NCBI GenBank assembly: GCA_017404955.1
Contig: JAFRBH010000001.1
Location: 1 to 64,000 of the forward strand
Length of the DNA stretch: 64,000 nt
DNA from: Candidatus Saccharimonadota bacterium
GTDB lineage: Bacteria > Patescibacteriota > Saccharimonadia > Saccharimonadales > Saccharimonadaceae
Direction of reading: 5' to 3'
Shown here: positions 1 to 64,000 of the stretch, one piece after another
Numbering within the stretch: the first letter of the stretch is position 1
How the letters are laid out: each line of letters begins with the position of its first letter
Notes under the pieces: model-generated
What the model was told of the DNA's origin: nothing
Seen by the model: only the letters and a program-made list of their open reading frames with translations
Database searches by the model: none
Translations under genes and position numbers: made by a program

Positions 1-528
1 GCCGGTTGGCCTGATAATCGCGATAGCTGGGACATTCCAAAGTTCCTCTGGGATGTTTCGCCATGGCCGTTCTATGCGCTCTGGCAGTATACTAGCTCGG
101 GTGGTCGGCTTGATCGTGATGTCTTTATGGGCGATCGCACGGCTTGGGATAAGTATGCGGCGCGTAATGGCTCTACGCCAGCACCAAGCCCATCTCCATC
201 TCCGGCTCCAGCCAGAAAATCCAATGAGGACTTGGCTACCGAGGTTATCCGTGGAGATTGGGGAAATGGACAGGATCGTAAGAACCGTTTAACTGCGGCC
301 GGGTATGATTATGGCGCCGTCCAGAGTATTGTTAACCAACGGCTTGCCGGTTCTTCGGGAGCCTCAACTGCCAATAATTGTTCCGCAGTTTATTACACCG
401 TGAAGAAAGGTGATACTCTTTGGGCTATCGCTCAACGTTACGGAACTACCTATCAGGAAATCGCAAGGCTTTCTGGTATTGCCAATCCTAACTTAATTTA
501 TCCGGGCCAGAGAGTGAGGGTAAAATAA
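1..528 (+). CDS. Phage endolysin, GH25 lysozyme with CW_7 and LysM domains (5' end outside window)
   Basis: The reading frame is open from base 1, so the gene starts upstream. The visible part begins with the end of a GH25 muramidase domain ([16 protein letters not shown]). A proline/serine linker ([12 protein letters not shown]) follows, then a CW_7 (Cpl-7-like) cell-wall-binding repeat with the pattern [13 protein letters not shown]...[12 protein letters not shown]. The protein ends with a LysM domain ([17 protein letters not shown]...[10 protein letters not shown]). Such enzymes cut the glycan strand of peptidoglycan to release phage. The stop overlaps the holin ATG as TAATG, which makes a lysis cassette. 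The start cannot be seen. Confidence 0.9.
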
Positions 529-749
529 TGCTTCCCGATAAGGTTTATGAGGTCTTAAGGTGGCTTATTGCGGTCTTTCTGCCGGCTCTCGGCGTCTTCT
601 TTTCGACGCTTGCAGAGGCTTGGCATTGGAATTTACCTACCGAGGCCATATTAACAACACTTTCGGCCGTAGAGCTGTTTCTAGGCGCTATTTTCGGTAT
701 TTCTAAGGTTATTTACGATAGAAAAGAAAACCCCGAAAAAGACTTGTAA
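528..749 (+). CDS. Small phage holin, r1t-like
   Basis: This 73-residue protein has two hydrophobic segments, about residues 11-31 and 42-61, and a charged tail (YDRKENPEKDL). The pattern LPALGVFFSTLAEAW...LGAIFGISKVIY matches the small r1t-type holin family, which forms membrane lesions that let the endolysin reach the wall. The ATG overlaps the endolysin stop by one base, so translation is probably coupled. Family membership is a judgement from pattern and context. Confidence 0.8.
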   Translation: MLPDKVYEVLRWLIAVFLPALGVFFSTLAEAWHWNLPTEAILTTLSAVELFLGAIFGISKVIYDRKENPEKDL

Positions 750-774
750 AAATCTCAAATTAAGGTTAAATACA

Positions 775-863
775 AACACCTTGCGAGGATCCGGCCGTGA
801 TAAGTTGGAACCGGTCGAGCAGGCCGCTCCTCTCGATACGGTATCGCGGCCTCGCAGGGTGTT
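775..863 (+). other. Predicted three-way-junction RNA structure between holin and next gene
   Basis: Bases 775-788 (AACACCTTGCGAGG) pair with 850-863 (CCTCGCAGGGTGTT) over 14 pairs with a single G.U. Inside, CGGCC at 792-796 pairs with GGCCG at 822-826, and CGATA at 834-838 pairs with TATCG at 842-846. This gives a closed 89-nt three-way junction. It has no U-tract, so it is not a plain terminator. A ribosome-binding site and ATG follow 10-17 nt later. It could be a 5'-UTR regulatory element, an RNA processing site or a small RNA. No known RNA family was recognised. Confidence 0.5.
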
Positions 864-879
864 TTAACTAAGGAGATTT

Positions 880-987
880 ATGGAGATTAAAGTTAAACAA
901 TTAGATAATCCGCTTCCTAATCCACTCGATATTCGGGCTTGCGATGAGTTCTTCGAGGCTTTAGAGAACGAGGAAGTGGAGTTTTAA
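880..987 (+). CDS. Very small phage protein, 35 aa
   Basis: The frame starts at ATG 880, seven bases after an AAGGAG box, and ends at TAA 985-987. It encodes an acidic 35-residue peptide (MEIKVKQLDNPLPNP..., ending ENEEVEF). The spacing to the next gene is eight bases and includes that gene's own AAGGAGG box. The good ribosome-binding site, tight packing and position just behind the structured RNA support a real gene. No function is recognised. Confidence 0.55.
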   Translation: MEIKVKQLDNPLPNPLDIRACDEFFEALENEEVEF

Positions 988-995
988 GGAGGATT

Positions 996-1346
996 ATGGA
1001 AAATAGTCAGAAAACTGCTATCCAAGAGATGGATGAAACTATTAAGCGCCGTAATGACGAGAAGCTCGCTGAGGCGGTTAAACTTGTTAATGACGCCATT
1101 ATGGCTGAGTATAAACGACTAGAGAAAATCGCAAAGACCGAGGAAGATGATCCTATCTTGATTGAGGGAGAAACTACTGCCGGTTATTTTTGTCATCTGA
1201 TGGTTGATCCGCAAGATGTTGCGAAGATCGCGCTCGAGTATAACTACCCCGTTTGGCATATTTTACAGCAAGACTATCCGGATGGAATGTGGGAGGAGTT
1301 AGGTCGAAAGTTCGGGCTAGAAGCGGTTTGCTCGATGGATTTATAG
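996..1346 (+). CDS. Hypothetical phage protein, 116 aa
   Basis: The start follows AAGGAGG at optimal distance. The first 60 residues are charged and probably helical (ETIKRRNDEKLAEAVKLVND). The second half is mixed and contains a tryptophan/tyrosine-rich stretch (YNYPVWHILQQDYPDGMW). There is no signal peptide or membrane segment. It sits between lysis genes and a zinc-ribbon gene on the same strand with 8-nt gaps, so all are probably co-transcribed. I do not recognise a family. Confidence 0.6.
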   Translation: MENSQKTAIQEMDETIKRRNDEKLAEAVKLVNDAIMAEYKRLEKIAKTEEDDPILIEGETTAGYFCHLMVDPQDVAKIALEYNYPVWHILQQDYPDGMWEELGRKFGLEAVCSMDL

Positions 1347-1354
1347 GAGAAATC

Positions 1355-1711
1355 ATGAGTTTTATTGGTATTTGCGAATACGTTATCGGCGTTATCCATG
1401 ATCAGGATATTTGGTACTATGTCGGCGAAACTGACTCTGATGGTAAGAAATTAAAGTCCAAGGAGAGGTATTCCTCGTTCCTCGTTGACGCCAAACGCTA
1501 TGACGATGAAGACGTATTAAGGTGGGAGCTTGAGGAGCTTCCTAAAACTATGGCATATAAAATCCTTGAAATCCAGCGTTGCCCAAAGTGCAAAAAGGAA
1601 TTCACGGAGCATCCGGCCCTTTCTCGTGAGGACAACGAAACTGAAATTTGTCCGCAATGTGGGGTTCGGGAGGCGGTGGAAGCGTACGAGCGTTACGACA
1701 AGGATTCTTAG
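1355..1711 (+). CDS. Small phage protein with a C-terminal zinc ribbon, 118 aa
   Basis: ATG 1355 follows TAGGAGAAATC, eight bases after the previous stop. A longer frame upstream lacks a ribosome-binding site and overlaps the previous gene. The N-terminal 70 residues are of unknown type. Residues about 74-112 carry CPKCKKEF...ICPQCGVREA, a four-cysteine ribbon of the kind common in small phage and Firmicutes proteins. It probably binds zinc. The cellular role is unknown. It is the last gene before an intergenic promoter. Confidence 0.65.
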   Translation: MSFIGICEYVIGVIHDQDIWYYVGETDSDGKKLKSKERYSSFLVDAKRYDDEDVLRWELEELPKTMAYKILEIQRCPKCKKEFTEHPALSREDNETEICPQCGVREAVEAYERYDKDS

Positions 1712-1722
1712 CACTACAGTCA

Positions 1723-1751
1723 TTGACTTTCTCTCCTAAATATGCTAAAAT
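1723..1751 (+). promoter_or_regulatory. Sigma70-type promoter of the cargo operon
   Basis: A -35 box TTGACT (1723-1728) is separated by exactly 17 bases from a -10 box TAAAAT (1746-1751), which has an upstream TG extension (TATGCTAAAAT). Transcription should begin near 1758, leaving a leader of about 70 nt before the kinase-like gene. It separates the cargo operon from the phage genes before it, so the operon can be expressed from the lysogen. Confidence 0.8.
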
Positions 1752-1827
1752 ATACACAATGCGTCGTGTCTTTACGAGGCATAGTTATTTAATGTCTTGA
1801 TTCTACTATGGAAAGGAAGTGATTAGA

Positions 1828-2625
1828 TTGAGAGTCAGGAATATCGAAGTTGGGGATCGCATTGGCGAGGCCCCTAAGTTCCGTATCTACCTTGGCACGA
1901 TGGATGACGAGCAACCGGTAATCTTGAAGGTAGCGAAGACATTTGAAGATGGCGACATCCTCGCTGAGGAGGCCGGCAAATTCAATATTCTGCGCTCTTT
2001 CGAAGAACAGGTGGCAAAGTTTGAAGCGGACCAGGGTGGAAGTAACTCCCACTACGATTGGCTGTTCGCAAACCTGCTGTCCTCGTTCATGGAATCTACT
2101 CAAGGAGATCGCCGTATCAATGTCTTCGCGACACCTGATGTCGACCTCAGCAAGCTGATTCCTCTGACGAAGCTGCACGCTGAAGCCGAAATCGACACCC
2201 GCACCAGTATCTGGATTCTGGGACGTTTCTTCAAATTCTACGGCTTTTTCGAGCTGTTAGCGGCTGACGGAGACAACCCTATCGCCAGGTATCCAATCTT
2301 CTCGCCTGATGATTACCTCATTGGGCCGGAAAGACACCGTTTGATCTACTACAACTTCTCTGGAGATGTGGCTGATGTGGTGGCTACTGACTTTGTCAAA
2401 GCTACCTCTAAGTTTATTCTCAACTGGGTTGTTGCTGGAGATGACCCCGCTGAGCAGGAATATCTTGAATTGCTCAAGGACTTCTCGGAATATGGTCGCA
2501 ATTCGTTTGAGGAAGCACATGAAGACCTCTATGCGCTCGTAAAAAAGCACTGGGGGATTCAGTACTATCCTTTTACCTATCGCGATCGTAACACCATCAT
2601 CTGGAAAACTATTAAGGAGGATTGA
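1828..2625 (+). CDS. Degenerate protein-kinase-like protein, first gene of the vWA/AdSS operon
   Basis: The 265-residue protein has a kinase-like N-lobe: VILKVAK with Lys34 in the VxxK position and acidic residues at about 47-48 that could be the helix-C Glu. The region expected to hold the catalytic loop reads NPIARYPIFSPDDYLIG and the DFG position reads YYNFSGD, so the catalytic Asp and the metal Asp both appear lost. It may be a pseudokinase or adaptor. TTG 1828 is preferred because AAGGAAG lies eight bases upstream; GTG 1819 is too close to that box. Two bases separate its stop from the next ATG, and that gene's AAGGAGG box lies inside this frame. The kinase assignment is inference from pattern. 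Confidence 0.55.
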   Translation: MRVRNIEVGDRIGEAPKFRIYLGTMDDEQPVILKVAKTFEDGDILAEEAGKFNILRSFEEQVAKFEADQGGSNSHYDWLFANLLSSFMESTQGDRRINVFATPDVDLSKLIPLTKLHAEAEIDTRTSIWILGRFFKFYGFFELLAADGDNPIARYPIFSPDDYLIGPERHRLIYYNFSGDVADVVATDFVKATSKFILNWVVAGDDPAEQEYLELLKDFSEYGRNSFEEAHEDLYALVKKHWGIQYYPFTYRDRNTIIWKTIKED

Positions 2626-2627
2626 AA

Positions 2628-3722
2628 ATGGGACATCAGACTTTTTCGGTAGATAGCTACCGGCAGGCTCGCCGTGATTACGGCGTGACTCAGAGCACCA
2701 ACGTGACGAGGCAAGCTGAAGAACGCGCCAGGAGAACTGGTCGACTCAGCGAGATCGTCGATCCGGCCATTGGCCCGGTTCGTTTTTCCAAAATCCGGCT
2801 GAACCCCCATCAGAAGAAGTGGATCGCTACTCTCGGTTGCCCGATGGACATCGAGGTCAGTTGCGACACCACCGGCTCTATGGGCGGCGAAGTCGACACG
2901 GAAATGGCGGTTCTGCCCGACCTCTATGAGGCCGTGGCGAAAGTTCTGCCGGGTTACGATCCGCAGCTTTGCCTCGGTATCTTCGGCGATTGTGGCGACG
3001 ATTTCGTCATGTGTCGTCCGCAGTTCGAGATGGAAGCACCCAAGATCGTGAACTATCTCAAGGAAATGGCGCCTCAGCGTGGTGGATGTGGCAATCACGG
3101 GGAAGATCCCCAGTACGCCATGTTCGCGCGCGCTTATCTGACCGACGCCTATACCAATCGTATCGGCATCAAAGGCTATCACTTTATCGTTACCGATGAA
3201 CCCTACCATAACCATCTGCGTGAGGAGGAGATCCAGCGTATCTTCGGCAGTGACATTCTCAAGAATGAGCTGAAGGGGATGCGGCGTGAGCTTCCGTCCG
3301 TGAAGGCTATGGTGGCCGAGTTGAAGAAAAAAACGCACCAGTTTATTCTGGTGATGCGCGACCATTCTTATCACGATACGCTCGAAATGTGGCGTGATCT
3401 CTGTGGCGAGAAGTCCGTTATCGTCATCAACTCCACTCAGCAGTTACCGGCAGTTATTTCTGCCATCATTGGGCTGACGGAAGGCACCATCGAAGTCGTG
3501 GGCTTGAAGGAGCATCTCGGCAAGTATGGTGACTCTGAGCTGATCGCTCAGCTTTCCAACATCGACATCGGCGCGCAGGCGAAGCTTCGTCATGCGTTGC
3601 CCCATCCGGTTCCCAAAGCCGGGGATATCTTCGCCAATAAGGGCGATACCTGGCCGATTCAGCCGGGCGAATCTCCCGAAGAAGAACCCGCGGAGACTCC
3701 GGATCACATCGAGTACCTGTAA
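2628..3722 (+). CDS. vWA-domain protein of the cargo operon, 364 aa
   Basis: A von Willebrand A domain covers roughly residues 72-290. The metal-site motif is D80-T-T82-G-S84 (MDIEVSCDTTGSMGGE), followed by the acidic GDCGDD (120-125), the GGCGNHGED loop (152-160) and VTDE near residue 190. vWA domains bind Mg2+ and usually mediate protein assembly. The first 60 residues are charged and the last 45 are proline/acidic (GESPEEEPAETP). No signal peptide is present, so it is cytoplasmic. AAGGAGG precedes ATG 2628. GC is clearly higher than in the chromosome. It is the best conserved-looking part of the operon and probably its scaffold or switch. Confidence 0.8.
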   Translation: MGHQTFSVDSYRQARRDYGVTQSTNVTRQAEERARRTGRLSEIVDPAIGPVRFSKIRLNPHQKKWIATLGCPMDIEVSCDTTGSMGGEVDTEMAVLPDLYEAVAKVLPGYDPQLCLGIFGDCGDDFVMCRPQFEMEAPKIVNYLKEMAPQRGGCGNHGEDPQYAMFARAYLTDAYTNRIGIKGYHFIVTDEPYHNHLREEEIQRIFGSDILKNELKGMRRELPSVKAMVAELKKKTHQFILVMRDHSYHDTLEMWRDLCGEKSVIVINSTQQLPAVISAIIGLTEGTIEVVGLKEHLGKYGDSELIAQLSNIDIGAQAKLRHALPHPVPKAGDIFANKGDTWPIQPGESPEEEPAETPDHIEYL

Positions 3723-3770
3723 TCAAGATCTGTTAACAATTTGGTTTTTACAGACTCTAGGAGGTGTGTT

Positions 3771-5090
3771 ATGCTTGAGCGAATTTACGTCGTTACTGAC
3801 CTCGGTCCGGGTGACGGAGGAAAGGGCGGCATAGTTCATGCGCTCTCGCGCAAAATTGACGCTTCGGTCGTCATCAAGCGCGGAGGCGCACAAGGCTCTC
3901 ATGGCGTACGCACCTCCAACGGAGAAAGCTTTAATTTCTCACAATGGGGTTGCGGAACGCTTGAGGGTGTACCAACTTTTCTTTCCGAGCAAATGGTAAT
4001 TTCGCCAGTTGGACTCGGCAACGAATCGGAAGCCTTAAAGCGGCTCGGAATCTATGACCCATTCACGCTTTTAAGTGTCGACCCGTCCTGTATTTGCGCT
4101 ACGCCTTTTCATCGGATTTCTTCTCAACTTGAGGAGCTTCTGCTTGGAGAAAACCCGCGTGGCACGATTGGAACTGGTGTTGGACAAGCCTATCGTATGT
4201 ATAATGCTTTAGGTGAAGAAGCAACGATTCGAGCCTCTGAGCTTCAGGACCGTGAGGTTGTCCGCAGGAAACTCCAAAGGCAGCTCGATTGCTACAGAGA
4301 AAGGTATGCCAGAATCTCCACAGACGATGGTTTACCTGGCGACGCTGAGTTAATCGCCGAAAACCTTAGCTTGCTTCATGATGACGGCTTCTTGCCTTAT
4401 ACTCTTGATCTTTTTGAGAACATAGGTAAGAAGCTCCGATTTATGAGTCTTAGCGAAGTGGTAAAAGGCGATGGCTCGGCTGTCGTCGAATGTTCACATG
4501 GAGTTTTGACTGACGCTGAAACTGGATTAAAACCCCACGTCAGCGCAATTAGAACTCTTCCGAAGTTTACTACGGAAATGTTGAGAAGCGCCGGGTATAA
4601 CGGTAAGATAATTAACTATGCCGTTCATCGCGCCTATGAAATCCGACACGGAGCCGGCCCCATGCCGACTTATGATCCGGAGTTCACGACGCAAATGCTT
4701 CCCGGTAGCCATAAAGATGAGAATCGCTGGCAAGGCATAGTCCGAGCCGGAGCACTTGATTTGAATCTTTTGCGCTATGCTCTCGACACGAGTAGCGAAA
4801 CGAAGTTCGACGGGCTTTGCCTTACTTGGTTTGACCAAGTCTTAGCTTCCGGGCGAATCTGGCCACTCTGCGTTAGTTATAAAAACGCGCCGACGGACGG
4901 TGAACCCTATGCTGAGTTCCTAAAAAAGGCTGAGCCTACTACAATTGAATATTCCATTAAGAAACCCATCTCAAAGCGAGAACTTTTCGAATTTGTCGGG
5001 AATACTCTCGATGAGTTTATAAACGTTCCGCTGGAACTACTCTCAATTGGGCCAACCGAGCTGGATAAAATCAGTTCGAATAAAATTTAA
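3771..5090 (+). CDS. Divergent adenylosuccinate-synthetase-like protein
   Basis: The 439-residue protein follows the PurA fold from end to end. GDGGKGG (14-20) replaces the usual GDEGKGK, so the catalytic Asp is kept but the following Glu and final Lys are lost. SHG at 43-45 retains the catalytic His. GTIGTGVGQAY (131-141) matches GTTGRGIGPAY. CLTWFD (350-355) replaces CLTKLD, keeping the Asp that reads guanine. PurA joins IMP and aspartate using GTP. This copy is surrounded by phage and conflict-type genes rather than purine genes, so another nucleotide substrate or a signalling role is possible. AGGAGG six bases before ATG 3771 fixes the start. Confidence 0.8.
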   Translation: MLERIYVVTDLGPGDGGKGGIVHALSRKIDASVVIKRGGAQGSHGVRTSNGESFNFSQWGCGTLEGVPTFLSEQMVISPVGLGNESEALKRLGIYDPFTLLSVDPSCICATPFHRISSQLEELLLGENPRGTIGTGVGQAYRMYNALGEEATIRASELQDREVVRRKLQRQLDCYRERYARISTDDGLPGDAELIAENLSLLHDDGFLPYTLDLFENIGKKLRFMSLSEVVKGDGSAVVECSHGVLTDAETGLKPHVSAIRTLPKFTTEMLRSAGYNGKIINYAVHRAYEIRHGAGPMPTYDPEFTTQMLPGSHKDENRWQGIVRAGALDLNLLRYALDTSSETKFDGLCLTWFDQVLASGRIWPLCVSYKNAPTDGEPYAEFLKKAEPTTIEYSIKKPISKRELFEFVGNTLDEFINVPLELLSIGPTELDKISSNKI

Positions 5091-5104
5091 AGGAGGATAT
5101 ACCC

Positions 5105-6298
5105 ATGAGTGAAGAGATTAAGAATGCTGTTGCTACTGCTGAGACTGAGGCCGCCAAGGCCCCTGTCGTCGCGAACGATGTTCGCACCAAGCTCGCCGAA
5201 TACGGCGCCGACGAGGCGACCATCGATAAGGTCGTTTCCGAACTCGGCGTCGAGGAACTCGACGACCTGGCTTCCCTCGAGGTGGCCGATCTGACCGGCG
5301 CTGGCATGAAGCTCGCGAAAGCGCGCAAGCTCGTCGCTGAGTTGAAGAATACCAGCAAGCCCGCCGCTCCGGCTGTTGCCGCCGCGGAAACGCGCGCCAT
5401 CCAGAGCCAGTTTGAGGCTCTGTTGCCCTCGATCCCGACCGACGAGTCCTGGCTGAACGCCCTGAAGACCGGTGGTATCCTGAAGGTGGACGAGTCGTCC
5501 TACATCGCCGCCATTCGTGCGGCTCTGGCCGATCGCGCTGGCCTCTACAACGTTCCCGATGCGCTCTCCAAGGCTATGGAGAAGTATGCCGACGAAACCG
5601 AGGAGCAGGTCGATCCGACTTTCTACGCTCTGCGTAAGTCTTTGACCCGTCGCGCCTACGGCGACATCTTCGCCGCTATCGACGGTCTGGACGGCACGTT
5701 CATCACGGACGCCCGCCGCAAGGAGTTCCTGAGCCGCATCCGTGATACGCTCTGGCCGGCTATCGCCGAAAGCTATCGTACGTTGGACGGCTGGTATCAG
5801 ACCTGGCGTGCAAGTTTCTCCGATCCCTCTATGCTGATCGCGGCCATCGGCGGCGGTTTCAGTGGCGGAGCTGCTGGTATGAGTATGATTACTCCGCCCG
5901 ACACCGCTCAGCTGCATGACGCCGGCGACACGCTGGTCGATTCCATCAACCGCGTTTTCCGCGGTACTGGTGTTCAGGTCGCGGCCGCTATGGCTTATGA
6001 CGCCAACACCATCCGCAATACGCTCGAGGATCCGCGTCTGCCGTCCATGGTCGGCGTGAAGAACCGCGAGATGATGCTCAAGAAGATCGGCGCCAGCGTT
6101 TCCAGCAACTACATCCGCCTGGAGCAGAATCTGGTCAAGTACGTCCTGGCTTTCGCCAAGCACGACACGGTTACTTCCGATGTGGAAGTCAACTACTTCG
6201 TGGCTCTGTGGCAGCTGGGAACCCAGATCAACTGGGCTGAGCTGGGCGGCGGCGACGCCACCGGCATGACTGGTCTGACCGGCAAGCGCGTTCTGTAA
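5105..6298 (+). CDS. GC-rich helical protein of unknown function, last gene of cargo operon
   Basis: The 397-residue protein starts behind AAAGGAGG and ends just before a strong terminator. Residues 25-80 (VRTKLAEYGADEATIDKVVSELGVEEL) look like a small helical SAM/helix-hairpin module, followed by an alanine-rich linker. A longer domain has a glycine-rich turn (AAIGGGFSGGAAGMSM, about residues 247-262) and helices to the C-terminus. One sampled 60-base line is 67% GC against 40% in a line from the 8.6-kb gene. No family is recognised. The even expression signals suggest it works in fixed ratio with the three genes before it. Confidence 0.75.
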   Translation: MSEEIKNAVATAETEAAKAPVVANDVRTKLAEYGADEATIDKVVSELGVEELDDLASLEVADLTGAGMKLAKARKLVAELKNTSKPAAPAVAAAETRAIQSQFEALLPSIPTDESWLNALKTGGILKVDESSYIAAIRAALADRAGLYNVPDALSKAMEKYADETEEQVDPTFYALRKSLTRRAYGDIFAAIDGLDGTFITDARRKEFLSRIRDTLWPAIAESYRTLDGWYQTWRASFSDPSMLIAAIGGGFSGGAAGMSMITPPDTAQLHDAGDTLVDSINRVFRGTGVQVAAAMAYDANTIRNTLEDPRLPSMVGVKNREMMLKKIGASVSSNYIRLEQNLVKYVLAFAKHDTVTSDVEVNYFVALWQLGTQINWAELGGGDATGMTGLTGKRVL

Positions 6299-6321
6299 GA
6301 AGCCAACGCACCTATAAAATT

Positions 6322-6346
6322 AGGCCCCCATTCTGGGGGCCTTTTT
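6322..6346 (+). terminator. Intrinsic terminator closing the cargo operon
   Basis: AGGCCCCCA (6322-6330) pairs with TGGGGGCCT (6334-6342) around a three-base loop and runs into five T residues. It lies between the two convergent genes and closes the four-gene operon. Confidence 0.9.
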
Positions 6347-6353
6347 CATGACC

Positions 6354-7538
6354 TTAAAGCCAAACATATTTCGCGTAGAGCATGGTCGCAATCTTGCGGT
6401 ACTCGTCACAGTAGAACGGACAATCGCCGTCCATTTCGGGAGGAATGCAGAACTCGTCTATGCCAGTAAATCTGGAGAATCCTTTGTGCAACAGTCTATA
6501 TTGGAGCAAGTCACTTTCCAAACGCTCAATTGCTTGGCGCCTGATTTCCGGTCGCGTAGCGTACATTACCGAGTCGGTATAAATGTCCGTTATGTGATCA
6601 GCAATATGCTCTAACTCGTCTGCTACAGATCCTCCGCCAAGCCATATCGTATTGAAGTAGACATGGGTGGCGTGGGGACTTCCAGGCTTAAAAGCATCAC
6701 TCATTTCGAGCTGTTCGAGGTTCCATACGTCGAGGTCGGAATTTGTGGTCCCGTATCCTTTGAGCTGAGAACCGCCTACGAGAACAATTTCTGACGGGTT
6801 TAGTCGTGTCGCAATTTCTTCAAGCTGGGCTTCAATTGTCGGTATATTATCCGAGAACGGCCCCTCAAGCCTAGCTGAGGGCGTCAGAAGCTCTGCCGGT
6901 TTATTGCGCTCATCAAGCCATTCCAATCGCTTTTTTGAGACATAGAGCGGTTCTGGTTTCTTTCTTTCGGGTAAATGAGCGGTCTTTGAGGTGAGCGCAT
7001 ATAGGTCTGCGCCACTGAGAATCTTATTCTTACGAATGTAATCCCATGTGTCCTTGAAGCTCTGAAGTAGAACTTCGTCGTCGCTGTTTTCCTTGAGAAT
7101 ACTCGAAACCTGCCAAGCGGTGATGTACCCGAACTTGAGGAGCCACGGCGTAAGATGGGCGCATTTTACAACACGCTCTAGCCCGCCACTTGGTCTTGCG
7201 TCAAGCTCAAAGCAATCGCCAGTGTGGAAATTCTCGCGCACATCTCTTATGTTCAACAACCTGTACCACGCATCGCAGTATGCTTTCTTAAACGTAGCCG
7301 GAGCGTCATCCAAAAACCGTAGTGGCAAGTATAGCAGAATCCTCTCGGAATCTCTATCCTGAAGCAGGTCTTCACAGGCGCTATAGAACCGTTCTCGTTC
7401 AAGTGGCATATCGCGAGCGACCTTAGGATTCGCTTCGAGGAAGCAGCAAATATGTTCAGCCGCTCTTTTTCGCGTTCCTATGCCGGAATCAGCCTTTTCT
7501 AACCTGTGTTCGATAGCAGGTTTTAATAGTTTAACCAT
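6354..7538 (-). CDS. Protein with a nucleotidyltransferase-fold core, 394 aa
   Basis: Residues 250-272 read EIVLVGGSQLKGYG...SDLDVW, the GGS-x10-DxD signature of polymerase-beta-type nucleotidyltransferases (GGS 255-257, Asp268/Asp270). The 230-residue N-terminal part is helical and unfamiliar. After the motif come an HATHVYFNTIW stretch and a cysteine-rich C-terminus (PPEMDGDCPFYCDEY). Enzymes of this fold move nucleotides onto RNA, proteins or small molecules, and many belong to toxin-antitoxin or defence systems. It faces the cargo operon and has its own promoter, so it may be an independent cargo gene. The substrate is unknown. Confidence 0.65.
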   Translation of the reverse strand: MVKLLKPAIEHRLEKADSGIGTRKRAAEHICCFLEANPKVARDMPLERERFYSACEDLLQDRDSERILLYLPLRFLDDAPATFKKAYCDAWYRLLNIRDVRENFHTGDCFELDARPSGGLERVVKCAHLTPWLLKFGYITAWQVSSILKENSDDEVLLQSFKDTWDYIRKNKILSGADLYALTSKTAHLPERKKPEPLYVSKKRLEWLDERNKPAELLTPSARLEGPFSDNIPTIEAQLEEIATRLNPSEIVLVGGSQLKGYGTTNSDLDVWNLEQLEMSDAFKPGSPHATHVYFNTIWLGGGSVADELEHIADHITDIYTDSVMYATRPEIRRQAIERLESDLLQYRLLHKGFSRFTGIDEFCIPPEMDGDCPFYCDEYRKIATMLYAKYVWL

Positions 7539-7560
7539 AGAATATCCCCCTTTCGGTCAT
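7531..7560 (-). CDS. Nine-residue leader peptide overlapping the nucleotidyltransferase start
   Basis: On the minus strand ATG at 7560 opens a frame of nine codons (MTERGIFYG) ending in TAA at 7533-7531. Its stop lies across the ATG of the downstream gene (7538). AAAGGAG precedes it, and it contains AGGGGG, which serves as the ribosome-binding site of the main gene. This layout fits translational coupling. A -10 box TATAAT (minus strand, 7583-7578) lies just upstream. Confidence 0.45.
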   Translation of the reverse strand: MTERGIFYG

Positions 7561-7577
7561 GTTAATGTACTCCTTTT

Positions 7578-7583
7578 ATTATA
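7578..7583 (-). promoter_or_regulatory. -10 box for the nucleotidyltransferase gene
   Basis: The minus strand reads TATGGTATAAT, an extended -10 element, followed by AAAGGAG and the leader peptide. No clear -35 hexamer was found. The transcript would start about ten bases upstream of the leader ATG. Confidence 0.6.
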
Positions 7584-7682
7584 CCATAAGTTTTAATAAT
7601 TGTCTATTAGTATGTATTTATTTTCATCTGTTATACACGTATTGGTTATTAGTTTCTTAAAACTTATGCTATAATATGAATT

Positions 7683-8622
7683 ATGAATTGGTTAATCTAT
7701 ACTGCGGCTTCGGTATTGTCAGACTCATCTCGTATTTATATTGATAACTATATCTCCGATTATTACTACAAAGGCAAAGGTGCGGCTTCGCAGAAGTATT
7801 TCTATGCCATCGCCTTTATCGTATTGGCGATTATATTATTCGTTGTTGGCGTAGCCAACTCCTCTCTCTCTCTCTCTCTCGGTTGCGCCTATCGGCGCTC
7901 TAGCGCTATTCTTCATTTCTGGCCTAACCACTAGTTTCGCTGGCATACCTTATTATAAGGTTTTAGAGCTGGATAATTCGACCAACCTAGGTATTTTTGT
8001 GCAACTCGCGCCGATTCTTTATCTTATACTCGGCTGGCTATTTTTGGGTGACAGTATTTCGCTCCCACAGCTAATTGCATTTTTTGTAATCTTGGCCGCG
8101 CCACTACTAATAATTTTTTCAGCTAATAGACGAAAGGGCAAACGCGTGGAGCTAAAAGCCGCCGCTTTTGCGCTTCTTTATGTCGTGATGGTAGTTTCGG
8201 CAAATTTAATATTTGTCAAGCAAAACACGGCGGAGATTGCTTTTATTATCGAACTGGCGTTTACTTTCTTAGGTAAGGGTGTCGGCAACGCAATCATCAT
8301 GGCCTGTATGCCAAAATGGCGGAAGCGTCACAAGGCAGTAGTCAAAAGTAGCCACGGAAAAGTCTATCGACCATTGGTCTGCACATTTGCCACGTGTATT
8401 ATTAAGGATTTTGCGCAGTATAGCGCTATGATTGCCGCACCATCGATTGCTCTCGCTTCCGTGGTCGCCGATTCTTCCAAGCCAGTCGTTATTTTTCTTA
8501 TGGGTCTTATTGTAACTGCCATCTGGCCCAAATTTGGACGCGAGGACCTCAGTCGTCGCTCCATTATAGTCCACTTTGTTGCCACCATTTTAATAGTAAT
8601 CGGCATAATATTATTGCAATAA
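7683..8622 (+). CDS. EamA/DMT-type membrane transporter, out of frame at a (TC)9 tract
   Basis: Two overlapping parts make one protein. Bases 7683-7880 encode the first helices (ending VGVANSS). The rest, in another frame, continues APIGALALFFISG...FAGIPYYKVLEL...LAPILYLILGWLFLG and runs to 8622. The order, spacing and LGWLFLGDSIS motif fit ten-helix drug/metabolite transporters. The break falls exactly in (TC)9 at 7863-7880. One more TC unit, or two fewer, restores a single frame of about 313 residues. A TATAAT box at 7670-7675 puts the transcript start one base before ATG 7683. Substrate unknown. A sequencing error is the alternative. Confidence 0.75.
7863..7880 (+). repeat. (TC)9 dinucleotide repeat inside the transporter gene
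   Basis: Eighteen bases of perfect TC repeat follow AACTCC. The repeat sits at codon 61 of the transporter and is the exact point where the reading frame changes. Such tracts change length by replication slippage. In this copy the gene is off. Confidence 0.95.
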
Positions 8623-8635
8623 AGAAAGGAGTAAA

Positions 8636-9817
8636 ATGAAAATCAATAGTATATCTGTAGGTGGGTGGTTCCAACGAACTACTTTGCAGTTATCGGAAAT
8701 TTATGACTTCCTGCGTGGCGAGGAAGTGCAAATTAAATTGCAACAGAAAAAAGTTGACGAGTTTCGTAAGAATTTGGAAATCGGCAACCTTGAATATGGT
8801 TCTTCCGGTGAGGAGTATTTGATCTTCTCTACGGCCGAGGGTATCAATGTCAAAATATTTGAGGATGGTCTTATCGTGCTAAATAATGTCACGGTTTCCG
8901 AAGAAACTTTATTCAGCGACATCGAGAAGGTCAAAGACTATTACGAGACGAGGCTTTCGCCGGCCTTTAATTATCTGTTTAGCCTCGGCGCTCCGGTGCC
9001 AAAAGAACTTGCTGGTATCAAAAATATCTATCCGTTCTTTGTTGTTTTGGAGAAAGCTACGCAGGAGGAGCTTCAAAGTTTGCTTGGTAAAACCGAGGGT
9101 CGCCAATACTACGAATTTAAGAATTCAAAATATGATGTCTTGCGTGGGAATAAGTATTATTTCATCAACAACAAAACCAAATCGAACGACGAGATTGAAC
9201 GCTATATTGAGGAGCAAATCTTTATTCGGGAGTTTAAAGGTCAGCTCCACCGCTACCTAAATATCCATCGTATTATTTGGGAGAAGATTGACGATGTAAA
9301 AGCTCATTCTAAAGTCAAAGGTTCGGAAATAGTGAAGTTCACTACGAAACTAGAGGGTTATGCTAAAACTATCAACTTGATCGACGGGCGTATTAACCAA
9401 ATGGGGACTTATCTCCCTACTCGTGAGAAAATTGCCAAGCAGGATAAGGATCTTTCTGAATTTCTGGAGATCTCGGGCTATCGCTATGAAACTCTGCGCG
9501 ACACTTTAGAGTATATTAAGTATCTGTGGGATATGACCGAAAATTACGTCAGGGACGCCCAAAAGCAGTTTGAGAACTTAAAGTCTGATGTTACGAGCAA
9601 ATCGGTCACTAGCTTGACGATCGTTACATCAATGTCTGCCGGTGCGGCTATTCTTAGCCTATTTACCGAGTCAGAACCCGAGTTCACTACTTTCGGTTTT
9701 ATCTACTTCTTTGTTTTAGCATTGATCGGATGGGGTGCGCAAAAGATTCTGTCTATTATCGGCAACCGCCAGAAGTATGATGTTACTGACGTAGAATATG
9801 AGAAGAACATAAAATAA
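8636..9817 (+). CDS. Membrane-anchored coiled-coil protein of unknown function, 393 aa
   Basis: The start follows AAAGAAAGGAG and lies 13 bases after the transporter stop, so the two are probably co-transcribed. About 320 residues of charged, largely helical sequence lead to two C-terminal membrane segments (LTIVTSMSAGAAILSLF and FGFIYFFVLALIGWGAQ, about 328-375) and a short charged tail. The layout (long soluble domain, paired C-terminal helices) recalls CorA-like or effector-type membrane proteins, but no diagnostic motif is present. Its pairing with the phase-variable transporter suggests a shared function. Confidence 0.65.
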   Translation: MKINSISVGGWFQRTTLQLSEIYDFLRGEEVQIKLQQKKVDEFRKNLEIGNLEYGSSGEEYLIFSTAEGINVKIFEDGLIVLNNVTVSEETLFSDIEKVKDYYETRLSPAFNYLFSLGAPVPKELAGIKNIYPFFVVLEKATQEELQSLLGKTEGRQYYEFKNSKYDVLRGNKYYFINNKTKSNDEIERYIEEQIFIREFKGQLHRYLNIHRIIWEKIDDVKAHSKVKGSEIVKFTTKLEGYAKTINLIDGRINQMGTYLPTREKIAKQDKDLSEFLEISGYRYETLRDTLEYIKYLWDMTENYVRDAQKQFENLKSDVTSKSVTSLTIVTSMSAGAAILSLFTESEPEFTTFGFIYFFVLALIGWGAQKILSIIGNRQKYDVTDVEYEKNIK

Positions 9818-9968
9818 GTCGCCAACCCTCTGGTCAGGGTAGCATATTTGCTAAAAATGTGTTATAATAACAGAGGAGAATATATCAATCATATTCTTCA
9901 TATTGATAGTAACCGAGCAATACTCCGTCCGGATCGACACTTATTCTGCGGTTCGAGTCGAAAAATCG

Positions 9969-9996
9969 TTGACTTTATAACCATATGAGGTATAAT
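9969..9996 (+). promoter_or_regulatory. Promoter of the integrase-module leader RNA
   Basis: TTGACT (9969-9974) is separated by 16 bases from a consensus TATAAT (9991-9996). Transcription should start near 10003, about 20 bases before the hairpin set. Confidence 0.85.
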
Positions 9997-10023
9997 AGGA
10001 TTAACGAAGAAATTGCGATTAGC

Positions 10024-10072
10024 GGCTCCGCGTAGGAGCCAAAAGCTCCTATGTAAAAAATAGGAGCTTTTT
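10024..10072 (+). promoter_or_regulatory. Attenuator-like set of mutually exclusive hairpins ending in a terminator
   Basis: Four segments can pair in two ways. Segment 1 GGCTCC (10024-10029) pairs with segment 2 GGAGCC (10035-10040), while segment 3 AAAAGCTCCTAT (10041-10052) pairs with segment 4 ATAGGAGCTTTT (10060-10071) to make an intrinsic terminator. Alternatively GGAGC (10035-10039) pairs with GCTCC (10045-10049) around a CAAAA loop, which would prevent the terminator. With the promoter just upstream this makes either a roughly 70-nt small RNA or a premature-termination switch for the integrase operon. Confidence 0.65.
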
Positions 10073-10150
10073 CAGGGTTCCAGTACTGGCCTCCCCGGGT
10101 GAGGTATAAGTACGCAATAATATCAATTTAACTCTCGTGGAGGTACGAGT

Positions 10151-10210
10151 ATGTGTATTTTTGCGAGCTTCTTCAGGAGCGGTATTTATGGAAATTCCAA
10201 GCATCAATGA
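10151..10210 (+). CDS. Possible 19-residue leader peptide overlapping the next gene
   Basis: ATG 10151 follows GGAGG by seven bases and opens a 19-codon frame (MCIFASFFRSGIYGNSKHQ) ending at TGA 10208-10210. It overlaps the start of the next gene at 10188 in another frame. The strong ribosome-binding site is the main support. It may couple or gate translation of the following gene. Confidence 0.4.
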   Translation: MCIFASFFRSGIYGNSKHQ

Positions 10211-10487
10211 CATTGTCAATGATCATTCTTCGAAGAAGAATTACAATGTCTATGACAATGTTAGCGATAGAGTGCGATCTGTCGACACCAAAGCCCAACA
10301 CCTAGCACGAAAAATTGGTAATGAGGGCAACGAGATAGCATACAAATTGTATTGTAAAGCATTCTATGTACTATCAGATGACGAAGTCTGGCGTCTTTAC
10401 GAGTTGGCCCAGAGAAAAGGGAGAAATCCAACGAAGTATTTATCTTGGTTACTTTCCAATGAAATAAGAAGAGCTAGCCGAGGTTAG
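10188..10487 (+). CDS. Small basic phage protein, 99 aa, upstream of integrase
   Basis: ATG 10188 is preferred over GTG 10137 in the same frame. GTG 10137 has no ribosome-binding site, while AGGAGCGGTATTT precedes 10188. Residues 40-95 are helical and basic (KLYCKAFYVLSDDEVWRLYELAQRKG...). It could be a DNA-binding or excision-type protein by position, but no helix-turn-helix is obvious. It lies 41 bases before the integrase on the same strand. Confidence 0.6.
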   Translation: MEIPSINDIVNDHSSKKNYNVYDNVSDRVRSVDTKAQHLARKIGNEGNEIAYKLYCKAFYVLSDDEVWRLYELAQRKGRNPTKYLSWLLSNEIRRASRG

Positions 10488-10528
10488 TTCCGAGTTAGAC
10501 TTTCTTTGGTTGGCAGAAAGGAAAGTTT

Positions 10529-11437
10529 ATGAAAACCACAAGTTTAACTCTCTCGGAAGCTTTTGAGCTTTATCGTAAGGACGTTATTGTCTATAAAAAT
10601 CAATCAGCCAAGACTGAAGAAATGAATCGGTGCGCAATGAAATCGATCGTCGATTTTCTTGGCGATATCCAAATAACGGAACTAGATTTTGATTCAGTCC
10701 GTAAATGGTCAGCTAATCTTAGGAAAACGCGAACTTCGAATACAGTTCGCGGTTATATCCTTAAGATTCGCGTCGTTTTAAAGCATCTTCGGGCGCTTGG
10801 CTACAAAGATGTCATGGATCCGGAGGCTATCGGTATTCCTAAACGCGACTCGCGTGTCGTCGATTATCTTGAAGTTGACGAAGTTGAAGCCATGCTTCAC
10901 GCAGTATTTCAAAGAGGAGCTGGTTACTCTAAATTTAAGCGTTATAGAAATCGAGCTATCATTGCCTTGATGTTTAGTGCCGGTCTTCGCAATGGCGAGC
11001 TATGCAGTATGGAACGCACCCAAATAAAAGACGGCGTAGATAGCTTTACTGTGATCGGAAAGGGTAATAAGCCTCGCGTTTGTTTTATCGATCCTGTCAC
11101 GCATAGGTATATTGATGAGTATCTTGCACTTCGCGATGATCCATATCCAGCGCTTTTCGTTTCGGAACAGCAAAAAGGCCGTGAGAAGATCAACCCAGGC
11201 GTAGTTCAGATGGTAGTTAAAAATGCGGCTATCAAAGCCGGCCTAGAGAAAAATATTCATCCGCACACGCTCCGTCATTCGTTCGCTACGGATCTTCTTC
11301 GCAATAATGCCAATATCGTGTATGTAAAGGAATTGCTCGGCCACGCGAATATTCAAGTTACGATGACTTATACCCATGTCGTGAACGAGGATCTACATGA
11401 GATCCATCGCCTGAAGCATACCGTCGTTCACGCTTAG
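10529..11437 (+). CDS. Tyrosine recombinase / phage integrase
   Basis: The 302-residue protein has an N-terminal SAM-like core-binding domain (about 5-95) and a C-terminal catalytic domain. The catalytic set is complete: Arg154 (AGLRNGEL), Lys181 or Lys178 (IGKGNKPR), His246-x-x-Arg249 (HTLRHSFAT), His272 (LLGHANIQVT) and the nucleophile Tyr281 (MTYTHV). It is flanked by the attR-like tRNA half and a terminator. Its role is insertion and excision of the element at tRNA-Thr. GAAAGGAAAG precedes ATG. It resembles XerC/D in motif spacing, but the position argues for an element integrase. Confidence 0.93.
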   Translation: MKTTSLTLSEAFELYRKDVIVYKNQSAKTEEMNRCAMKSIVDFLGDIQITELDFDSVRKWSANLRKTRTSNTVRGYILKIRVVLKHLRALGYKDVMDPEAIGIPKRDSRVVDYLEVDEVEAMLHAVFQRGAGYSKFKRYRNRAIIALMFSAGLRNGELCSMERTQIKDGVDSFTVIGKGNKPRVCFIDPVTHRYIDEYLALRDDPYPALFVSEQQKGREKINPGVVQMVVKNAAIKAGLEKNIHPHTLRHSFATDLLRNNANIVYVKELLGHANIQVTMTYTHVVNEDLHEIHRLKHTVVHA

Positions 11438-11451
11438 GATTTGTCTGAAGA

Positions 11452-11478
11452 AAAGTCGCGAGCAAATCGCGACTTTTT
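11452..11478 (+). terminator. Intrinsic terminator after integrase
   Basis: AAAGTCGCGA (11452-11461) pairs with TCGCGACTTT (11467-11476) around GCAAA, followed by further T residues. It closes the integrase operon. Confidence 0.92.
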
Positions 11479-11681
11479 CATGTTTTTATGCTATAATAGA
11501 TTGTAGGAAGCATTTCGGCTTTCTGGCAATATTAACTCACATTTCTTAATAAAGATATGGAGCCTGTTGCGTATACGCCGTCGAAATGATCTCGTCACTT
11601 AATAACTAAGAAATCAATTGCGGTTCTTAGGGTTAAGTGTTTAGACCTTATTATGTTTTGTCGAGGAGTCGATGATAACCA
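11479..11681 (+). other. Attachment-arm region with a strong promoter and no gene
   Basis: An extended -10 element (TATGCTATAAT, hexamer 11492-11497) should start a transcript near 11504 running toward the tRNA half. No frame of useful length follows. Features include a hairpin CTAAGAA/TTCTTAG (about 11606-11631) and two CTTAATAA copies that could be integrase or excisionase arm sites. It may encode a small RNA or simply form the attP arm. Confidence 0.4.
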
Positions 11682-11726
11682 TGGTAAGGATGAGGTTCCC
11701 GGGTTCAAGCCCCGGTCGCGGCTCCA
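11682..11726 (+). mobile_element. Right attachment site: 3' half of tRNA-Thr(GGT)
   Basis: From the anticodon loop (TGGTAA) onward the sequence has a tRNA 3' half: anticodon-stem half GGATG, variable loop AGGTT, T-arm CCGGG-TTCAAGC-CCCGG, acceptor half TCGCGGC, T and CCA. The 5' half (acceptor, D-arm, anticodon-stem partner CATCC) is missing. Anticodon GGT would be Thr. This is the expected footprint of integration into a tRNA gene. Confidence 0.8.
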
Positions 11727-11756
11727 TTTTTATTGATTTTATGTTATAATATAGCT

Positions 11757-12776
11757 ATGTTAACCTTTGATTTTGATTACAAATTACCAGAAGAGCTAAT
11801 TGCCCAGACTCCACTTGAGAATCGTTCTAGCTCGCGCCTTTTGGTGATTAATCGTACTGAAAAATCATACGAGGACCATACTTTTACTGATATCTTAGAA
11901 TATCTGAACCCCGGAGATGCTTTAGTTCTAAACGAAACCAAGGTTTTACCAGCCCGCATTCATGGAATTAAACCAGACACTGGTGGCGCAGTAGAGTTGT
12001 TGCTTCTTAAAGATCTTGGGGATAATACTTGGGAATGCCTTGCTAGGCCTCAAAAACGCCTAAAAAGGGGAACTAAAGTAGTGTTTGTCGACAATCTGCT
12101 CACTGGAACAGTAGTAGAAACCAAAGAAGAAGGCATTACTATTGTTCGATTCGCCTATCAAGGCGTTTTTCTAGAGATATTGGACCAGATTGGCGCTATG
12201 CCGCTCCCCCCATATATCCACGAAAAACTAAAAGATCAGGATCGCTATCAGACGGTTTATGCTAAGACCCCTGGTTCTGCTGCCGCCCCAACCGCCGGTC
12301 TACATTTCACACCAGAGTTGCTTACAAAGATTAAGAAAAAAGGTATCAAGATTGTTAAAATCACCCTCGATGTTGGTCTTGGCACTTTCCGGCCAGTTCA
12401 AGTAGATAATATCAAAGATCATAAAATGCACACCGAAACCTATGAAATTTCCAAGGAAGCAGCCGAAACCCTAAATAAAACTAAGCAAAATGGCGACAGA
12501 ATCATCGCCGTTGGCACCACTTCTGTCCGTACGCTAGAATCAAATCTCCAAAAATACGATAAATTCACTCCGGAACGTGCCGAAACTAGTATTTTTATCT
12601 ACCCCGGCTATGAATTTAAAGCTATTGACGGTCTCATCACTAACTTTCACCTGCCAAAATCTACGCTTATTATGCTAGTTTCCGCCTTTGCCGGAAAAGA
12701 CCTAGTCATGGAAGCTTATCACCACGCAATAGAGGAAAAATATCGATTTTTCAGCTTTGGAGACGCAATGTTAATA

Positions 12777-12782
<6 letters not shown>
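11757..12782 (+). CDS. queA: S-adenosylmethionine:tRNA ribosyltransferase-isomerase
   Basis: QueA transfers and isomerises the ribosyl part of SAM onto preQ1 in tRNA to make epoxyqueuosine. The 341-residue protein shows family motifs: [24 protein letters not shown] at the start, [13 protein letters not shown], the [11 protein letters not shown] block, VGLGTFRPV, and [21 protein letters not shown] near the end. A TATAAT at 11745-11750 places the transcript start exactly on the A of ATG 11757, so the mRNA is probably leaderless. tgt follows 89 bases later across a 21-bp repeat block. It is the first chromosomal gene right of the element. Confidence 0.96.
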
Positions 12783-14092
<1,310 letters not shown>

Positions 14093-14128
14093 ACAAACTC
14101 TGTAATCTGTGATAAAATATACGGCAAT

Positions 14129-14338
14129 ATGGCAAAGAAGAATAATACTAAGCGCAAACTCGTTGGTCTAGTTTCTGAAGAATCTGGCATTCGTGCGTAT
14201 TATACCAAGAAAAATACTATGAATACCCCAGATAAACTTTCTCTTAAGAAATATGACCCAATCCTCCGAAAACACGTCGTTTTCACCGAAACCAAGAAGA
14301 ATCTCGGTAGAAACGAAGTTAAAGAGAAGAAACGCTAA
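14129..14338 (+). CDS. rpmG: Ribosomal protein bL33
   Basis: The 69-residue basic protein contains [21 protein letters not shown] and [10 protein letters not shown], which are the L33 core. The zinc-binding cysteines of some L33 types are absent (C-minus form), and a basic tail [10 protein letters not shown] is added. TAAAAT at 14113-14118 puts the transcript start about four bases before the ATG. It ends before a strong terminator. Confidence 0.93.
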
Positions 14339-14350
14339 TTATAAGCATTA

Positions 14351-14378
14351 AAATAACCCCTACAGGGGTTATTTTTTT
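14351..14378 (+). terminator. Intrinsic terminator after rpmG
   Basis: AATAACCCC pairs with GGGGTTATT around TACA and runs into a long T tract. The A-rich 5' side may let it work weakly for the convergent GH57 gene as well. Confidence 0.92.
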
Positions 14379-14390
14379 AATAAAAAGCCC

Positions 14391-15620
14391 TTAAAACTTA
14401 AAGCTGTTCTTCTGTTGTTCTCTAAGATTCTCAATACGCCATTCGAAATCACGAATCACGTTCATATAATACATAAAGGCATCGTATGGCGAGTCAAATG
14501 GCGAGAAATAGGCATGGACATCACCGTCGTTCCAATACTTAGTGCACATATAGTATGGGTGATCGGAAGTAGTTAGCCTACGCCAATCGTCAATTAAGTC
14601 CGCGTCGCGCGAAGCCATCACTGCATTATACATTGCATAGAGATTATTTTCCGCCTCACGCTGCATCTCGTTACCTAACCACGCCGAAAGATCGCGCTCC
14701 GTGTCAGCCCAAGTCACTGTTTCCGGCATCGAAACCGCATCTACTGGCTGTTCTAAACCTGCAGCTTCAGAGACGGTCACAAATCTATTATCGAATTCGG
14801 AGAGCCAGCTCGAGATTAGCTCGTTCATAAAGTCAAAAATGCCCGTATCTTCCCAAATATTCTCACCGAAAGTCTCAAAGTCCATGAAAAGATTAATCAG
14901 ATTTCCATTTAAGGCATCTTCATTCAGCCAACTCTGGAATTTTGGCACGGTTAGCGGCCATTCCCTCCAATTTTTATCAGAAAAACGGAAAGCAATGTCA
15001 TCGGAAAGACGATAATTTTTGAGAAGCAACCTGGTCCTTTCGCCACCAGCTACCTTATAGACATGGTTTGGACTACGCCAACCTAAAATTTTATCCCAAC
15101 CTTCAGCCAGTACCGCGGTATAACCCATCTGATCAGCCCAACGACCAACCTCGTCGTTATAGGCAAACTCAGTATTTCTAAACACCATCGGTCTCACGCC
15201 AAATAACTCCGCAATTTTGTCAGAGTGTTTCTTCACCTGTGCTTGAAATTCATCACGATTATAGAAAAATGCCAGGGAATGATAATAAGTTTCACCTACA
15301 ATTTCCACGCGACCAGAAGCTACCAGCTGCTGCAGTTTAGTAATTAATTCTGGTTCCCATTCTTCAGCTTGCTCTAGCCAAACACCAGTAATTGATAAAG
15401 AGAATTTAAAATTCGGAAACTTACGCAAATTTTGCTCCAAAAGTTCCAACATTGGGTAATAGGACTTCTGCGCCACTTTCCTAAAAATGCGCTCATTGTT
15501 TTGTTTATCATAATAATCTTTCTCATACCAATAATTATGATTGTGTGCGACATCAAAAATACTATACCTTCTATACCTCCAAGGTTGGTGCATGTGGAAA
15601 TATAAACATATCGCGCGCAT
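14391..15620 (-). CDS. GH57-family alpha-amylase / glucanotransferase
   Basis: GH57 enzymes act on alpha-1,4-glucans. The 409-residue protein begins AICLYFHMHQPWRY, the family start motif. It carries the nucleophile motif FRNTEFAYND and the acid motif MDFETFGEN. There is no signal peptide, so it is cytoplasmic. ATG 15620 is chosen because AAGGAG lies eight bases upstream; upstream TTG codons lack support. Its ATG overlaps the stop of the GT4 gene as TGATG, so the two are coupled. Together they suggest synthesis and turnover of an internal glucan. Confidence 0.88.
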   Translation of the reverse strand: MRAICLYFHMHQPWRYRRYSIFDVAHNHNYWYEKDYYDKQNNERIFRKVAQKSYYPMLELLEQNLRKFPNFKFSLSITGVWLEQAEEWEPELITKLQQLVASGRVEIVGETYYHSLAFFYNRDEFQAQVKKHSDKIAELFGVRPMVFRNTEFAYNDEVGRWADQMGYTAVLAEGWDKILGWRSPNHVYKVAGGERTRLLLKNYRLSDDIAFRFSDKNWREWPLTVPKFQSWLNEDALNGNLINLFMDFETFGENIWEDTGIFDFMNELISSWLSEFDNRFVTVSEAAGLEQPVDAVSMPETVTWADTERDLSAWLGNEMQREAENNLYAMYNAVMASRDADLIDDWRRLTTSDHPYYMCTKYWNDGDVHAYFSPFDSPYDAFMYYMNVIRDFEWRIENLREQQKNSFKF

Positions 15621-16849
15621 CAACAAAACTCCTTATGCTTTTCCACTTTATTATAAACACTTTCCACCTTTTTGGCAACATCGTCCCAAGAAATTCTGCG
15701 ATATTCTTTAGAAATCCCGTCTTTTAAGGTATTTTTTAGCGCCTCGCTCTTAGAAATTGCCACAATTTCATCAGCAAGTTTATCTTCATCCCAGAAATCA
15801 TACTCCATTGCCGAACGAATTACTTCGGAAACGCCCGATTGCTTAGTTAAAATCAACACGTCTTGGTGGTGCGCTGCTTCCAGCGCAGTTAAACCAAACG
15901 GCTCAGAAATCGAGCTCATCACAAAAATGTCAGAAATCTGATAAATATCCCTCAGCTGTTTACCCCTGACAAAACCGGTAAAAATCACGTTTTTAGAAAT
16001 TCCATACTCAGCGCTCTTCGCAATCAGCTCGGATCTTTGTTCGCCGTCACCAGCAAACACAAAAATGAGTTTTGGGTGTTTTTCCAGAGCTTTTTTAGCC
16101 GCTCTTAGAAAGATAGTTAAACCTTTTTGGACCGTAAATCTACCTACTGTAGAAACAATGGTGTAGCCTAAACTTTTCATCGCCTCCAGGTATCTATAGT
16201 CATCAGAATCGTATTTATAAGCAGTCTTCAAGAAACTCTCATCCAGGGAATTGTGGACTACGTCAATTTTCTCGGCAGGGATATGGTATTTCTCTACAAT
16301 AATATCCTTAGTAGCCTGAGATACGGCGATAATTTTATCTGCCATCATTAAGCCTTCTTCTTCGATAGCTTCTACCACTGGATTACCGTGTTTGCTACCA
16401 CTTCTGTCAAACTCTGTCGCATGTACATGCGCTACCAGTGGAATTCCAAAGTTCTTTTTGGCAAGTACGCCGGCCTCAAAGGTTAGCCAATCGTGTGCAT
16501 GTACTACATCAGGCTTATACTCCATTAAGTATTTTTTTACAAATTCACAATAATCATGCTGAATCTCCCTAATCGACACCATTTCGCCTTGTGGTGCATC
16601 TGGAATTAAAGCCTTGTCAACATATTTAGAATCATAAGCTCCCACACCATAACGAAGAAGCGGGTCAATATTAGTAGCCGAAAGTATGTTCATAAATTTA
16701 ATACTGGGATGTTTGGCAGCATAGGGAACCACAAAATCAATCTGCACGCCATCCCTTACCAGGGCTTTAGACAGATTCAAACACGCCACACCCAAACCTC
16801 CAGAATTGTGAGGTGGCAGCTCCCAACCAAGCATGAGTATTTTCATCAT
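15620..16849 (-). CDS. GT4-family glycosyltransferase, glycogen-synthase-like
   Basis: The GT-B fold protein starts KILMLGWELPPHNSGGLGVACLN, has VVHAHDWLT and HVHATE in the N-domain, and the retaining-GT4 signature GRFTVQKGL...EPFGLTALEAAHH in the C-domain. Members add glucose from ADP- or UDP-glucose to glucans or act on other acceptors. Two ATG codons at 16849 and 16846 follow a minus-strand TATAAT (16860-16855). The predicted transcript start (about 16848) sits on them, so the mRNA is essentially leaderless. It is coupled to the downstream GH57 gene. Confidence 0.86.
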   Translation of the reverse strand: MMKILMLGWELPPHNSGGLGVACLNLSKALVRDGVQIDFVVPYAAKHPSIKFMNILSATNIDPLLRYGVGAYDSKYVDKALIPDAPQGEMVSIREIQHDYCEFVKKYLMEYKPDVVHAHDWLTFEAGVLAKKNFGIPLVAHVHATEFDRSGSKHGNPVVEAIEEEGLMMADKIIAVSQATKDIIVEKYHIPAEKIDVVHNSLDESFLKTAYKYDSDDYRYLEAMKSLGYTIVSTVGRFTVQKGLTIFLRAAKKALEKHPKLIFVFAGDGEQRSELIAKSAEYGISKNVIFTGFVRGKQLRDIYQISDIFVMSSISEPFGLTALEAAHHQDVLILTKQSGVSEVIRSAMEYDFWDEDKLADEIVAISKSEALKNTLKDGISKEYRRISWDDVAKKVESVYNKVEKHKEFC

Positions 16850-16946
16850 TTCTTATTATAGCATACTTTTTATGCTATTTCCTTGTGTTTTTTTATTTTT
16901 TGATATATGGTATAATTTTCTAAGTTAGACATTTGCCTAACGTTCT

Positions 16947-17022
16947 AGGGGTGTAGCTCAGTTGGTAGAGCACTGGTCTCCAAAACCAGGTGTCGCGGGT
17001 TCAAGTCCTGCCGCCCCTGCCA
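16947..17022 (+). tRNA. tRNA-Trp(CCA)
   Basis: A 76-nt cloverleaf: acceptor AGGGGTG/CGCCCCT, D-arm AGCTCAGTTGGTAGAGC, anticodon stem CTGGT/ACCAG with loop CTCCAAA, T-arm GCGGG-TTCAAGT-CCTGC (one wobble-type mismatch), discriminator G and encoded CCA. TATAAT at 16911-16916 with TG extension precedes it by 30 bases. Confidence 0.97.
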
Positions 17023-17031
17023 TATCTAATT

Positions 17032-17787
17032 ATGAAAAAGACTGATCCAATTTGTATATTCGACTCTGGCATTGGTGGCGTATCTGTACTGCAATCGTTA
17101 GCTACATTAGCTCCAAACGAGTCTTATTTTTATTACAGCGACAGCAAAAATTGTCCTTACGGCGAGAAGTCCACTTCGGAAATTCAGAAAATCTGCGATA
17201 AAATCACAAAATATCTCTTAGAAAAGCATCCAAAATGTATCATTATTGCCTGTAATACTGCCAGCGCTAAGGCCGCAAATTACCTTCGCGAAAAATACCC
17301 TAATACGAAATTTTTTGCCATTGAGCCGGCCTATAAACTTGCAAGGAATGAAAAAACTCTCGTCATGGCAACGCCAGGAACTCTAGAAAGCGAAAAATTC
17401 CATAAACTCTTTTATCAATACGACAACGGTAAAACTATTTTGCTACCTTGCCCGGGTTTAGCAAGCCTAATTGAAAATGGTACACCAAAAGAAATAGAGG
17501 GTTATCTTCAGAAAAAAATAGCTACCTATCGCGGGAGAGTAGAAGTAGTAGTTCTGGGTTGTACCCATTACCCATTAGCTAAAGAATATATCAAAAATGT
17601 ACTTGGGGAGGTGAAGCTTATAGACGGAGCCCCTTATCTTGCCGAAAATGTTGTAAAATTTTTGACTGAAAATAAGCTTAAAAATAATCTAACTTCGCCG
17701 GAAATCGTTTTTGAAGACTCAAATCCAAATCCAAAAATCGCCAACCAAAAAGCTCATCGCTTCAAGGCTATCTTTGCAAAAAGCTAA
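17032..17787 (+). CDS. murI: Glutamate racemase
   Basis: MurI makes D-glutamate for peptidoglycan. FDSGIGGVSVL at the start, the first catalytic cysteine in ACNTASA and the second in GCTHYPL are all present in the 251-residue protein. ATG 17032 starts only nine bases after the tRNA-Trp CCA and has no Shine-Dalgarno box or separate promoter. It must be made on the tRNA transcript, and 3' processing of the tRNA would leave a nearly leaderless mRNA. The frame extends upstream into the tRNA, but that part is not credible as protein. Confidence 0.95.
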   Translation: MKKTDPICIFDSGIGGVSVLQSLATLAPNESYFYYSDSKNCPYGEKSTSEIQKICDKITKYLLEKHPKCIIIACNTASAKAANYLREKYPNTKFFAIEPAYKLARNEKTLVMATPGTLESEKFHKLFYQYDNGKTILLPCPGLASLIENGTPKEIEGYLQKKIATYRGRVEVVVLGCTHYPLAKEYIKNVLGEVKLIDGAPYLAENVVKFLTENKLKNNLTSPEIVFEDSNPNPKIANQKAHRFKAIFAKS

Positions 17788-17809
17788 TTCTAAAGCATAC
17801 TGTTTAAGC

Positions 17810-17839
17810 TTGACATACCCCCCCCCATGGTGTTATTAT
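17810..17839 (+). promoter_or_regulatory. Promoter with a C9 tract in the -35/-10 spacer
   Basis: TTGACA (17810-17815) and TATTAT (17834-17839) are 18 bases apart, and nine consecutive C residues (17818-17826) lie between them. Loss of one C would give the optimal 17-base spacer. It drives the surface-protein gene at 17867. Confidence 0.75.
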
Positions 17840-17866
17840 TGACTTATAACTAATTGGGAGCTTTAG

Positions 17867-19135
17867 ATGAAAAAAGCTAAACTACTTATTGCAGCCATGT
17901 TCATGGCTGTCACGCTGGGTCTTCCAGCCAAAGCGGTGTTTGCCGCAGCAATCACCATTACCCAAGCAGATCTTGCTACTGCTTGCAGTGGAACGCCAAC
18001 AAAAGGCATTACCTGTAGCACCACAGACGAACGCTACACTCTCGCAGCAGGCGAATACGTTCTAGGTAGTGATTTGGATCTTGGAACCTATAATCTTGGT
18101 TTATCAGGGGCCGGAAACTACATCCTCAATCTCGGCAACCATGTTATTACTTCCGCTGTCAATACAGCAAAAAATTCAAGCACTATTACTGTTGTAAATA
18201 GTGGCAAAACCACTGCTATCAAAAATGGTAAAATCGCCAATACTGGAATGGGCGGAGGAACAGCTCTTTCTATTGGTGGCTCAATTGCCACAATTTCCGA
18301 TGTCACTTTGTCCTCCAATGCAGATACTGCAGAAATTAACAATTTCGGAACCACTGCAGCTAATGTCACTTTCAATAATGTTGTCTCCAATAAACATATT
18401 AACGTGATGGGTGATAGCACTCTTACCATTAACAGCGGCACCTATTCTGGTGATATGATGGGCGCAGTCAGTACTTCTTTAGCATTTGACCCTATCACTT
18501 TTGAATATAATGATGACGGTGGTCATCTTATTATTAATGGCGGCACTTTTGCCTCCGCAGCCAGTTCGGCAATTTATGCTAACGGCATTGGTAAAAAAGC
18601 CTCTGTAGAAATCAATGGTGGTTCTTTCACCTCCGAAGGTGATACCGGTATGGAAGTGCTTGGTGCTAAGTCTGTCAAAGTTACTGGCGGCACCTTTACA
18701 GGTAAAGAAGCTGGCCTTAGATTAGCAGAATATACCAGTGTAGTACTCTCTGGTGGTACCTACAAAGCTACTGGCACCGAAGTAGACAACGGGGCTATTA
18801 CCATGCTAGCCACCAACGAGAGTAAACTTTCCACCCTTCTAGCTGCCGGTTATAAATACACCGACGGGGCAGCTGCTATGGGCACCCTGTTCGGCGAACC
18901 TCTAGCCTATCTCACTAGCAAAAACGTTTCTGTCGTATCTACAAGCACCTCTACTAACGACGAAACCAATACTGAAGACACCACCTCCAGTAACACTATT
19001 GGCGCTCCAGACTCTGGTAGAAACACTAAAGAAACTTCTGCCACTACTAGCGCCTTAGTAAGCATATTAGCTTCTTCTGTACTTCTTGGCGGTATCTACG
19101 CTGGCAAAAAACACTTTGCTAAAAAGCAAGCTTAA
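17867..19135 (+). CDS. Secreted beta-helix-like surface protein with APDSG sorting signal
   Basis: The 422-residue protein has a signal peptide (MKKAKLLIAAMFMAVTLGLPAKAVFA). Repeated short beta-strand/GG turns follow (INGGTFAS, INGGSFTS, VTGGTFTG, LSGGTYKA), typical of right-handed beta-helix domains, then a Thr/Ser-rich linker. The end has APDSG (380-384), a hydrophobic stretch (SALVSILASSVLLGGIYA) and a lysine-rich tail, the layout of a sortase-anchored protein. GGGAG precedes ATG by six bases. Two sortase genes lie 2-3 kb downstream. Expression may vary through the C9 promoter tract. Likely an adhesin or host-contact protein; the ligand is unknown. Confidence 0.8.
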   Translation: MKKAKLLIAAMFMAVTLGLPAKAVFAAAITITQADLATACSGTPTKGITCSTTDERYTLAAGEYVLGSDLDLGTYNLGLSGAGNYILNLGNHVITSAVNTAKNSSTITVVNSGKTTAIKNGKIANTGMGGGTALSIGGSIATISDVTLSSNADTAEINNFGTTAANVTFNNVVSNKHINVMGDSTLTINSGTYSGDMMGAVSTSLAFDPITFEYNDDGGHLIINGGTFASAASSAIYANGIGKKASVEINGGSFTSEGDTGMEVLGAKSVKVTGGTFTGKEAGLRLAEYTSVVLSGGTYKATGTEVDNGAITMLATNESKLSTLLAAGYKYTDGAAAMGTLFGEPLAYLTSKNVSVVSTSTSTNDETNTEDTTSSNTIGAPDSGRNTKETSATTSALVSILASSVLLGGIYAGKKHFAKKQA

Positions 19136-19147
19136 GGATAGTTATAC

Positions 19148-19176
19148 AAAAAGCACCTCCTGAAGAGGTGCTTTTT
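19148..19176 (+). terminator. Intrinsic terminator after surface-protein gene
   Basis: AAAAAGCACCTC pairs perfectly with GAGGTGCTTTTT around CTGAA (12 pairs). The T run is part of the 3' arm. Confidence 0.95.
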
Positions 19177-19206
19177 GTATTTAAATTGTGTATAATTAAA
19201 TTTAAG

Positions 19207-19860
19207 ATGAAAAACTTACCAATTCGACAACCCTATTTTATAATCTGGACAATTCTATATCTTTGCTTCTTGCTTTTAGGCTTGATTCTACCAAATTCTC
19301 TAGCAGTCACCTTCCTAAGACTTGCGGGTATCTTTTTATGTGTGCTTTATGTGTTTATCTATTCTCAAAATCTTCTCTTAAAATTTGCCTTTATGTTGAC
19401 GCTCCTGGCCGATGTTTTTCTAGCCATAAATAGCGTCTCAATTGCCGGAGTTATTACATTCTGCTTTGTTCAATTTACCCACTTCATACGCCTAAAAAAC
19501 TCCAGCTATAAGTTATTAGTTATTTTTTACATTGGGATACTCCTTGTTTTCGTCTTTTCCATCCTTTGGAATATCGATGCGCATTACCCACTTGCAGCTA
19601 TTTACTGTACAACGCTCGTCACAAACATTTTCCTCGCAAAAAAACGCGACACTATATCTTTTTTAGGCTTTCTTTTATTCCTATGTTGCGATATTTTAGT
19701 CGCCGTCTCCTTCCTTGCAAGTGTTGGCGTTTTACACCACGCACTTCATCCTATTGCAGATTATCTGGCGTGGGCATTCTACCTCCCCTCGCAAGTACTG
19801 ATCGCTAATACCCCAGAAAAATTAGCTAGAAGTACTAAAAAAGTTGCCAAAGCCCGATAG
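19207..19860 (+). CDS. YhhN/TMEM86-like multi-pass membrane protein
   Basis: The 217-residue protein has about seven to eight hydrophobic helices. LLADVFLAI, LCCDILVAVSFL and the closing AFYLPSQVLIA resemble the YhhN family, whose characterised members hydrolyse lysoplasmalogen. The family call rests on helix pattern and these short motifs only. TATAAT at 19191-19196 leaves about four bases before ATG 19207; upstream in-frame start codons lie inside the preceding terminator and promoter. Confidence 0.5.
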   Translation: MKNLPIRQPYFIIWTILYLCFLLLGLILPNSLAVTFLRLAGIFLCVLYVFIYSQNLLLKFAFMLTLLADVFLAINSVSIAGVITFCFVQFTHFIRLKNSSYKLLVIFYIGILLVFVFSILWNIDAHYPLAAIYCTTLVTNIFLAKKRDTISFLGFLLFLCCDILVAVSFLASVGVLHHALHPIADYLAWAFYLPSQVLIANTPEKLARSTKKVAKAR

Positions 19861-19882
19861 AATATGCTAAAATAGAACCATT

Positions 19883-20374
19883 ATGGAAGGTAAAAAATCA
19901 ACGACATTGTCACTGCCTAGGGCTATTTTAGTCTTTGGAGCGCCGGCAAGTGGCAAAACAACATTCTGTGAGAAATTCTCACAACAATTCAGAGCTCCAT
20001 ATTACAATTTAACCGACATCAAAGAAGAAAACGGTTTTTCTCGCGACAAGATTCTACTCATTCTGGATCTTATCGCTCGTACTGGCCAGAATCTCATCAT
20101 CGAAGGCGAGCTAAACACCGAAGCTGATCGTCAAGAAATCAGAAAACTTCTTGAAGCTGAAGGCTACAATCCTTCTCTCATCTGGATTCAGACCGATGTC
20201 AATACTATCAAGTCCAGATTAAAGAATCGTTTGAAATCTGTCGCCAAAGCCAAAGAGGAATACGAGGCTAAGATTTCTGAGCTTGAAGCTCCATCTGACA
20301 GTGAAAATCCAATTGTGCTCTCTGGTAAGCACACCTTTGAAACCCAGCTTTCACACACTTTGTCACAACTATAA
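19883..20374 (+). CDS. P-loop ATPase/kinase of the AAA_33 type
   Basis: The 163-residue protein carries a Walker A motif GAPASGKTT (18-26) and a compact nucleotide-kinase-like layout with DVNTIKSRLKNR as a possible lid arginine segment. Such proteins phosphorylate small molecules or nucleic-acid ends; the substrate is not evident. TAAAAT at 19868-19873 gives a three-base leader. It is followed closely by a metallopeptidase-like gene on the same strand. Confidence 0.7.
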   Translation: MEGKKSTTLSLPRAILVFGAPASGKTTFCEKFSQQFRAPYYNLTDIKEENGFSRDKILLILDLIARTGQNLIIEGELNTEADRQEIRKLLEAEGYNPSLIWIQTDVNTIKSRLKNRLKSVAKAKEEYEAKISELEAPSDSENPIVLSGKHTFETQLSHTLSQL

Positions 20375-20418
20375 AATCTATCAAAATCGTTGATTAGCTT
20401 TTCTTTTTGAGGCCCAAA

Positions 20419-20964
20419 ATGATATTAAAAGACCCAGAATTTGGTGAAGTAATTGTTCGTAAAAACCCTTGGAGTAATGGAATTAAATTTTCCATTTCTA
20501 CCTCTGGTAGGCTACAAATGTCTGTACCGAAATTCACCAGTAATTTTCTCGCCAAACGCTTTTTAAACCAAAGTCGCGACACGATTCGTGAAAAATTGCC
20601 GATAAAAGACCCCTCTTCTCAGCGTGCTAGAGATGCAAAAAAGAAGCTTCTTATGAAACGTGCTAAAGAATACCTCCCTTACCGTCTTGAATATCATGCT
20701 AAACTATATGGCTACAAATATGACAAGGTTCGTCTTACTCATGCCAATACCAGATGGGGAAGTTGTACCTCTAATCGCACCATCTCCCTAAATATTGGCT
20801 TAATGCAAGTACCAGAGCCCCTGCGTGACTATGTTATCTTGCACGAGCTAGCTCACCTAAACCACATGGATCACTCAAGTGCCTTCTGGGCAGAGGTGGG
20901 CAGTCACGACAAGCACTATAAAGACCACAGAAGAAGATTAAAGCAATTTACACCTGGAGTCTAG
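20419..20964 (+). CDS. YgjP-like (DUF45/M48-type) zinc metallopeptidase
   Basis: The zinc motif HELAHLNHMDHSSAFW holds HExxH plus a downstream H, and TRWGSCTSNRTISLN precedes it as in the YgjP/WLM-like family. The protein has 182 residues, no signal peptide or membrane segment, and is basic. ATG 20419 is preferred to the TTG four codons earlier. GAGG lies six bases upstream. The physiological substrate of this family is uncertain. Confidence 0.85.
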   Translation: MILKDPEFGEVIVRKNPWSNGIKFSISTSGRLQMSVPKFTSNFLAKRFLNQSRDTIREKLPIKDPSSQRARDAKKKLLMKRAKEYLPYRLEYHAKLYGYKYDKVRLTHANTRWGSCTSNRTISLNIGLMQVPEPLRDYVILHELAHLNHMDHSSAFWAEVGSHDKHYKDHRRRLKQFTPGV

Positions 20965-21023
20965 ACTAATTAGCGGTAAGTCTCCCATTTTTTAAGAAAA
21001 TTTCTTCCATGCCTGCACCTCTG

Positions 21024-21052
21024 TTGACTTTTATAGAATTTTGTAGTATAAT
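21024..21052 (+). promoter_or_regulatory. Promoter of first sortase gene
   Basis: TTGACT (21024-21029), a 17-base spacer and TATAAT (21047-21052) form a near-consensus promoter 28 bases before the ATG. Confidence 0.85.
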
Positions 21053-21080
21053 AAGCATATAACTTCATTTGGGAGTAACC

Positions 21081-21773
21081 ATGAAAACAGGGGAAAAACC
21101 AGTTAGGCATGTTTTTATCTCTGATTTTCATGCAGGATATTTGGCTAAATATCAAGAGAAAAGAAACCTTCATCTTGAAAAACGTAGCTCAAAAATTATC
21201 TATGCCAGCACCGTAGCGATCCTGTCTTTTGCTGTCGGTCTTTTCGCCGGCAAAACTTTTGCCCCTATTTCGACTACCAACGCTGTTTCATCTGATGAAA
21301 TCAATATTGACACCTCTGCAAAACCCGAGAACTCTATAAAAACTGCTAGAGCTACCTTAGAAAAAGTTACAGAGCAAAAAATCTCCGAGAACGCCAACAT
21401 TCCTCGCCCCTCCTATAATCTAGAGATCCCTAGTGTAGGCATCTTCACTAATATCACTACTACCTACGTTAATGAAAATAATGACATTGTAGTTCCACCT
21501 AGCGGCATAGCTGTTCTCAATTCTTACAAAGGTAGGTATTTTAATTTACTTGTTGGCCATCGTTCTGGTATTCTTAAAAATATCGGCGGAATCAGTTATG
21601 GAGATATTATTAGCTATTTTGGTAATACCTATCGTGTCTCTAGTATTTACCAACAGACTATCAATGATGTAAATATGTATAGTCTAACATCGAATTCACC
21701 CGCCCTTAAACTGATTACTTGCGCCGGGCCTAACAATTCTGAACGCTTAATTGTTGAAGCTATACCAGTCTAG
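21081..21773 (+). CDS. Sortase-family transpeptidase (1)
   Basis: The 230-residue protein has one membrane anchor (about 38-58) and a sortase barrel. The catalytic set is His160 (LLVGHRSGILK), Cys214 (LITCAGPNN) and Arg222 (SERLIVEA). Sortases cut an LPXTG-like signal and link proteins to the cell wall or to each other as pili. The start is ATG 21081 behind GGGAG. The next gene is a second, shorter sortase. Surface proteins with APDSG/APDTG tails nearby are plausible substrates. The long N-terminal cytoplasmic segment is unusual. Confidence 0.88.
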   Translation: MKTGEKPVRHVFISDFHAGYLAKYQEKRNLHLEKRSSKIIYASTVAILSFAVGLFAGKTFAPISTTNAVSSDEINIDTSAKPENSIKTARATLEKVTEQKISENANIPRPSYNLEIPSVGIFTNITTTYVNENNDIVVPPSGIAVLNSYKGRYFNLLVGHRSGILKNIGGISYGDIISYFGNTYRVSSIYQQTINDVNMYSLTSNSPALKLITCAGPNNSERLIVEAIPV

Positions 21774-21831
21774 CCAAAATTTGGCATAAACTTTTTAATT
21801 TTTCATTCCACTTGTGCTATAATAAGCATAA

Positions 21832-22359
21832 ATGGGAAGTGTGGAGAAGAAAGCTATTTTTTCTAAGAAATCGCTACTCCTAATCGCGATTTTCTTTGTA
21901 TATTTTGCAGCTGGTTTTGCTTTTTTCTACTTCGGTTTTAAGCCAGCCGTTTCCGCCGCCGATGCTTACGCTAAAGAAGCAGAGTCTGCCAACTCTAGAC
22001 TAAATATTCCAGCTATCAATCTCGATATTCCAGTCACCAAAGTCAATATGACCGACAACAATCTTGATGTCCCAGAACAGATCGTGGGAAGCTATTCTGT
22101 CCATAAAAATAAGACCCTGTTGATTGGTCACTCCACTACCGCATTTTCAGAACTAAAAAATCTCAAGGTTGGCGCCCAAATCACTTACGACAACCATATT
22201 TATACCGTAACAGACATCAAGCAGAAGGAAAAAGCTGATATCTCCATGAAAGAAATCTTAAAAGCTGAAGAAAAAGACACCTTGGTCCTCATGACTTGCG
22301 CTGGCGAGCAAATCACCAAAACTGATTTCTCTCATCGCCTAATTATTACTGCTTCTTGA
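21832..22359 (+). CDS. Sortase-family transpeptidase (2)
   Basis: The 175-residue protein has an N-terminal membrane segment (about 14-36) and the catalytic triad His100 (LLIGHSTTAF), Cys156 (LMTCAGEQ) and Arg169 (SHRLIITA). It is distinct from the adjacent sortase, so the two may have different substrates or steps. TATAAT at 21818-21823 leaves a two-base leader. Its last 14 bases overlap the convergent GH97 gene. Confidence 0.88.
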   Translation: MGSVEKKAIFSKKSLLLIAIFFVYFAAGFAFFYFGFKPAVSAADAYAKEAESANSRLNIPAINLDIPVTKVNMTDNNLDVPEQIVGSYSVHKNKTLLIGHSTTAFSELKNLKVGAQITYDNHIYTVTDIKQKEKADISMKEILKAEEKDTLVLMTCAGEQITKTDFSHRLIITAS

Positions 22360-24322
22360 TACTCACCGCAAAACCACCACCTGGCGCCATAAAAATGTCT
22401 AGGTTGTCGTTTTTGGTGACTTTTCTACTGGAAACATCAATCGCAAACGGCTCTTCACGATAGTGTGCACCGTCACCGTCACGATAAATCGTCGCCTCAT
22501 ACTGACCATCAGAGAGGAAATCAAGGTTCAGACGCACTCTATGACCTTCTTCGTTAGTCACGCCACCCACGTACCAATCTTCAGAGTCACGCCCTTGTCT
22601 TGCTACAATGTAATATTGTCCAATTTGTCCTAAAATTGGCACAGTTTTCTCCCAAGAGACTGGCACATCACGAATAAACTCATAGGCCTTAGGGAATTTT
22701 TCTTCATAGAAACGTGGTCTATCGGCCGCCATCTGCATACCAGAGAAGATCACCACATAGTAAGCCAGTTGCTTAGCGAGAGTTGTAGCAATACGCTTAG
22801 TACCATTTGTGATGTCAAAAATACCTGACGTGTAGTCCATGCCACCAGAAAGTAATCTAGTGAACGGCAAAATCGTAGTATGTGACGGAGAAAGCGCACC
22901 ACCCTCATATTCTTGCCCACGAGCGCCTTCACGCGAAAGCAAATTTGGGAAAGTACGTTCGATACCAGTACCCTTAATTGGCTCATGCACATCTAACATA
23001 ATATGGTATTTAGCGGCGAGTTCCAAAGCTTTCTGATAATGCAAAACACCGAGTTGCGAGTGATGATATTCTCGCCTGCCCTGTATCACCATAAATGAGC
23101 CAGCATAACCTGGTTTGATGTAATGAATATTGTGTTCAGCATAATATCGGTATGCCTCTTCAAGTTGTCTCTCATAGTTATCGACATAACCCACAGTCTC
23201 ATGATGACCCACCAGCTCAACACCGTTTTCCTTAGCGTATTCGGCCACTTCATCAAGATCAAAACCTTTCACGGGGTGTAAGAAGTCATTAGTTGGCCCA
23301 TTTTCTAGCCAATCACCATTCCAGCCATTGTTCCAACCCTCAATCAGAAGTCCTGGAACACCTAGTCTAACACAAGCATCAATATATTCTTTAGCATGTT
23401 CAGTAGTAGCACCGTGTCTAGGCCCTTCAGCCCAAGTCCATTCACCTACAAACATCGCCCACCAGATACCAATAAATTTTAGCGGTCTCACCCAATCAAA
23501 ATTTTCTTTTGGCGGATCATTCAGATTTAGAATCATGCGATTAGTGGTGAGCTCTAGCGCGTTGTCCGCCACCATTATCACGCGCCAAGGCGTATTAAAT
23601 GGCAGTTCCACATAAGCCTTTGCGCCGTCAGAAAGTGGCGTAATATCAGAGGAAAGTACACCTCTAGTGTTTGGCTTAATTGTCATCGAGCCATAGTTAT
23701 AAAGTGCCGCCTCGTGGATAGAAAGTAAATACCCCACCGGAGTTTCGATGGTGAGCGGCGTATGCACTGAGCGCTCTAACTCATAGATAAAGCTTTTCTC
23801 GTAATTATATTCATAACGGTCCGGCTGGTATGCTGGAATGTGCCAAGCTTGGCCATTGATATCAACATTAAACTCTGTTAGCTCATTAGCAATCACTAGC
23901 CTCTGGAACTCAGGCTGCGGCGGAATCTCATAGCGAAAGGCCACGCCATCATCAAATACTCGAAATCTCAAAGTGAAAAGACGCTTTTTGCCACTATTTT
24001 CCGAAAGATATAAAGTCTCCTCATTATAATGATTACGAATATAATGTTCCTCGCCCCATTTTGTCTCCCAAGTATCGTCAAAGGTTTTGGAAAGTGCTCT
24101 TACTAGCATCAAATTATCTCTAATTGGCGTATCGCCGCGAAGATCAAAGCCCAAATAGGAATCACGCACCAAAATCTTACCATCCTTAACAACCGAATAT
24201 GTTATACGGCCATTTTTTAGCATAATTTTTGCAGCAAGTCGTTGATTGGGGGAAAATACCTCTTTCTCATACGAAGAGCGCGGTTTTCCCAAGCCAAAAA
24301 GCCACTTGAAAAACTTAAACAT
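22346..24322 (-). CDS. GH97-family alpha-glucosidase-like enzyme
   Basis: The 658-residue protein has the three-part GH97 layout: N-terminal beta-supersandwich (about 20-275), a TIM barrel (GVPGLLIEGWNNGW, HHETVGYVDNY, IHYIKPGYAGSF, MLDVHEPIKGTG) and a C-terminal beta domain. Characterised members hydrolyse alpha-glucosides or alpha-galactosides. No clear signal peptide is present; the N-terminus is mildly hydrophobic (FKFFKWLFGLG). The minus-strand TATAAT (24334-24329) puts the transcript start exactly on ATG 24322. It completes a glucan gene set with GH57, GT4 and phosphorylase. Confidence 0.88.
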   Translation of the reverse strand: MFKFFKWLFGLGKPRSSYEKEVFSPNQRLAAKIMLKNGRITYSVVKDGKILVRDSYLGFDLRGDTPIRDNLMLVRALSKTFDDTWETKWGEEHYIRNHYNEETLYLSENSGKKRLFTLRFRVFDDGVAFRYEIPPQPEFQRLVIANELTEFNVDINGQAWHIPAYQPDRYEYNYEKSFIYELERSVHTPLTIETPVGYLLSIHEAALYNYGSMTIKPNTRGVLSSDITPLSDGAKAYVELPFNTPWRVIMVADNALELTTNRMILNLNDPPKENFDWVRPLKFIGIWWAMFVGEWTWAEGPRHGATTEHAKEYIDACVRLGVPGLLIEGWNNGWNGDWLENGPTNDFLHPVKGFDLDEVAEYAKENGVELVGHHETVGYVDNYERQLEEAYRYYAEHNIHYIKPGYAGSFMVIQGRREYHHSQLGVLHYQKALELAAKYHIMLDVHEPIKGTGIERTFPNLLSREGARGQEYEGGALSPSHTTILPFTRLLSGGMDYTSGIFDITNGTKRIATTLAKQLAYYVVIFSGMQMAADRPRFYEEKFPKAYEFIRDVPVSWEKTVPILGQIGQYYIVARQGRDSEDWYVGGVTNEEGHRVRLNLDFLSDGQYEATIYRDGDGAHYREEPFAIDVSSRKVTKNDNLDIFMAPGGGFAVSIKKQ

Positions 24323-24383
24323 AAGCTTATTATACCATTAAACCACCGTTATTTGTGCTATAATTTAAGCAAATAGGAGGAAA

Positions 24384-25856
24384 ATGAGAAAACCACGTCG
24401 CCACAGAAATAAAGCTATTTTTATCTTACCAATTGTCTTTTTGTTGATTGTCGGGGTAGTTGTTGGTTTCTTGACTTTTTCCAAAAATATTTCAAAACCA
24501 AAAGGCATAATCACCTATGATGACTCTCTAACTGACACCGAGAGAACATTAGTAGAAAACGCTCTCGCCGATTTTATCCCCGTAGATGACGTCACAATTA
24601 GCGCAAGCTTAGAAGACGCTGCCTATATAGAAAAAGCTGGGAATTACCTTGTCTATCAAACACTAGTCCCAACTACCGATTTTTATAACCCAGTTTTCGA
24701 TATTACTTCTGATGAATTAGAAAAATACACCCTCACTCCGATTGAAGAGCTCGAGCCTACCACCAAACTCCTATCTTTAGACGGTAAATACTATCTAGAC
24801 GATTTCAAAGAAGGCGCCAAATACCGCATTCTTCACTTTGATTCTAACACTCCAGATGAAACCAAAGATAAAGTCGCAACCAAAATTGAAAAAACTGGTC
24901 TAGAACAAGATGGTATCTTAAGATTCTCTCAAACCGGTGTTACTGCACTTACTCGTCGCATGCTAAATAAGCTCGCCGAAGTAGGAAGTGGCGCCTATTT
25001 TGCCGAATATGTCAAAGACTATCTCTCTAACTCCGATCTCACCCATATCAGCAACGAAGCGTCCTTTGCCGATGATTGCAGCATCAAAGATATGGTGCTC
25101 TGCGCCAACCCCCGCATGTTTGATGCTATTTCTGCCATTGGCACCGATATTATTGAACTTACCGGCAATCATAACAATGACTGGGGTAAAACCGCCAATA
25201 TTGAGACTATCAAACTTTATCACGACAACGGTCTTAAGACCTTTGGTGGCGGCGAAACCGAAGAGGAAGCCAAAAAACCTCTAGAAATTTCCGAAAAAGG
25301 GAACAATATTACACTAATTGGTATCAATTATTCTACATCCTCCAAAGCTAACGGCCAAGGCGCTGATGGGGATAACCCTGGTGCCAATATTTACGATGCG
25401 GCACTTACTAAAAAACAAATCAAAGAGGCCAAGGACAAAGGAAATTTTGTCATCGTCGATATCCAATTTGCCGAATGCTACAGCTACCCAGATGAAGGTG
25501 CTGAAATGCCTGAGTGTGACCTGCCCATCACTGGCCAACAAGCATTCTTCCGCCAACTAATTGATGAGGGCGCTGATATGGTGATTGGCACTCAAGCTCA
25601 CCAACCTCAAACTTACGAAATCTATCAAGGAAAACCAGTCTACTATGGCCTTGGCAACCTGTTTTTCGATCAAACTTACTGGCCTGGTACCGAAAGAAGC
25701 CTAATTCTAACTCACTATTTCAAAGATGGAAAATTACTTCAAACTCGCATCTTGCCAACTATGTATGATACTGCCTATCAGCCAAAAATGCTAGATGAAG
25801 TCGCCAAGAAAGCTTATCTAGAACGCTTACTCTCCGCCAGCCCCAAAGGCAATTAA
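24384..25856 (+). CDS. CapA-like (PGA_cap) membrane-anchored metallophosphatase-fold protein
   Basis: A basic N-terminus and one membrane helix (about 9-30) precede an extracellular domain. LTGNHNNDWG, VIVDIQFAECYSY, MVIGTQAHQPQ and YYGLGNLFFDQ match the CapA/PgsA family, first described in poly-gamma-glutamate capsule synthesis. The N-terminal 200 residues before the fold are extra and of unknown type. GGAGG precedes ATG, with a TATAAT box upstream. No capB/capC partners are nearby, so a capsule role is not established. Confidence 0.85.
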   Translation: MRKPRRHRNKAIFILPIVFLLIVGVVVGFLTFSKNISKPKGIITYDDSLTDTERTLVENALADFIPVDDVTISASLEDAAYIEKAGNYLVYQTLVPTTDFYNPVFDITSDELEKYTLTPIEELEPTTKLLSLDGKYYLDDFKEGAKYRILHFDSNTPDETKDKVATKIEKTGLEQDGILRFSQTGVTALTRRMLNKLAEVGSGAYFAEYVKDYLSNSDLTHISNEASFADDCSIKDMVLCANPRMFDAISAIGTDIIELTGNHNNDWGKTANIETIKLYHDNGLKTFGGGETEEEAKKPLEISEKGNNITLIGINYSTSSKANGQGADGDNPGANIYDAALTKKQIKEAKDKGNFVIVDIQFAECYSYPDEGAEMPECDLPITGQQAFFRQLIDEGADMVIGTQAHQPQTYEIYQGKPVYYGLGNLFFDQTYWPGTERSLILTHYFKDGKLLQTRILPTMYDTAYQPKMLDEVAKKAYLERLLSASPKGN

Positions 25857-25910
25857 TCTCTCTTGTCATGGCAATCTCCTTATGCTAAAATAAAAACAAA
25901 GGAGGTAAAT

Positions 25911-27254
25911 ATGGGGCTAATCACCGTCCTTGTGATTATTATTTCAATTTTAACCCTTTTTTCTGGGTTGACAGTCTTTTTAGGCTCTGAAAAATTCGAG
26001 CGCAAACGTTCGCTTATGTTTTTCTTGACCTCTATCTTTGCCGCAATTTGGGCATTTTCAATCATTGTTTTCCTGACATTGCAGGGTGATTCTTATACAG
26101 TTGCAAAAATTATGATCTACGGAATTTACATCTCACCTCTTTTAATGGCCCTATCTCAAATTTTCTATACAGGATGGCCCAGCAAAGTTGGAAAAGTACT
26201 TGGTGTTATTTTCACAGTTTTTGTCCTTGCGGCAATCATCCTAATTTTAATAAAACCAGAACTACTCTATACCGATTTAACTATTGCCGAATCTGGTAAT
26301 AGTATTAACATCACAAAGGGTTGGTTCTATCTTTCTTATGCCATATTGACAATACTAATGCTAGGCTGTTTCACTTTGTTTGCTTTAAAAAATGCCAAAG
26401 ATGCCGCTGCTGGCTATGCCAAAAAAGGTAGGCTCTTTTATGCGATATCCTTAATCATTTCCGGGGTATTAATTGCCATTTTTGGCTTATTCTTGCCAGT
26501 ATTTTCCGATTTCCGTTCTATCTGGGTAGGGCCATTAGCGCTTTCTTTTGCCGTGATTGTCCATTTTTATGCCATACTAAGATACAAGTTATTATTCTTA
26601 TCTAACATCTGGCTTAAAGTTGGTTCCTACATTGTCTTAATTTCTATAGCAGCTATGCTTTATATGGTGATTTTCTTTATGGTGTTTTCGCTACTTTTCA
26701 AAATTCAACACCTCGATACGGAGCTCGTTCTGATGAATTTCATCATGATTCTAATAATGCTGCTTATCTTGCCATTATTCAGTGAAGTGAGTACTTCAAT
26801 GCGCTCTTTAATCTATTCTCAAGATATCAATATGACCTACGTCACGAAAAAACTTAACTTAATGGCTACAAGAAATGTAAAACTAACTGATTTAGCATTA
26901 TTCTTAGCAGATAATTTAAGATTTAAATACATTGGGCTGATTGTTGACGGAAAAGTTTATGGTTCATCCAAGAAAACTTTCCAAAAAGAAGAATTAGATG
27001 AAATTTCCATGCTAGACACCGATGGGAAAGATATTTGGCAGAAGCCTTCCGGTCATGCCAAAGACACTTTTTCAAAAAATAGCATCGTTGCTGTCGCCGA
27101 ACTCAAGAATGCCAAAGGACGTCCATTTGGGCAAATTCTAGTTGGTGAACCAATTGGCAAAGAAGCTTTTGAAAAACATGACCTAGCACAATTGGAAATT
27201 GTAATTAACCTAGTCGCATCAATTATCGACTCGGAGAAAAGGTTAAAGGCCTAG
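25911..27254 (+). CDS. 7TM receptor-like membrane protein with C-terminal GAF-like domain (paralog 1)
   Basis: The 447-residue protein starts at ATG 25911 behind AAAGGAGG. About eight hydrophobic helices occupy residues 1-290. A cytoplasmic part from about 300 to the end (YVTKKLNLMATRNVKLTDL...FKYIGLIVDGKVYG...GQILVGEP) resembles a GAF-type sensor. No histidine-kinase or GGDEF output domain follows. It is paralogous to the gene at 31771 with the same helix order and tail. Its last codons lie three bases from a CAP-domain gene. Function unknown, probably envelope sensing. Confidence 0.65.
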   Translation: MGLITVLVIIISILTLFSGLTVFLGSEKFERKRSLMFFLTSIFAAIWAFSIIVFLTLQGDSYTVAKIMIYGIYISPLLMALSQIFYTGWPSKVGKVLGVIFTVFVLAAIILILIKPELLYTDLTIAESGNSINITKGWFYLSYAILTILMLGCFTLFALKNAKDAAAGYAKKGRLFYAISLIISGVLIAIFGLFLPVFSDFRSIWVGPLALSFAVIVHFYAILRYKLLFLSNIWLKVGSYIVLISIAAMLYMVIFFMVFSLLFKIQHLDTELVLMNFIMILIMLLILPLFSEVSTSMRSLIYSQDINMTYVTKKLNLMATRNVKLTDLALFLADNLRFKYIGLIVDGKVYGSSKKTFQKEELDEISMLDTDGKDIWQKPSGHAKDTFSKNSIVAVAELKNAKGRPFGQILVGEPIGKEAFEKHDLAQLEIVINLVASIIDSEKRLKA

Positions 27255-27257
27255 GTT

Positions 27258-28244
27258 GTGTCCGCAGCAATGTTAAAACAGACCAGGCTCACCATTCTGC
27301 TATCTCTAAACGCAGTTGCAATTTTAATTGCCGGGATCATCATCGCTAGCGCTATTGGGCTTACCTCTGGAAGTCAATTTCGCGTAGTTGATGAGCGTAG
27401 CGACGACGTAGACGAGACCATAGAAGATGTGGCACTAATCGATCCAGTAGAGGACGTTTTTGAGGCTATAACCCAAAATACTAGTAATATTAGTAACGAC
27501 ACAACAAGCGGAAATGCAATTAATTATGCCGCTAGCGTAATGTCTGCATCCTCTTTTGATACTGGCACCGTGCCAAATGGCCAGCTCTGGAATGCAGATT
27601 CGGTAACAATTTACCAAACTGCCAACATTGATCTCTGTGTTAACGACTCTGTGGGGAACCTTGGCGATATGTACTGGCAGACTAGCAACCCTGCCGTTAT
27701 TGCCGGTTTTTATAGCTCTGCCAGAACCAAACTTGGATATTCTGCCGAAAGATGCCGTTTTCCTAAAATTTTAAATACTGGTTCCACCACTATTACAGCA
27801 GGTACCTATGACGGCTCTAAACGTGATACATTAACGGTCAACGTCATTGCTCCTCCTATTAATGAGTGGAAACAGCAAGTCCTAAGTCTAGTAAATGCCG
27901 AGCGCGCAAAAGTTGGCCTTCCTGCATTAGCTTGGGGCGACACCTGTGCTAGTGGCGCACAAGTTAGAGCGGAAGAAAGCATGTCTAGATATGAACACGT
28001 CCGTCCAGATGGCAGCTCTTGGGATACAGTCTGTAAGCCAACCAATGGTGGAGTGGCTGGAGAAAATTTGGCCGCTGGTAACGCCGCAGTCTCCCCAGAA
28101 ACCGTAGTTCAAACCTGGATGGGTTCGCCAACTCACCGTGCAAACATCCTTTCTGATAAGTTCACAAAAATGGCCGTAGGTTTTGTCTTTGATCCAAACT
28201 CGCAATATAAAACCTATTGGTCGCAATTCTTTAGCACCTATTAA
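27258..28244 (+). CDS. CAP/SCP-domain secreted protein
   Basis: A membrane anchor or signal segment (about 10-33) is followed by an acidic linker, a beta-rich segment, and a C-terminal CAP domain (about 205-328): LVNAERAKVGLPALAWGDTCASGAQVRAEE, YEHVRPDG, GENLAAG and WMGSPTHRANIL. CAP proteins are secreted proteins with lipid-binding or other extracellular roles. GTG 27258 is used here; ATG 27270 is an alternative. It follows the 7TM gene by three bases, so they are one operon. Confidence 0.85.
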   Translation: MSAAMLKQTRLTILLSLNAVAILIAGIIIASAIGLTSGSQFRVVDERSDDVDETIEDVALIDPVEDVFEAITQNTSNISNDTTSGNAINYAASVMSASSFDTGTVPNGQLWNADSVTIYQTANIDLCVNDSVGNLGDMYWQTSNPAVIAGFYSSARTKLGYSAERCRFPKILNTGSTTITAGTYDGSKRDTLTVNVIAPPINEWKQQVLSLVNAERAKVGLPALAWGDTCASGAQVRAEESMSRYEHVRPDGSSWDTVCKPTNGGVAGENLAAGNAAVSPETVVQTWMGSPTHRANILSDKFTKMAVGFVFDPNSQYKTYWSQFFSTY

Positions 28245-28260
28245 TGATAAGGATTATATG

Positions 28261-28289
28261 TTGACTAAATTAAGCATAGACTTTAAAAT
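28261..28289 (+). promoter_or_regulatory. Promoter of the fibro-slime gene
   Basis: TTGACT (28261-28266), 17 bases, TAAAAT (28284-28289). An AGGAGG box follows before ATG 28314. Confidence 0.8.
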
Positions 28290-28313
28290 TAAATTAATTA
28301 GGAGGTCATTTTA

Positions 28314-30221
28314 ATGGATAAAAAGAAACCTGTCACCAAGAGTGCGACTAAGCCTGATAAGTCTGCAAACTCTGTGGCAATCAAGGCTCAAAAGCATCTC
28401 ACCAAAAAAGCTCTTCGTGATTTACGTCTACATAAAGTAGCCTGTGTGGCACGCGCTGTGTTGATACTATCATTCCTTTCATTAGTAGCTATTGCTATTA
28501 CTGGGGCTGCTCGCGCTCTTACAGTAGAAAGCATCGCCAATAAAAGTGGCCTGCCCGCCTCCTGGCAGGTAAGTTCTGTCGGAAATCCAGAAACTATTAC
28601 TGTACCAATAACTTATTTTGACCAAAAGATGGACCCTTGCGAAGCGGAAGTTCGTCAATTTGAATGGTGTATGTGTAATAATCATTGTGGTCAATTCCAA
28701 CAACACATTGTCAAAGATATCCTTGGCGTCGACAGATTGCCAATTCCTAGATATGCTACCCACGAAGCTGCTCAACACGCTGGCATTAATTACGCTAGCT
28801 ATTGGGCGACCGGCAATGACCCCGTACAGCCATCTGATAATTTCTACCGTTGGTATCACGAAGTTGATGGTTTAAGCAAACGCTATGACCGCGAAATAAC
28901 TTTCGAACGCCAAGGCAATACCAATACTTACATTTACGGTGGCAATAATGTATTTCCACTTGACGACATCGCCTTCAATGCCGACAGTGTCAGTAAAAAC
29001 GATATCAACATTATGAAAAATGGCAAATTTACCCATAACTATAACTTTACTGCGCATTTATCAGTCCCTATCAAGGTAGAAATGAATGGACATGAAGTCT
29101 TTGATTTCACCGGCGATGACGATGTTTGGGTATTCTTAAACGGCGTTCTCGTTATGGACCTTGGTGGTCTACACTCCGCCCTTAATGGCAGCTTTACTAT
29201 TAATGTAGATGGCACTATTTCTTCAAACGTTGATGGCGTTAAAACCAAATTAATCGATGCGAACTTGGAAAAAGGAAAAGTTTACGATCTTGATTTCTTC
29301 TACGCTGAGCGTAGCACTAGTAGCTCTAATAGCAAAATCACTATGACAAACATGGACTGGCCAATTGCCGCTGAAGCCGAGTTGAACGGTGAAGTTATTG
29401 GCGGTACTTTAGTATCTTATACTAGCAGTCTCAAAAATATTGATACCGAAAACCCACTATATCTCACCCGTGTTGCTTCCTACACCGAATCTACTGACGG
29501 CTCCGCTGGTTTCTTACCATTGAATAAAGATTTAATTTCTTATACCTACACCCCTAATGACGAAAACTCTTGGACCCCACTAGAGATTACTGGGCCAGGT
29601 GCTACCGCCAACGATTTCTTGCTTGCCACACCACTCACTATGGGCAAAGCCGGTTCCTTTAATGATACTATCTACTTTAGGTACAACGTACGCCCAACCG
29701 ATGATTCCGGAGAAATCTTCAATAAAATTTCCTATCTCACCCAAAATAGCTATGGTGACGTAGGTATTTCTTACGATGATATTACCGTCACTTACGAAAA
29801 TCTTTCACCGGTCCAGCCAGCCGACCCAGTAGAGGAAGAGCCAAAAGAGGAACCAAAAGAAGAGCCAAAAGAGGAACCAAAAGAAGAGCCAAAAGAGGAA
29901 CCAAAAGAAGAATCAAAAGAAGAGCCAAAAGAGGAACCAAGTCCAAATGTTCCAGACACAAACAAGCCACAACCTATCGACATTGGACATCTAATTGACA
30001 TGGGTGATGCTACTATTTTCGATGATACTGAATGGGCCTATCTAGATCCATTAGGCGCAGTATCTTATGCCCCAGATACTGGGGTAATTGCCAAGATCGC
30101 CGCTAAAGCGTTTAGTCAAAAATCATTTGCCTCAATTATTTTGTCACGTAGTTTTGTGTTGGTGAACCTCGCAATTTTTGCCATCAGTTTTGCAGTTTAC
30201 TTCCCACTCAGAAAATACTAA
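28314..30221 (+). CDS. Fibro-slime/PA14-like cell-surface protein with EPKE repeats and APDTG anchor
   Basis: The 635-residue protein has a 45-residue charged N-terminus before its signal/membrane helix (about 46-68). A fibro-slime-type domain follows (FDFTGDDDVWVFLNGV, DLGGLHSALNG, LDFFYAERSTSSSN), then a beta-sandwich region, an EPKE repeat stalk at about 509-543, and a C-terminal APDTG (586-590), hydrophobic helix (SFVLVNLAIFAISFAVYF) and PLRKY tail. The end fits a sortase substrate. Fibro-slime domains occur in large adhesins. It is probably lifted from the surface by the repeat stalk for contact with a host cell. Confidence 0.8.
   Translation: MDKKKPVTKSATKPDKSANSVAIKAQKHLTKKALRDLRLHKVACVARAVLILSFLSLVAIAITGAARALTVESIANKSGLPASWQVSSVGNPETITVPITYFDQKMDPCEAEVRQFEWCMCNNHCGQFQQHIVKDILGVDRLPIPRYATHEAAQHAGINYASYWATGNDPVQPSDNFYRWYHEVDGLSKRYDREITFERQGNTNTYIYGGNNVFPLDDIAFNADSVSKNDINIMKNGKFTHNYNFTAHLSVPIKVEMNGHEVFDFTGDDDVWVFLNGVLVMDLGGLHSALNGSFTINVDGTISSNVDGVKTKLIDANLEKGKVYDLDFFYAERSTSSSNSKITMTNMDWPIAAEAELNGEVIGGTLVSYTSSLKNIDTENPLYLTRVASYTESTDGSAGFLPLNKDLISYTYTPNDENSWTPLEITGPGATANDFLLATPLTMGKAGSFNDTIYFRYNVRPTDDSGEIFNKISYLTQNSYGDVGISYDDITVTYENLSPVQPADPVEEEPKEEPKEEPKEEPKEEPKEEPKEESKEEPKEEPSPNVPDTNKPQPIDIGHLIDMGDATIFDDTEWAYLDPLGAVSYAPDTGVIAKIAAKAFSQKSFASIILSRSFVLVNLAIFAISFAVYFPLRKY
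29838..29940 (+). repeat. 12/24-bp tandem repeats encoding EPKE
   Basis: Alternating units GAGCCAAAAGAG and GAACCAAAAGAA repeat about eight times with one SKE variant. They code a charged, proline-spaced stalk. Copy number is likely to vary between strains. Confidence 0.9.
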
Positions 30222-30247
30222 AAAACTGGCTAGAATAGACCAGCCAG
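30220..30247 (-). terminator. Terminator for minus-strand tRNA-Gln
   Basis: Read on the minus strand, CTGGCT and AGCCAG (30247-30242 and 30231-30226) form a stem followed by TTTTTT. It lies directly behind the tRNA-Gln gene and abuts the fibro-slime stop. Confidence 0.75.
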
Positions 30248-30292
30248 CTACATAACTATATTATATCACACTTTTTGAATTCTGTCAATACC

Positions 30293-30367
30293 TGGCTGGG
30301 GCGGTAGGACTCGAACCCACGAATGACGGGACCAGAACCCGTTGCCTTACCACTTTGCGACGCCCCA
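30293..30367 (-). tRNA. tRNA-Gln(CTG)
   Basis: On the minus strand a 75-nt tRNA runs from TGGGGCG to CGCCCCA-G-CCA. The anticodon stem ACGGG/CCCGT encloses TTCTGGT, giving anticodon CTG (Gln). The T-arm is GTGGG-TTCGAGT-CCTAC. A minus-strand promoter TTGCAC - 17 bases - TAAAAT lies upstream near 30383-30411. Confidence 0.95.
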
Positions 30368-30528
30368 TTGTAGGTCAGAATACATTTTACTACATTCTAT
30401 CAACTTGTGCAAGTCCACTATGCCAATTGTAAAGGTATACAGACCCTGGTAATTTACCGATGTATGTGTTATGCTAAAGAATAAGAGATTGGTCTAAAAC
30501 CTACGCACATTAAAAGGAGGAGATTTTT

Positions 30529-31668
30529 ATGTCAGAATTACGTGAAGTTACCACCACTTGTTTGGATATACCCAAATCAGAAATCGACAAAGCATTTGGT
30601 CATCTTTCCGAAAAAAGAATCTACGAATGGGCGTCATACCAGACAGCTCTTTCGGCCGCATACATAAAAACTGGAAATGGCACATCGTCTACTCCGGAGG
30701 GGACATTTGCTAAGCGTGCTATGCTGGACAAATTGAAAGGCGCTTTCATAAAGCGCGGCAATCCCACAGATTGGGATATATACAAAGATCTTTTCGTTCA
30801 GCATTTGGAGGATCCTGGTACGTTAGAGAATTTCCGATATTTTTGTGTCCCCAATTCGGACGAAATGATAATGTTCTATGTATCAATCTGGCTGGGGGAT
30901 ATGGCTTCAGCTATGGAATATCTCCATCGCTGGGGTAAAGATCTGAAAGGGAACTACCGCAAAAGTCCTGAAGATGAAGCCTGGTATCGAATGACCGAAT
31001 ATGAAGGGATCGCCGTTAATGAACGTCTCAAGGCTCAAGCCGTAGCAGATCTTATTGACGCTGAGCTCAAAAACTACCAGGTCAATAAAGTTTGCTTTTT
31101 TGGCGGTGGCAACCTTCCTGAAAGGCTCTACGATCATTGTTTGTGGGGCATGCCCGAGATTTACGTCTTTGAGATCGAAGCAACCACCTCGCCTGAAGAC
31201 TTAAATTTAGGGCCTTCAGCAGAGGAATCTACGTATTATTTCGAAAACGGTCTGCCGATTTTTATTCGGGAGAGTCTAAATCAGGCACCCACCCATAGTG
31301 AGCTGCTCTCACAAATGCATATCGTAATAATGCACGGCGTATCAATGTATCTTGGAAAAGACCAGCAAAGCATGGTTGAGGCACTGTTAAGCGGATACAA
31401 GCTTTTGCGCTCAGGGGGCGTAATGTCATTCGACTATTTGCTGATGACCGATGGCATAAAACGTACCGCCACAGCTCAACATTGGCCACGCGCACAAGAG
31501 ATGAAGATCTTTGAATCAGTCACCGATGCTATCAAAGAAGGAAAGGAAGTAGTTCGCCTCACCAATGGCTGCGTGAACGATAAATACTTCACCATTGAGA
31601 ACATTGCGGTGAATTCGGTCGAGCCATGGGGCGAGACTAGTGTCCGCTTTGTACTCAGAAAAAGATAG
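30529..31668 (+). CDS. Rossmann-fold, methyltransferase-like protein, 379 aa
   Basis: The first 190 residues are helical. The second half has a Rossmann start (NKVCFFGGGNLPERLYDHCLW), an acidic residue ending the second strand (YVFEIE) and later strands MHIVIMHGV and LLRSGGVMSFDYLL, as in class I SAM methyltransferases. No catalytic signature identifies the substrate. The gene has AAAGGAGG at its start and its own terminator, and is isolated between a tRNA and an unrelated membrane gene. This looks like a separate acquisition. Confidence 0.5.
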   Translation: MSELREVTTTCLDIPKSEIDKAFGHLSEKRIYEWASYQTALSAAYIKTGNGTSSTPEGTFAKRAMLDKLKGAFIKRGNPTDWDIYKDLFVQHLEDPGTLENFRYFCVPNSDEMIMFYVSIWLGDMASAMEYLHRWGKDLKGNYRKSPEDEAWYRMTEYEGIAVNERLKAQAVADLIDAELKNYQVNKVCFFGGGNLPERLYDHCLWGMPEIYVFEIEATTSPEDLNLGPSAEESTYYFENGLPIFIRESLNQAPTHSELLSQMHIVIMHGVSMYLGKDQQSMVEALLSGYKLLRSGGVMSFDYLLMTDGIKRTATAQHWPRAQEMKIFESVTDAIKEGKEVVRLTNGCVNDKYFTIENIAVNSVEPWGETSVRFVLRKR

Positions 31669-31686
31669 CAGCCAATCTCTTACCAG

Positions 31687-31713
31687 ACCCCAAGCATTTT
31701 GCTTGGGGTTTTT
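31687..31713 (+). terminator. Intrinsic terminator
   Basis: CCCCAAGCA (31688-31696) pairs with TGCTTGGGG (31700-31708), followed by TTTTT. Confidence 0.95.
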
Positions 31714-31770
31714 CTTGCTTTTTTTATTCTAGTTATGGTAAAATAAAATAAAGCATAAGGAGGCTTTAAG

Positions 31771-33120
31771 GTGCAACTAATTATAATTCTACTTATTGCA
31801 GTTTCGATTTTGACATTGCTTTCGGGCATCGCTATTCTGAGTGGCGCTAAAAAAGGAGAGAAATTTCAAGCTTTTTTGTTTTTCTTCATCTCCTTCTTTG
31901 CGTTAGGATGGTCTACATCAATTGGTGCATTTTTATCACTACCAGAAAATGCGCCCATAGAAATCACAAAAATGCTCGTCTACGGCATTTACCTACCAGC
32001 GCTCTTTATGTCCTGGGGGCTAGCAGTTTATCCAATTTACAAATACAAAATTGGCAAAGCGGTAATGATATTCTATGCAATATTCTGTATCGCACTTTTT
32101 GTATTACCATTACTCGAACCATCCATTCTCTATAGTAGCATCACTCTAAGCGAGGCCAACGGGAACATCGTCCATCTCCAGCACAACCTATACAATTATT
32201 GCTATATGGCATACTTCATCTCTACCTGTTTTATTTATATGCTTGGTTTTTGGTACAACGCCCGTCATGCCCATACTCCACAAGTCAAGAAGGCTAATCT
32301 TATGGTACTTATTGGGTTCACCATCACTGGTGTTATTGCTTTAATCTTCGACGTCGTTCTGTCCTTCATGGGCGAATATAGCATGATTTGGGCTGGGCCT
32401 TTAGCTATGTCTTTTGCCTGGGTCTTCCACTACTATGCAATTTTAAGATATCGCCTACTTGACTTATCTGGTACATGGTTGAAAAACCTATCCTTGATCA
32501 TTATCATGTCCCTTGCCGCAATCGTTTATCTTGCTATTTTCTTCGTCATTTTTATCGCATTATTCAAAATTCCAAGCCCATCTACATCGGTAATCATATT
32601 AAATATTATCATGATTACCGTAGTATTACTACTATTTCCTGTATTAAATGAAATCAGTTCTTACGTTCGTTCCTTAGCGTCAGTAACAAGCATTGATATG
32701 GTTTATATTGTCAAAAAATTAGAGCTTTTGTCAAAGGAATGCATTAATTATCATGAACTTTCAGGTTTTTTGGCAGAACATTTACATTTCCAATATATTG
32801 GTCTCTATATTGGCGAAAAACTTTATAGTTCTAAAAACATTAAGCTAAGTACTACCGACCTAAGTAAAATCAGTAATTTGAAAAATTCTGGCAAAACCAT
32901 GTGGCTGCCTTTAGATGCCGAACTTAAAGATTATCTTAAAAAAGCCGGTGTAGAAGCTGTTGCTATTCTCCGCGATGCTAACGGCAATGAAGTCGGTAGG
33001 ATTCTAATCGGTCGGCCACTTGGCAATATTAATTTCTCTAATCGCAACTTATCTTCCATAGAAACCGCGCTGCTGCTTGTTTCTGCAGCAATTAGTTCCG
33101 AGAGAGGCCCAGAGGCTTAA
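31771..33120 (+). CDS. 7TM receptor-like membrane protein with C-terminal GAF-like domain (paralog 2)
   Basis: The 449-residue protein begins at GTG 31771 behind AAGGAGG. It matches the gene at 25911 throughout: ISILTLLSGIAIL start, helices to about 290, MVYIVKKLELL linker and a GAF-like tail ending GRILIGRPLG. A conserved tryptophan/glycine core (SMIWAGPLAMSFAWVFHYYAILRYRLL) recurs in both. Two bases separate its stop from the next ATG, so it is co-transcribed with glucan phosphorylase. This suggests sensing linked to carbohydrate use, but that is inference. Confidence 0.65.
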   Translation: MQLIIILLIAVSILTLLSGIAILSGAKKGEKFQAFLFFFISFFALGWSTSIGAFLSLPENAPIEITKMLVYGIYLPALFMSWGLAVYPIYKYKIGKAVMIFYAIFCIALFVLPLLEPSILYSSITLSEANGNIVHLQHNLYNYCYMAYFISTCFIYMLGFWYNARHAHTPQVKKANLMVLIGFTITGVIALIFDVVLSFMGEYSMIWAGPLAMSFAWVFHYYAILRYRLLDLSGTWLKNLSLIIIMSLAAIVYLAIFFVIFIALFKIPSPSTSVIILNIIMITVVLLLFPVLNEISSYVRSLASVTSIDMVYIVKKLELLSKECINYHELSGFLAEHLHFQYIGLYIGEKLYSSKNIKLSTTDLSKISNLKNSGKTMWLPLDAELKDYLKKAGVEAVAILRDANGNEVGRILIGRPLGNINFSNRNLSSIETALLLVSAAISSERGPEA

Positions 33121-33122
33121 AT

Positions 33123-34922
33123 ATGACATCGGTGGGCAGAAAAAAGAAAGTCGACATTGTAAAAGATACTGATTTTGTGTCTAAAAACCTGCTCTCCCAC
33201 CCTCTAGAGAACATTGAAGATGTTGAGGAATTCTACGCAGCCATCAACCGTCATCATCTGACACATGCTATCACCAAAGACCGTCCTTATACTTATTGGA
33301 CAATCGAGCTTTATGATAAGAAAAACGGTATTCGTGGTGGCGGCGGCTTAGGCGTACTTGCTGCCGACACTCGTCGCGTGGCTGAGCAGAGCAACGTACC
33401 ATTCGTGTTGATTACACCGTTCTACCCCAGTGAGCAACATCAGCATTACGAAAGAACCGCCGATGGCTTCAATAATTATACTACTCATGAACCTGTAGAA
33501 TATCAGAAGTATGGTTATCAATTGCTTGACAGTGTCAATATTCACTGCAACAACACTTTAGTTAAATTAGACGTAATAGAGAAGGTGTTAGGTTCAACCC
33601 GTATTCTCTGTATCACGGAGCCAGGTTTTGGCGAACTCTATTCCGGTGATTCAGGTGGAGATCACCGCCTTTACCAAGAAGTCGCTCTAGGGTTCGGCGG
33701 CTACCAAGCTTTAAAGCTTGCCGGGCTAAAGCCCGCGATTATGCAATTAAATGAAGTCGCAACTTTCTTCGCGGCTTTAGCCCGGTTGGACGAGCTAGCT
33801 AAAAACGGCATGGATTTTTACGAAGCAGTAGTTTATACCAGAAAACACACCCTCTATACCAATCACACGCTCGTCCAAGCCGCCGAAGCCGAATTTTCCT
33901 ACGAGCAATTCAAGCATTACGTTTTCCCAAATCTCAAATCTCTAGCCGTCAAACAGTGGCTGAAAGATAAATTCGAAAACGGCCGCATTAAGCTTTCCAG
34001 TGTAACTATCGAAATCGCCGAGCTTCGCTCTGGTGTTTCCAAACTTCATGCTAGGGTCGCTAACTACAGAGATCTCGCTGGCAACAAAGTAAAATTCAAA
34101 GCCGTCACCAATGGCATTGATATTCCAACCTGGACATCGAAAGAAGTCGTAAAATACCTTACTGATAAGGGAATCATCGATAAATTCTTCCTACCCACTG
34201 AAGACTATCTTGAGAAAATTGAGACCATTGATGCTAAAGATATCATCAAGCTCAAGAAACAAGGGCGAAAAGAGCTTAATAAAGTCCTAGCAAAACGCCC
34301 TAATCAATATGGCAAATATATAGAAATTCCCGAAAACGCCTTGCTCTTTGATTTTAAGCGTCGCTTCGTTGATTACAAACGTCCATGGCTGGCTTTTTCT
34401 GAACCAGAGCGTTTGAAAACCATCTTGAAAGAGCATAATGCCTATTATATTCTAAGTGGTCGTGTCCATGAAGGCGACCATAAAATGGCTGAGAAGTTAC
34501 AAAATATTTTGAATCTTGTTGATAGCGACCCAGAACTAAAGAGGCGCGTATTCTATCTCCCAGATTATGACGAAGAACTTGGTCGCGCGCTTTCCATTGG
34601 TTCTAATATCTCTATCAATAATCCAGTTGTCGGTCTAGAGGCCTGTGGTACCTCTTGGATGAAAGACATCATCAACCTTGGGCTTCTGATCAGCACTCAC
34701 GATGGCGGCGTAGCTGATGCCGCCGCTGACAGCTATCTAAATATTCATGGCAACACCGAACAGGAAGAAATCAACTCGCTTTACCTCCGTATGGAAGAAG
34801 GTGCCGCCGCCTGGCAACATGAATTCGACCTTGAATATCTCATTAAGCTTGAACTTTCCGCCTTCTTGCCAATCATTTCTGGCACCAGAATGCTGAAAGA
34901 TTACCTCGACTACCTGTTTTAA
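33123..34922 (+). CDS. Alpha-glucan phosphorylase, GT35 short form
   Basis: Glucan phosphorylases release glucose 1-phosphate from alpha-1,4-glucans using pyridoxal phosphate. GGGGLGVLAADT, LYSGDSGGDHRLYQEVALG, QLNEVATFFAALARL, DFKRRFVDYKRP and the PLP-lysine region ACGTSWMKDI are in family order. At 599 residues it is shorter than classical 800-residue enzymes and fits the MalP-like short group. No regulatory N-terminal part is seen. It sits two bases after the 7TM gene. With GT4 and GH57 it supports storage and use of an internal glucan. Confidence 0.85.
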   Translation: MTSVGRKKKVDIVKDTDFVSKNLLSHPLENIEDVEEFYAAINRHHLTHAITKDRPYTYWTIELYDKKNGIRGGGGLGVLAADTRRVAEQSNVPFVLITPFYPSEQHQHYERTADGFNNYTTHEPVEYQKYGYQLLDSVNIHCNNTLVKLDVIEKVLGSTRILCITEPGFGELYSGDSGGDHRLYQEVALGFGGYQALKLAGLKPAIMQLNEVATFFAALARLDELAKNGMDFYEAVVYTRKHTLYTNHTLVQAAEAEFSYEQFKHYVFPNLKSLAVKQWLKDKFENGRIKLSSVTIEIAELRSGVSKLHARVANYRDLAGNKVKFKAVTNGIDIPTWTSKEVVKYLTDKGIIDKFFLPTEDYLEKIETIDAKDIIKLKKQGRKELNKVLAKRPNQYGKYIEIPENALLFDFKRRFVDYKRPWLAFSEPERLKTILKEHNAYYILSGRVHEGDHKMAEKLQNILNLVDSDPELKRRVFYLPDYDEELGRALSIGSNISINNPVVGLEACGTSWMKDIINLGLLISTHDGGVADAAADSYLNIHGNTEQEEINSLYLRMEEGAAAWQHEFDLEYLIKLELSAFLPIISGTRMLKDYLDYLF

Positions 34923-34977
34923 GACACCAAAATCTCAATCACTAATCTAATACCCAAGCAAATCAACTTTGAAATTT

Positions 34978-35607
34978 TTAAATCTCAAACAGTTTTTTGA
35001 GGTCTTCAAACACTTCTTCAATTGTGCCCTTAGCGTCAAGAGTTGGCACATTGTAATCTTTTGCTACCTTGAGATAAGCTTTATTTAGACGGTTCTGAAA
35101 TTCATCAGCCTGCGATTTCCAAACCTCATTTTTACGGGTTTTACCGCTTTTGTCAGTCTGAGTTCCAAGCCTTCTTGCACGCTCCTTGTCAGAAAGTGTC
35201 ATAATCACAATCTTGTCAGGAGAAAAGTACCTTTCTGGCATGATAGTTTTGTGTAGTTTTACAATTAGGCTACGACTCACTCCGGCTCCATAACCTTCAT
35301 AAATCAAAGTAGAAAACCAGTTTCTAGTAGTAATTACTGTTCCACCACGTTTAAGTACCGGCTCAGCCAATTTTCGCCATTGCTCATAGCGATTCACAAG
35401 ATAAAGCATCACTCTAGTGCGATGATCAATGTCTTGTTTGGTGCCATAATTAAGCTTAGCAATTTCTCTAATAAGCTCATCGTCGCTACCAGTACCGGAC
35501 TCTGAGTAAGCCACCACCTCTTGGCCTTTAGATCGCAAATATTCTGCCAGCAAGTTAGCTTGCGTATCTTTACCTGTAGCGTCCTGCCCCTCAATCACAA
35601 TATGCAT
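34978..35607 (-). CDS. tmk: Thymidylate kinase
   Basis: Tmk phosphorylates dTMP to dTDP. The P-loop EGQDATGKDT (residues 6-15) replaces the more common EGxxGxGKST but is intact. TTRNWFSTLIYEGYG corresponds to the DRYxxSxxAYQ motif, and ERARRLGTQTDKSGK to the LID. Its ATG overlaps the stop of tdk by one base (TAATG). It is the last gene of the deoxypyrimidine operon. Confidence 0.88.
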   Translation of the reverse strand: MHIVIEGQDATGKDTQANLLAEYLRSKGQEVVAYSESGTGSDDELIREIAKLNYGTKQDIDHRTRVMLYLVNRYEQWRKLAEPVLKRGGTVITTRNWFSTLIYEGYGAGVSRSLIVKLHKTIMPERYFSPDKIVIMTLSDKERARRLGTQTDKSGKTRKNEVWKSQADEFQNRLNKAYLKVAKDYNVPTLDAKGTIEEVFEDLKKLFEI

Positions 35608-36203
35608 TATTTTTTACCCTCCAAATAATCTTGGTAACAATGCGCACAAATTGCCTTATATTCAACCTTGGTCTTACGTTTTGGATCGTCAATCAAAATG
35701 TCTGGTCCATCAGCCACCAATTTGTCATTGATAAACCTTGCATTATAAACCGCCTTTCTGCCGCATTCACAAATTGTCTTAATCTCGTCAATCTCATGAG
35801 CAAGTTGCAATAACCTTGTCGCACCTTCAAAGCCACCATCTTCACGTTTGAAATTAAGCCGAAGGCCATAAGCTATCACTGGGATATCTAGCTTCACCAC
35901 CACGAGCATCAATTCATCAACCTGTTTTTTAGTCAAAAACTGTGCCTCATCTACTAAAACACAATGCACATCACGATACTCTTTAGAGATTTTTTCAAAC
36001 AAATCTACTTTACGATCAAAACAAAAATCGGTCTCTCTTTCCGGTCCAATCCGTGTAAGCAGTTTAGTGCCATTTCTGGTATCAGTAGCAGGCTTAATCA
36101 CGCAAACTTTATGGCCACGCTCCTCATAATTAAACGCCACCTGAAGAAGTTGCATCGTTTTGCCACACCCCATCGCTCCATGTCTAAAATAGAGTTTTGC
36201 CAT
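35607..36203 (-). CDS. tdk: Thymidine kinase
   Basis: The 198-residue protein is a type II thymidine kinase: P-loop HGAMGCGKTMQLLQ, VDEAQFLTKKQV and the four-cysteine zinc site (ICECG and CAHC). It phosphorylates thymidine for salvage. A minus-strand TATAAT (36215-36210) puts the transcript start exactly on ATG 36203, so it can be expressed separately from the upstream genes as a leaderless message. Together with tmk it turns scavenged thymidine into dTDP. Confidence 0.95.
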   Translation of the reverse strand: MAKLYFRHGAMGCGKTMQLLQVAFNYEERGHKVCVIKPATDTRNGTKLLTRIGPERETDFCFDRKVDLFEKISKEYRDVHCVLVDEAQFLTKKQVDELMLVVVKLDIPVIAYGLRLNFKREDGGFEGATRLLQLAHEIDEIKTICECGRKAVYNARFINDKLVADGPDILIDDPKRKTKVEYKAICAHCYQDYLEGKK

Positions 36204-36215
36204 ATCACTATTATA

Positions 36216-36863
36216 CTACCATTCTATTTCTGGTAACCCATTTTTCTTCAAGAAATCATTAGTCTTACTAAAATGGTGATTGCCGAAAAAACCATAGTGC
36301 GCTGAAAGCGGAGAAGGGTGTGGCGATTCTAAAACTAAGTGTTTTGATTTATCAATCAACCCAGCTTTACTTCTTGCATCTCTACCCCAAAGCAAGAATA
36401 CCAGATGCGGACGTTTTTCATTTAAGTATTTAATCACCGCCTCTGTAAAAGTCTCCCAGCCTTTTCCTCTATGCGAGCCAGCTTTATGCGCCTCAACAGT
36501 CAAAGTGTTATTTAGAAGCAATACCCCTTGCTCTTGCCAATGCGAAAGATTGCCGGTTTTGTTAACATGCCGACCGATGTCATTATCAATCTCTTTATAA
36601 ATATTTATAAGCGATGGTGGAATTGGCTGATTATCTGGTACCGAAAAAGCTAGACCATGTGCCGCACCAGGTGTATGATAAGGGTCTTGTCCTAGGATTA
36701 CCACCGTTACTTTATTAAGATCTGTGGTAAATGCCCGAAAAACTTGAGTTTTTTTAGGAAAAATCACTTTGTTTTCATATTCGGCATGTAAAAAATTACT
36801 TAGACTCTTAAAATAAGGTTTACTAAACTCCGAATTCAAAAACTCTTTCCAGCTTTCGTCCAT
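36216..36863 (-). CDS. ung: Uracil-DNA glycosylase
   Basis: Ung removes uracil from DNA. The 215-residue protein has the water-activating motif GQDPYHTPGAAHGLAFS, LLLNNTLTVE and the catalytic-loop HPSPLSAHYGFFG. ATG 36863 lies three bases after the dCMP deaminase stop without its own ribosome-binding site, implying coupled translation. Placement with dCMP deaminase fits control of dUTP in DNA. Confidence 0.97.
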   Translation of the reverse strand: MDESWKEFLNSEFSKPYFKSLSNFLHAEYENKVIFPKKTQVFRAFTTDLNKVTVVILGQDPYHTPGAAHGLAFSVPDNQPIPPSLINIYKEIDNDIGRHVNKTGNLSHWQEQGVLLLNNTLTVEAHKAGSHRGKGWETFTEAVIKYLNEKRPHLVFLLWGRDARSKAGLIDKSKHLVLESPHPSPLSAHYGFFGNHHFSKTNDFLKKNGLPEIEW

Positions 36864-36866
36864 AAT

Positions 36867-37424
36867 TTATTTAGCCCATTTTTCTAGACGCTCTCGCTCA
36901 GGAGAACCTTTCTCATAGGCTGAGAGAATATCCTCGATATAGGTATTGCCGTTAGAGATATTTAAGGTTTCTACATGTGGCATAGACTTTAAGAGCCTAA
37001 TAATCGCCTCGTCACTCTCTAAGGTGGTCATTGATTTTTTCTTGTCCGAAGTAAAAGAATTAACCCTAAATTGTTTATAAACAAATCTCGTAATGCCGGC
37101 CTGCAAACAATATTTTAGACAGTTGTCGCAAGTTGCCATTTTGTTATAAAGCGTACAGCCAGAAACATCACGCTTTGCAAAAATAATTGCATTCATTTCG
37201 GAATGAATTGCAAAATAATATTTCATCGGACGTTCGGTCAAGGTCATTATACTCTCGTCTGCACCCTGTATCATACCATTATAACCAAAAGAGACTGGAC
37301 GATGTTTGTCATCGACAATCACACAGCCATTCTTCGAAGAAGGGTCTTTACTGCGCGATGCTACCACCTCAGCAATGTTCATAAAATACTCATCCCAACT
37401 TTGCTGTTTAGATTTATCAGCCAT
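36867..37424 (-). CDS. Deoxycytidylate (dCMP) deaminase
   Basis: The zinc-dependent deaminase signature is HSEMNAIIFAKRDVSGCTLY...ATCDNCLKYC, giving the His, proton-shuttle Glu and two Cys ligands. It converts dCMP to dUMP. The start used is ATG 37424, five bases after GGAGG; a GTG four codons upstream is less likely. A minus-strand extended -10 (TGTGCTATAAT, hexamer 37456-37451) gives a leader of about 20 nt. First gene of the deoxypyrimidine operon. Confidence 0.92.
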   Translation of the reverse strand: MADKSKQQSWDEYFMNIAEVVASRSKDPSSKNGCVIVDDKHRPVSFGYNGMIQGADESIMTLTERPMKYYFAIHSEMNAIIFAKRDVSGCTLYNKMATCDNCLKYCLQAGITRFVYKQFRVNSFTSDKKKSMTTLESDEAIIRLLKSMPHVETLNISNGNTYIEDILSAYEKGSPERERLEKWAK

Positions 37425-37584
37425 AAAAACCTCCACAATATATTTTCTCTATTATAGCACATCAAACCATGTAATTTTTACAACATTTTAAGATTGTTTT
37501 AAAAGAAAATTTCCTGCTTATGCTTGCGTTTAAAAAATCATTTTCCTATAGTGAAACTAGCACATTAATAACGGAGAAGTACCT

Positions 37585-39672
37585 ATGAAAATATTTAAAA
37601 TTTTAGCCGCTAGTGCTGTAGCCTTCACTAGCGTCTGTCTCCCTCTAGCTACAACTGCAAACGCAAAAAGTTGCGACGATATCAATTTTATCTTTGCCCG
37701 TGGGTCCGGCCAGAATTTGAGCGCCGCCGAATATCGCGATTTCAAAGATAATATCTTGTCCACTATGAATTCTAGCGGGCTAAATCTAAAAATTAATTTT
37801 TATGAGCTTGGCTCTGATACCTATGGTGGCGCACGCTACCCAGCTATCGATGTAGGTGGGCTCACCGCACTCGGCGCTAAAGTTTCGGCCGGCAGAAGCT
37901 TTGCTTTCGGAAAAAGCGTAGAGCAAGGCGAAACTGAGCTAAAATCTTATATCGCTGAGGTGATGTCAACTTGCAAAAACACCAAATTCGTCCTTGGTGG
38001 CTATTCTCAGGGAGCGATGGTAATTACCAATTCCATACCTTATCTTGATCCCAATAGAATAATCTATGCTGCCACTTTTGGCGACCCTTATCTTTATCTC
38101 CCGGAAGGGAAAGGAATTATTCCCGATGCCTGCCGCGGTAAAAACTTTTCCGATTATCGTGAATTCGCGCCCAACTGCCGCACCCATGAAGGAATTCTGG
38201 GTGCTAAAGACCCTTATGAGCCTTCTGACTTCTTGGGGAAAATTGGTCTTTGGTGTAATGACCACGATTTTATGTGCGGCGCTGGTTTCAAAACTGCGAT
38301 TAATCTAAATGAGGGTGATATCGCCAGCCAAATCATCAACAACGCCTTAAAAGCTGGACATCTGAACTATGTCTCTGATGGACATTTTGAGTCCGCCGCC
38401 AATATTATTGCTAATAAAATCAGACAGTCTTTTCCAAAACTCGCAAATTCTCAATCAACTTCCACCAACATCACCCCTGTTTCTAATCGCGATACAGTAA
38501 TTCTAATTGATCGTACCAATTCTATGCGAACCCATATTAATAGCTACAAGAACGAGGCCAAGCGTCTAGCCAAAGAAACCCTGGACTCTGGAGGCAGAAT
38601 TGCGCTTTACACTTTTGGCGATCTAGATGACAATAAAAATCTCTACCGCGATGATCTTAATACCCCAGAAAAACTAGTAGATTTTGGTGCTAGTTATGAA
38701 GAGTTCTGCACCGCTCTCGACAATATCAAGCTCATTGGTGGTGGCGACAACCCAGAATCAGCACTATCAGGCTTACTTGGTATCATGAACGAGCAGAAAT
38801 GGAAAGTTGGCGCTACTAAATCTATTATTCTACTTACAGACGCTGAGTACTTAATGCCAGACCGCGATGGTACAACGCTAAAACAAGTAATTAATCGTTC
38901 TTTAGAAATCGACCCAGTTAATATCTACGTAATAAATACTACTGACTCCGCGCCATTTTACACTTCACTTACCGAAGCCACCGGCGGCCAGATTTTCACC
39001 GACGCTTCTGCCATCTCTTCTGATTATATTTTGAATCGCCCAGCAGTGAACTTCCCGCTTGCAAATTATCTTGGACTCGTCGGAGAGGAACTAGAATTTG
39101 ATGCTACCACCACTGAGGATATCGTAAAGTATGAGTGGGACTTAGATTTTGACGGCACTTTTGAGACTATCACTACTATTCCTAAAATCGTCGCCAAATA
39201 TACTGCTCCGACCTCTGGTTTTCTCCAACTTCGTATTACTGACACAAATGGTTTGTCTAGTACTGCTTCAGCTGCTGTTTCTATCTATAATAATTTAGAA
39301 AATATTCCAGAAATTGCTAATGCAAATTACTCACTAGATGGCTACACCGCGCATCTAAGCTTTAACACGAAAAATACCATCGCCACCCTAATTTCTATCA
39401 ATGGCGACACTCTTGGTATCACCACCAAAACAGAAATAGATATAACTGACTTAGAAGACAACACGTCGATTTCTCTCACACCAATCGGCACTGATGGTTT
39501 TACTGGTAATGCCGTTTTAATCAATATACCTATTGTTGGTCTTGGAGGAGAAAGCAATGAAAAAACCGCTCCAGACATTTTAAAAGCTAATAATCCGATA
39601 AGTAATTCAGCTAGTGTCACCGAGCCTGATACAAAAATAAAGATTTTACCACCAAACGCCGGAAAGCTCTAA
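37585..39672 (+). CDS. Secreted cutinase-like hydrolase fused to vWA and PKD-like domains
   Basis: The 695-residue protein has a signal peptide cut near ATTANA-KS. Residues 29-285 form a cutinase-type alpha/beta hydrolase: FIFARGSGQ, nucleophile Ser141 in GGYSQGAMV, conserved cysteines, a candidate Asp near 226-228 and His259. A vWA domain follows at about 300-480 with metal site D309-R-T311-N-S313 (VILIDRTNSM), then a PKD-like domain (VKYEWDLDFDGTFE). The C-terminus KILPPNAGKL lacks a membrane anchor, so the protein is probably released. Cutinase relatives are common in mycolic-acid actinobacteria. It may act on host envelope esters. Domain fusion is unusual. Confidence 0.82.
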   Translation: MKIFKILAASAVAFTSVCLPLATTANAKSCDDINFIFARGSGQNLSAAEYRDFKDNILSTMNSSGLNLKINFYELGSDTYGGARYPAIDVGGLTALGAKVSAGRSFAFGKSVEQGETELKSYIAEVMSTCKNTKFVLGGYSQGAMVITNSIPYLDPNRIIYAATFGDPYLYLPEGKGIIPDACRGKNFSDYREFAPNCRTHEGILGAKDPYEPSDFLGKIGLWCNDHDFMCGAGFKTAINLNEGDIASQIINNALKAGHLNYVSDGHFESAANIIANKIRQSFPKLANSQSTSTNITPVSNRDTVILIDRTNSMRTHINSYKNEAKRLAKETLDSGGRIALYTFGDLDDNKNLYRDDLNTPEKLVDFGASYEEFCTALDNIKLIGGGDNPESALSGLLGIMNEQKWKVGATKSIILLTDAEYLMPDRDGTTLKQVINRSLEIDPVNIYVINTTDSAPFYTSLTEATGGQIFTDASAISSDYILNRPAVNFPLANYLGLVGEELEFDATTTEDIVKYEWDLDFDGTFETITTIPKIVAKYTAPTSGFLQLRITDTNGLSSTASAAVSIYNNLENIPEIANANYSLDGYTAHLSFNTKNTIATLISINGDTLGITTKTEIDITDLEDNTSISLTPIGTDGFTGNAVLINIPIVGLGGESNEKTAPDILKANNPISNSASVTEPDTKIKILPPNAGKL

Positions 39673-39866
39673 TTGGAAGAAAGATGCCAGTGATCGCCAA
39701 ACTCGCATTTGTAGACTGATAGTCTAGGAGCACCATGGTCATGTTCAGCTACCCGTGCAGCTACTTCCGCTTCCTCACGCGTAGCATAACAAATCTTATG
39801 TGCCTCGCCTACCCAGCACTTTTCTGGCACATATTCCTGGTTTTGATAGTTAGTTTTTCTTGACAT
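39669..39866 (-). CDS. Small protein of unknown function, 65 aa
   Basis: The protein has KCWVGEAHKICYATREEAEVAARVAE and ends VYKCEFGDHWHLSS, with spaced Cys and His residues that could bind metal. A minus-strand TATAAT (39880-39875) leaves a two-base leader before ATG 39866. Its stop overlaps the convergent cutinase stop by four bases. The phased Cys/His pattern and promoter support a real gene. No family known to me. Confidence 0.6.
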   Translation of the reverse strand: MSRKTNYQNQEYVPEKCWVGEAHKICYATREEAEVAARVAEHDHGAPRLSVYKCEFGDHWHLSSN

Positions 39867-39916
39867 TTGAAATAATTATACCATAGGAAACCTGTTGCAA
39901 AATACTTTTCCACAAT

Positions 39917-39933
39917 GTTGTAAAAATTACAAC
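39917..39933. promoter_or_regulatory. 17-bp perfect inverted repeat upstream of nrdD
   Basis: GTTGTAA AAA TTACAAC lies 20 bases before the nrdD -35 box. Its symmetry and position suggest an operator for a dimeric regulator, separate from the NrdR boxes. No T-run follows, so it is not a terminator. Confidence 0.5.
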
Positions 39934-39953
39934 AAAAATAACCATATTTAGTA

Positions 39954-40006
39954 TTGACACGCTACATATAGTGTCCTAAAATAGAGCCAGACACTAAATA
40001 TAGCGT
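39954..40006 (+). promoter_or_regulatory. nrdDG promoter with paired NrdR boxes
   Basis: TTGACA (39954-39959), 17 bases, TAAAAT (39977-39982). NrdR box 1 ACGCTACATATAGTGT (39959-39974) fills the spacer and box 2 ACACTAAATATAGCGT (39991-40006) follows the -10 box. The boxes start 32 bases apart, about three helical turns, as known for NrdR tandem sites. This predicts repression of the reductase when dATP is high. Confidence 0.88.
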
Positions 40007-40065
40007 CAAGCAAATATAATTAAAAACAAAAAGGAAAGAACATATTTTCAAGGAGGTATATTTTT

Positions 40066-42456
40066 ATGTTCAAAAAAATCAAGAAACGCGATGGTAAAAT
40101 CGTCAATTTTAATCCAGATAAAATCGCAGATGCAATTGCTGCAGCTGGTAACGCTACTGAAGAATTCAAATACGACCGCGCTAAAAATCTAGCCGACAAA
40201 GTTGTAGAGCGTGCAGAGAAGGAAATTACCGCTAGAACTCCTAGTGTTGAACAAATTCAAGATATCGTCGAACAGGTTTTAATGGACTCTTCATTCAAAC
40301 GCACAGCTAAGGCTTACATTACTTATCGTCAGGAAAGAAACCGTACTCGTGAAGCCAAATCTAATCTTATGAATATTTATAAGACTATTTCTATCGCTGA
40401 CGCTTCAGAAGACTCTGACGTCAAACGCGGTAACGCCAACGTTGATGGCAACTCAGCCATGGGTAAAATGCTTCAATTTGGCGCTGAAGGCTCTAAAGTC
40501 TTTGCTAAAACCCTCCTTATGAACCCAAAATTTGCTTACGCTCATGATAATGGTGATATTCACATTCACGACCTTGATTTTTACGCCACTGGTACTCTCA
40601 CTTGCTGCCAGACAGACCCAACTGTTCTATTCAAAGATGGTGGCTTTAATACTGGTCATGGCCACCTTCGTACTCCTAATTCTATTGGTTCTTATGCCGC
40701 GCTTGCCGCTATTATCTTACAGGCCAATCAGAATGAACAGCATGGCGGCCAAAGTATTCCAAATTTCGATTACGCTATGGCTCCAGGCGTAGATAAATCT
40801 TTCAGAAAAGCCCTAAAGCGCAATCTTGAAAAATATAACAAATACTCCGGTAAGAAACTAAAAGCTACTATCCCAGAGAATATCAAGTTTGGCGATGAAA
40901 AAGCTCTGAAAAAGCTTAAAATTCCAGAGGTCGTAATTGAAACTTCTAACGAAGACGTGGAAAAGCAAACTTTCCAAGCCATGGAGGGCTTCATCCATAA
41001 CCTTAATACTATGCACTCTCGCGCTGGTGCTCAAGTGCCATTCACCTCTATCAACTTCGGTACTGATACTTCTCCATCTGGTCGCTTAGTCTCTAAATAT
41101 CTCTTGGAAGCTACCATGAACGGTCTTGGCAAAGGCGAAACTCCAATCTTCCCAATCTCTATTTTCAAAGTTAAGGAAGGTATCAACTATAACCCAGGTG
41201 ACCCAAACTACGACCTCTTTAAACGTAGTATGGAAGTTTCCGCCAAACGCCTCTTCCCAAATTTCACCTTTATCGATGCACCATTTAACTTGCAGTATTA
41301 TAAGCCAGGTGATTACCGCACCGAAATCGCTACCATGGGCTGCCGCACTCGCGTCTTTGGCTCAATCTTCCCAGAATCTGATGGTATCGTTACTGGCCGC
41401 GGCAACTGTTCCTTTACCACCCTTAACCTTGTCCGTCTTGGTATTAAACATGGTATTTGCCTAAAAGAACGCAAAGAAGCCGACTGGTCCGGGTTCTATA
41501 AGAACTTAGATGAGGTTATGGATCTCTGTAAAGATCAGCTCCTTGAACGTTTTGAGTTCCAAGCCAATCAACATGTTAGGAACTTCCCATTCTTGATGGG
41601 CCAAGGCAACTGGTTTGGTTCAGAGAAGCTTGGCTGGAATGATACTCTCCGTGACGTCATCAAGCACGGCACACTCTCTATCGGCTTTATTGGTTTAGCT
41701 GAATGTCTTGTGGCAATGACTGGCAAACACCATGGCGAAGATGAAGACTCTCGCGAACTTGGTCTAGATATCATCTCCCACATGCGTGAAAGATGCGATG
41801 ATTATTCCAAGAAGTATAAACTCAACTTCTCTCTACTTGCCACTCCTGCCGAAGGCCTATCTGGACGTTTCACCAAGATTGATAGGAAAGAATACGGTAC
41901 AATCAAAGGAGTCACTGATAGAGACTTCTATACTAACTCCTTCCATGTCCCAGTTTATTATCCAATCTCCGCCTTTGATAAGATTGAAATTGAAGCTCCT
42001 TATCATGCCCTTTGTAACGCTGGCCACATCAGCTACATTGAGCTAGATGGTGATCCATCCGACAATATCGAAGCATTTGAAGCTGTTATTCGCAAAATGC
42101 ACGACTGTGGCATTGGTTATGGCTCAGTTAATCACCCGGTAGATAGAGACCCAGTCTGTGGCTTTGCCGGCATCATTAAGGGTAATCGCTGTCCATCTTG
42201 CGGTCGCAAAGAAGATGATGTGCTCTTTGAAAGACTTCGTCGCATTACTGGTTATCTAGTTGGCTCTCTTGAGCGCTGGAACGATGGTAAAAAAGCCGAG
42301 GAAGCCGCTCGTGTCAAGCATAGCGTTTCTAAGTCCGACATCGCTGCTGAAGCTTGTGCTTGCGAAAACCACAAGAACGGTGTATATACAAAGAAAGAAA
42401 AGGCTGCTCGCGAAGCCAAAAAAGCTAGCGCGAAGTCTGCCCTCGGAAAGGAATAA
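40066..42456 (+). CDS. nrdD: Anaerobic (class III) ribonucleoside-triphosphate reductase
   Basis: The 796-residue enzyme makes deoxyribonucleotides by glycyl-radical chemistry without oxygen. The N-terminal ATP-cone (KIKKRDGKIVNFNPDKIADAI...) occupies about 1-90. YAHDNGDIHIHDLDFY, QNEQHGGQSIPNFDYAMAPG and MGCRTRVFG are catalytic-domain motifs. The C-terminus has the cysteine cluster CGF...CPSCG and the glycyl-radical loop RRITGYLVGSLERWNDGK. AAGGAGG precedes ATG. It is regulated by NrdR boxes and followed immediately by its activase. Confidence 0.96.
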   Translation: MFKKIKKRDGKIVNFNPDKIADAIAAAGNATEEFKYDRAKNLADKVVERAEKEITARTPSVEQIQDIVEQVLMDSSFKRTAKAYITYRQERNRTREAKSNLMNIYKTISIADASEDSDVKRGNANVDGNSAMGKMLQFGAEGSKVFAKTLLMNPKFAYAHDNGDIHIHDLDFYATGTLTCCQTDPTVLFKDGGFNTGHGHLRTPNSIGSYAALAAIILQANQNEQHGGQSIPNFDYAMAPGVDKSFRKALKRNLEKYNKYSGKKLKATIPENIKFGDEKALKKLKIPEVVIETSNEDVEKQTFQAMEGFIHNLNTMHSRAGAQVPFTSINFGTDTSPSGRLVSKYLLEATMNGLGKGETPIFPISIFKVKEGINYNPGDPNYDLFKRSMEVSAKRLFPNFTFIDAPFNLQYYKPGDYRTEIATMGCRTRVFGSIFPESDGIVTGRGNCSFTTLNLVRLGIKHGICLKERKEADWSGFYKNLDEVMDLCKDQLLERFEFQANQHVRNFPFLMGQGNWFGSEKLGWNDTLRDVIKHGTLSIGFIGLAECLVAMTGKHHGEDEDSRELGLDIISHMRERCDDYSKKYKLNFSLLATPAEGLSGRFTKIDRKEYGTIKGVTDRDFYTNSFHVPVYYPISAFDKIEIEAPYHALCNAGHISYIELDGDPSDNIEAFEAVIRKMHDCGIGYGSVNHPVDRDPVCGFAGIIKGNRCPSCGRKEDDVLFERLRRITGYLVGSLERWNDGKKAEEAARVKHSVSKSDIAAEACACENHKNGVYTKKEKAAREAKKASAKSALGKE

Positions 42457-42942
42457 ATGAAAATTAGACTCTCCGGTCCATTGGAGCACGACAACATCGT
42501 CAATGGTTACGGCCTACGTGCCGTGCTCTGGACTCAGGGTTGCTGGCGTCATTGTCCAGGCTGTCAAAACCCAGAGACTTGGGACTTTGATGGTGGTGTC
42601 GAAGTAGATATTGAAGAAGTTAAAAAACGCCTCTCCGAGTTTAAAGGCCAAGCCGGCATCACCTTCTGTGGTGGTGAACCATTTGAGCAGCCAGAAGCTT
42701 GCCTAGAAATTGCCAACTTTTGCCGCGAAAAGCTTGGTTGGAACATCTGGAGCTTTTCTGGATATACCTACGAAGAACTAAAAAAGGCCGGCGGTGCTAA
42801 AACCAGATTCTTAAACTCCCTTGATGCCCTGATTGATGGCCCATTTATTCTTGCCGAAAGAGATTTAACCCTCAAATTCCGCGGTTCTAGAAATCAAAGA
42901 CTCTTACACCTTAAGAATGGCAAAATCGTCAAAGAAGAATAG
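42457..42942 (+). CDS. nrdG: Anaerobic ribonucleotide reductase activating protein
   Basis: This 161-residue radical-SAM enzyme generates the glycyl radical on NrdD. The cluster motif CWRHCPGC (Cx3Cx2C) and the TFCGGEPFEQ SAM-binding motif are present. The ATG directly abuts the nrdD stop. It depends on the shared NrdR-controlled promoter. Confidence 0.95.
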   Translation: MKIRLSGPLEHDNIVNGYGLRAVLWTQGCWRHCPGCQNPETWDFDGGVEVDIEEVKKRLSEFKGQAGITFCGGEPFEQPEACLEIANFCREKLGWNIWSFSGYTYEELKKAGGAKTRFLNSLDALIDGPFILAERDLTLKFRGSRNQRLLHLKNGKIVKEE

Positions 42943-43009
42943 TTTCCGCTTGCGACCTAAACACTACCAATTTCAATTTATGATAATCTAATCTATAATA
43001 AGGAGAACT

Positions 43010-44158
43010 ATGGTATATCTCGATTATTCTGCGACTTCTCCACTCCTTTCTTGTGCTAAAGAAGCAATGCTCGCCACTATGGGCTTGAGTGGCAATGCTT
43101 CTGCCTTGCATACTCCAGGGCATCTCGCGATGAATGTTATTGAGAAAGCAAGAGAAGAAATCGCAAAATTAATTAATGCTGAGCCGGAAGAAATTTTATT
43201 TACCTCTGGTGGCTCAGAATCAAACAACACCGTGACGAACATCTTTGCCGGCGAATCTGTAGCTGTTTCCGCTATCGAGCACCCTTCGCTTTTAGAAAGC
43301 GCTCGCGCACGTTGTGAAACCACCATTTTGCCAGTTAATTCTGAAGGTATTGTTGGAAAAATAACAGGAGAAAACTACAAGTTAGTTTCTGTAATGCTCG
43401 CCAATAACGAGATTGGCACTATTAATAACGTCAAGAAACTAGCCGACGAGACTCATAAGATGGGCGCGCTATTTCACACTGATGCTACCCAAGCTCTAGG
43501 CAAAATCCCAATTGACGTCAAGGCGCTAGATGTGGACTACATGACCCTAAGTTCACACAAAATAGGTGGTCCCGTAGGGATTGGTGCGCTATATATCAAG
43601 AAAGATAGCCCATTCAAGCCTCTAATCATCGGCGGGCATCAAGAAAAGTCTCGTCGCGCTGGTACTTATCAAACTGTAAATATTGCCGGATTTGGCGCCG
43701 CTGCGAAATATACCAGAGAACATGATTTGCCAAAGTTATTTAAGGCGCAGATAGGGCCTCTCAGAAATCAGCTTGCGAAAGAAATACTAAAAAACGTTCC
43801 GTTCTCAAGTATTAACACCCCCCTAAATAATTCTTTACCACACCTCTTGAACTGCTCTTTTGAAGCGGCTGAGGGGGAATCAATTCAGCTATATCTGGAC
43901 GCCGAGGGCGGAATCATTACCAGTACTGGTTCCGCATGTGCTGCCGGTGATGGCAAACCATCACATGTGATTATGGCGACCAAAGGCGATGCCGAAATTG
44001 CCCATTCTTCCGTACGCTTTTCTTTTGGTATTGACAGTACGAAGAAAGATGTCGAAATAGTTATGCAATATTTACCAGGAATTGTCAAAAGATTGCAAGG
44101 AATTAGCACTCTTAAAGCAGGCAAGATCAAGAAGGAGGATAGTTACTATGACAAATAA
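43010..44158 (+). CDS. Cysteine desulfurase, NifS/IscS type
   Basis: The 382-residue PLP enzyme mobilises sulfur from cysteine. YLDYSATSPL, FTSGGSESNN, HTDATQALGK, the PLP lysine in LSSHKIGGP and the catalytic-cysteine loop STGSACAAG are present. TATAAT at 42994-42999 predicts a start of transcription near 43006, which places the AAGGAG box partly upstream of the message. The last 11 bases overlap iscU. It probably supplies the Fe-S cluster of NrdG. Confidence 0.93.
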   Translation: MVYLDYSATSPLLSCAKEAMLATMGLSGNASALHTPGHLAMNVIEKAREEIAKLINAEPEEILFTSGGSESNNTVTNIFAGESVAVSAIEHPSLLESARARCETTILPVNSEGIVGKITGENYKLVSVMLANNEIGTINNVKKLADETHKMGALFHTDATQALGKIPIDVKALDVDYMTLSSHKIGGPVGIGALYIKKDSPFKPLIIGGHQEKSRRAGTYQTVNIAGFGAAAKYTREHDLPKLFKAQIGPLRNQLAKEILKNVPFSSINTPLNNSLPHLLNCSFEAAEGESIQLYLDAEGGIITSTGSACAAGDGKPSHVIMATKGDAEIAHSSVRFSFGIDSTKKDVEIVMQYLPGIVKRLQGISTLKAGKIKKEDSYYDK

Positions 44159-44669
44159 AACTAACAGGTCACAAGATTCAAAGACTAAATCTGCCCCAAA
44201 CCCTAAAAACACCTGTTCCACCAGAGCCGCAGCGAACGGTTTTCCCGCTGGCACCGATTGGGTTTATACAGATATCGTAAAGGAACATTTCTTGAACCCT
44301 CGTAACTTCTTGATGGGTGACGAAAGCAAATACAGATGTGACGCCAAGGGAATTGTCGGAAACCCAATCTGTGGGGATCAAATGTTAATGATGATCCAAG
44401 TAGAAAATATCAAAGACGAAAAAACAGGTAAGACCGAGCCAGTTATCAAAGACGTAAAATGGAAAACCTACGGCTGTGCTTCAGCTATTGCTAGTACTTC
44501 AGCATTATCAGAGCTCGCCAAAGGCCGCACACTGGACAATGCCCTCAAAATCTCCGCCGAAGAAATCGAAGAATACCTTGGTGGTCTGCCTAAACACAAA
44601 TTCCATTGCTCAGTCTTAGGCCACGAAGCTCTTGCAGCTGCAATTGAAGATTATAAGAAAAATCACTAA
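44148..44669 (+). CDS. IscU/SufU-like Fe-S cluster scaffold
   Basis: Three cysteines of the cluster site are at NPICGDQM, YGCASAIASTSALSEL and FHCSVLGHEAL, with the Asp after the first. A charged 40-residue N-terminal extension (NKTNRSQDSKTKSAPNPKN) is unusual. ATG 44148 follows AAGGAGG inside the end of the desulfurase gene. An upstream in-frame start would add 22 basic residues and lacks a ribosome site. The scaffold receives sulfur from its neighbour. Confidence 0.9.
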   Translation: MTNKTNRSQDSKTKSAPNPKNTCSTRAAANGFPAGTDWVYTDIVKEHFLNPRNFLMGDESKYRCDAKGIVGNPICGDQMLMMIQVENIKDEKTGKTEPVIKDVKWKTYGCASAIASTSALSELAKGRTLDNALKISAEEIEEYLGGLPKHKFHCSVLGHEALAAAIEDYKKNH

Positions 44670-44685
44670 TCAAATTACTTAAGCA

Positions 44686-47600
44686 TTAAGCTAAAGCTGT
44701 ATTGCGATTTCTAGTTTCATCGTAAATGATGTTTTCTTGTCTGACCGCTGGCTCAGCTTGTGCCACTGCCTCTGTATCTTCATAGTAGATACCTTCTGCT
44801 TCCTGTGATTTTAATGGTCCCATATCAGATGGATTATAATTAGCCAAGAATTCAGTATAATTAATAAGATCGAGCACCGCCACCACATGATCTTTACTCA
44901 TGCCAGAATAACGAGCAATAATACCCTCATAGGAGTTGTCTAGTGGGTTTTCTCTATAGTATTTTGCTATCGCATCACCAGTAGTAGTGCTAGTGAGTTT
45001 GCCAATCGCCTCCATCCATTCTAGAAGTTCGACATAGGCTTGATAATATTTCATTTCATTCCAGAAATAGTCATCATTCATGGTTGCATCTTTAAATACT
45101 TTCTCCTCACCATTGTAAACGTTATAGATTCCATTATCGCCTGTGCCAGCCGCCGCACTTTGTGCCGTGCGCATCGTGTAAGCTGTACCCCCAACCCAGC
45201 GAGACATATATTCGCTCTCTGCTGTGGCTTGCTCATCTTGCCAACCTAATTCCTCATAAATACTCTCCGATTCATCTTCCGCGCTATCCTTGTCAGAGTG
45301 TAAAACATTTTCGTTTGTAGCACCAACCGCATTTGGATGAAATCTTCCTTTAGTGAAATCGCGCTTCGTCAACCATTCTAAGTTGCTATCATCCGTAGAC
45401 CCCCAGTCACTACCACGTTGACCAGACATCACCATAAATGCCATCAGTGCTCCATTCTGATTGATAACTGGTTGCCTATCAGTTTCTCTAACTTTGAAAT
45501 CAAGTTCACATTCACCAGGAGCTTCATCATTCTTTGCCTCTTCAATTCCGGGTTCAGTAGGGTTCTCTGAATCATTTCTATTATGCCAACCAGTCTGATA
45601 CCCCTCGTATTCAAAGTTTGTATAGCGACTATAGGACCACTCAGTTGGGTATTCAAAATAATACACTTTGACAGGCTTTGGCCCCATTCCGCTTTTTATT
45701 TCATATTTCCAATACCAATCCGTCTCGCAACCGTGTGGGCCACCAACACTATGGTCGGATCTGATCTTACCGTCCATACTTTCTGGCCAGTGATGTCCAG
45801 CACCATTTTCCGCCTCATTGAGAGGACCATCACCGAAATCTGGATCACCCCTCTCTTCTTTCTCTTTGTCTTCACAATTTATACCATTCCCACAACCATA
45901 CACATATCCCTTTTTGTCGTATCTAAGCTCCGCTACCGTATCAAATATCTCAACAGGCTTCATACCACTAAGATTAAGGTCGCTCGTATAATATTGATTG
46001 CAGTATCCATCTGATACCGCCAACAGGGAATTGGCTAACACACAGTCGCCACGGTTGAATGTAAATCTAGTTTCCGACACCGCGCTAGAAGTTGGGAGTA
46101 AATTAGTCAAAGCGCTAGAGAATAAGCTACCAATACCACCCATCATCCCCGTTACGGAAAGTGACTGTGTGGATGTAGCTAATGGGATCAAACTATAAGC
46201 AAGACTGCCTAAGAAAGTATGCTGGGATGTTACATCAAATGGGCTCTTTGTCCGCCTGTCATACTCTGCCTGTTCTGCAATTACTTCCTGCTGCGCACGA
46301 TAAAACGCTACCACCGAGGCATTATCACCAGTAGTCTGTCCAGCAGTTTTGGCTTTTTCGCCCATAATACGTTCAGCAGAATTTACCATCGCCTCGCCAA
46401 GAACTGCAGTGTTATCGTCGCCAAAGAAAGTTTGTTCTTTCATCTGGTTGTACTTAGCTATGGTTCCATCTAGAGCACTTACTGTGACGCCAGTAGCTCC
46501 AGAGAAGAGAGTCTTGAGCTTGTTTACCAGCCCCTCCGCCCATGCTAACGCTTTTCTGAACATAGACCCAATCGCAACGATAACTCCATTCCCCCTCACT
46601 TCGCCATTATCACTATTGGTGTTACCCTCATAGATACATTCCCTATATATTTTCGGATTTTCCAAGTCGCCAAAATCCACTGTCCCATTTTCACCGATAT
46701 TGGCCTGAGCACTAGAAGACAAGAGATTTTCATTGCTCTGGTTCAAGTTTCCACTACCAAATAAGTGATGGATGCCCTCCGTATCGGCGCCACCATTTCT
46801 CACAATAATATTATTTGCTACAGAAAGTGGAGCCTCGCTACCTTCTCCAGCCATGCTCTTGTCTATTGCCTCTAGCCAAAGAGAACCGGCACTTACTTGT
46901 CTTGCAGTCTGGTCTGCGGTAATCACTCCCTCTATATCATTAGCCGCAGAGATGGCACCGCAATCATAATTTCCAGCGTCTTTTGCGACTTCCTGCACTC
47001 TTTCCTCTAGTGATTTGTCACCAACGTCATTTTTCTCCTCTGCTGCAGGCAAAGTCTTCGCTATCTCTATAAACGCCCGCTCATCTTCCTCGTTGTCTCC
47101 GGTCAGCTTAAACGTAGCATAATTATTCCTAGAAATACCTAGTCTTTGCATCACCGTTTCTGTCATCTGAGAATACCACCCAGAAACATCTCCACGCCAA
47201 GCTCTAGCCCCACGTATAAACTTCTCTTTGAAGTCCCAATCCTTTTCCATAGCCTCTTTGAAACCCATTACATGCCCAGTCTCAGCAGCAATTCCCAGAT
47301 CATCAAGCACTTGTTGCTTTTTCTGCTCTATTGCTACCTCGTCAGAGACCGAACCGGAATCTGTCACCGTACCATCGCTGTCAGCAATAGCGCCACCACT
47401 TGTCGCACTAACTTTCTCGCTAGAAGTAATCACGTGTGTCGCACCATCTGAATCTTCATAAGTAAGTGCTACGGTTCCACCCTCTTTCACGTAACTAAGG
47501 CCAGAACCATTAAAGCTCTTGACTTGTTCCTCAGTAAAGCCCATACCTTCAAACACTATATCGTTAATCACCTCAGAAGATTCGTCACCGGCAAGCTGCG

Positions 47601-48099
47601 TATTATCCGTCAGCTCATCTGTTCTGGCCGTAGTGGAAACTTTGGTAGAGTTCCAATCTTCCACCTCTCTTGCCTTAAACCCAAATGGGAATAACCACTG
47701 ACCAAACATCGATATTGCCCCATATAGCAAAATCACACCCATAAACAAGGCTATCACTGGCGCAGCTTTTTTAACCGTGATCTTACTATCTCCCTTACCT
47801 TTGCCATTTCCGCCACCAAGAAGACCACCACCAGATTTCTCCGCACCTCTGGCCGCACTTACTGCTTTTATCGCAGCGCCGGCGGCACCCCCAACCGCTC
47901 CTCCAACGGCAGCTGCCGCCCCAGAGCCAGCTTTTTTAGAGGCAAAATTCTCCCCAGCCTGTAAAGCTCCCTTAGCGGCGGAAGCACGTTTTTCTTTTTT
48001 ATCTTCCTTATCTTCCTCGTAAAAATCAGGGCGAATATCAGATCGCTCCATATTCTCATATGCACCTAAAGATTTACCCTGACCCTCACCTTCATCCAT
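44686..48099 (-). CDS. Very large membrane-associated protein of unknown function, 1137 aa
   Basis: A charged and Gly/Ala-rich N-terminus (about 1-100) precedes a membrane helix (APVIALFMGVILLYGAISMF). The long remainder has another hydrophobic stretch (FLGSLAYSLIPLATSTQ...GGIGSLFSSALTNLL) and several cysteines (CVLAN, YCNQYY, YGCGNGINC, GCETDW), suggesting an extracellular part. No enzymatic motif was found. Architecture recalls large proteins near patescibacterial type IV secretion loci, but no VirB/VirD partners are in view. ATG 48099 is chosen because a minus-strand TATAAT at 48115-48110 gives a four-base leader. Confidence 0.65.
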   Translation of the reverse strand: MDEGEGQGKSLGAYENMERSDIRPDFYEEDKEDKKEKRASAAKGALQAGENFASKKAGSGAAAAVGGAVGGAAGAAIKAVSAARGAEKSGGGLLGGGNGKGKGDSKITVKKAAPVIALFMGVILLYGAISMFGQWLFPFGFKAREVEDWNSTKVSTTARTDELTDNTQLAGDESSEVINDIVFEGMGFTEEQVKSFNGSGLSYVKEGGTVALTYEDSDGATHVITSSEKVSATSGGAIADSDGTVTDSGSVSDEVAIEQKKQQVLDDLGIAAETGHVMGFKEAMEKDWDFKEKFIRGARAWRGDVSGWYSQMTETVMQRLGISRNNYATFKLTGDNEEDERAFIEIAKTLPAAEEKNDVGDKSLEERVQEVAKDAGNYDCGAISAANDIEGVITADQTARQVSAGSLWLEAIDKSMAGEGSEAPLSVANNIIVRNGGADTEGIHHLFGSGNLNQSNENLLSSSAQANIGENGTVDFGDLENPKIYRECIYEGNTNSDNGEVRGNGVIVAIGSMFRKALAWAEGLVNKLKTLFSGATGVTVSALDGTIAKYNQMKEQTFFGDDNTAVLGEAMVNSAERIMGEKAKTAGQTTGDNASVVAFYRAQQEVIAEQAEYDRRTKSPFDVTSQHTFLGSLAYSLIPLATSTQSLSVTGMMGGIGSLFSSALTNLLPTSSAVSETRFTFNRGDCVLANSLLAVSDGYCNQYYTSDLNLSGMKPVEIFDTVAELRYDKKGYVYGCGNGINCEDKEKEERGDPDFGDGPLNEAENGAGHHWPESMDGKIRSDHSVGGPHGCETDWYWKYEIKSGMGPKPVKVYYFEYPTEWSYSRYTNFEYEGYQTGWHNRNDSENPTEPGIEEAKNDEAPGECELDFKVRETDRQPVINQNGALMAFMVMSGQRGSDWGSTDDSNLEWLTKRDFTKGRFHPNAVGATNENVLHSDKDSAEDESESIYEELGWQDEQATAESEYMSRWVGGTAYTMRTAQSAAAGTGDNGIYNVYNGEEKVFKDATMNDDYFWNEMKYYQAYVELLEWMEAIGKLTSTTTGDAIAKYYRENPLDNSYEGIIARYSGMSKDHVVAVLDLINYTEFLANYNPSDMGPLKSQEAEGIYYEDTEAVAQAEPAVRQENIIYDETRNRNTALA

Positions 48100-48222
48100 A
48101 CTGCTTATAATTATATCATACCTAAACATTAGCAGTACATATTGATTTTTTTCGCATTTTGTGCTATAATAGTAATAATAGATATTTGTTGGAAATATTG
48201 TTCTTTTAAAGGAGGGTGAACT

Positions 48223-48933
48223 ATGAAGAGAACAGTTTTAGCTATAAGCTTATCGATGCTTTTCGCCGCTTTTATATGTGGCTGTGGCACATCTGCCACT
48301 AGTAAGGTTACTGAGGTGACCGAAGTTACCAATGTTGCTGAGACTACTGAGGCTCAAACCTCTACGGAAAATCAATCGGCCGACCAGCCTATAACGGCTA
48401 GGGAAGCTCTGGATGAAAGCATGGCCGAAGGCCTTGCCACATCACAAAAATCTGAGGTGGACTGGCAGGACTACGTTGACTCAGATGAAGTGTTCAACAT
48501 GGACCAGTATGCTGAAGCGCTTGGCTATACTGTCATAAAAGCCGACAAATCGCATTCATGGTATATCTTTGACACTGTCCAGTACCATTACTGTATCATA
48601 GCACACGGGCCAACATTAAATATAATGTTCGACAGCTATGATGTCGCATACGCAATCAATGTCGTGGATAGTAGCGACAATCCTGATTCTGCAAAGATAT
48701 GCACTCAATCATATGTAGTATCTACCTCAGAGCAATGGATTGAAGAGTCATCATCTCTGCTCCGCTTCATCGCGACATCAGGACCGTCCGAAGAGGAAAT
48801 ACACAACTTCTCCGGAGTAAAAACAATTCCTATGGGCTGTACGAAGTGGTCGGAAAAATTCGTCACTGACGAACGTGGTGTCACAATTGATAACCATGGC
48901 TCATCTGAGCTGTACTGGAAGAAAAACTGGTGA
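48223..48933 (+). CDS. Secreted lipoprotein of unknown function
   Basis: The 236-residue protein has a lipoprotein signal ending in FICGC (lipid-modified Cys near residue 22), then a Thr/Glu/Val-rich linker (KVTEVTEVTNVAETTEAQTS) and a mixed domain of about 160 residues with four cysteines. It uses AAAGGAGG, a 50-base leader and its own terminator, unlike the mostly leaderless neighbours. The style resembles Firmicutes lipoproteins, so transfer is possible. TATAAT lies at 48165-48170. Confidence 0.75.
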   Translation: MKRTVLAISLSMLFAAFICGCGTSATSKVTEVTEVTNVAETTEAQTSTENQSADQPITAREALDESMAEGLATSQKSEVDWQDYVDSDEVFNMDQYAEALGYTVIKADKSHSWYIFDTVQYHYCIIAHGPTLNIMFDSYDVAYAINVVDSSDNPDSAKICTQSYVVSTSEQWIEESSSLLRFIATSGPSEEEIHNFSGVKTIPMGCTKWSEKFVTDERGVTIDNHGSSELYWKKNW

Positions 48934-48970
48934 AGTTAGCTTCCGCTAATTATCCACCCCTCAAATCTCA

Positions 48971-48996
48971 AAACCGCCCCAAAAGGGGCGGTTTTT
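48971..48996 (+). terminator. Intrinsic terminator after lipoprotein gene
   Basis: AAACCGCCCC (48971-48980) pairs with GGGGCGGTTT (48985-48994) around AAAA and continues into T residues. Confidence 0.95.
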
Positions 48997-49085
48997 CATG
49001 ACCAAAGGCACTAAGAAATTCCGCAAAATTTTGGACTTCCAACCCACTTATGCTATAATGCTAATTAAATCAACTAGGAGGCAAA

Positions 49086-50024
49086 ATGCAGGGAAATAAT
49101 ATGCCAGAATTTGGCAAGAATGGCACAAACAACAGTCCAACGACAGGGAATAACCAGGCATTCGGTAGCAACGGCAGCACTATCGAACCAGCCAGTAATT
49201 TCAATGACACCCCTACTCCTTATAGCCATAATCAATTTAGTAACTTCCCACCAGCCCCAGAACAAGTTATAAATGCACCAGAAGAAAACAAAAAACCTGG
49301 CCTTTTCAAAAAACCAGCAGGGAACCAAGGCCAAGAAGGCATTAATGCCCGCCTAGTCACACTTTCTGTTGCCCTTGGCGTTATTACTCTTATTTCTGTA
49401 GTTGTCACAATTTGGCTCCTTGTCAATGGTAACAAATCTACCAAAGTAGAGACCCCTGCACAAACTACCACCTCCACCACCACTAAACAAGAACAAGTTT
49501 CCGCAAAAACCTTTGGTTTTTATACTAACAAAATTACAAATCCAACCCAAGATGTCATCTATCGTCTAGGTGTTCACCGCTCAAATAAGGACGGCAACGG
49601 CGTCTTTGGCGCCTATATCAGCACCAATAATTCCAGCGTCGATCTCTATATTTACTGGCAATATATCGCAGATTATTACGGAGTAACGAGCGAAAACACC
49701 GAAAGAGCCCTTGCAGCTATTTCCTTTGAAAAACCAGTTGTCGATATTATTATCGGCGAAACCGGCCAACATGTCGGCGGTGACGTATTGCTCTTCCTGC
49801 TCTCCGATGGCACCGTAGAATATATGCCAGTAGTAAAGGCTCTTCAAAATCAAGATTTTAGAAGCTACGGACAGTTAGCTGGCATTAAAGATGTTGTCAA
49901 ATTCTATCATGTTGATGCTGTTTCCGATACAGGCGACTGGTCTGGTTATGTTACTACTCTCGCTCAGAGAGAAGATGGCTCAATCGTCGATCTTCAAAGC
50001 TTCATGCAAGCTACATTATTGTAA
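49086..50024 (+). CDS. Single-pass membrane protein with Asn/Pro-rich N-terminus, 312 aa
   Basis: About 85 low-complexity residues (NNSPTTGNNQAFGSNGSTIEP) precede one membrane helix (VTLSVALGVITLISVVVTIWLL, about 91-112). A Thr-rich linker (TTTSTTTKQEQ) and a compact domain of about 170 residues (GAYISTNNSSVDLYIYWQYIADYYG) follow. It is probably displayed outside the cell with the N-terminus inside. AGGAGG precedes ATG, with TATGCTATAAT upstream. Its end overlaps the convergent surface gene by nine bases. No known family. Confidence 0.7.
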   Translation: MQGNNMPEFGKNGTNNSPTTGNNQAFGSNGSTIEPASNFNDTPTPYSHNQFSNFPPAPEQVINAPEENKKPGLFKKPAGNQGQEGINARLVTLSVALGVITLISVVVTIWLLVNGNKSTKVETPAQTTTSTTTKQEQVSAKTFGFYTNKITNPTQDVIYRLGVHRSNKDGNGVFGAYISTNNSSVDLYIYWQYIADYYGVTSENTERALAAISFEKPVVDIIIGETGQHVGGDVLLFLLSDGTVEYMPVVKALQNQDFRSYGQLAGIKDVVKFYHVDAVSDTGDWSGYVTTLAQREDGSIVDLQSFMQATLL

Positions 50025-52832
50025 TACACATCTGATCGCCAACCCATTGTTGCGAACCGCGCCATCTACCTTGTTATTGTTCCTCGATGGCTCGATTGCA
50101 TACGACTTGTTGTTGTTATACCCAGTAGTGGTCCAATGGTAACCAACTCTGCCGAGGTCGTTCACCCCAGAACCATTAGCATTCCAATACCCTGTATAGA
50201 CCACAGACAAAGCAATGTTTGTACTACCCCAGCTATTATTGTATGCCGCTTTCAACGCCGCAAGATTTCCAGTATTAGGATCACCATTCGGCAAACTCCA
50301 ACCAGAAGGGCAAATATCGTACGACGAATTAACTTTACTACTTCTCGTACAAACCGTTCCTGCCGAAGCCGCACAGTAGTTATAGCGCACGCCAATCTTA
50401 TTAGAGCCAATACCACCGGCCACTGTGGTCGTATCATCGCTCTCGCTACTGTCTAATCTTGGGTTTGCATAATCATCAACCAGTCCAGATGTCGGCAAAG
50501 TAAACGCCGTATTCGTGTCCATGTTGGTATTGCCCACGGTCAAAGGCTCCACCAGACTGACAGCGCCTAATCTCAAGTTATCTAGCATCCAACAATTTCC
50601 GTCTGCCAATCTCTGAATCGTATATTCCTGATTGTCGCGAATATCTAGTGCAATCTTTGGCGTGGTAGAACATGAAGACGCCGTCACGTCTTGGAGATAG
50701 AATGCCCCTACTCTCTCCTCAACTTCCGCAGTCAAAGTCGCCGCACCAGAAACCGTATAAGTCGTTGGGCTGGCCGACGCATCACCAAGCGTGCCGTTTG
50801 CCGTGGTAGTCCAACCCGTCAGCTCATATTCTGTTTCAAAGTCCATGGAAATCTGATAAGTTTTGCCAATCGCCAATTCAACCACCTCTCCATCAACGGT
50901 AATTGTATGCGAACCATACATGTCGCTATTCACCGTCACCTCAGTCACACCAGTAGTAAATGCCACTGTTATGTCAGCATACAGTACTTCTTCCCATTGT
51001 GCATACAGAGTCACCGTTTCACCAACCGTTGTACCGAGATTGACGCTCGCCCCATCAGCATAACTAGTACCAGTCCCGTCCGCCCGTGTGTTCCAACCAG
51101 TAAAGCGATAAGTCTTGTTATTGCTCGTTTCTGTCACATAGGTGTTGGCCGGCAAAGTAGTAGCGATACCGAGCGCCACTCTCCTATCTTTCATCGTGCC
51201 ATTTACCGTCCAGTTCGCCAAATTCTTGTCAAATACTATCGTGTAAGAATTGTCTGCTAGACAGCGCACCGTCTGCCCACGATACTTATACGCACCGTTG
51301 GCATTCGTGCTCACCCTGTTAGGCTGAAGCCAGAGGTTAGCCGCAGTCAAATTCGTCACGATAGATGCACTCTGATAGTTACCAGTTTCGCTTCTTCTAT
51401 TTGCAACAGTTTCAGCCCACTGGCCACTGTAGAGGAAATTATTCGGGTATTGTCGCCATTTCTTAGACATCGCCACAGAGTAGTTGTTAGAGCCATTGCC
51501 ACCAAGTGCAATATCGAGATTAGCGAAGCTACCCAAAGCGCCATTAGCCGTTGGCATATACCAACCCGCCGGACAAATATCGCCAGTAATATCTTCCTCT
51601 GGGTTCGAGCTATCAAAGATACCGTTTCCAGCGGTAGCGGTGTACCAGTTGTAATAGTTACCATAGGCATACCAAGAGCTATTTGCCCCCTCAGCGCTCG
51701 GCGACTCTGGCAGGCTACGATTGATGTTATTGGTATTGAAGTAAATCTGATCGATACAATATGATCTCGTAGCATTACAGAACGTATTTGTTGACGACGG
51801 GTGATTATTTGCCGCCGTTATGAAGTCGGAAGTCGGGTTATGGGTGTTAGCAGCACTTATTACAACATCATTTCTGGAAAGGTCAAGCCTTAAGTTTTCC
51901 GTCATCCAACATTCACCGTCAGCTAATTTTGCAACGGTATAAGTGTTACCATCGCGAGAGTCCGTCAGCGCTATCATCGCCCCCACCGCCATACTTTGAC
52001 AACCATGCCAATCTTGCATCGTGCCGCTTGATGCCACCCACTTGGCATAAAGTGCCAGTCCGCCCTCGGTGAGATCGCCCACATTAACGGTTTCATTCGG
52101 ACCGTAAGTCGTGCCACTACCGTCTGGTTGAGTGTTCCACCCCGCAAACCCATAGCCAGCCTTGGAGTAGTTTGGTGCCAGAAGCACCACCTCAGTCGCA
52201 CCACCGGTGGCCTGATCGGTCATTTCACCCGTGCCGTCATCGCCATTACCGGCGTAGCAGATGCTATTCACCGCGCAGACAATTGTGTCGTTAGTGGTGG
52301 CAGTCAAAGTCAAAGTCTTGCGATATTCACCGGTGATAGTGAGCCCTGTTCGCACCCCAAAGGTCAGCTCATAAGTATCAGCTTCCACACCGGTCGCTGA
52401 ACGCGAATAGCCAATCAGATTGCTAATTCCTCTCTCTGGAACAGGGAAGAATGTGCTCTCGTCCAGACTGTAGCCATAGCCAAGTGGGAAATTAGAAGCC
52501 AGCGCCTGTCCAGAAATAGTTGGAATCGTCAGCGTGCCGTCCGTTCTCGAAACCAAAGCTGTCGTGTCGTTGTTGTTTTCTAGCGTCAGGCTGTAGCCAT
52601 TATCGTTGCTAGTCTGAATCTCTATAGTATGCTTAGCTGTCTTGAATTCGCCTGGTACCACCTCTAAAGCTTCCGGCTGCGTAATAGTCATGGAAATGGT
52701 TGGCGACACCGGCTCATCAGCGTAAACACTCTGGCCGCTCAAAAACAACCCTATCAAAAACAGGCTGGAATAAATAATCTTACCGATCTTCACCCACACG
52801 GGTGAGCGGCAATTGAGCCTCCATTTTTTCAC
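50016..52832 (-). CDS. Large surface protein with two FISUMP domains and InlB-type repeats
   Basis: The 938-residue protein has a signal peptide (GKIIYSSLFLIGLFLSGQSVYA). A beta domain follows, then an InlB/List-Bact repeat (YGFAGWNTQPDGSGTTYGP), a FISUMP domain (DGNTYTVAKLADGECWMTENLRL ... ICPAGWYMPTA), a second InlB repeat (YRFTGWNTRADGTGTSY) and a second FISUMP domain (YTIQRLADGNCWMLDNLRL ... ICPSGWSLPNG) ending GLAIRCVLQ. Such domains have C-type-lectin-like folds and face the outside. There is no sorting signal. The C-terminal 40 residues are Asn-rich with many AAC codons. Likely adhesin. Confidence 0.82.
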   Translation of the reverse strand: MKKWRLNCRSPVWVKIGKIIYSSLFLIGLFLSGQSVYADEPVSPTISMTITQPEALEVVPGEFKTAKHTIEIQTSNDNGYSLTLENNNDTTALVSRTDGTLTIPTISGQALASNFPLGYGYSLDESTFFPVPERGISNLIGYSRSATGVEADTYELTFGVRTGLTITGEYRKTLTLTATTNDTIVCAVNSICYAGNGDDGTGEMTDQATGGATEVVLLAPNYSKAGYGFAGWNTQPDGSGTTYGPNETVNVGDLTEGGLALYAKWVASSGTMQDWHGCQSMAVGAMIALTDSRDGNTYTVAKLADGECWMTENLRLDLSRNDVVISAANTHNPTSDFITAANNHPSSTNTFCNATRSYCIDQIYFNTNNINRSLPESPSAEGANSSWYAYGNYYNWYTATAGNGIFDSSNPEEDITGDICPAGWYMPTANGALGSFANLDIALGGNGSNNYSVAMSKKWRQYPNNFLYSGQWAETVANRRSETGNYQSASIVTNLTAANLWLQPNRVSTNANGAYKYRGQTVRCLADNSYTIVFDKNLANWTVNGTMKDRRVALGIATTLPANTYVTETSNNKTYRFTGWNTRADGTGTSYADGASVNLGTTVGETVTLYAQWEEVLYADITVAFTTGVTEVTVNSDMYGSHTITVDGEVVELAIGKTYQISMDFETEYELTGWTTTANGTLGDASASPTTYTVSGAATLTAEVEERVGAFYLQDVTASSCSTTPKIALDIRDNQEYTIQRLADGNCWMLDNLRLGAVSLVEPLTVGNTNMDTNTAFTLPTSGLVDDYANPRLDSSESDDTTTVAGGIGSNKIGVRYNYCAASAGTVCTRSSKVNSSYDICPSGWSLPNGDPNTGNLAALKAAYNNSWGSTNIALSVVYTGYWNANGSGVNDLGRVGYHWTTTGYNNNKSYAIEPSRNNNKVDGAVRNNGLAIRCVLQ

Positions 52833-52933
52833 TCTACTTATTCCTTATGCTTTCTATTTTAGCATAAAAGGGATAGAAAAGAGGACAAAAACATTAGCAA
52901 AATCGGCTTTTTTGCCCTAGTTTTCCACAGGAA

Positions 52934-54316
52934 TTAATCGCAATAGTTGATGGTTTTTCCGTAAATCGTTTGCGGCATCGCCCAGTCCACTAGAAAGTCC
53001 TCTTGGCCGAGATGAACATAAGGCAAGCCCTCTGCTGTAGCGGTCTTTAGGTCAACACAATATGAGTCGCCATCAAGATTTTCAATCTCATTCAAAATCA
53101 GCGTAATTCTAGAAACGTAAGAAAATGCAAAGTATGAACGTATCGCCAAAACGCCCAGAAGAAGCCCAATCAAAATACCAGAAAATATTTTTAGATGTCT
53201 ATCAAATTTAGGCTTATGACCATCAAAGAGCACCAGTTTAGCAACGTAAATAAACATTGCTGTCGCAAAAATGAATGCCGGCAGAACTAGCCTAGTTGGG
53301 TAGATAATCTGCGACATCGCAAAAACGTGCATAAAGATGAAAATTCCAGCCGCAATCAAATAATCTTTTTCCGCAGCCAACTTCTTGAATTTTGGCTTCA
53401 GACGGTTCAAGACAGCATAAACTCCAACCGGAATGGAAAGTACTAAAAACGGCACCAAAAATCTGCCAAAATTATACACATTGTGCCAAAGAATGCGCAC
53501 CAAACTTCCACCAAAATCTCTAAATATTTCCGCTAGCGGCACATAATCACAAACCGTCAGATATGCAGGATTGGTATCATAATCGCCAAGGCCATTTCCC
53601 ACAAAGTACATCAGCCAAAGCGAGATTAAAATTCCAATTACACCTGCAAAGCGCCAGGAAAGCAGAAACCTTCTAAGCACTTTCCAAAAATTCTTACGCA
53701 AAACAAACCATTTGTAGACACCATAAATCAGTAGCGAGAGTAAGAATACGATCGCCGTCACATTGGAAGCAAATCCAAAAACAAAACCCAAAATCAACAT
53801 CAATGCTACAAACCACAGTGATTTAGAAGTCTTCCGCCCCCAAAGATCGCGAAGATAGACGATCCCAAACAAGAATGAAAAGAAACCAATAAAGAGATAG
53901 TTGTGAATCTTAGAAAAACCAGCATAAAGCGTCAAGCCGTTAGAGGTTAAGAAAAATACTAGGAAAATACTAGCAAAAATCGCCGCATCAGGAAGTTGCA
54001 ATCTTGGTCGTCTTTTTAAAACGATATAGGTTGCCATATAAAAAATCAAAAACGCTGCCGCCACATCAAGCAACCTCAGAATAATATCTGGCCCAAACGA
54101 AAAATTATAATCAAAGAAGTTAATCACAGCCCAAGCAAACATATCAGCAAGTCGCACCGAATGGTTAAATGCAGCAATTGCATCACCAAAGATATCAACT
54201 CGTGATTTTGCCCCCTGCCAGATATCCTCGCCTGAAGTGATAATTACAAAATAACAAACTATGAAAAAAAGTACTGGTATCGCATAAAGCAAAAACGCCA
54301 AAACTTTTTTCTTCAT
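52934..54316 (-). CDS. Multi-pass membrane protein, DUF6056-like
   Basis: The 460-residue protein has about ten to eleven hydrophobic helices and a short extracytoplasmic C-terminus (SYCVDLKTATAEGLPYVHLGQED). The layout resembles membrane glycosyltransferases of the GT-C kind and DUF6056 proteins. No catalytic motif stands out. A minus-strand TATAAT (54328-54323) places the transcript start exactly on ATG 54316. It is divergent from the GT2 gene with a 49-bp gap holding both promoters. Confidence 0.6.
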   Translation of the reverse strand: MKKKVLAFLLYAIPVLFFIVCYFVIITSGEDIWQGAKSRVDIFGDAIAAFNHSVRLADMFAWAVINFFDYNFSFGPDIILRLLDVAAAFLIFYMATYIVLKRRPRLQLPDAAIFASIFLVFFLTSNGLTLYAGFSKIHNYLFIGFFSFLFGIVYLRDLWGRKTSKSLWFVALMLILGFVFGFASNVTAIVFLLSLLIYGVYKWFVLRKNFWKVLRRFLLSWRFAGVIGILISLWLMYFVGNGLGDYDTNPAYLTVCDYVPLAEIFRDFGGSLVRILWHNVYNFGRFLVPFLVLSIPVGVYAVLNRLKPKFKKLAAEKDYLIAAGIFIFMHVFAMSQIIYPTRLVLPAFIFATAMFIYVAKLVLFDGHKPKFDRHLKIFSGILIGLLLGVLAIRSYFAFSYVSRITLILNEIENLDGDSYCVDLKTATAEGLPYVHLGQEDFLVDWAMPQTIYGKTINYCD

Positions 54317-54365
54317 AAACCAATTATATCACAACACCCCAGTCATTTAGTGGTATAATAAGAGT

Positions 54366-55340
54366 ATGCGAAAGGTTGTTTCAATAGTCGTGCCAATCTA
54401 TAACGAAGCGGGCGGTATTAGCCGTTTTTTGGACGAAAAACTCTTACCAGAGCTAAACAACCTTAACAAAACTTACACGACTGAAGTTGTTTTAGTAAAT
54501 GACGGTTCCAGCGATAAGACAATTGAAATTATCAAAGAGACAGCCTTAAACAAATCTCGCGCAGATGTTAGAATTATTAGTTTTTCTCACAATTTTGGGA
54601 AAGAGGCAGCTCTCACCGCTGGTATTAAGTATGCCGTTGGTGATGCCATAGTTTTAATTGATGCAGACGGCCAACATCCAGCAGAAGTAATTCCACAAAT
54701 GATCGAAAAATGGGAAAAAGGCGCCAAAGTCGTTACCGCCGTTCGTGACCACAGCAAGACTAATCATAAAATTGGCTCCAGCATTTTCTATAAAACCATG
54801 CGTATCTTTGGCAATAAATCAGTCAAAGAGGGCGCTATGGATTTCCGTCTAATCGATCGCGAAGTAGCCGACGCTTACAATATTTTCACCGAGCACAACC
54901 GCATTGCTAGAGGATTAATTGACTGGCTCGGTTTCCCACAAGAATATATTAAAGTTAAGTTGCACGGCCGTATGAGTGGCAAAGGCACTTATAATTTTGG
55001 TAAGCTTTTTGCGCTCGCCATTGACAGTTTTGTTTCGATGTCTAGAACACCACTAGTGTTCTTTGGCTATCTCGGTGGTTTTATTACTATTTTCTCCGGC
55101 ATTCTAGGGCTATTTATCCTAATCGAACAATACATCATGGGAGACCCACTAAACCTCGATTGGAGCGGTGCCGTTGCTATGTGTATCTTCATTTCATTCC
55201 TAATCGGCATCGTCTTAATCTCTCAGGCAATCACCGCGCTTTACATCTCGCAAATCCATACTGAAGTTAAAAATCGCCCGCTTTTTGTCATTGACAAAGA
55301 AAAATCTGTCAAATTAGAAAAAGGCAAAAATGACAAATAA
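54366..55340 (+). CDS. GT2 glycosyltransferase, polyprenyl-phosphate sugar transferase type
   Basis: The 324-residue protein starts with VSIVVPIYNEAGG, has VLVNDGSSDKT, the DxD-type LIDADGQHP and a HGRMSGKGTYNF segment. Two C-terminal membrane helices (VFFGYLGGFITIFSGILGLF and AVAMCIFISFLIGIVLI) follow, as in DPM/GtrB-like enzymes that load sugar on a lipid carrier. TATAAT at 54354-54359 puts the transcript start exactly on ATG 54366. It overlaps the deacetylase gene by 11 bases. Confidence 0.9.
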   Translation: MRKVVSIVVPIYNEAGGISRFLDEKLLPELNNLNKTYTTEVVLVNDGSSDKTIEIIKETALNKSRADVRIISFSHNFGKEAALTAGIKYAVGDAIVLIDADGQHPAEVIPQMIEKWEKGAKVVTAVRDHSKTNHKIGSSIFYKTMRIFGNKSVKEGAMDFRLIDREVADAYNIFTEHNRIARGLIDWLGFPQEYIKVKLHGRMSGKGTYNFGKLFALAIDSFVSMSRTPLVFFGYLGGFITIFSGILGLFILIEQYIMGDPLNLDWSGAVAMCIFISFLIGIVLISQAITALYISQIHTEVKNRPLFVIDKEKSVKLEKGKNDK

Positions 55341-56112
55341 AGTCCTTCTGAGTTTTGACATCGAAGAGTTCGATTTCCCCAAAGAACGCGGGGAAGAAAT
55401 TAGTGTTGAAGATGGCGTGAAAGTTTCCAAAATTGGTGCCGAAAAAATCTTAAAAATCCTAAAACGGCAGGACGTCAAAGCGACTTTTTTCATCACTGGA
55501 AATTTTGCTAAATTTGCTCCAGAAATCGTAAAGCAAATGGTAAAAGACGGTCACGAAGTCGCCGCCCATGGCGTTAATCATTTTAACCCTCAAAAATCTG
55601 ACATCAAAGAAGCAAAACAGATTCTAGAAAAAACTTCTGGCACAAAAATTATCGGTTGGCGCCAACCTAGAATGCAAAAAATCGACTACGACGAGTTAGC
55701 AAAACAAGGCTACCTCTACGACTCTAGTGTCAATCCAGCATTTATTCCCGGAAGATACAATAACTCCAAAACTTCCAGAACACCTTTTATGATTTCTACT
55801 AAATCTAAAAAAATTCTGGAAATTCCAGCCAGCACCGCCACTTTTATGCGCGTGCCACTCTTTTGGCTAGCGCTACATTTGTTCCCATTTTGGCTCTATC
55901 GACTATTTGCAAAAATGTCCCTCAAGAAAACTGGTTTACTTGTTACCTATTTCCACCCATGGGAATTTACTAATTTGGGAAAGTTCAAAATCGTACCATG
56001 GTATATTAAAAAGAATTCTGACAAAAAACTAGAAAAAAGACTGGAAAAACTCATCATCAGTCTAAAAAAATCAGGCTATGAGTTTATCTCCTTTCGAGAC
56101 TATCAGCCTTAA
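55330..56112 (+). CDS. Polysaccharide deacetylase (CE4)
   Basis: Residues 8-120 hold the NodB-type fold: LSFDIEEF at the first Asp motif, VKATFFITGNFA, the metal motif HEVAAHGVNHFNP and WRQPRM. The C-terminus has a hydrophobic stretch (FWLALHLFPFWLYRLFA) and LVTYFHPWEF. It probably removes acetyl groups from a cell-surface sugar made on the carrier loaded by its neighbour. Coupled to the GT2 gene by overlap. Confidence 0.88.
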   Translation: MTNKVLLSFDIEEFDFPKERGEEISVEDGVKVSKIGAEKILKILKRQDVKATFFITGNFAKFAPEIVKQMVKDGHEVAAHGVNHFNPQKSDIKEAKQILEKTSGTKIIGWRQPRMQKIDYDELAKQGYLYDSSVNPAFIPGRYNNSKTSRTPFMISTKSKKILEIPASTATFMRVPLFWLALHLFPFWLYRLFAKMSLKKTGLLVTYFHPWEFTNLGKFKIVPWYIKKNSDKKLEKRLEKLIISLKKSGYEFISFRDYQP

Positions 56113-56171
56113 TATTCTTATTATACCACATTTTGTCATATTTATCAAGTAGTGCTATAATGGAAAGATAT

Positions 56172-56246
56172 TGGACCGTCGCCAAGTGGTACGGCAACGG
56201 GTTTTGGTCCCGTCATTCGCAGGTTCGAATCCTGCCGGTCCAGCCA
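56172..56246 (+). tRNA. tRNA-Gln(TTG)
   Basis: A 75-nt tRNA with acceptor TGGACCG/CGGTCCA, discriminator G and encoded CCA. Anticodon stem ACGGG/CCCGT encloses TTTTGGT, giving anticodon TTG (Gln). T-arm is GCAGG-TTCGAAT-CCTGC. A -10 box (TGCTATAAT) lies about 20 bases upstream. Confidence 0.97.
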
Positions 56247-56253
56247 AAATACA

Positions 56254-56277
56254 CTAAAAAGAGTTTACTCTTTTTAG
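56254..56277 (+). terminator. Hairpin terminator after tRNA-Gln
   Basis: CTAAAAAGAG (56254-56263) pairs perfectly with CTCTTTTTAG (56268-56277) around TTTA. The T-rich 3' arm would support release. Confidence 0.7.
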
Positions 56278-56308
56278 GATATTTTATGCGAGCGGCTAGG
56301 ATCAAGCG

Positions 56309-56326
56309 ATCCTGCCGGTCCAGCCA
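56309..56326 (+). repeat. 18-bp duplicate of the tRNA-Gln 3' end
   Basis: ATCCTGCCGGTCCAGCCA at 56309-56326 is identical to the last 18 bases of the tRNA (56229-56246), 80 bases away. The intervening 62 bases hold only the terminator. It looks like an attachment-site scar or a remnant of a second tRNA copy. Confidence 0.85.
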
Positions 56327-56377
56327 TGAGTTTCAACTTTAAACGGCTTGATAACCATTAAATAAAAGGGAAATAAT

Positions 56378-57142
56378 ATGAATAAAGTTATTGAGGCAAA
56401 AAACCTCACTAAAATCTACGGCAAAAAAGCTGCTGCTTTTACTGCCCTTAAAAATATCAATTTAAGCATCTACGAAGGCGAGTCTGTCGCTATCGTTGGT
56501 AAATCCGGCTCCGGCAAATCCACTTTGATGCATATTTTAGCATTACTTGATCGCCCAACCAAAGGCGAAATCCTCATCGATGGTAAAAATGCTAGCAAGT
56601 TGAAGAATAAAGAACTGAACAAGCTCAGAAACGAACGTTTTGGCTTCGTTTTCCAGCAATTCTTTATGAATGCTAATGACACCGTTCTAGAAAACGTGCT
56701 ACTTCCTCTAAAGATTGCTAAGCTCGGCCGCAAAAAACGTAAAAAAGAAGCTCTCGAAGCTCTCAAAATTGTCGACCTGGAAAGCAAAGTCAAAAACAAA
56801 GCTACCGATCTTTCCGGTGGCCAGAAACAACGTGTTTGTATTGCACGTGCAATCGTCAATCAACCACAAGTTATTTTTGCCGATGAGCCAACAGGCAACC
56901 TCGACTCTGCTACTGGTGACAAAATCACAGATCTTTTGTTCGATTTAAACAAAAAACACGGTGTTACATTAATTATTGTTACCCACGATGAAGACCTAGC
57001 AAAACTCTGTAATCGTGTCGTACGTATTTCCGACGGTAAGATTATCTCTGATCAAACTGTAAGAAAGGATCTTAAGAAGGCTGCATCAAAGAAACGTGAG
57101 ACTGAAGCAGCCCGCGTTAAAAAGGCTAACGAAAGGAAGTAA
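56378..57142 (+). CDS. ABC transporter ATPase, MacB/LolD type
   Basis: Walker A GKSGSGKST (about 42-50), Q-loop FVFQQF, signature LSGGQKQR, Walker B VIFADEPTGNLD and the switch His in IIVTHDED are all present. A 30-residue lysine-rich C-terminal tail is unusual. It energises the two FtsX-type permeases that follow. Such transporters export peptides, lipoproteins or antibiotics, or drive envelope mechanics. Three genes form an operon with 2- and 36-base gaps. Confidence 0.94.
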   Translation: MNKVIEAKNLTKIYGKKAAAFTALKNINLSIYEGESVAIVGKSGSGKSTLMHILALLDRPTKGEILIDGKNASKLKNKELNKLRNERFGFVFQQFFMNANDTVLENVLLPLKIAKLGRKKRKKEALEALKIVDLESKVKNKATDLSGGQKQRVCIARAIVNQPQVIFADEPTGNLDSATGDKITDLLFDLNKKHGVTLIIVTHDEDLAKLCNRVVRISDGKIISDQTVRKDLKKAASKKRETEAARVKKANERK

Positions 57143-57144
57143 CA

Positions 57145-58464
57145 ATGAAATTGCTAGACATTATTACTACCGCAAATCACAACTTGATGCGCAATAAAAC
57201 CCGCACCATTCTTACAATTCTTGCGATTTTTATTGGTAGCTTTTGTATTGTAACTACTTCTGCTTCTCAAGCTGGTATCAACAAGTTCCTGGATGATCAG
57301 ACTTCTGCTTTTGGTGGCGAAGGTTTAATTCAAATGTACGCTAAAAGTGATGACAATAATGGTGTTTCTGCTATCAGCATGGGCTCATCTTTTACCGGTA
57401 AGCCAACAAAATATACAGACGGCGACAAAAATGAGATGGGACTTAAAGCTATTACCCCGGAACAGATCGAAAAAGTCAAAGAAATGCCGGGTATTTTGAA
57501 AGACACCGTCCTCGACGGCAAATTCAGCACTGTTACCTATGTTGAAAGCACTAAAAACGGTGAGAAATTTACAGCATCTCTTAACCTCATGACCAACAAG
57601 AGCGTTCACTTCGAACTCTTAGCTGGTAGAATGATCGATAACGATTCTTCTGAAAATGAGTTAATGCTTCCAAGCAAAGAATGGGCTACGGATCTTGGCT
57701 ATGCAGACGAAAATGAAGCTATCGGCAAAACCCTAAACTTCGTCTGGTCTGATCCAGTGACTAAAGAGCTAATTACTTTCCCAGCTAAGATTGTTGGCGT
57801 TCAAGCACCATCAGTCATCAGCGGCGGTAACGTGATTATCAACACCCCACTAAATCTCAAGTTATACGAAGAGAACACTAAGTATCTTCCATCTACTGAA
57901 AAAGATAAGGTTTATACTATTGCCGCAGAATATGATTACAATAAATACTCTGCCGACGATATTAAATCAGAACTTGACAAAATCGGTCTTTATGGTGTAG
58001 ATATCAATGATATCATGGGTCAAGTAAGGTCCTTCTTCGATATTATCATTACCATCTTTACCGTGTTCGGTTACATTGCTTTGCTTGCAGCTGTAATTGG
58101 TATCGTTAATACCCTTTATATGTCTGTCCAGGAACGCACTCGTGAAATCGGTTTGATGAAAGCTCTCGGTATGGGCCGCAGCAAGATTTTCATGAGCTTT
58201 GCCGTGGAAGCAATTATGCTTGGTTTCTGGGGCTCAATGCTTGGTACGGTTGTTTCAATCTTGATTGGTAATCTAGTGAACTCTTCCGCTCACGCTTCTG
58301 ATGGCTTCATGCAGAACTTCCCAACTTTCAATCTTGTAGAATACACTCCAGCAACCGTCATTCCAGTCATCGTTACTATTATGATTATTGCCTTTATTGC
58401 TAGTATCCTTCCAGCTAGAAAAGCTAGCAAAAAAGACCCAATCAATTCACTACGCTACGAATAA
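57145..58464 (+). CDS. MacB-like ABC permease (1)
   Basis: The 439-residue protein has one N-terminal helix (RTILTILAIFIGSFCIVTT), a periplasmic MacB-PCD-like domain (about 45-300) and an FtsX domain with three C-terminal helices (VFGYIALLAAVIGIVNTLYM...ASILPARKASKKDPINSLRYE). The closing LPARKASKKDP motif contacts the ATPase. It follows the ATPase gene by two bases. It is paralogous to the next gene, so the exporter is probably a heterodimer. Confidence 0.92.
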   Translation: MKLLDIITTANHNLMRNKTRTILTILAIFIGSFCIVTTSASQAGINKFLDDQTSAFGGEGLIQMYAKSDDNNGVSAISMGSSFTGKPTKYTDGDKNEMGLKAITPEQIEKVKEMPGILKDTVLDGKFSTVTYVESTKNGEKFTASLNLMTNKSVHFELLAGRMIDNDSSENELMLPSKEWATDLGYADENEAIGKTLNFVWSDPVTKELITFPAKIVGVQAPSVISGGNVIINTPLNLKLYEENTKYLPSTEKDKVYTIAAEYDYNKYSADDIKSELDKIGLYGVDINDIMGQVRSFFDIIITIFTVFGYIALLAAVIGIVNTLYMSVQERTREIGLMKALGMGRSKIFMSFAVEAIMLGFWGSMLGTVVSILIGNLVNSSAHASDGFMQNFPTFNLVEYTPATVIPVIVTIMIIAFIASILPARKASKKDPINSLRYE

Positions 58465-58500
58465 TTTTCCAGCGTTAACTATTAACTTAAGGAATTAATT

Positions 58501-59808
58501 ATGAAACTATTTGATTTGATCAAGACTGCGAATCATAATCTATTTCGCAGCAAAACTCGCACCTTCCTCACTATATTAGCCGTGTTCATTGGTAGCTTTA
58601 CGATTATTTTAAGTAACGCAATCAATTCCGGCGTTAATGACTTTATCGATAAACAAGTTGCAACTATCGGCGGCGATAGTTTTATCGAAGTCTTTCCAAG
58701 CGCCATGTATGACCAAGTCGCCGGTATGATGGGCGGTGGTAACACTAGTAAAGTCAAAGAGTATAACGAAAATACTGGCGGCTTTATGGGCGCCAATATC
58801 AGCAACGAAGATCTAGAAAAAATGCGCAAAGTTGACGGCGTAGAAAATCTTGAAATCTTCCATATGCTTTCAACCGAATATATGAGACTAGAAGGCGCCG
58901 ACAAAAAATATGATGTTTCCGTAGAATATTTTCCAGAAGGAAACTTTAACGTAGACCTTTCCGCCGGTAGAATGACTAGTAACGATTCTGGCGAAGGAGA
59001 AATCATCATCAACGAAGACTGGCTAAAACCATTCGGTCTTGATTCTGCTAAAGACGCACTTGGAAAAACCGTAGAAGTCGCTGTTAAACAAACTGCTAAA
59101 TGCTACGTCACCCCTAATAACTGTATCGCTTCCGCAAAGGCGAAGATTGTAGGCGTCCAGGCCCCAGGTGTCCTGACTATGGATGGCGACCTTCATATTA
59201 ACCAAATATTAGACAATAAATTATACAGCTTGTCAATGGAGAATGTCCCAGAAAGTAGCGTCCAAAATTACATCGCAGTCGGTAATGTCGACCCAGCAAA
59301 AATGGACAAAATACGCGAAGAATTCAAGAAAATTGGCTATGATTTCATCACCGTTAGCGACGCAGTCAGTATGATTCGTACCTTCTTTGATGCCATTCTC
59401 GTCGTCTTTAATATTTTCGGTGGAATTGCTCTTCTTGCTGCCGCCATCGGTATTATCAATACTCTCTTTATGTCTGTCCAGGAGCGCACTCGCGAGATTG
59501 GTCTAGAAAAAGCTCTTGGCATGGGTAAAGGTAAAATTTTCTTAGAGTTCTCAATTGAAGCAATCTTACTCGGTTTCTGGGGTTCGGCTCTTGGCATTCT
59601 CATTTCTATGATTATCGGCTACTCTGTAAATGCTGTCGCTCACGAAACTTTCCTTGCCGATTTCCCAACCTTCGAGCTAGTAATATTCAATCCACTCAAT
59701 ATGACAATTATTACCCTAATTATTATGGCAATTGCTTTCGTGGCCGGCACGCTACCAGCTAGAAAAGCCAGCAAAAAAGACCCAATCAACGCCCTAAGGT
59801 ACGAATAG
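58501..59808 (+). CDS. MacB-like ABC permease (2)
   Basis: Same architecture as the preceding permease: N-terminal helix (RTFLTILAVFIGSFTIILS), extracytoplasmic domain including a Cys pair in KCYVTPNNCIA, and a three-helix FtsX end finishing LPARKASKKDPINALRYE. 435 residues. The two permeases share start and end sequences but differ in the outer domain, consistent with duplication and specialisation of substrate binding. Confidence 0.92.
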   Translation: MKLFDLIKTANHNLFRSKTRTFLTILAVFIGSFTIILSNAINSGVNDFIDKQVATIGGDSFIEVFPSAMYDQVAGMMGGGNTSKVKEYNENTGGFMGANISNEDLEKMRKVDGVENLEIFHMLSTEYMRLEGADKKYDVSVEYFPEGNFNVDLSAGRMTSNDSGEGEIIINEDWLKPFGLDSAKDALGKTVEVAVKQTAKCYVTPNNCIASAKAKIVGVQAPGVLTMDGDLHINQILDNKLYSLSMENVPESSVQNYIAVGNVDPAKMDKIREEFKKIGYDFITVSDAVSMIRTFFDAILVVFNIFGGIALLAAAIGIINTLFMSVQERTREIGLEKALGMGKGKIFLEFSIEAILLGFWGSALGILISMIIGYSVNAVAHETFLADFPTFELVIFNPLNMTIITLIIMAIAFVAGTLPARKASKKDPINALRYE

Positions 59809-59816
59809 GGGTAATC

Positions 59817-61088
59817 TTGGCAAAGTTATTTGAAGTTATCAAAGATCAGCCGGTGACTATCAAAAAACTAGTCCCCGGCGGTCAGGGAATTGGAACCAGA
59901 GAAGACGGCATCAAAGGTTTCTTCTGGAACGCTTTGCCAGGCGAAACTACTACCGAATATTATCTCACCAAGAAGAAATCTCACTATTTTGAAGCCGTCG
60001 CTACCAAGCTGGAGAACCCATCAAATCATCGCATCGAACCTTTAGATGCATGTTATCTCTCCACTTCGCCTTGGCAAATTATGGACTATGCTTATGAGTT
60101 AGAGCAAAAGTCCGAGCTGCTCACCGAAATTTTCAGGCAGAACTATCTAAATTGTCCAGAAGTACCCGTCCAAACCGATGGACAAGATTTCCATTATCGC
60201 AACAAAATGGAATATTCGCTCTATTGGGATATAGAAGAAGAAAAAATTAAGCCAGCCTTCCGCCAGCGTGGTTCACATCGTAAAATACCGATTAAAACTT
60301 CTAGCATTGAACGTCCAGAAATTTTCAAGGAAGCTTTAAAAATCATCAATGAACTAAATGTTAAACACGAAGAAGCTAGAAAATATCAATCATTATTACT
60401 AAGGTGTAACCAAGCTGGTGAAATTTCCGGAGGTCTTTATGAGAACAAGAAACCTCACCCAGATTTTAATAATCTAACTGATGAGATTTTAGGGCAAAAG
60501 TATTCTTATTCACCAAACGGCTTCTTCCAGATTAATATTCCAGTTTATGAAATGGCTTTAAAAGAAATTGCGAAGCATATCAAAACCAATAAAGTTCTAG
60601 ATCTCTATGCGGGTGTTGGCACTATTGGTCTTTCTGTCGCAGGAGACAAAGAACTAACCTTAGTAGAAAACAACAAAGCCGCCTTTAAAGAGCTGGAGAG
60701 AAATGTTAGACAGAAATCGTTACAAAGTTTTTCTTCGGACCATAAGCTTGGCCGAGCGGCCCTGAGCGTGTCCGAAGAAAAAGCTTTGTCGATTTCTACA
60801 AAAGCAGTTTTCGCCAATTCTGAAGATGTTTTGTCTTACATTGAACCAGACCAAACCGTAATCTTAGATCCACCACGTGCTGGTTGCGACAAAAAGTTAC
60901 TAGATAAACTCTTGGAGATAAAACCTGCTACCATCATCTATTTGTCCTGTAACCCCGCTACACAGGCCCGAGATGCCAAGATTTTATCAGAAAAATATCA
61001 TATCACGGATATAGTTCCGTTCAATTTCTTCCCTAGAACGCCGCATTTAGAGAATCTGCTTGTGCTTAAAATATCACCAGATGAATAA
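59817..61088 (+). CDS. 23S rRNA (uracil-5)-methyltransferase-like, RlmD/TrmA family
   Basis: An N-terminal TRAM domain (VTIKKLVPGGQGIGTREDG) is followed by the SAM site LDLYAGVGTIGLSVAG, LDPPRAGCD and the catalytic-cysteine motif YLSCNPATQARD. The Fe-S cluster cysteines usual in RlmD near CGGC are replaced by DACYLSTSPWQ, so the cluster is probably lost. A palindromic segment encoding about 20 extra residues (SSDHKLGRAALSVSEE) is inserted after the SAM motifs. TTG 59817 follows AGGGG. It lies eight bases after the permease gene. Confidence 0.88.
   Translation: MAKLFEVIKDQPVTIKKLVPGGQGIGTREDGIKGFFWNALPGETTTEYYLTKKKSHYFEAVATKLENPSNHRIEPLDACYLSTSPWQIMDYAYELEQKSELLTEIFRQNYLNCPEVPVQTDGQDFHYRNKMEYSLYWDIEEEKIKPAFRQRGSHRKIPIKTSSIERPEIFKEALKIINELNVKHEEARKYQSLLLRCNQAGEISGGLYENKKPHPDFNNLTDEILGQKYSYSPNGFFQINIPVYEMALKEIAKHIKTNKVLDLYAGVGTIGLSVAGDKELTLVENNKAAFKELERNVRQKSLQSFSSDHKLGRAALSVSEEKALSISTKAVFANSEDVLSYIEPDQTVILDPPRAGCDKKLLDKLLEIKPATIIYLSCNPATQARDAKILSEKYHITDIVPFNFFPRTPHLENLLVLKISPDE
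60722..60789. repeat. Palindromic insertion inside the methyltransferase gene
   Basis: TTCTTCGGAC (60731-60740) and GTCCGAAGAA (60770-60779) are perfect inverted repeats. The stem extends outward through ACAAAG/CTTTGT with one unpaired base. Inside is GGCCGAGCGGCC. The layout resembles REP/MITE-like palindromes of the CTTCGGACA...CTCAGGGC...GAGCGG kind. Confidence 0.75.
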
Positions 61089-61124
61089 TTTTAAAATTCA
61101 ATCGTTCTGGGGTATAATAGTCTT

Positions 61125-61922
61125 ATGAAGATTTTATTTTTAGGTGCAGGTGCATTTGGCGAAGCCATGAGCCGTATTACAAAATATAACGGTCATGAAA
61201 ATCTATTTTTTGATCCTATCAAATTTCCAGAAACAAAATTAGAAGATGTGTCAAACCAAGCAGATATTATTATCTATACTGCACCTTCAGAAAAACATTC
61301 AGAAATTTTACCAAATTTACCAAAAGACGCCCCACTAATCTGTGCTAGTAAAGGCTTTTTGTCACTTAAACCTTTTTGTGAGTTTAAAAATTTCAGTGCA
61401 TTCGGTGGTGCCGCCTTTGCCGATCATATCAAAGAGGATGCTGATATTACTTTTACTGCTAGCTCCGAGCTCTCCGAGCAGCTCTTTTCTACTGAGACTA
61501 TCAAAGTAGAATATACCAAAGATACACTCGGCATTCTGCTTTGCGGCGCGCTAAAAAATATTTATGCAATTGGTGCTGGAATGTATGGCGAAGTTCAAAA
61601 AGCAGAAGAAACTCAAGATTATTTAGTGCCATATTTCACTTCTGTTATTAAAGAAATGCAAGTTATTTTGAAAGAAAATCACGCCAACGCAGAAACACTA
61701 GCCTTGTCTTGTGGAATATCCGATCTAGTTCTTTCTTCAACTACAGATTCTCGCAATTTTCGTTTTGGTAGAAGTATCCTAGAAAATACCACACCAGAAA
61801 CCGGCACCATAGAAGGTGTTGCCGCTATCAGTTCTATTAAGAATTACCCGGATTTTATCATCCCAACTTCGGCCACAATTTTAAAATCTATCATCGAAAA
61901 GGTACAGGATGCCACTAAATAA
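61125..61922 (+). CDS. gpsA: Glycerol-3-phosphate dehydrogenase [NAD(P)+]-like
   Basis: The Rossmann start KILFLGAGAFGEAM, CGALKNIYAIGAGM with the catalytic Lys and DLVLSSTTDSRNFRFG match GpsA, which makes sn-glycerol 3-phosphate for phospholipids. At 265 residues it is about 60 shorter than usual, with reductions in the N-domain. TATAAT at 61113-61118 puts the transcript start exactly on ATG 61125. It overlaps the helicase gene by 14 bases. Confidence 0.85.
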   Translation: MKILFLGAGAFGEAMSRITKYNGHENLFFDPIKFPETKLEDVSNQADIIIYTAPSEKHSEILPNLPKDAPLICASKGFLSLKPFCEFKNFSAFGGAAFADHIKEDADITFTASSELSEQLFSTETIKVEYTKDTLGILLCGALKNIYAIGAGMYGEVQKAEETQDYLVPYFTSVIKEMQVILKENHANAETLALSCGISDLVLSSTTDSRNFRFGRSILENTTPETGTIEGVAAISSIKNYPDFIIPTSATILKSIIEKVQDATK

Positions 61923-64000
61923 ACTCCAGAAAAAAGCTGTAGAATATTTAGACGGTCCTCTTTTAGTTTTAGCTGGGCCAGGAACAGGTAAAACTCAGCT
62001 ATTATCCTCAAAGGTTAAGTATATCCTAAAAAATACCGACACCAATCCCGAGAATATTCTCTGTCTAACCTTTACCGATTCTGGCGCAAATAATATGCGC
62101 GAGCGTTTGCGTAGCATGATTGGTATTGCTGCAAATAAAGTGAATATTTACACCTATCACTCTTTTGGCACTAATATTATTTCCGCCTACAAAAACTATT
62201 CGGCCCACCTAGAACGCAACCTTGATTCTTCTATTGATGGTGTTACACAATATAAAATTATTGAAAAAATCCAAAAATCTTTAGAGCCTTTTGATGTCCT
62301 AAAGACTGCTAGTATTAATAATATTATCGAGACAATTTCCGCTGCCAAATCTGCCAACTTAAACTCTTCCGACCTCAAGAAAATTGCCAAAGACAATATC
62401 GAAATTACTAAAAAAATTAATCCCGAACTAAATGAATGGCTCCAGAATTATCAGAAAAATATGAAATTTGCTGATGCTTGCGAAAAAATATATCTTCCGA
62501 TTATGGAGGTATTTGCAAGATACAGCAAAAAAGAACCTCTAGCCGGAAATATCGAACGTGAAGTCAACATTTATCTACGCGACCTAAACGATATCTACGA
62601 AGCCGAGTCCAACAAAGAGAAACCCTCTGTCTCCACGCTTACTAAGTGGAAAAATTCAAAATTTGAAATAGACGAAAACGGCAACTATCGTTTATCAAAT
62701 CGCTTGAAAAATCTAAGACTTTTAAGTTTAGCTAACGTCATGCAGGCCTACGAAGATGCCTTAAATGAAGCTGGACTTTTCGACTTCTCCGATATGATAC
62801 AGCAAGCAATTAAACTACTCCGCGAAGATGATGGCTTCAAAGCCACACTCCAAGAGAAATACCAGTATATTTTGTTAGACGAATACCAAGATACTAACGC
62901 CGCCCAAGCAGAGCTCATCTCTCTACTTACTGACTACGAAAATCCAATGATTATGGCAGTAGGGGATGACGATCAGGCCATTTACGAATTTCAAGGTGCC
63001 AATGCTTCAAATCTACTCAATTTTGCAGAACATTACAACGCAGAAGTTATCACTCTTCTAGAGAATTATCGCTCCAATTCCGAAATTCTCGATTTTTCCT
63101 ATCAAATTCGTGAACAAATTCACGATTCTTTCGCCAAAAAGAATAAAATCACGAAGAAACTCTCTGCCTTCAAAAAAGATGGCGCTGAAATATCCCGTCA
63201 TCGTTTCATAGAGGCATCTTCAGAATATGCTTGGGTTTCAGCTAAAATTCGCGATCTAATCACAAACGACCATGTGGAGCCTTCTGAGATTGCCATTCTT
63301 ACCCCTCAACATAAATACGTCATCCCAATTTTACCTTATTTGAAGTCTCTAGGAATTAAAGTTGCATATGAAAAACGTGAGAACATTTTAGAGGACAAAC
63401 ATATCCATGAACTTATTACTCTTGCTGATTTCATTTACGCTCTATCAGAAAATCAAAACCCTTCACATATGCTACTAGAAATCTTGTCTTTCCCATTTTG
63501 GGATATTGATATCGTCGATGCTATCAACTCAGTAGAACAAGAATATGGCAAGAAAAAACCAGTTCTTGAGTATCTCAAAACTAGCGACAATAAATCTTTG
63601 CAAAAACTAGCGGTATTCTTCGGCGAATTAGTACGAGTTTCATTTACTACTCCAATAGAACAATTCCTAGATTTTCTCATTGGTTCTGCGGAAATCAAAA
63701 CTCCATCTGGCGAAATCCTACACTCTAATTTCTTGAATTATTATGAAAATCTAGAGAAGCCAGAAAACGATAAGGAGACTAGTTATAGCACTTTTCGCCT
63801 TTATGAAAATCTCACCGTACTTCGCGAAACTATGCGTACCTATCTTGCAGATGTCACATCTCCAAAACTAAAAGATTTTATTAAATTTGTTAGCGATTAT
63901 AACGATGCTAAAGCAGCCATCATTAATACTAGTCCTTATCAAGATTCTGATAATTCCGTACAAATTCTAACCGCGCACAAAGCTAAAGGTCTCGAATTTG
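61909..64000 (+). CDS. UvrD/PcrA-type superfamily 1 DNA helicase (3' end outside window)
   Basis: The frame starts at ATG 61909 inside the end of gpsA and stays open to the window edge. Motif I is LAGPGTGKTQ (Gly23-Thr29), motif Ia LTFTDSGANNMRERL, motif II ILLDEYQDTN, motif III GDDDQAIYEF, motif IV LLENYRSN and the start of motif V TAHKAKGLEF at the edge. A long insertion between Ia and II is typical of the 1B domain. It unwinds DNA in repair. About 697 residues are visible. Confidence 0.92.
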   Translation, partial: MPLNKLQKKAVEYLDGPLLVLAGPGTGKTQLLSSKVKYILKNTDTNPENILCLTFTDSGANNMRERLRSMIGIAANKVNIYTYHSFGTNIISAYKNYSAHLERNLDSSIDGVTQYKIIEKIQKSLEPFDVLKTASINNIIETISAAKSANLNSSDLKKIAKDNIEITKKINPELNEWLQNYQKNMKFADACEKIYLPIMEVFARYSKKEPLAGNIEREVNIYLRDLNDIYEAESNKEKPSVSTLTKWKNSKFEIDENGNYRLSNRLKNLRLLSLANVMQAYEDALNEAGLFDFSDMIQQAIKLLREDDGFKATLQEKYQYILLDEYQDTNAAQAELISLLTDYENPMIMAVGDDDQAIYEFQGANASNLLNFAEHYNAEVITLLENYRSNSEILDFSYQIREQIHDSFAKKNKITKKLSAFKKDGAEISRHRFIEASSEYAWVSAKIRDLITNDHVEPSEIAILTPQHKYVIPILPYLKSLGIKVAYEKRENILEDKHIHELITLADFIYALSENQNPSHMLLEILSFPFWDIDIVDAINSVEQEYGKKKPVLEYLKTSDNKSLQKLAVFFGELVRVSFTTPIEQFLDFLIGSAEIKTPSGEILHSNFLNYYENLEKPENDKETSYSTFRLYENLTVLRETMRTYLADVTSPKLKDFIKFVSDYNDAKAAIINTSPYQDSDNSVQILTAHKAKGLEF

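Follow-up and report, generated by a model that had tools for sequence, protein, structure and literature searches.

A putative mobile gene cassette of pseudokinase, vWA and PurA-family proteins in a Saccharimonadota prophage

Described systems closest to the locus

PurA (E. coli; PF00709), an adenylosuccinate synthetase, is homologous over its full length to P, the third protein of the cassette described here; Asp13, Lys16, His41 and Asp333 are common to both, whereas in P Asn38, Thr129, Arg143 and the aspartate-loop residues Thr301, Arg303 and Arg305 are replaced, a vWA protein is a constant neighbour, and the host has no PurB. PurZ of Z-genome phages (phiVC8, S-2L) works with DatZ and MazZ; it is likewise a phage-borne PurA paralogue (PHROG 1211), however Ser replaces Asp13, Val273 is kept, and the protein is closer to archaeal PurA. 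Ter/TerY-P and NTP-dependent conflict systems combine vWA proteins, kinases and nucleotide-metabolite enzymes, a logic like that of the cassette, and some phage copies have PRTase_3, HAD and R2K ATP-grasp genes nearby; their synthetase is different, the cassette kinase is a pseudokinase, and the flank matches listed (25 of 44 and 25 of 86 families) include none of TerB, TerC, TerD, TelA or PP2C. The NrtR regulon and NAD salvage islands contribute NrtR, PncA, PncB, NadE, NUDIX and ADP-ribosylglycohydrolase genes that adjoin several cassette copies; K, V and P themselves have no known NAD role, and the likeness rests on gene adjacency.

The mycobacteriophage Sebata (Bixzunavirus) carries genes 260-263, annotated as Ser/Thr kinase, hypothetical, hypothetical and PurA, which encode homologous proteins in the same K-V-P order just downstream of the lysis genes; its K has a J-domain-like N-terminal part, and H and NT are absent. 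In the papers found, this set is not described as a system. Searches of PADLOC, Pfam and NCBIfam placed none of K, V and H in a system or family, the K-V-P triad has no description in the databases searched, and in the openly accessible literature searched PurA, vWA protein and kinase are not joined as a system; a survey of jumbo phages mentions neither adenylosuccinate nor PurA (PMC7824862). K-V-P is apparently a widespread nucleotide-related system that had not been described before.

Layout and mobility of the cassette

The window is a 64,000-nucleotide stretch of contig JAFRBH010000001.1 from a Candidatus Saccharimonadota bacterium (GCA_017404955.1), and the features of the locus are collected in Table 1. 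A sequence-only reading had placed four tightly spaced genes, each behind a strong ribosome-binding site, between a promoter and a terminator, and this whole set between lysis genes and an integrase; ORFs, Shine-Dalgarno matches and promoter and terminator scores confirm this arrangement. The gaps between K, V, P and H are 2, 48 and 14 bp, and each gene is preceded by a clear Shine-Dalgarno sequence; upstream lie an endolysin with LysM (to 528) and a holin (528-749), and downstream a tyrosine integrase (10529-11437). All four genes are present as proposed, but a fifth, convergent gene, NT, had been missed, and the unit runs to about 7607. K most likely starts at the TTG at 1828, where loci L061 and L062 carry ATG.

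Table 1. Features of the cassette in the window
Feature	Position	Strand	Description
Cassette promoter	1723..1751	+	TTGACT-17-TAAAAT, sigma-70-like, TG before -10, 10/12
5' leader hairpin	1759..1782	+	Promoter-proximal, T-rich stretch 3' of it; covaries between loci
K, pseudokinase	1828..2625	+	Fold of a protein kinase without its catalytic residues; probable TTG start; phrog_3043 'kinase'
V, vWA-domain protein	2628..3722	+	Intact MIDAS (DTTGS); phrog_2971
P, PurA-family protein	3771..5090	+	IMP-phosphate and aspartate pockets altered
H, all-helical protein	5105..6298	+	N-terminal HhH/SAM-like domain resembling RAD51-N, ~residues 25-83; rest without known fold
Intrinsic terminator between H and NT	6322..6342	.	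Bidirectional; 9-bp, 7-GC hairpin; scores on both strands
NT, convergent nucleotidyltransferase-like protein	6357..7538	-	GGSxLKGYGxxxSDxD motif; conserved cassette member
NT promoter	7578..7606	-	TAGACA-17-TATAAT, 11/12; right edge of transferred unit
Unit of transfer	1723..7607	.	DNA similarity to unlinked chromosomal copies begins and ends at these edges

The cassette promoter is kept in four other loci (L002, L049, L054, L055), and in the leader hairpin both sides change in 6/8 pairs when loci are compared; the covariation score is 0.330 as opposed to 0.205 in shuffles, with 0/500 shuffles as high. Because both elements are conserved in other copies and the hairpin covaries, promoter and leader are not considered chance occurrences. 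An Rfam search with the leader gave no match, so it is no known riboswitch.

Between the window and copies from other members of the host's family, similarity at the DNA level begins at 1723-1775 and ends at 7571-7607, and therefore K, V, P, H and NT together are what moves. One of these copies sits in another genus, where P is 97% identical; within the family the cassette is sporadic and laterally transferred, and K-V-P-H plus NT is present in about 26/40 loci. The description of the operon as phage-borne fits the window copy and a near-identical relative in IMG/VR; by contrast, the remaining host-family copies whose flanks were read lie among chromosomal genes. Such a mobile cassette, which in ultra-small parasitic bacteria occurs both within a prophage and within chromosomes, may be carried by the prophage as host-fitness or conflict cargo.

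A prophage position between lysis genes and integrase, together with sporadic lateral transfer, would also suit anti-phage defence or superinfection exclusion, in which the entry of another phage would trigger the effector H through a nucleotide made by P or added by NT, with V and K as sensors; a nucleotidyltransferase beside an uncharacterised helical partner, and NAD-linked neighbours resembling conflict systems, point the same way. However, no PADLOC model matches any cassette gene (a weak REase_II match falls on an unrelated ORF at 10137-10487), and among the neighbour families listed no defence genes stood out. With the distribution of the core described below also taken into account, defence is considered unlikely.

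Proteins of the cassette

The assignments made by the sequence-only reading to the four plus-strand genes (pseudokinase-like, vWA, adenylosuccinate-synthetase-like and helical) all stand. K is predicted by AlphaFold (pLDDT 92) to have the bilobal structure of protein kinases, which it matches in Foldseek (E 2e-7). The catalytic HRD Asp is replaced in the family; the motif reads HG[AI] in phages and actinobacteria and is absent in the window protein, and K lacks the HRD and DFG aspartates of an active protein kinase. K is thus a pseudokinase, with the kinase fold present and the kinase residues lost; its phage and actinobacterial forms begin with a J-domain-like part. V gave no match in sequence searches of Pfam and PDB; hhalign gives 87% to genuine vWA domains and below 1% to control families, and V has the MIDAS motif DxTGS and a collinear vWA core.

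H is all-helical; searches of PDB and of viral models matched no known fold outside its N-terminal HhH domain. An alpha-pore toxin was rejected as an identity for H, as the weak matches (E 0.4-1, TM <0.25) are generic helix matches. NT conserves the active-site motif GG[GS]...SDxD, and the NTP_transf_2/Polbeta profile was matched weakly, in 5/19 members. The conservation of this convergent gene with its Pol-beta motif beside the operon in the host's family would fit a toxin-antitoxin-like pair of NT as toxin and K-V-P-H as antidote or regulator; this is improbable, however, given that the core in phages and actinobacteria occurs without NT or H, and that the convergent layout is unlike typical toxin-antitoxin operons.

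P matches the Pfam PurA family (E 1e-33), and its signature was computed over 163 sequences; a Salmonella record among the phage matches (H93) is a normal chromosomal purA and was used solely as a reference PurA. Asp13, Lys16 and His41 are kept in actinobacterial (50/50), viral (75/75) and nearly all host-family sequences, and the GTP-site Asp333 is kept across the 163. Over the same set Asn38 becomes Gln, Thr129 becomes Cys, Val or Ile, Arg143 is lost and Val273 becomes His; the aspartate loop TTGR(303)RR is [WYF]QG, in which Arg303 and Arg305 are absent. P therefore lacks the PurA residues for the IMP 5'-phosphate and ribose (Asn38, Thr129, Arg143, Arg303), the last of which interacts in E. 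coli PurA with aspartate and with the 2'-O of IMP (PMC8342488).

One alternative role for P would be plain purine salvage, a phage-encoded adenylosuccinate synthetase giving AMP to an auxotrophic host; P is of the PurA family, and the host genome (99.6% complete) has no other PurA. The same genome encodes no Lyase_1/PurB family protein, so adenylosuccinate would be a dead end in this host, and ADSL_C was found in 1/60 of its relatives. Since the IMP-phosphate and aspartate residues are lost and PurB is missing, ordinary AMP synthesis by P is very unlikely; purine salvage, which would also leave the constant vWA and pseudokinase partners of P unaccounted for, is the least credible of the alternatives. 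DNA-base modification of the kind carried out by PurZ in 2-aminoadenine genomes is suggested by the placement of P in phrog_1211, named for a 2-aminoadenylosuccinate-type synthetase. Against this, P keeps the Asp13 that is Ser in phiVC8 PurZ, departs from PurZ both in the aspartate loop and at Val273, and has many copies in bacterial chromosomes; in a PDB profile search, moreover, bacterial PurA (E 2e-56) comes out well ahead of PurZ (7e-6). This role is regarded as highly improbable. The residue losses in P predict a changed substrate, without saying which.

Recurrence of the core, its neighbours and proposed function

P follows V in 78/80 viral contigs, and K lies upstream in 58/80; these contigs span a large diversity and reach 345 kb. 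The genome loci are the best 80 of at least 575 matches, all 80 of them actinobacterial, so other phyla are under-sampled; P is present in 79/80 and K in 49/80. K is not always needed, as it is not recognisable in 22 of the viral and about 31 of the actinobacterial loci. The K-V-P order is maintained in Saccharibacteria-type genomes, large phages, actinobacteria and plasmids (of Tsukamurella, Rhodococcus and Agrobacterium). phrog_2971 had no match in any control genome and was left out of the conclusions. Recurrence of the four genes together in unrelated elements, which the sequence-only reading had looked for, is found for K, V and P but does not extend to H; homologs do not mostly occur apart, nor is the PurA-like gene beside ordinary purine genes. 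In many Nocardia species V and P form a core with a degenerate NUDIX-wHTH (NrtR-like) protein, N, and this core stands in chromosomal neighbourhoods that the species share; this speaks against pure defence, as does carriage of the core by lytic phages.

N accompanies P in 76/80 actinobacterial loci. In the host's family, three loci lie in NAD-salvage islands; the order in L084 is NadE, NrtR, P-V-K, ADP-ribosylglycohydrolase, PncA, PncB and NUDIX, and L065 and L088 are similar. NrtR and NAPRTase each occur in only 31/295 family genomes, and two P types that are far apart in the tree are both found in such islands. Most host-family copies, the window's included, have no adjoining NAD genes; only a few phage neighbourhoods contain them, and they are common in large phages anyway. 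This NAD/ADP-ribose neighbourhood was absent from the sequence-only reading. MsNrtR is released from DNA by ADP-ribose (PMC6800001).

Some viral copies lie near NAMPT, NAPRTase, NADAR and nicotinamidase genes, and some phage copies near PRTase_3, HAD, R2K ATP-grasp or HAD/2H RNA-repair genes. These neighbours (PRTase_3 aside), with the size and diversity of the viral set, would agree with counter-defence or host takeover, in which K-V-P repairs or replenishes nucleotides destroyed by NAD- or ATP-depleting host defences; the wide presence of the core in actinobacterial chromosomes, and the chromosomal setting of the host-family copies whose flanks were read, make this quite unlikely.

The best explanation, tentative as a whole and somewhat short of probable, is that K-V-P-H with the convergent NT is a laterally moving five-gene cassette on a widespread K-V-P core, in which P, steered by V and K, may modify a non-IMP 6-oxopurine nucleotide linked to NAD/ADP-ribose status. 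With GTP, P would act on a purine nucleotide that is not IMP, activating its 6-oxo group and joining to it an amine other than aspartate, or aspartate held differently; V, by metal-dependent protein contact, and K, as a scaffold, would assemble or gate P, and the J-domain-like part of K, where present, could recruit DnaK. The putative tie of the pathway to NAD/ADP-ribose status is drawn from the genes that accompany it most consistently, which encode NrtR-like regulators and NAD-recycling enzymes or ADP-ribosyl hydrolases. The HhH domain of H, in the Saccharibacteria form, probably serves to bind nucleic acid, while NT may use or counteract the P product by nucleotidyl transfer. The earlier interpretation is partly supported, in its protein assignments and in the recurrence of K, V and P; a nucleotide signal made or removed by the PurA-like enzyme, a metal-dependent assembly switch in the vWA protein, adaptor and effector roles for the others, and an anti-phage role are hypothetical.

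A bolder and rather doubtful extension casts K-V-P as a new nucleotide pathway. Its ligase, derived from PurA and gated by the vWA protein and the J-domain pseudokinase, would aminate a 6-oxopurine moiety; the substrate, instead of a free 5'-monophosphate, would be an RNA end or a dinucleotide of the ADP-ribose/NAD type, and the outcome a new metabolite or signal common to phages, actinobacteria and ultra-small parasitic bacteria. That a nameless three-gene unit keeps its order in phages and genomes numbering in the hundreds suggests that basic nucleotide chemistry has been overlooked because the enzyme is annotated as ordinary PurA; the putative reaction would bear on NAD/ADP-ribose balance, a main battlefield of phages and bacteria. 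The active-site signature of P is clear and testable, and suggests that many 'adenylosuccinate synthetase' annotations in phages and actinobacteria are wrong.

The K-V-P triad and its distribution

The pseudokinase (K), the vWA protein (V) and the PurA-like protein (P) form a real and widespread gene system. Searching with V as bait, which detects V without P and not P without V, identified relatives in 164 viral contigs and at least 575 bacterial loci; neighbourhood counts cover the closest 80 of each set. P follows V in 78 of the best 80 viral contigs and 58 have K ahead of it, the genes sharing one strand throughout; the best 80 bacterial loci are all actinobacterial and feature P in 79, the NrtR-like NUDIX-winged-helix protein N in 76, and K in 49. 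The K-V-P order is identical on plasmids of Tsukamurella, Rhodococcus and Agrobacterium and in mycobacteriophage Sebata. No description of the triad's function was found in the openly accessible literature and databases searched; K-V-P appears to be new as a system, its parts being members of known superfamilies. In the phages collection, match counts are inflated by AGRM01000005.1 (L048), a Salmonella chromosome contig filed among its records. Twelve related genes adjoin P in viral contigs (L107-L125), and a representative matches R2K ATP-grasp peptide ligases.

K is a pseudokinase family; its AlphaFold model (mean pLDDT 92) matches protein kinases (Foldseek, E 2e-7, probability 1.0). Phage and actinobacterial relatives display HG[AI] at the HRD position and DW or similar at the DFG position, and the window K has lost the catalytic loop altogether. 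Sebata K (gp260) and the Agrobacterium K also give weak DnaJ matches, with an HPD motif. V is unrecognised by Pfam, NCBIfam and PDB profiles; profile-profile comparison aligns it to genuine vWA domains from relatives (87% probability, E 5e-7), collinear across the MIDAS DxTGS, the GGG..ES segment and the final GDE, while control alignments of K, H, NT and P to vWA each score <1%.

Extent and movement of the cassette

The window is the start of one contig of a 718 kb genome (99.6% complete), probably of Saccharibacteria type judging by its size and gene content. The sequence-only reading described a four-gene operon with promoter and terminator between lysis genes and an integrase, and all of its parts are seen: endolysin and holin, a TTGACT-17-TAAAAT promoter, four + strand genes, a strong hairpin terminator and a tyrosine integrase. 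The transferred unit is larger than these four genes: a convergent nucleotidyltransferase-like gene (NT) recurs alongside them, and of 40 host-family loci about 26 have K-V-P together with NT and the all-helical fourth protein H. The predicted fold of H (mean pLDDT 72) is helical throughout; its HhH/SAM-like N-terminus resembles RAD51-N, and nothing else in it gave a match. NT conserves a GGSxLKGYGxxxSDxD motif; 5 of 19 members match NTP_transf_2/Polbeta weakly. Neither H nor NT was found beside the core in the loci sampled outside the host's family.

Features of the cassette, its surroundings and related loci
Feature	Sequence	Position	Strand
Left similarity limit, closer copies	window	1723-1775	
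Leader hairpin	window	1759-1782	
NT gene	window	6357-7538	-
CATTAACA-like motif before NT	window	about 7560-7570	-
Right similarity limit, closer copies	window	7571-7607	
EamA-like transporter gene, two pieces	window	7683-7934, 7999-8622	
(CT)9 tract in EamA-like gene	window	7862-7880	
393-aa protein	window	8636-9817	
P gene only	L081	6775-8220	
P gene only	L082	6564-8036	
Two adjoining NT genes	L073	2134-4811	
Second K copy	L069	14836-15681	
Gene adjoining P, of the twelve	L109	3910-4665	

The cassette moves laterally, in the window within a prophage, because similarity between copies stops at its edges, its flanks differ between copies, and the window P is 97% identical to a P from another genus (46-92% within its own), its sister in the tree. 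In the closer copies at unrelated sites (blastn, 83-93% identity) similarity ends at the two promoters; in more distant copies it ends slightly inside these limits. The surroundings appear chromosomal in all six loci of the host's family with flanking genes read, such as EF-Tu and ribosomal proteins in L050 and RuvB and YebC in L055; the IMG/VR contig L002 has the window's arrangement. No recombinase or terminal repeat belonging to the cassette was found. Prophage carriage and lateral movement would fit a role in conflict, and anti-phage defence is the main rival to a metabolic role, albeit an unlikely one; the core also occurs in lytic phages, and a V-P-N core lies in shared Nocardia neighbourhoods, and both observations favour a part in physiology or an auxiliary one.

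L081 and L082 retain only P, with the GDxGKG loop lost, at the chromosomal site where L067 has the full cassette, an apparent decay. The second K copy of L069 lies about 9 kb from the cassette. The transcript probably starts with a small hairpin followed by a T-rich stretch; its stem covaries between loci, with a score above every shuffle and every slid control, and it matches no known Rfam family. The promoter-proximal hairpin is noted also in the leaders of L051, L052, L059 and L063, and some relatives have an attenuator-like run of 6-7 T after it. The CATTAACA-like motif, also present before the distant K genes of L064, L065, L072 and L088, is possibly a shared regulator site. Beyond the cassette, the (CT)9 tract within the EamA-like gene leaves it broken into two frames, as in a phase-variable gene switched off; L002 has the same tract and split. 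The neighbouring 393-aa protein has a hydrophobic C-terminal region, is 98% conserved in L002 and matched no family.

Active site of P and a proposed NAD/ADP-ribose link

P is PurA-like by sequence. A MAFFT alignment of 163 sequences (E. coli numbering) shows that Asp13, Lys16, His41 and Asp333 are kept, Asn38 is altered to Gln, Thr129 to Cys/Val/Ile and Val273 to His, and Arg143 is lost. The aspartate loop TTGRxR becomes [WYF]QG, without Arg303 and Arg305; in the E. coli enzyme, Arg303 makes contacts with the ribose 2'-O of IMP and with aspartate (PMC8342488). PurZ of phiVC8 has Asp13 replaced and Val273 kept, whereas P shows the reverse. By residue signature P thus falls outside both normal PurA and PurZ. 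The host genome lacks any other PurA and any Lyase_1 protein; therefore adenylosuccinate, judging by gene content, could not be converted to AMP.

N combines an NrtR-type winged helix with a degenerate NUDIX box, and ADP-ribose releases M. smegmatis NrtR from DNA (PMC6800001). Locus L084 reads NadE, NrtR, P-V-K, ADP-ribosylglycohydrolase, nicotinamidase-like, nicotinate phosphoribosyltransferase (NAPRTase) and NUDIX; L065 and L088 have gene sets resembling this NAD island, and an ADP-ribosylglycohydrolase lies near NT in L059/L060. The two P types found in NAD islands are widely apart in the tree. Of 295 genomes in the host's family, only 31 have NrtR and only 31 have NAPRTase. If six genomes are counted as having NAPRTase plus the module, three cases in which the two lie within 7 kb of each other are far above chance (binomial about 7e-5, a rough value as some contigs are short and the tested genes were picked after the loci were inspected).

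The earlier interpretation, in which P makes or removes a nucleotide signal, V is a metal-dependent assembly switch and the others are adaptor and effector, is supported in part, the operon itself being borne out and extended. Residues and gene order are observed directly, while substrate, nucleophile, complex and control are inferred: P would activate a purine nucleotide other than IMP at its 6-oxo group and attach an amine, and V and K would assemble or gate P, under NAD/ADP-ribose control. As a guess, a dinucleotide or another substrate that has no free 5'-monophosphate would fit the lost phosphate-binding residues.

Follow-up and report, generated by a model that had tools for sequence, protein, structure and literature searches.

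A TC dinucleotide tract as a probable slipped-strand phase-variation switch in a prophage-borne DMT (EamA) transporter gene of a Saccharibacterium

Why should a transporter gene be interrupted at a single point, and why should that point be a perfect run of TC units? The question arises at positions 7683 to 8622 of the window, by which we mean the whole stretch of 64,000 nucleotides that was analysed. On the forward strand, an ATG at 7683 opens a frame that encodes the N-terminal part of a drug/metabolite transporter (DMT); this frame is 83 aa long and ends out of frame past the tract, with its stop at 7934. The (TC)9 tract, the proposed slippage switch, occupies 7863 to 7880 on the same strand, is directly preceded by a single C at 7862 and falls in the loop between predicted transmembrane segments TM2 and TM3. 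The remainder of the transporter (246 aa; EamA, PF00892) lies open in the +1 frame from 7882 to 8622, also on the forward strand. The initial annotation had placed the tract exactly at the frameshift, as the only break in the gene, and had reckoned that adding one unit or removing two restores the frame. The arithmetic is correct, and the placement is borne out by the tract coordinates; the gene it interrupts is kept under protein-level selection, as described below.

A second possibility, that the downstream half is a separate gene, was considered and rejected. The +1 frame has a stop codon just 5' of the tract, and no ATG, GTG or TTG occurs in that frame between the tract and the GTG at 7999; the downstream half is therefore without a proper start of its own. 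When the window was simulated 100 times with a first-order Markov model, the longest dinucleotide run ranged from 3 to 6 units and was at most 5 units in 99 of the 100, against the 9 observed. The tract is an uninterrupted tandem repeat of a short unit, exceeds what chance would give, sits inside a gene and, through its unit count, determines whether the full frame can be followed. A consensus promoter scan returned no forward-strand promoter for the transporter gene. By eye only, a TATAAT with an upstream TG (an extended -10 element; 7670 to 7675, forward strand) can be seen seven bases 5' of the ATG, a distance that suggests a leaderless transcript.

The assignment of the product to the DMT proteins, which are commonly exporters of metabolites or drugs, was assessed by profile comparison. 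The downstream 246 aa matched EamA with an E value of 1.8e-6 and 28.8 bits, above the Pfam cut-off of 28.2. Joining the halves brought no gain in score (28.7 against 28.8 bits for the downstream half), and the read-through match spans the junction. The gene thus shares an above-cut-off match with the EamA family and differs from it in having its coding frame split by a simple sequence repeat (SSR). The earlier description of the two frames as together giving a DMT-type transporter is upheld by these matches. The downstream half had no match among PHROGs or NCBIfam, and a search of genome contigs returned no relatives of it. Assignment to the ten-TM type is a prediction from hydropathy only.

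The surroundings of the gene are those of a prophage. A tyrosine-type integrase gene at 10529 to 11437 (forward strand; PF00589, E 3.1e-32; phrog_1, E 1.9e-50) marks the prophage edge, 1.9 kb from the transporter gene, and the C-terminal part of a phage endolysin, its LysM end, is encoded at the start of the contig (127 to 528, forward strand; phrog_7698, E 4.6e-22; phrog_291, E 1.5e-17). Furthermore, a record in IMG/VR (3300028454_000294) aligns with positions 2882 to 10974 of the window at 91% over 8.1 kb, and its adjoining part contains genes for an endolysin (phrog_291, E 6.1e-77) and for a protein with matches to DNA methyltransferase and ParB-like families. Because an integrase is nearby and the region recurs in a record with an endolysin, the status of prophage cargo, which had been proposed from the sequence at the outset, is well supported. 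From its annotation as a transporter, the product would appear to be dispensable for the phage cycle. The adjacent gene (8636 to 9817, forward strand) encodes a protein of 393 aa whose family is unassigned. Its homologues occur in 20 of the 174 genomes of the genus; in three of these besides the window's own, a DMT homologue is no more than about 2 kb away, in differing orientations, so the two genes may travel together and form no fixed operon. Elsewhere in the prophage, positions 3774 to 5087 hold an adenylosuccinate-synthetase-like gene whose best PHROG is 1211 (2-aminooxy adenylosuccinate synthetase, E 4.1e-38), for which a link to modified phage DNA bases is possible.

Comparison with homologues lacking the repeat, which the initial annotation had called for, was carried out across the genus. 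Homologues at E 1e-10 or better were present in 92 of the 174 genomes (the window's own included). Fifty-six homologue loci were given to a script, of which 55 matched the downstream half; in 35 of these 55 loci a single open reading frame matched both halves, the position of the tract usually being taken by a 1-residue linker. None of the 56 carried a dinucleotide tract of at least 5 units, which makes the TC switch lineage-specific. A homologue in genome G136 also looked frameshifted and was rejected as a further case, since its locus ends near the match and the frame is apparently cut by the contig end. The homologue in G230 is a frame of 142 aa. A different repeat was found in G020, a genome of another genus of the family: in its DMT homologue the reading frame shifts precisely at a G9 tract, so that the N-terminal half and the remainder are in different frames, and this break, too, falls in the TM2-TM3 loop. 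A wider search of the family recovered homologues at E 1e-20 or better in 142 of 394 genomes, and among 28 loci taken from that search a G/C tract of at least 7 was present in two (L222 and L223); the first is the same G020 gene, and in the second the tract lies about 1 kb outside the match. Given the TC tract here and the G9 tract in G020, the transporter family appears to have gained a repeat switch twice.

The host genome comprises 718,159 bases in 13 contigs and is 99.6% complete. The identification of the host as a Saccharibacterium agrees with the window's Tgt (queuine transferase), for which the best 20 of 80 matches were all to Candidatus Saccharibacteria, at 75 to 82% identity, mostly metagenome-assembled genomes (MAGs) and many from ruminant gut. 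A genome-wide search revealed seven long tracts in total, two GA/TC tracts of at least 7 units and five G/C tracts of at least 9, and no AC or AT tracts. The six besides the transporter's all lie at genes for surface or secreted proteins or at their promoters, a class assigned by judging N-termini by eye alone. A G10 tract on contig C5 sits, in frame, inside a signal-peptide-like N-terminus. Loci L210 (G10; contig C6, 83 to 92) and L211 (G9; contig C12, 438 to 446) share the same 5' coding end behind different upstream DNA, and the former is out of frame while the latter is in frame. An (AG)11 tract on contig C10 (8764 to 8785) lies at the 5' end of a gene for another surface-like protein with a similar N-terminus, just 3' of an AGGAGG-like site; no ATG, GTG or TTG precedes it, and the gene is cut where the contig ends, 160 bases further on. 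The last two tracts lie upstream of coding sequence: a G12 tract on contig C4 follows a TTGACA upstream of a gene for a secreted-looking protein, and a run of nine C in the window itself (17818 to 17826) lies in the 18-base spacer between a TTGACA (17810) and a TATTAT, upstream of a gene for another secreted-looking protein (17867 to 19135; ATG at 17867). The nine-C spacer tract is a candidate for phase variation of the promoter type.

Similar tracts recur throughout the genus. TC tracts of at least 7 units were found in 18 of the 174 genomes, AC tracts in 2 and AT tracts in 39, and G runs of at least 10 in 72. Thirty-one distinct GA/TC tracts were inspected by eye, a set that leaves out the window's own and covers those of G270 in part: 13 lie at the 5' ends of surface-like genes, 4 in EcoRI-type methyltransferase genes (for example L117; PF13651, E 8.7e-125) and 2 in hsdS (for example L115; PF01420, E 9.4e-58), the remaining 12 being left unclassified. 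In hsdS, the GA tract lies between the specificity domains; the gene is in frame in L115 (genome G244) and out of frame in L112 (genome G116). The signal-peptide region carries a TC tract in eight surface-like paralogues (L099 to L106) of genome G204; contig ends truncate two of them, and of the others five are out of frame and a single one is in frame. At all four methyltransferase loci (L075, L078, L087 and L117), each of the three frames that follow the tract has its own C-terminal end, the three ends being homologous and contained within the tract and about 480 bases beyond it; the setting in G244 and G314 gives the first end, that in G294 the second and that in G208 the third. As judged from these reading frames, the GA tract would be a three-way selector of C-terminal modules rather than an ON/OFF switch. 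MutS (MutS_V, PF00488) was detected in none of 25 genomes, the window's included, whereas 11 of 14 control genomes were positive. Without mismatch repair, frequent slippage at dinucleotide repeats is expected.

The IMG/VR record (L042) provides a second copy of the transporter gene, and this copy also has nine TC units and is out of frame. Over 940 bases the two copies differ by 55 substitutions, with no indel and no other stop. By the Nei-Gojobori method, the upstream half has 8 synonymous and 1 non-synonymous changes (dN/dS 0.031) and the downstream half 40 and 6 (dN/dS 0.042), dS between the copies being about 0.25; read in the wrong frame, the downstream half gives a dN/dS of 3.8. Intact neighbours have values of 0.022 (the gene at 8636) and 0.016 (the gene at 5105). 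Both halves of the transporter are thus under strong purifying selection, like a working protein, despite the OFF state of the copy. The gene at 3774 has a dN/dS of 0.22, above those two neighbours, so constraint on the genes of the element is not uniformly strong. That no substitution separates the two copies within the tract has no statistical significance and is given no weight here. Searches of IMG/VR with the junction pattern, the downstream half, the 8636 gene and the 5105 gene returned this one record only, and a search for further copies of the locus among phage records gave no match. No in-frame copy bearing the TC tract was found in IMG/VR or in the 174 genus genomes. A single in-frame length, which the initial annotation had taken as the mark of an assembly error, was likewise not seen, the sole independent copy having the same out-of-frame length.

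These comparisons bear on three other explanations. The one that survives best, which we nonetheless regard as unlikely, is constitutive correction, whereby the ribosome shifts frame, or RNA polymerase slips, on the TC run so that some full-length protein results and nine units are the working form. The presence of exactly nine units in both copies at a dS of about 0.25, together with selection on both halves, is what such a gene would display; however, coincidence would often give two copies of equal length, elsewhere in the genus related tracts differ in length and state, and the G020 homologue has a different repeat. TC runs are not known to act as a frameshift signal. Decay of a dispensable prophage gene after a recent frameshift would accord with both known copies being out of frame, but is very improbable in light of a dN/dS of 0.03 to 0.04 across both halves and the lack of any further stop or indel. 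Although repeats are error-prone, a mistake of assembly or base calling in the repeat length is equally improbable, as the same length appears in two separate assemblies with 55 differences and 18 bases lie well within short reads. The shared nine units and the purifying selection together argue against decay and against random assembly error alike.

Selection, homologues and the other tracts instead support the ON/OFF reading first put forward for this locus: the (TC)9 tract is most probably a slipped-strand phase-variation switch within a prophage-borne DMT (EamA) transporter gene. Slippage during replication would change the number of TC units and so toggle the transporter. One length class in three would encode the complete transporter, of the ten-TM type, while the other classes would yield the 83-aa product or a comparable non-functional fragment that stops shortly after TM2. 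On this reading the assembled consensus is an OFF length, and we infer length variation within the population and full-length protein in ON cells. Most likely, the switch would be a form of bet-hedging in which some cells have a particular membrane exporter and others lack it, a change to the cell surface brought about via lysogeny.

Phase variation by SSRs is familiar from Neisseria and Haemophilus, in which short repeats lie inside the reading frame, the number of units governs production of the full protein, and many loci in one genome, mostly surface genes, are affected. The present tracts resemble those systems in that the repeat is inside the frame here and that one genome has multiple loci, mostly surface-related. 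They differ in that the host belongs to the CPR and has no detected MutS, and in that the proposed switch acts on a prophage-borne DMT transporter gene. A literature search covering Saccharibacteria, Patescibacteria, TM7 and CPR, with most subscription papers and preprints outside its scope, did not turn up a report of phase variation driven by repeats in Saccharibacteria. A close case is a hypervariable repeat gene of a Gracilibacterium, for which slipped-strand mispairing is discussed (PMC6851277). It likewise involves repeat variation in a CPR bacterium; there, however, 9-mer repeats in the gene of a surface protein encode an unchanging tripeptide, and the variation is not an ON/OFF switch of the frame.

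Taking the loci together, we lean towards a broader picture: a genome-wide, repeat-driven programme that would encompass surface proteins, promoters, hsdS, methyltransferase and prophage cargo, with DMT switches arising at least twice in the same loop from two repeat types and a three-way methyltransferase selector, in ruminant-gut episymbiotic Saccharibacteria whose genomes are very small and lack a detectable MutS. Episymbiotic Saccharibacteria require continued attachment to other bacteria, and variation of their surface is poorly understood. Existing rumen metagenomes make a direct test at the level of reads possible. If the repeats do switch in populations, each MAG consensus conceals a mixture of ON and OFF states among cells, and labelling the interrupted genes of such genomes as pseudogenes would be a mistake. 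The prophage, for its part, would be a putative supplier of a switchable membrane protein to its host.
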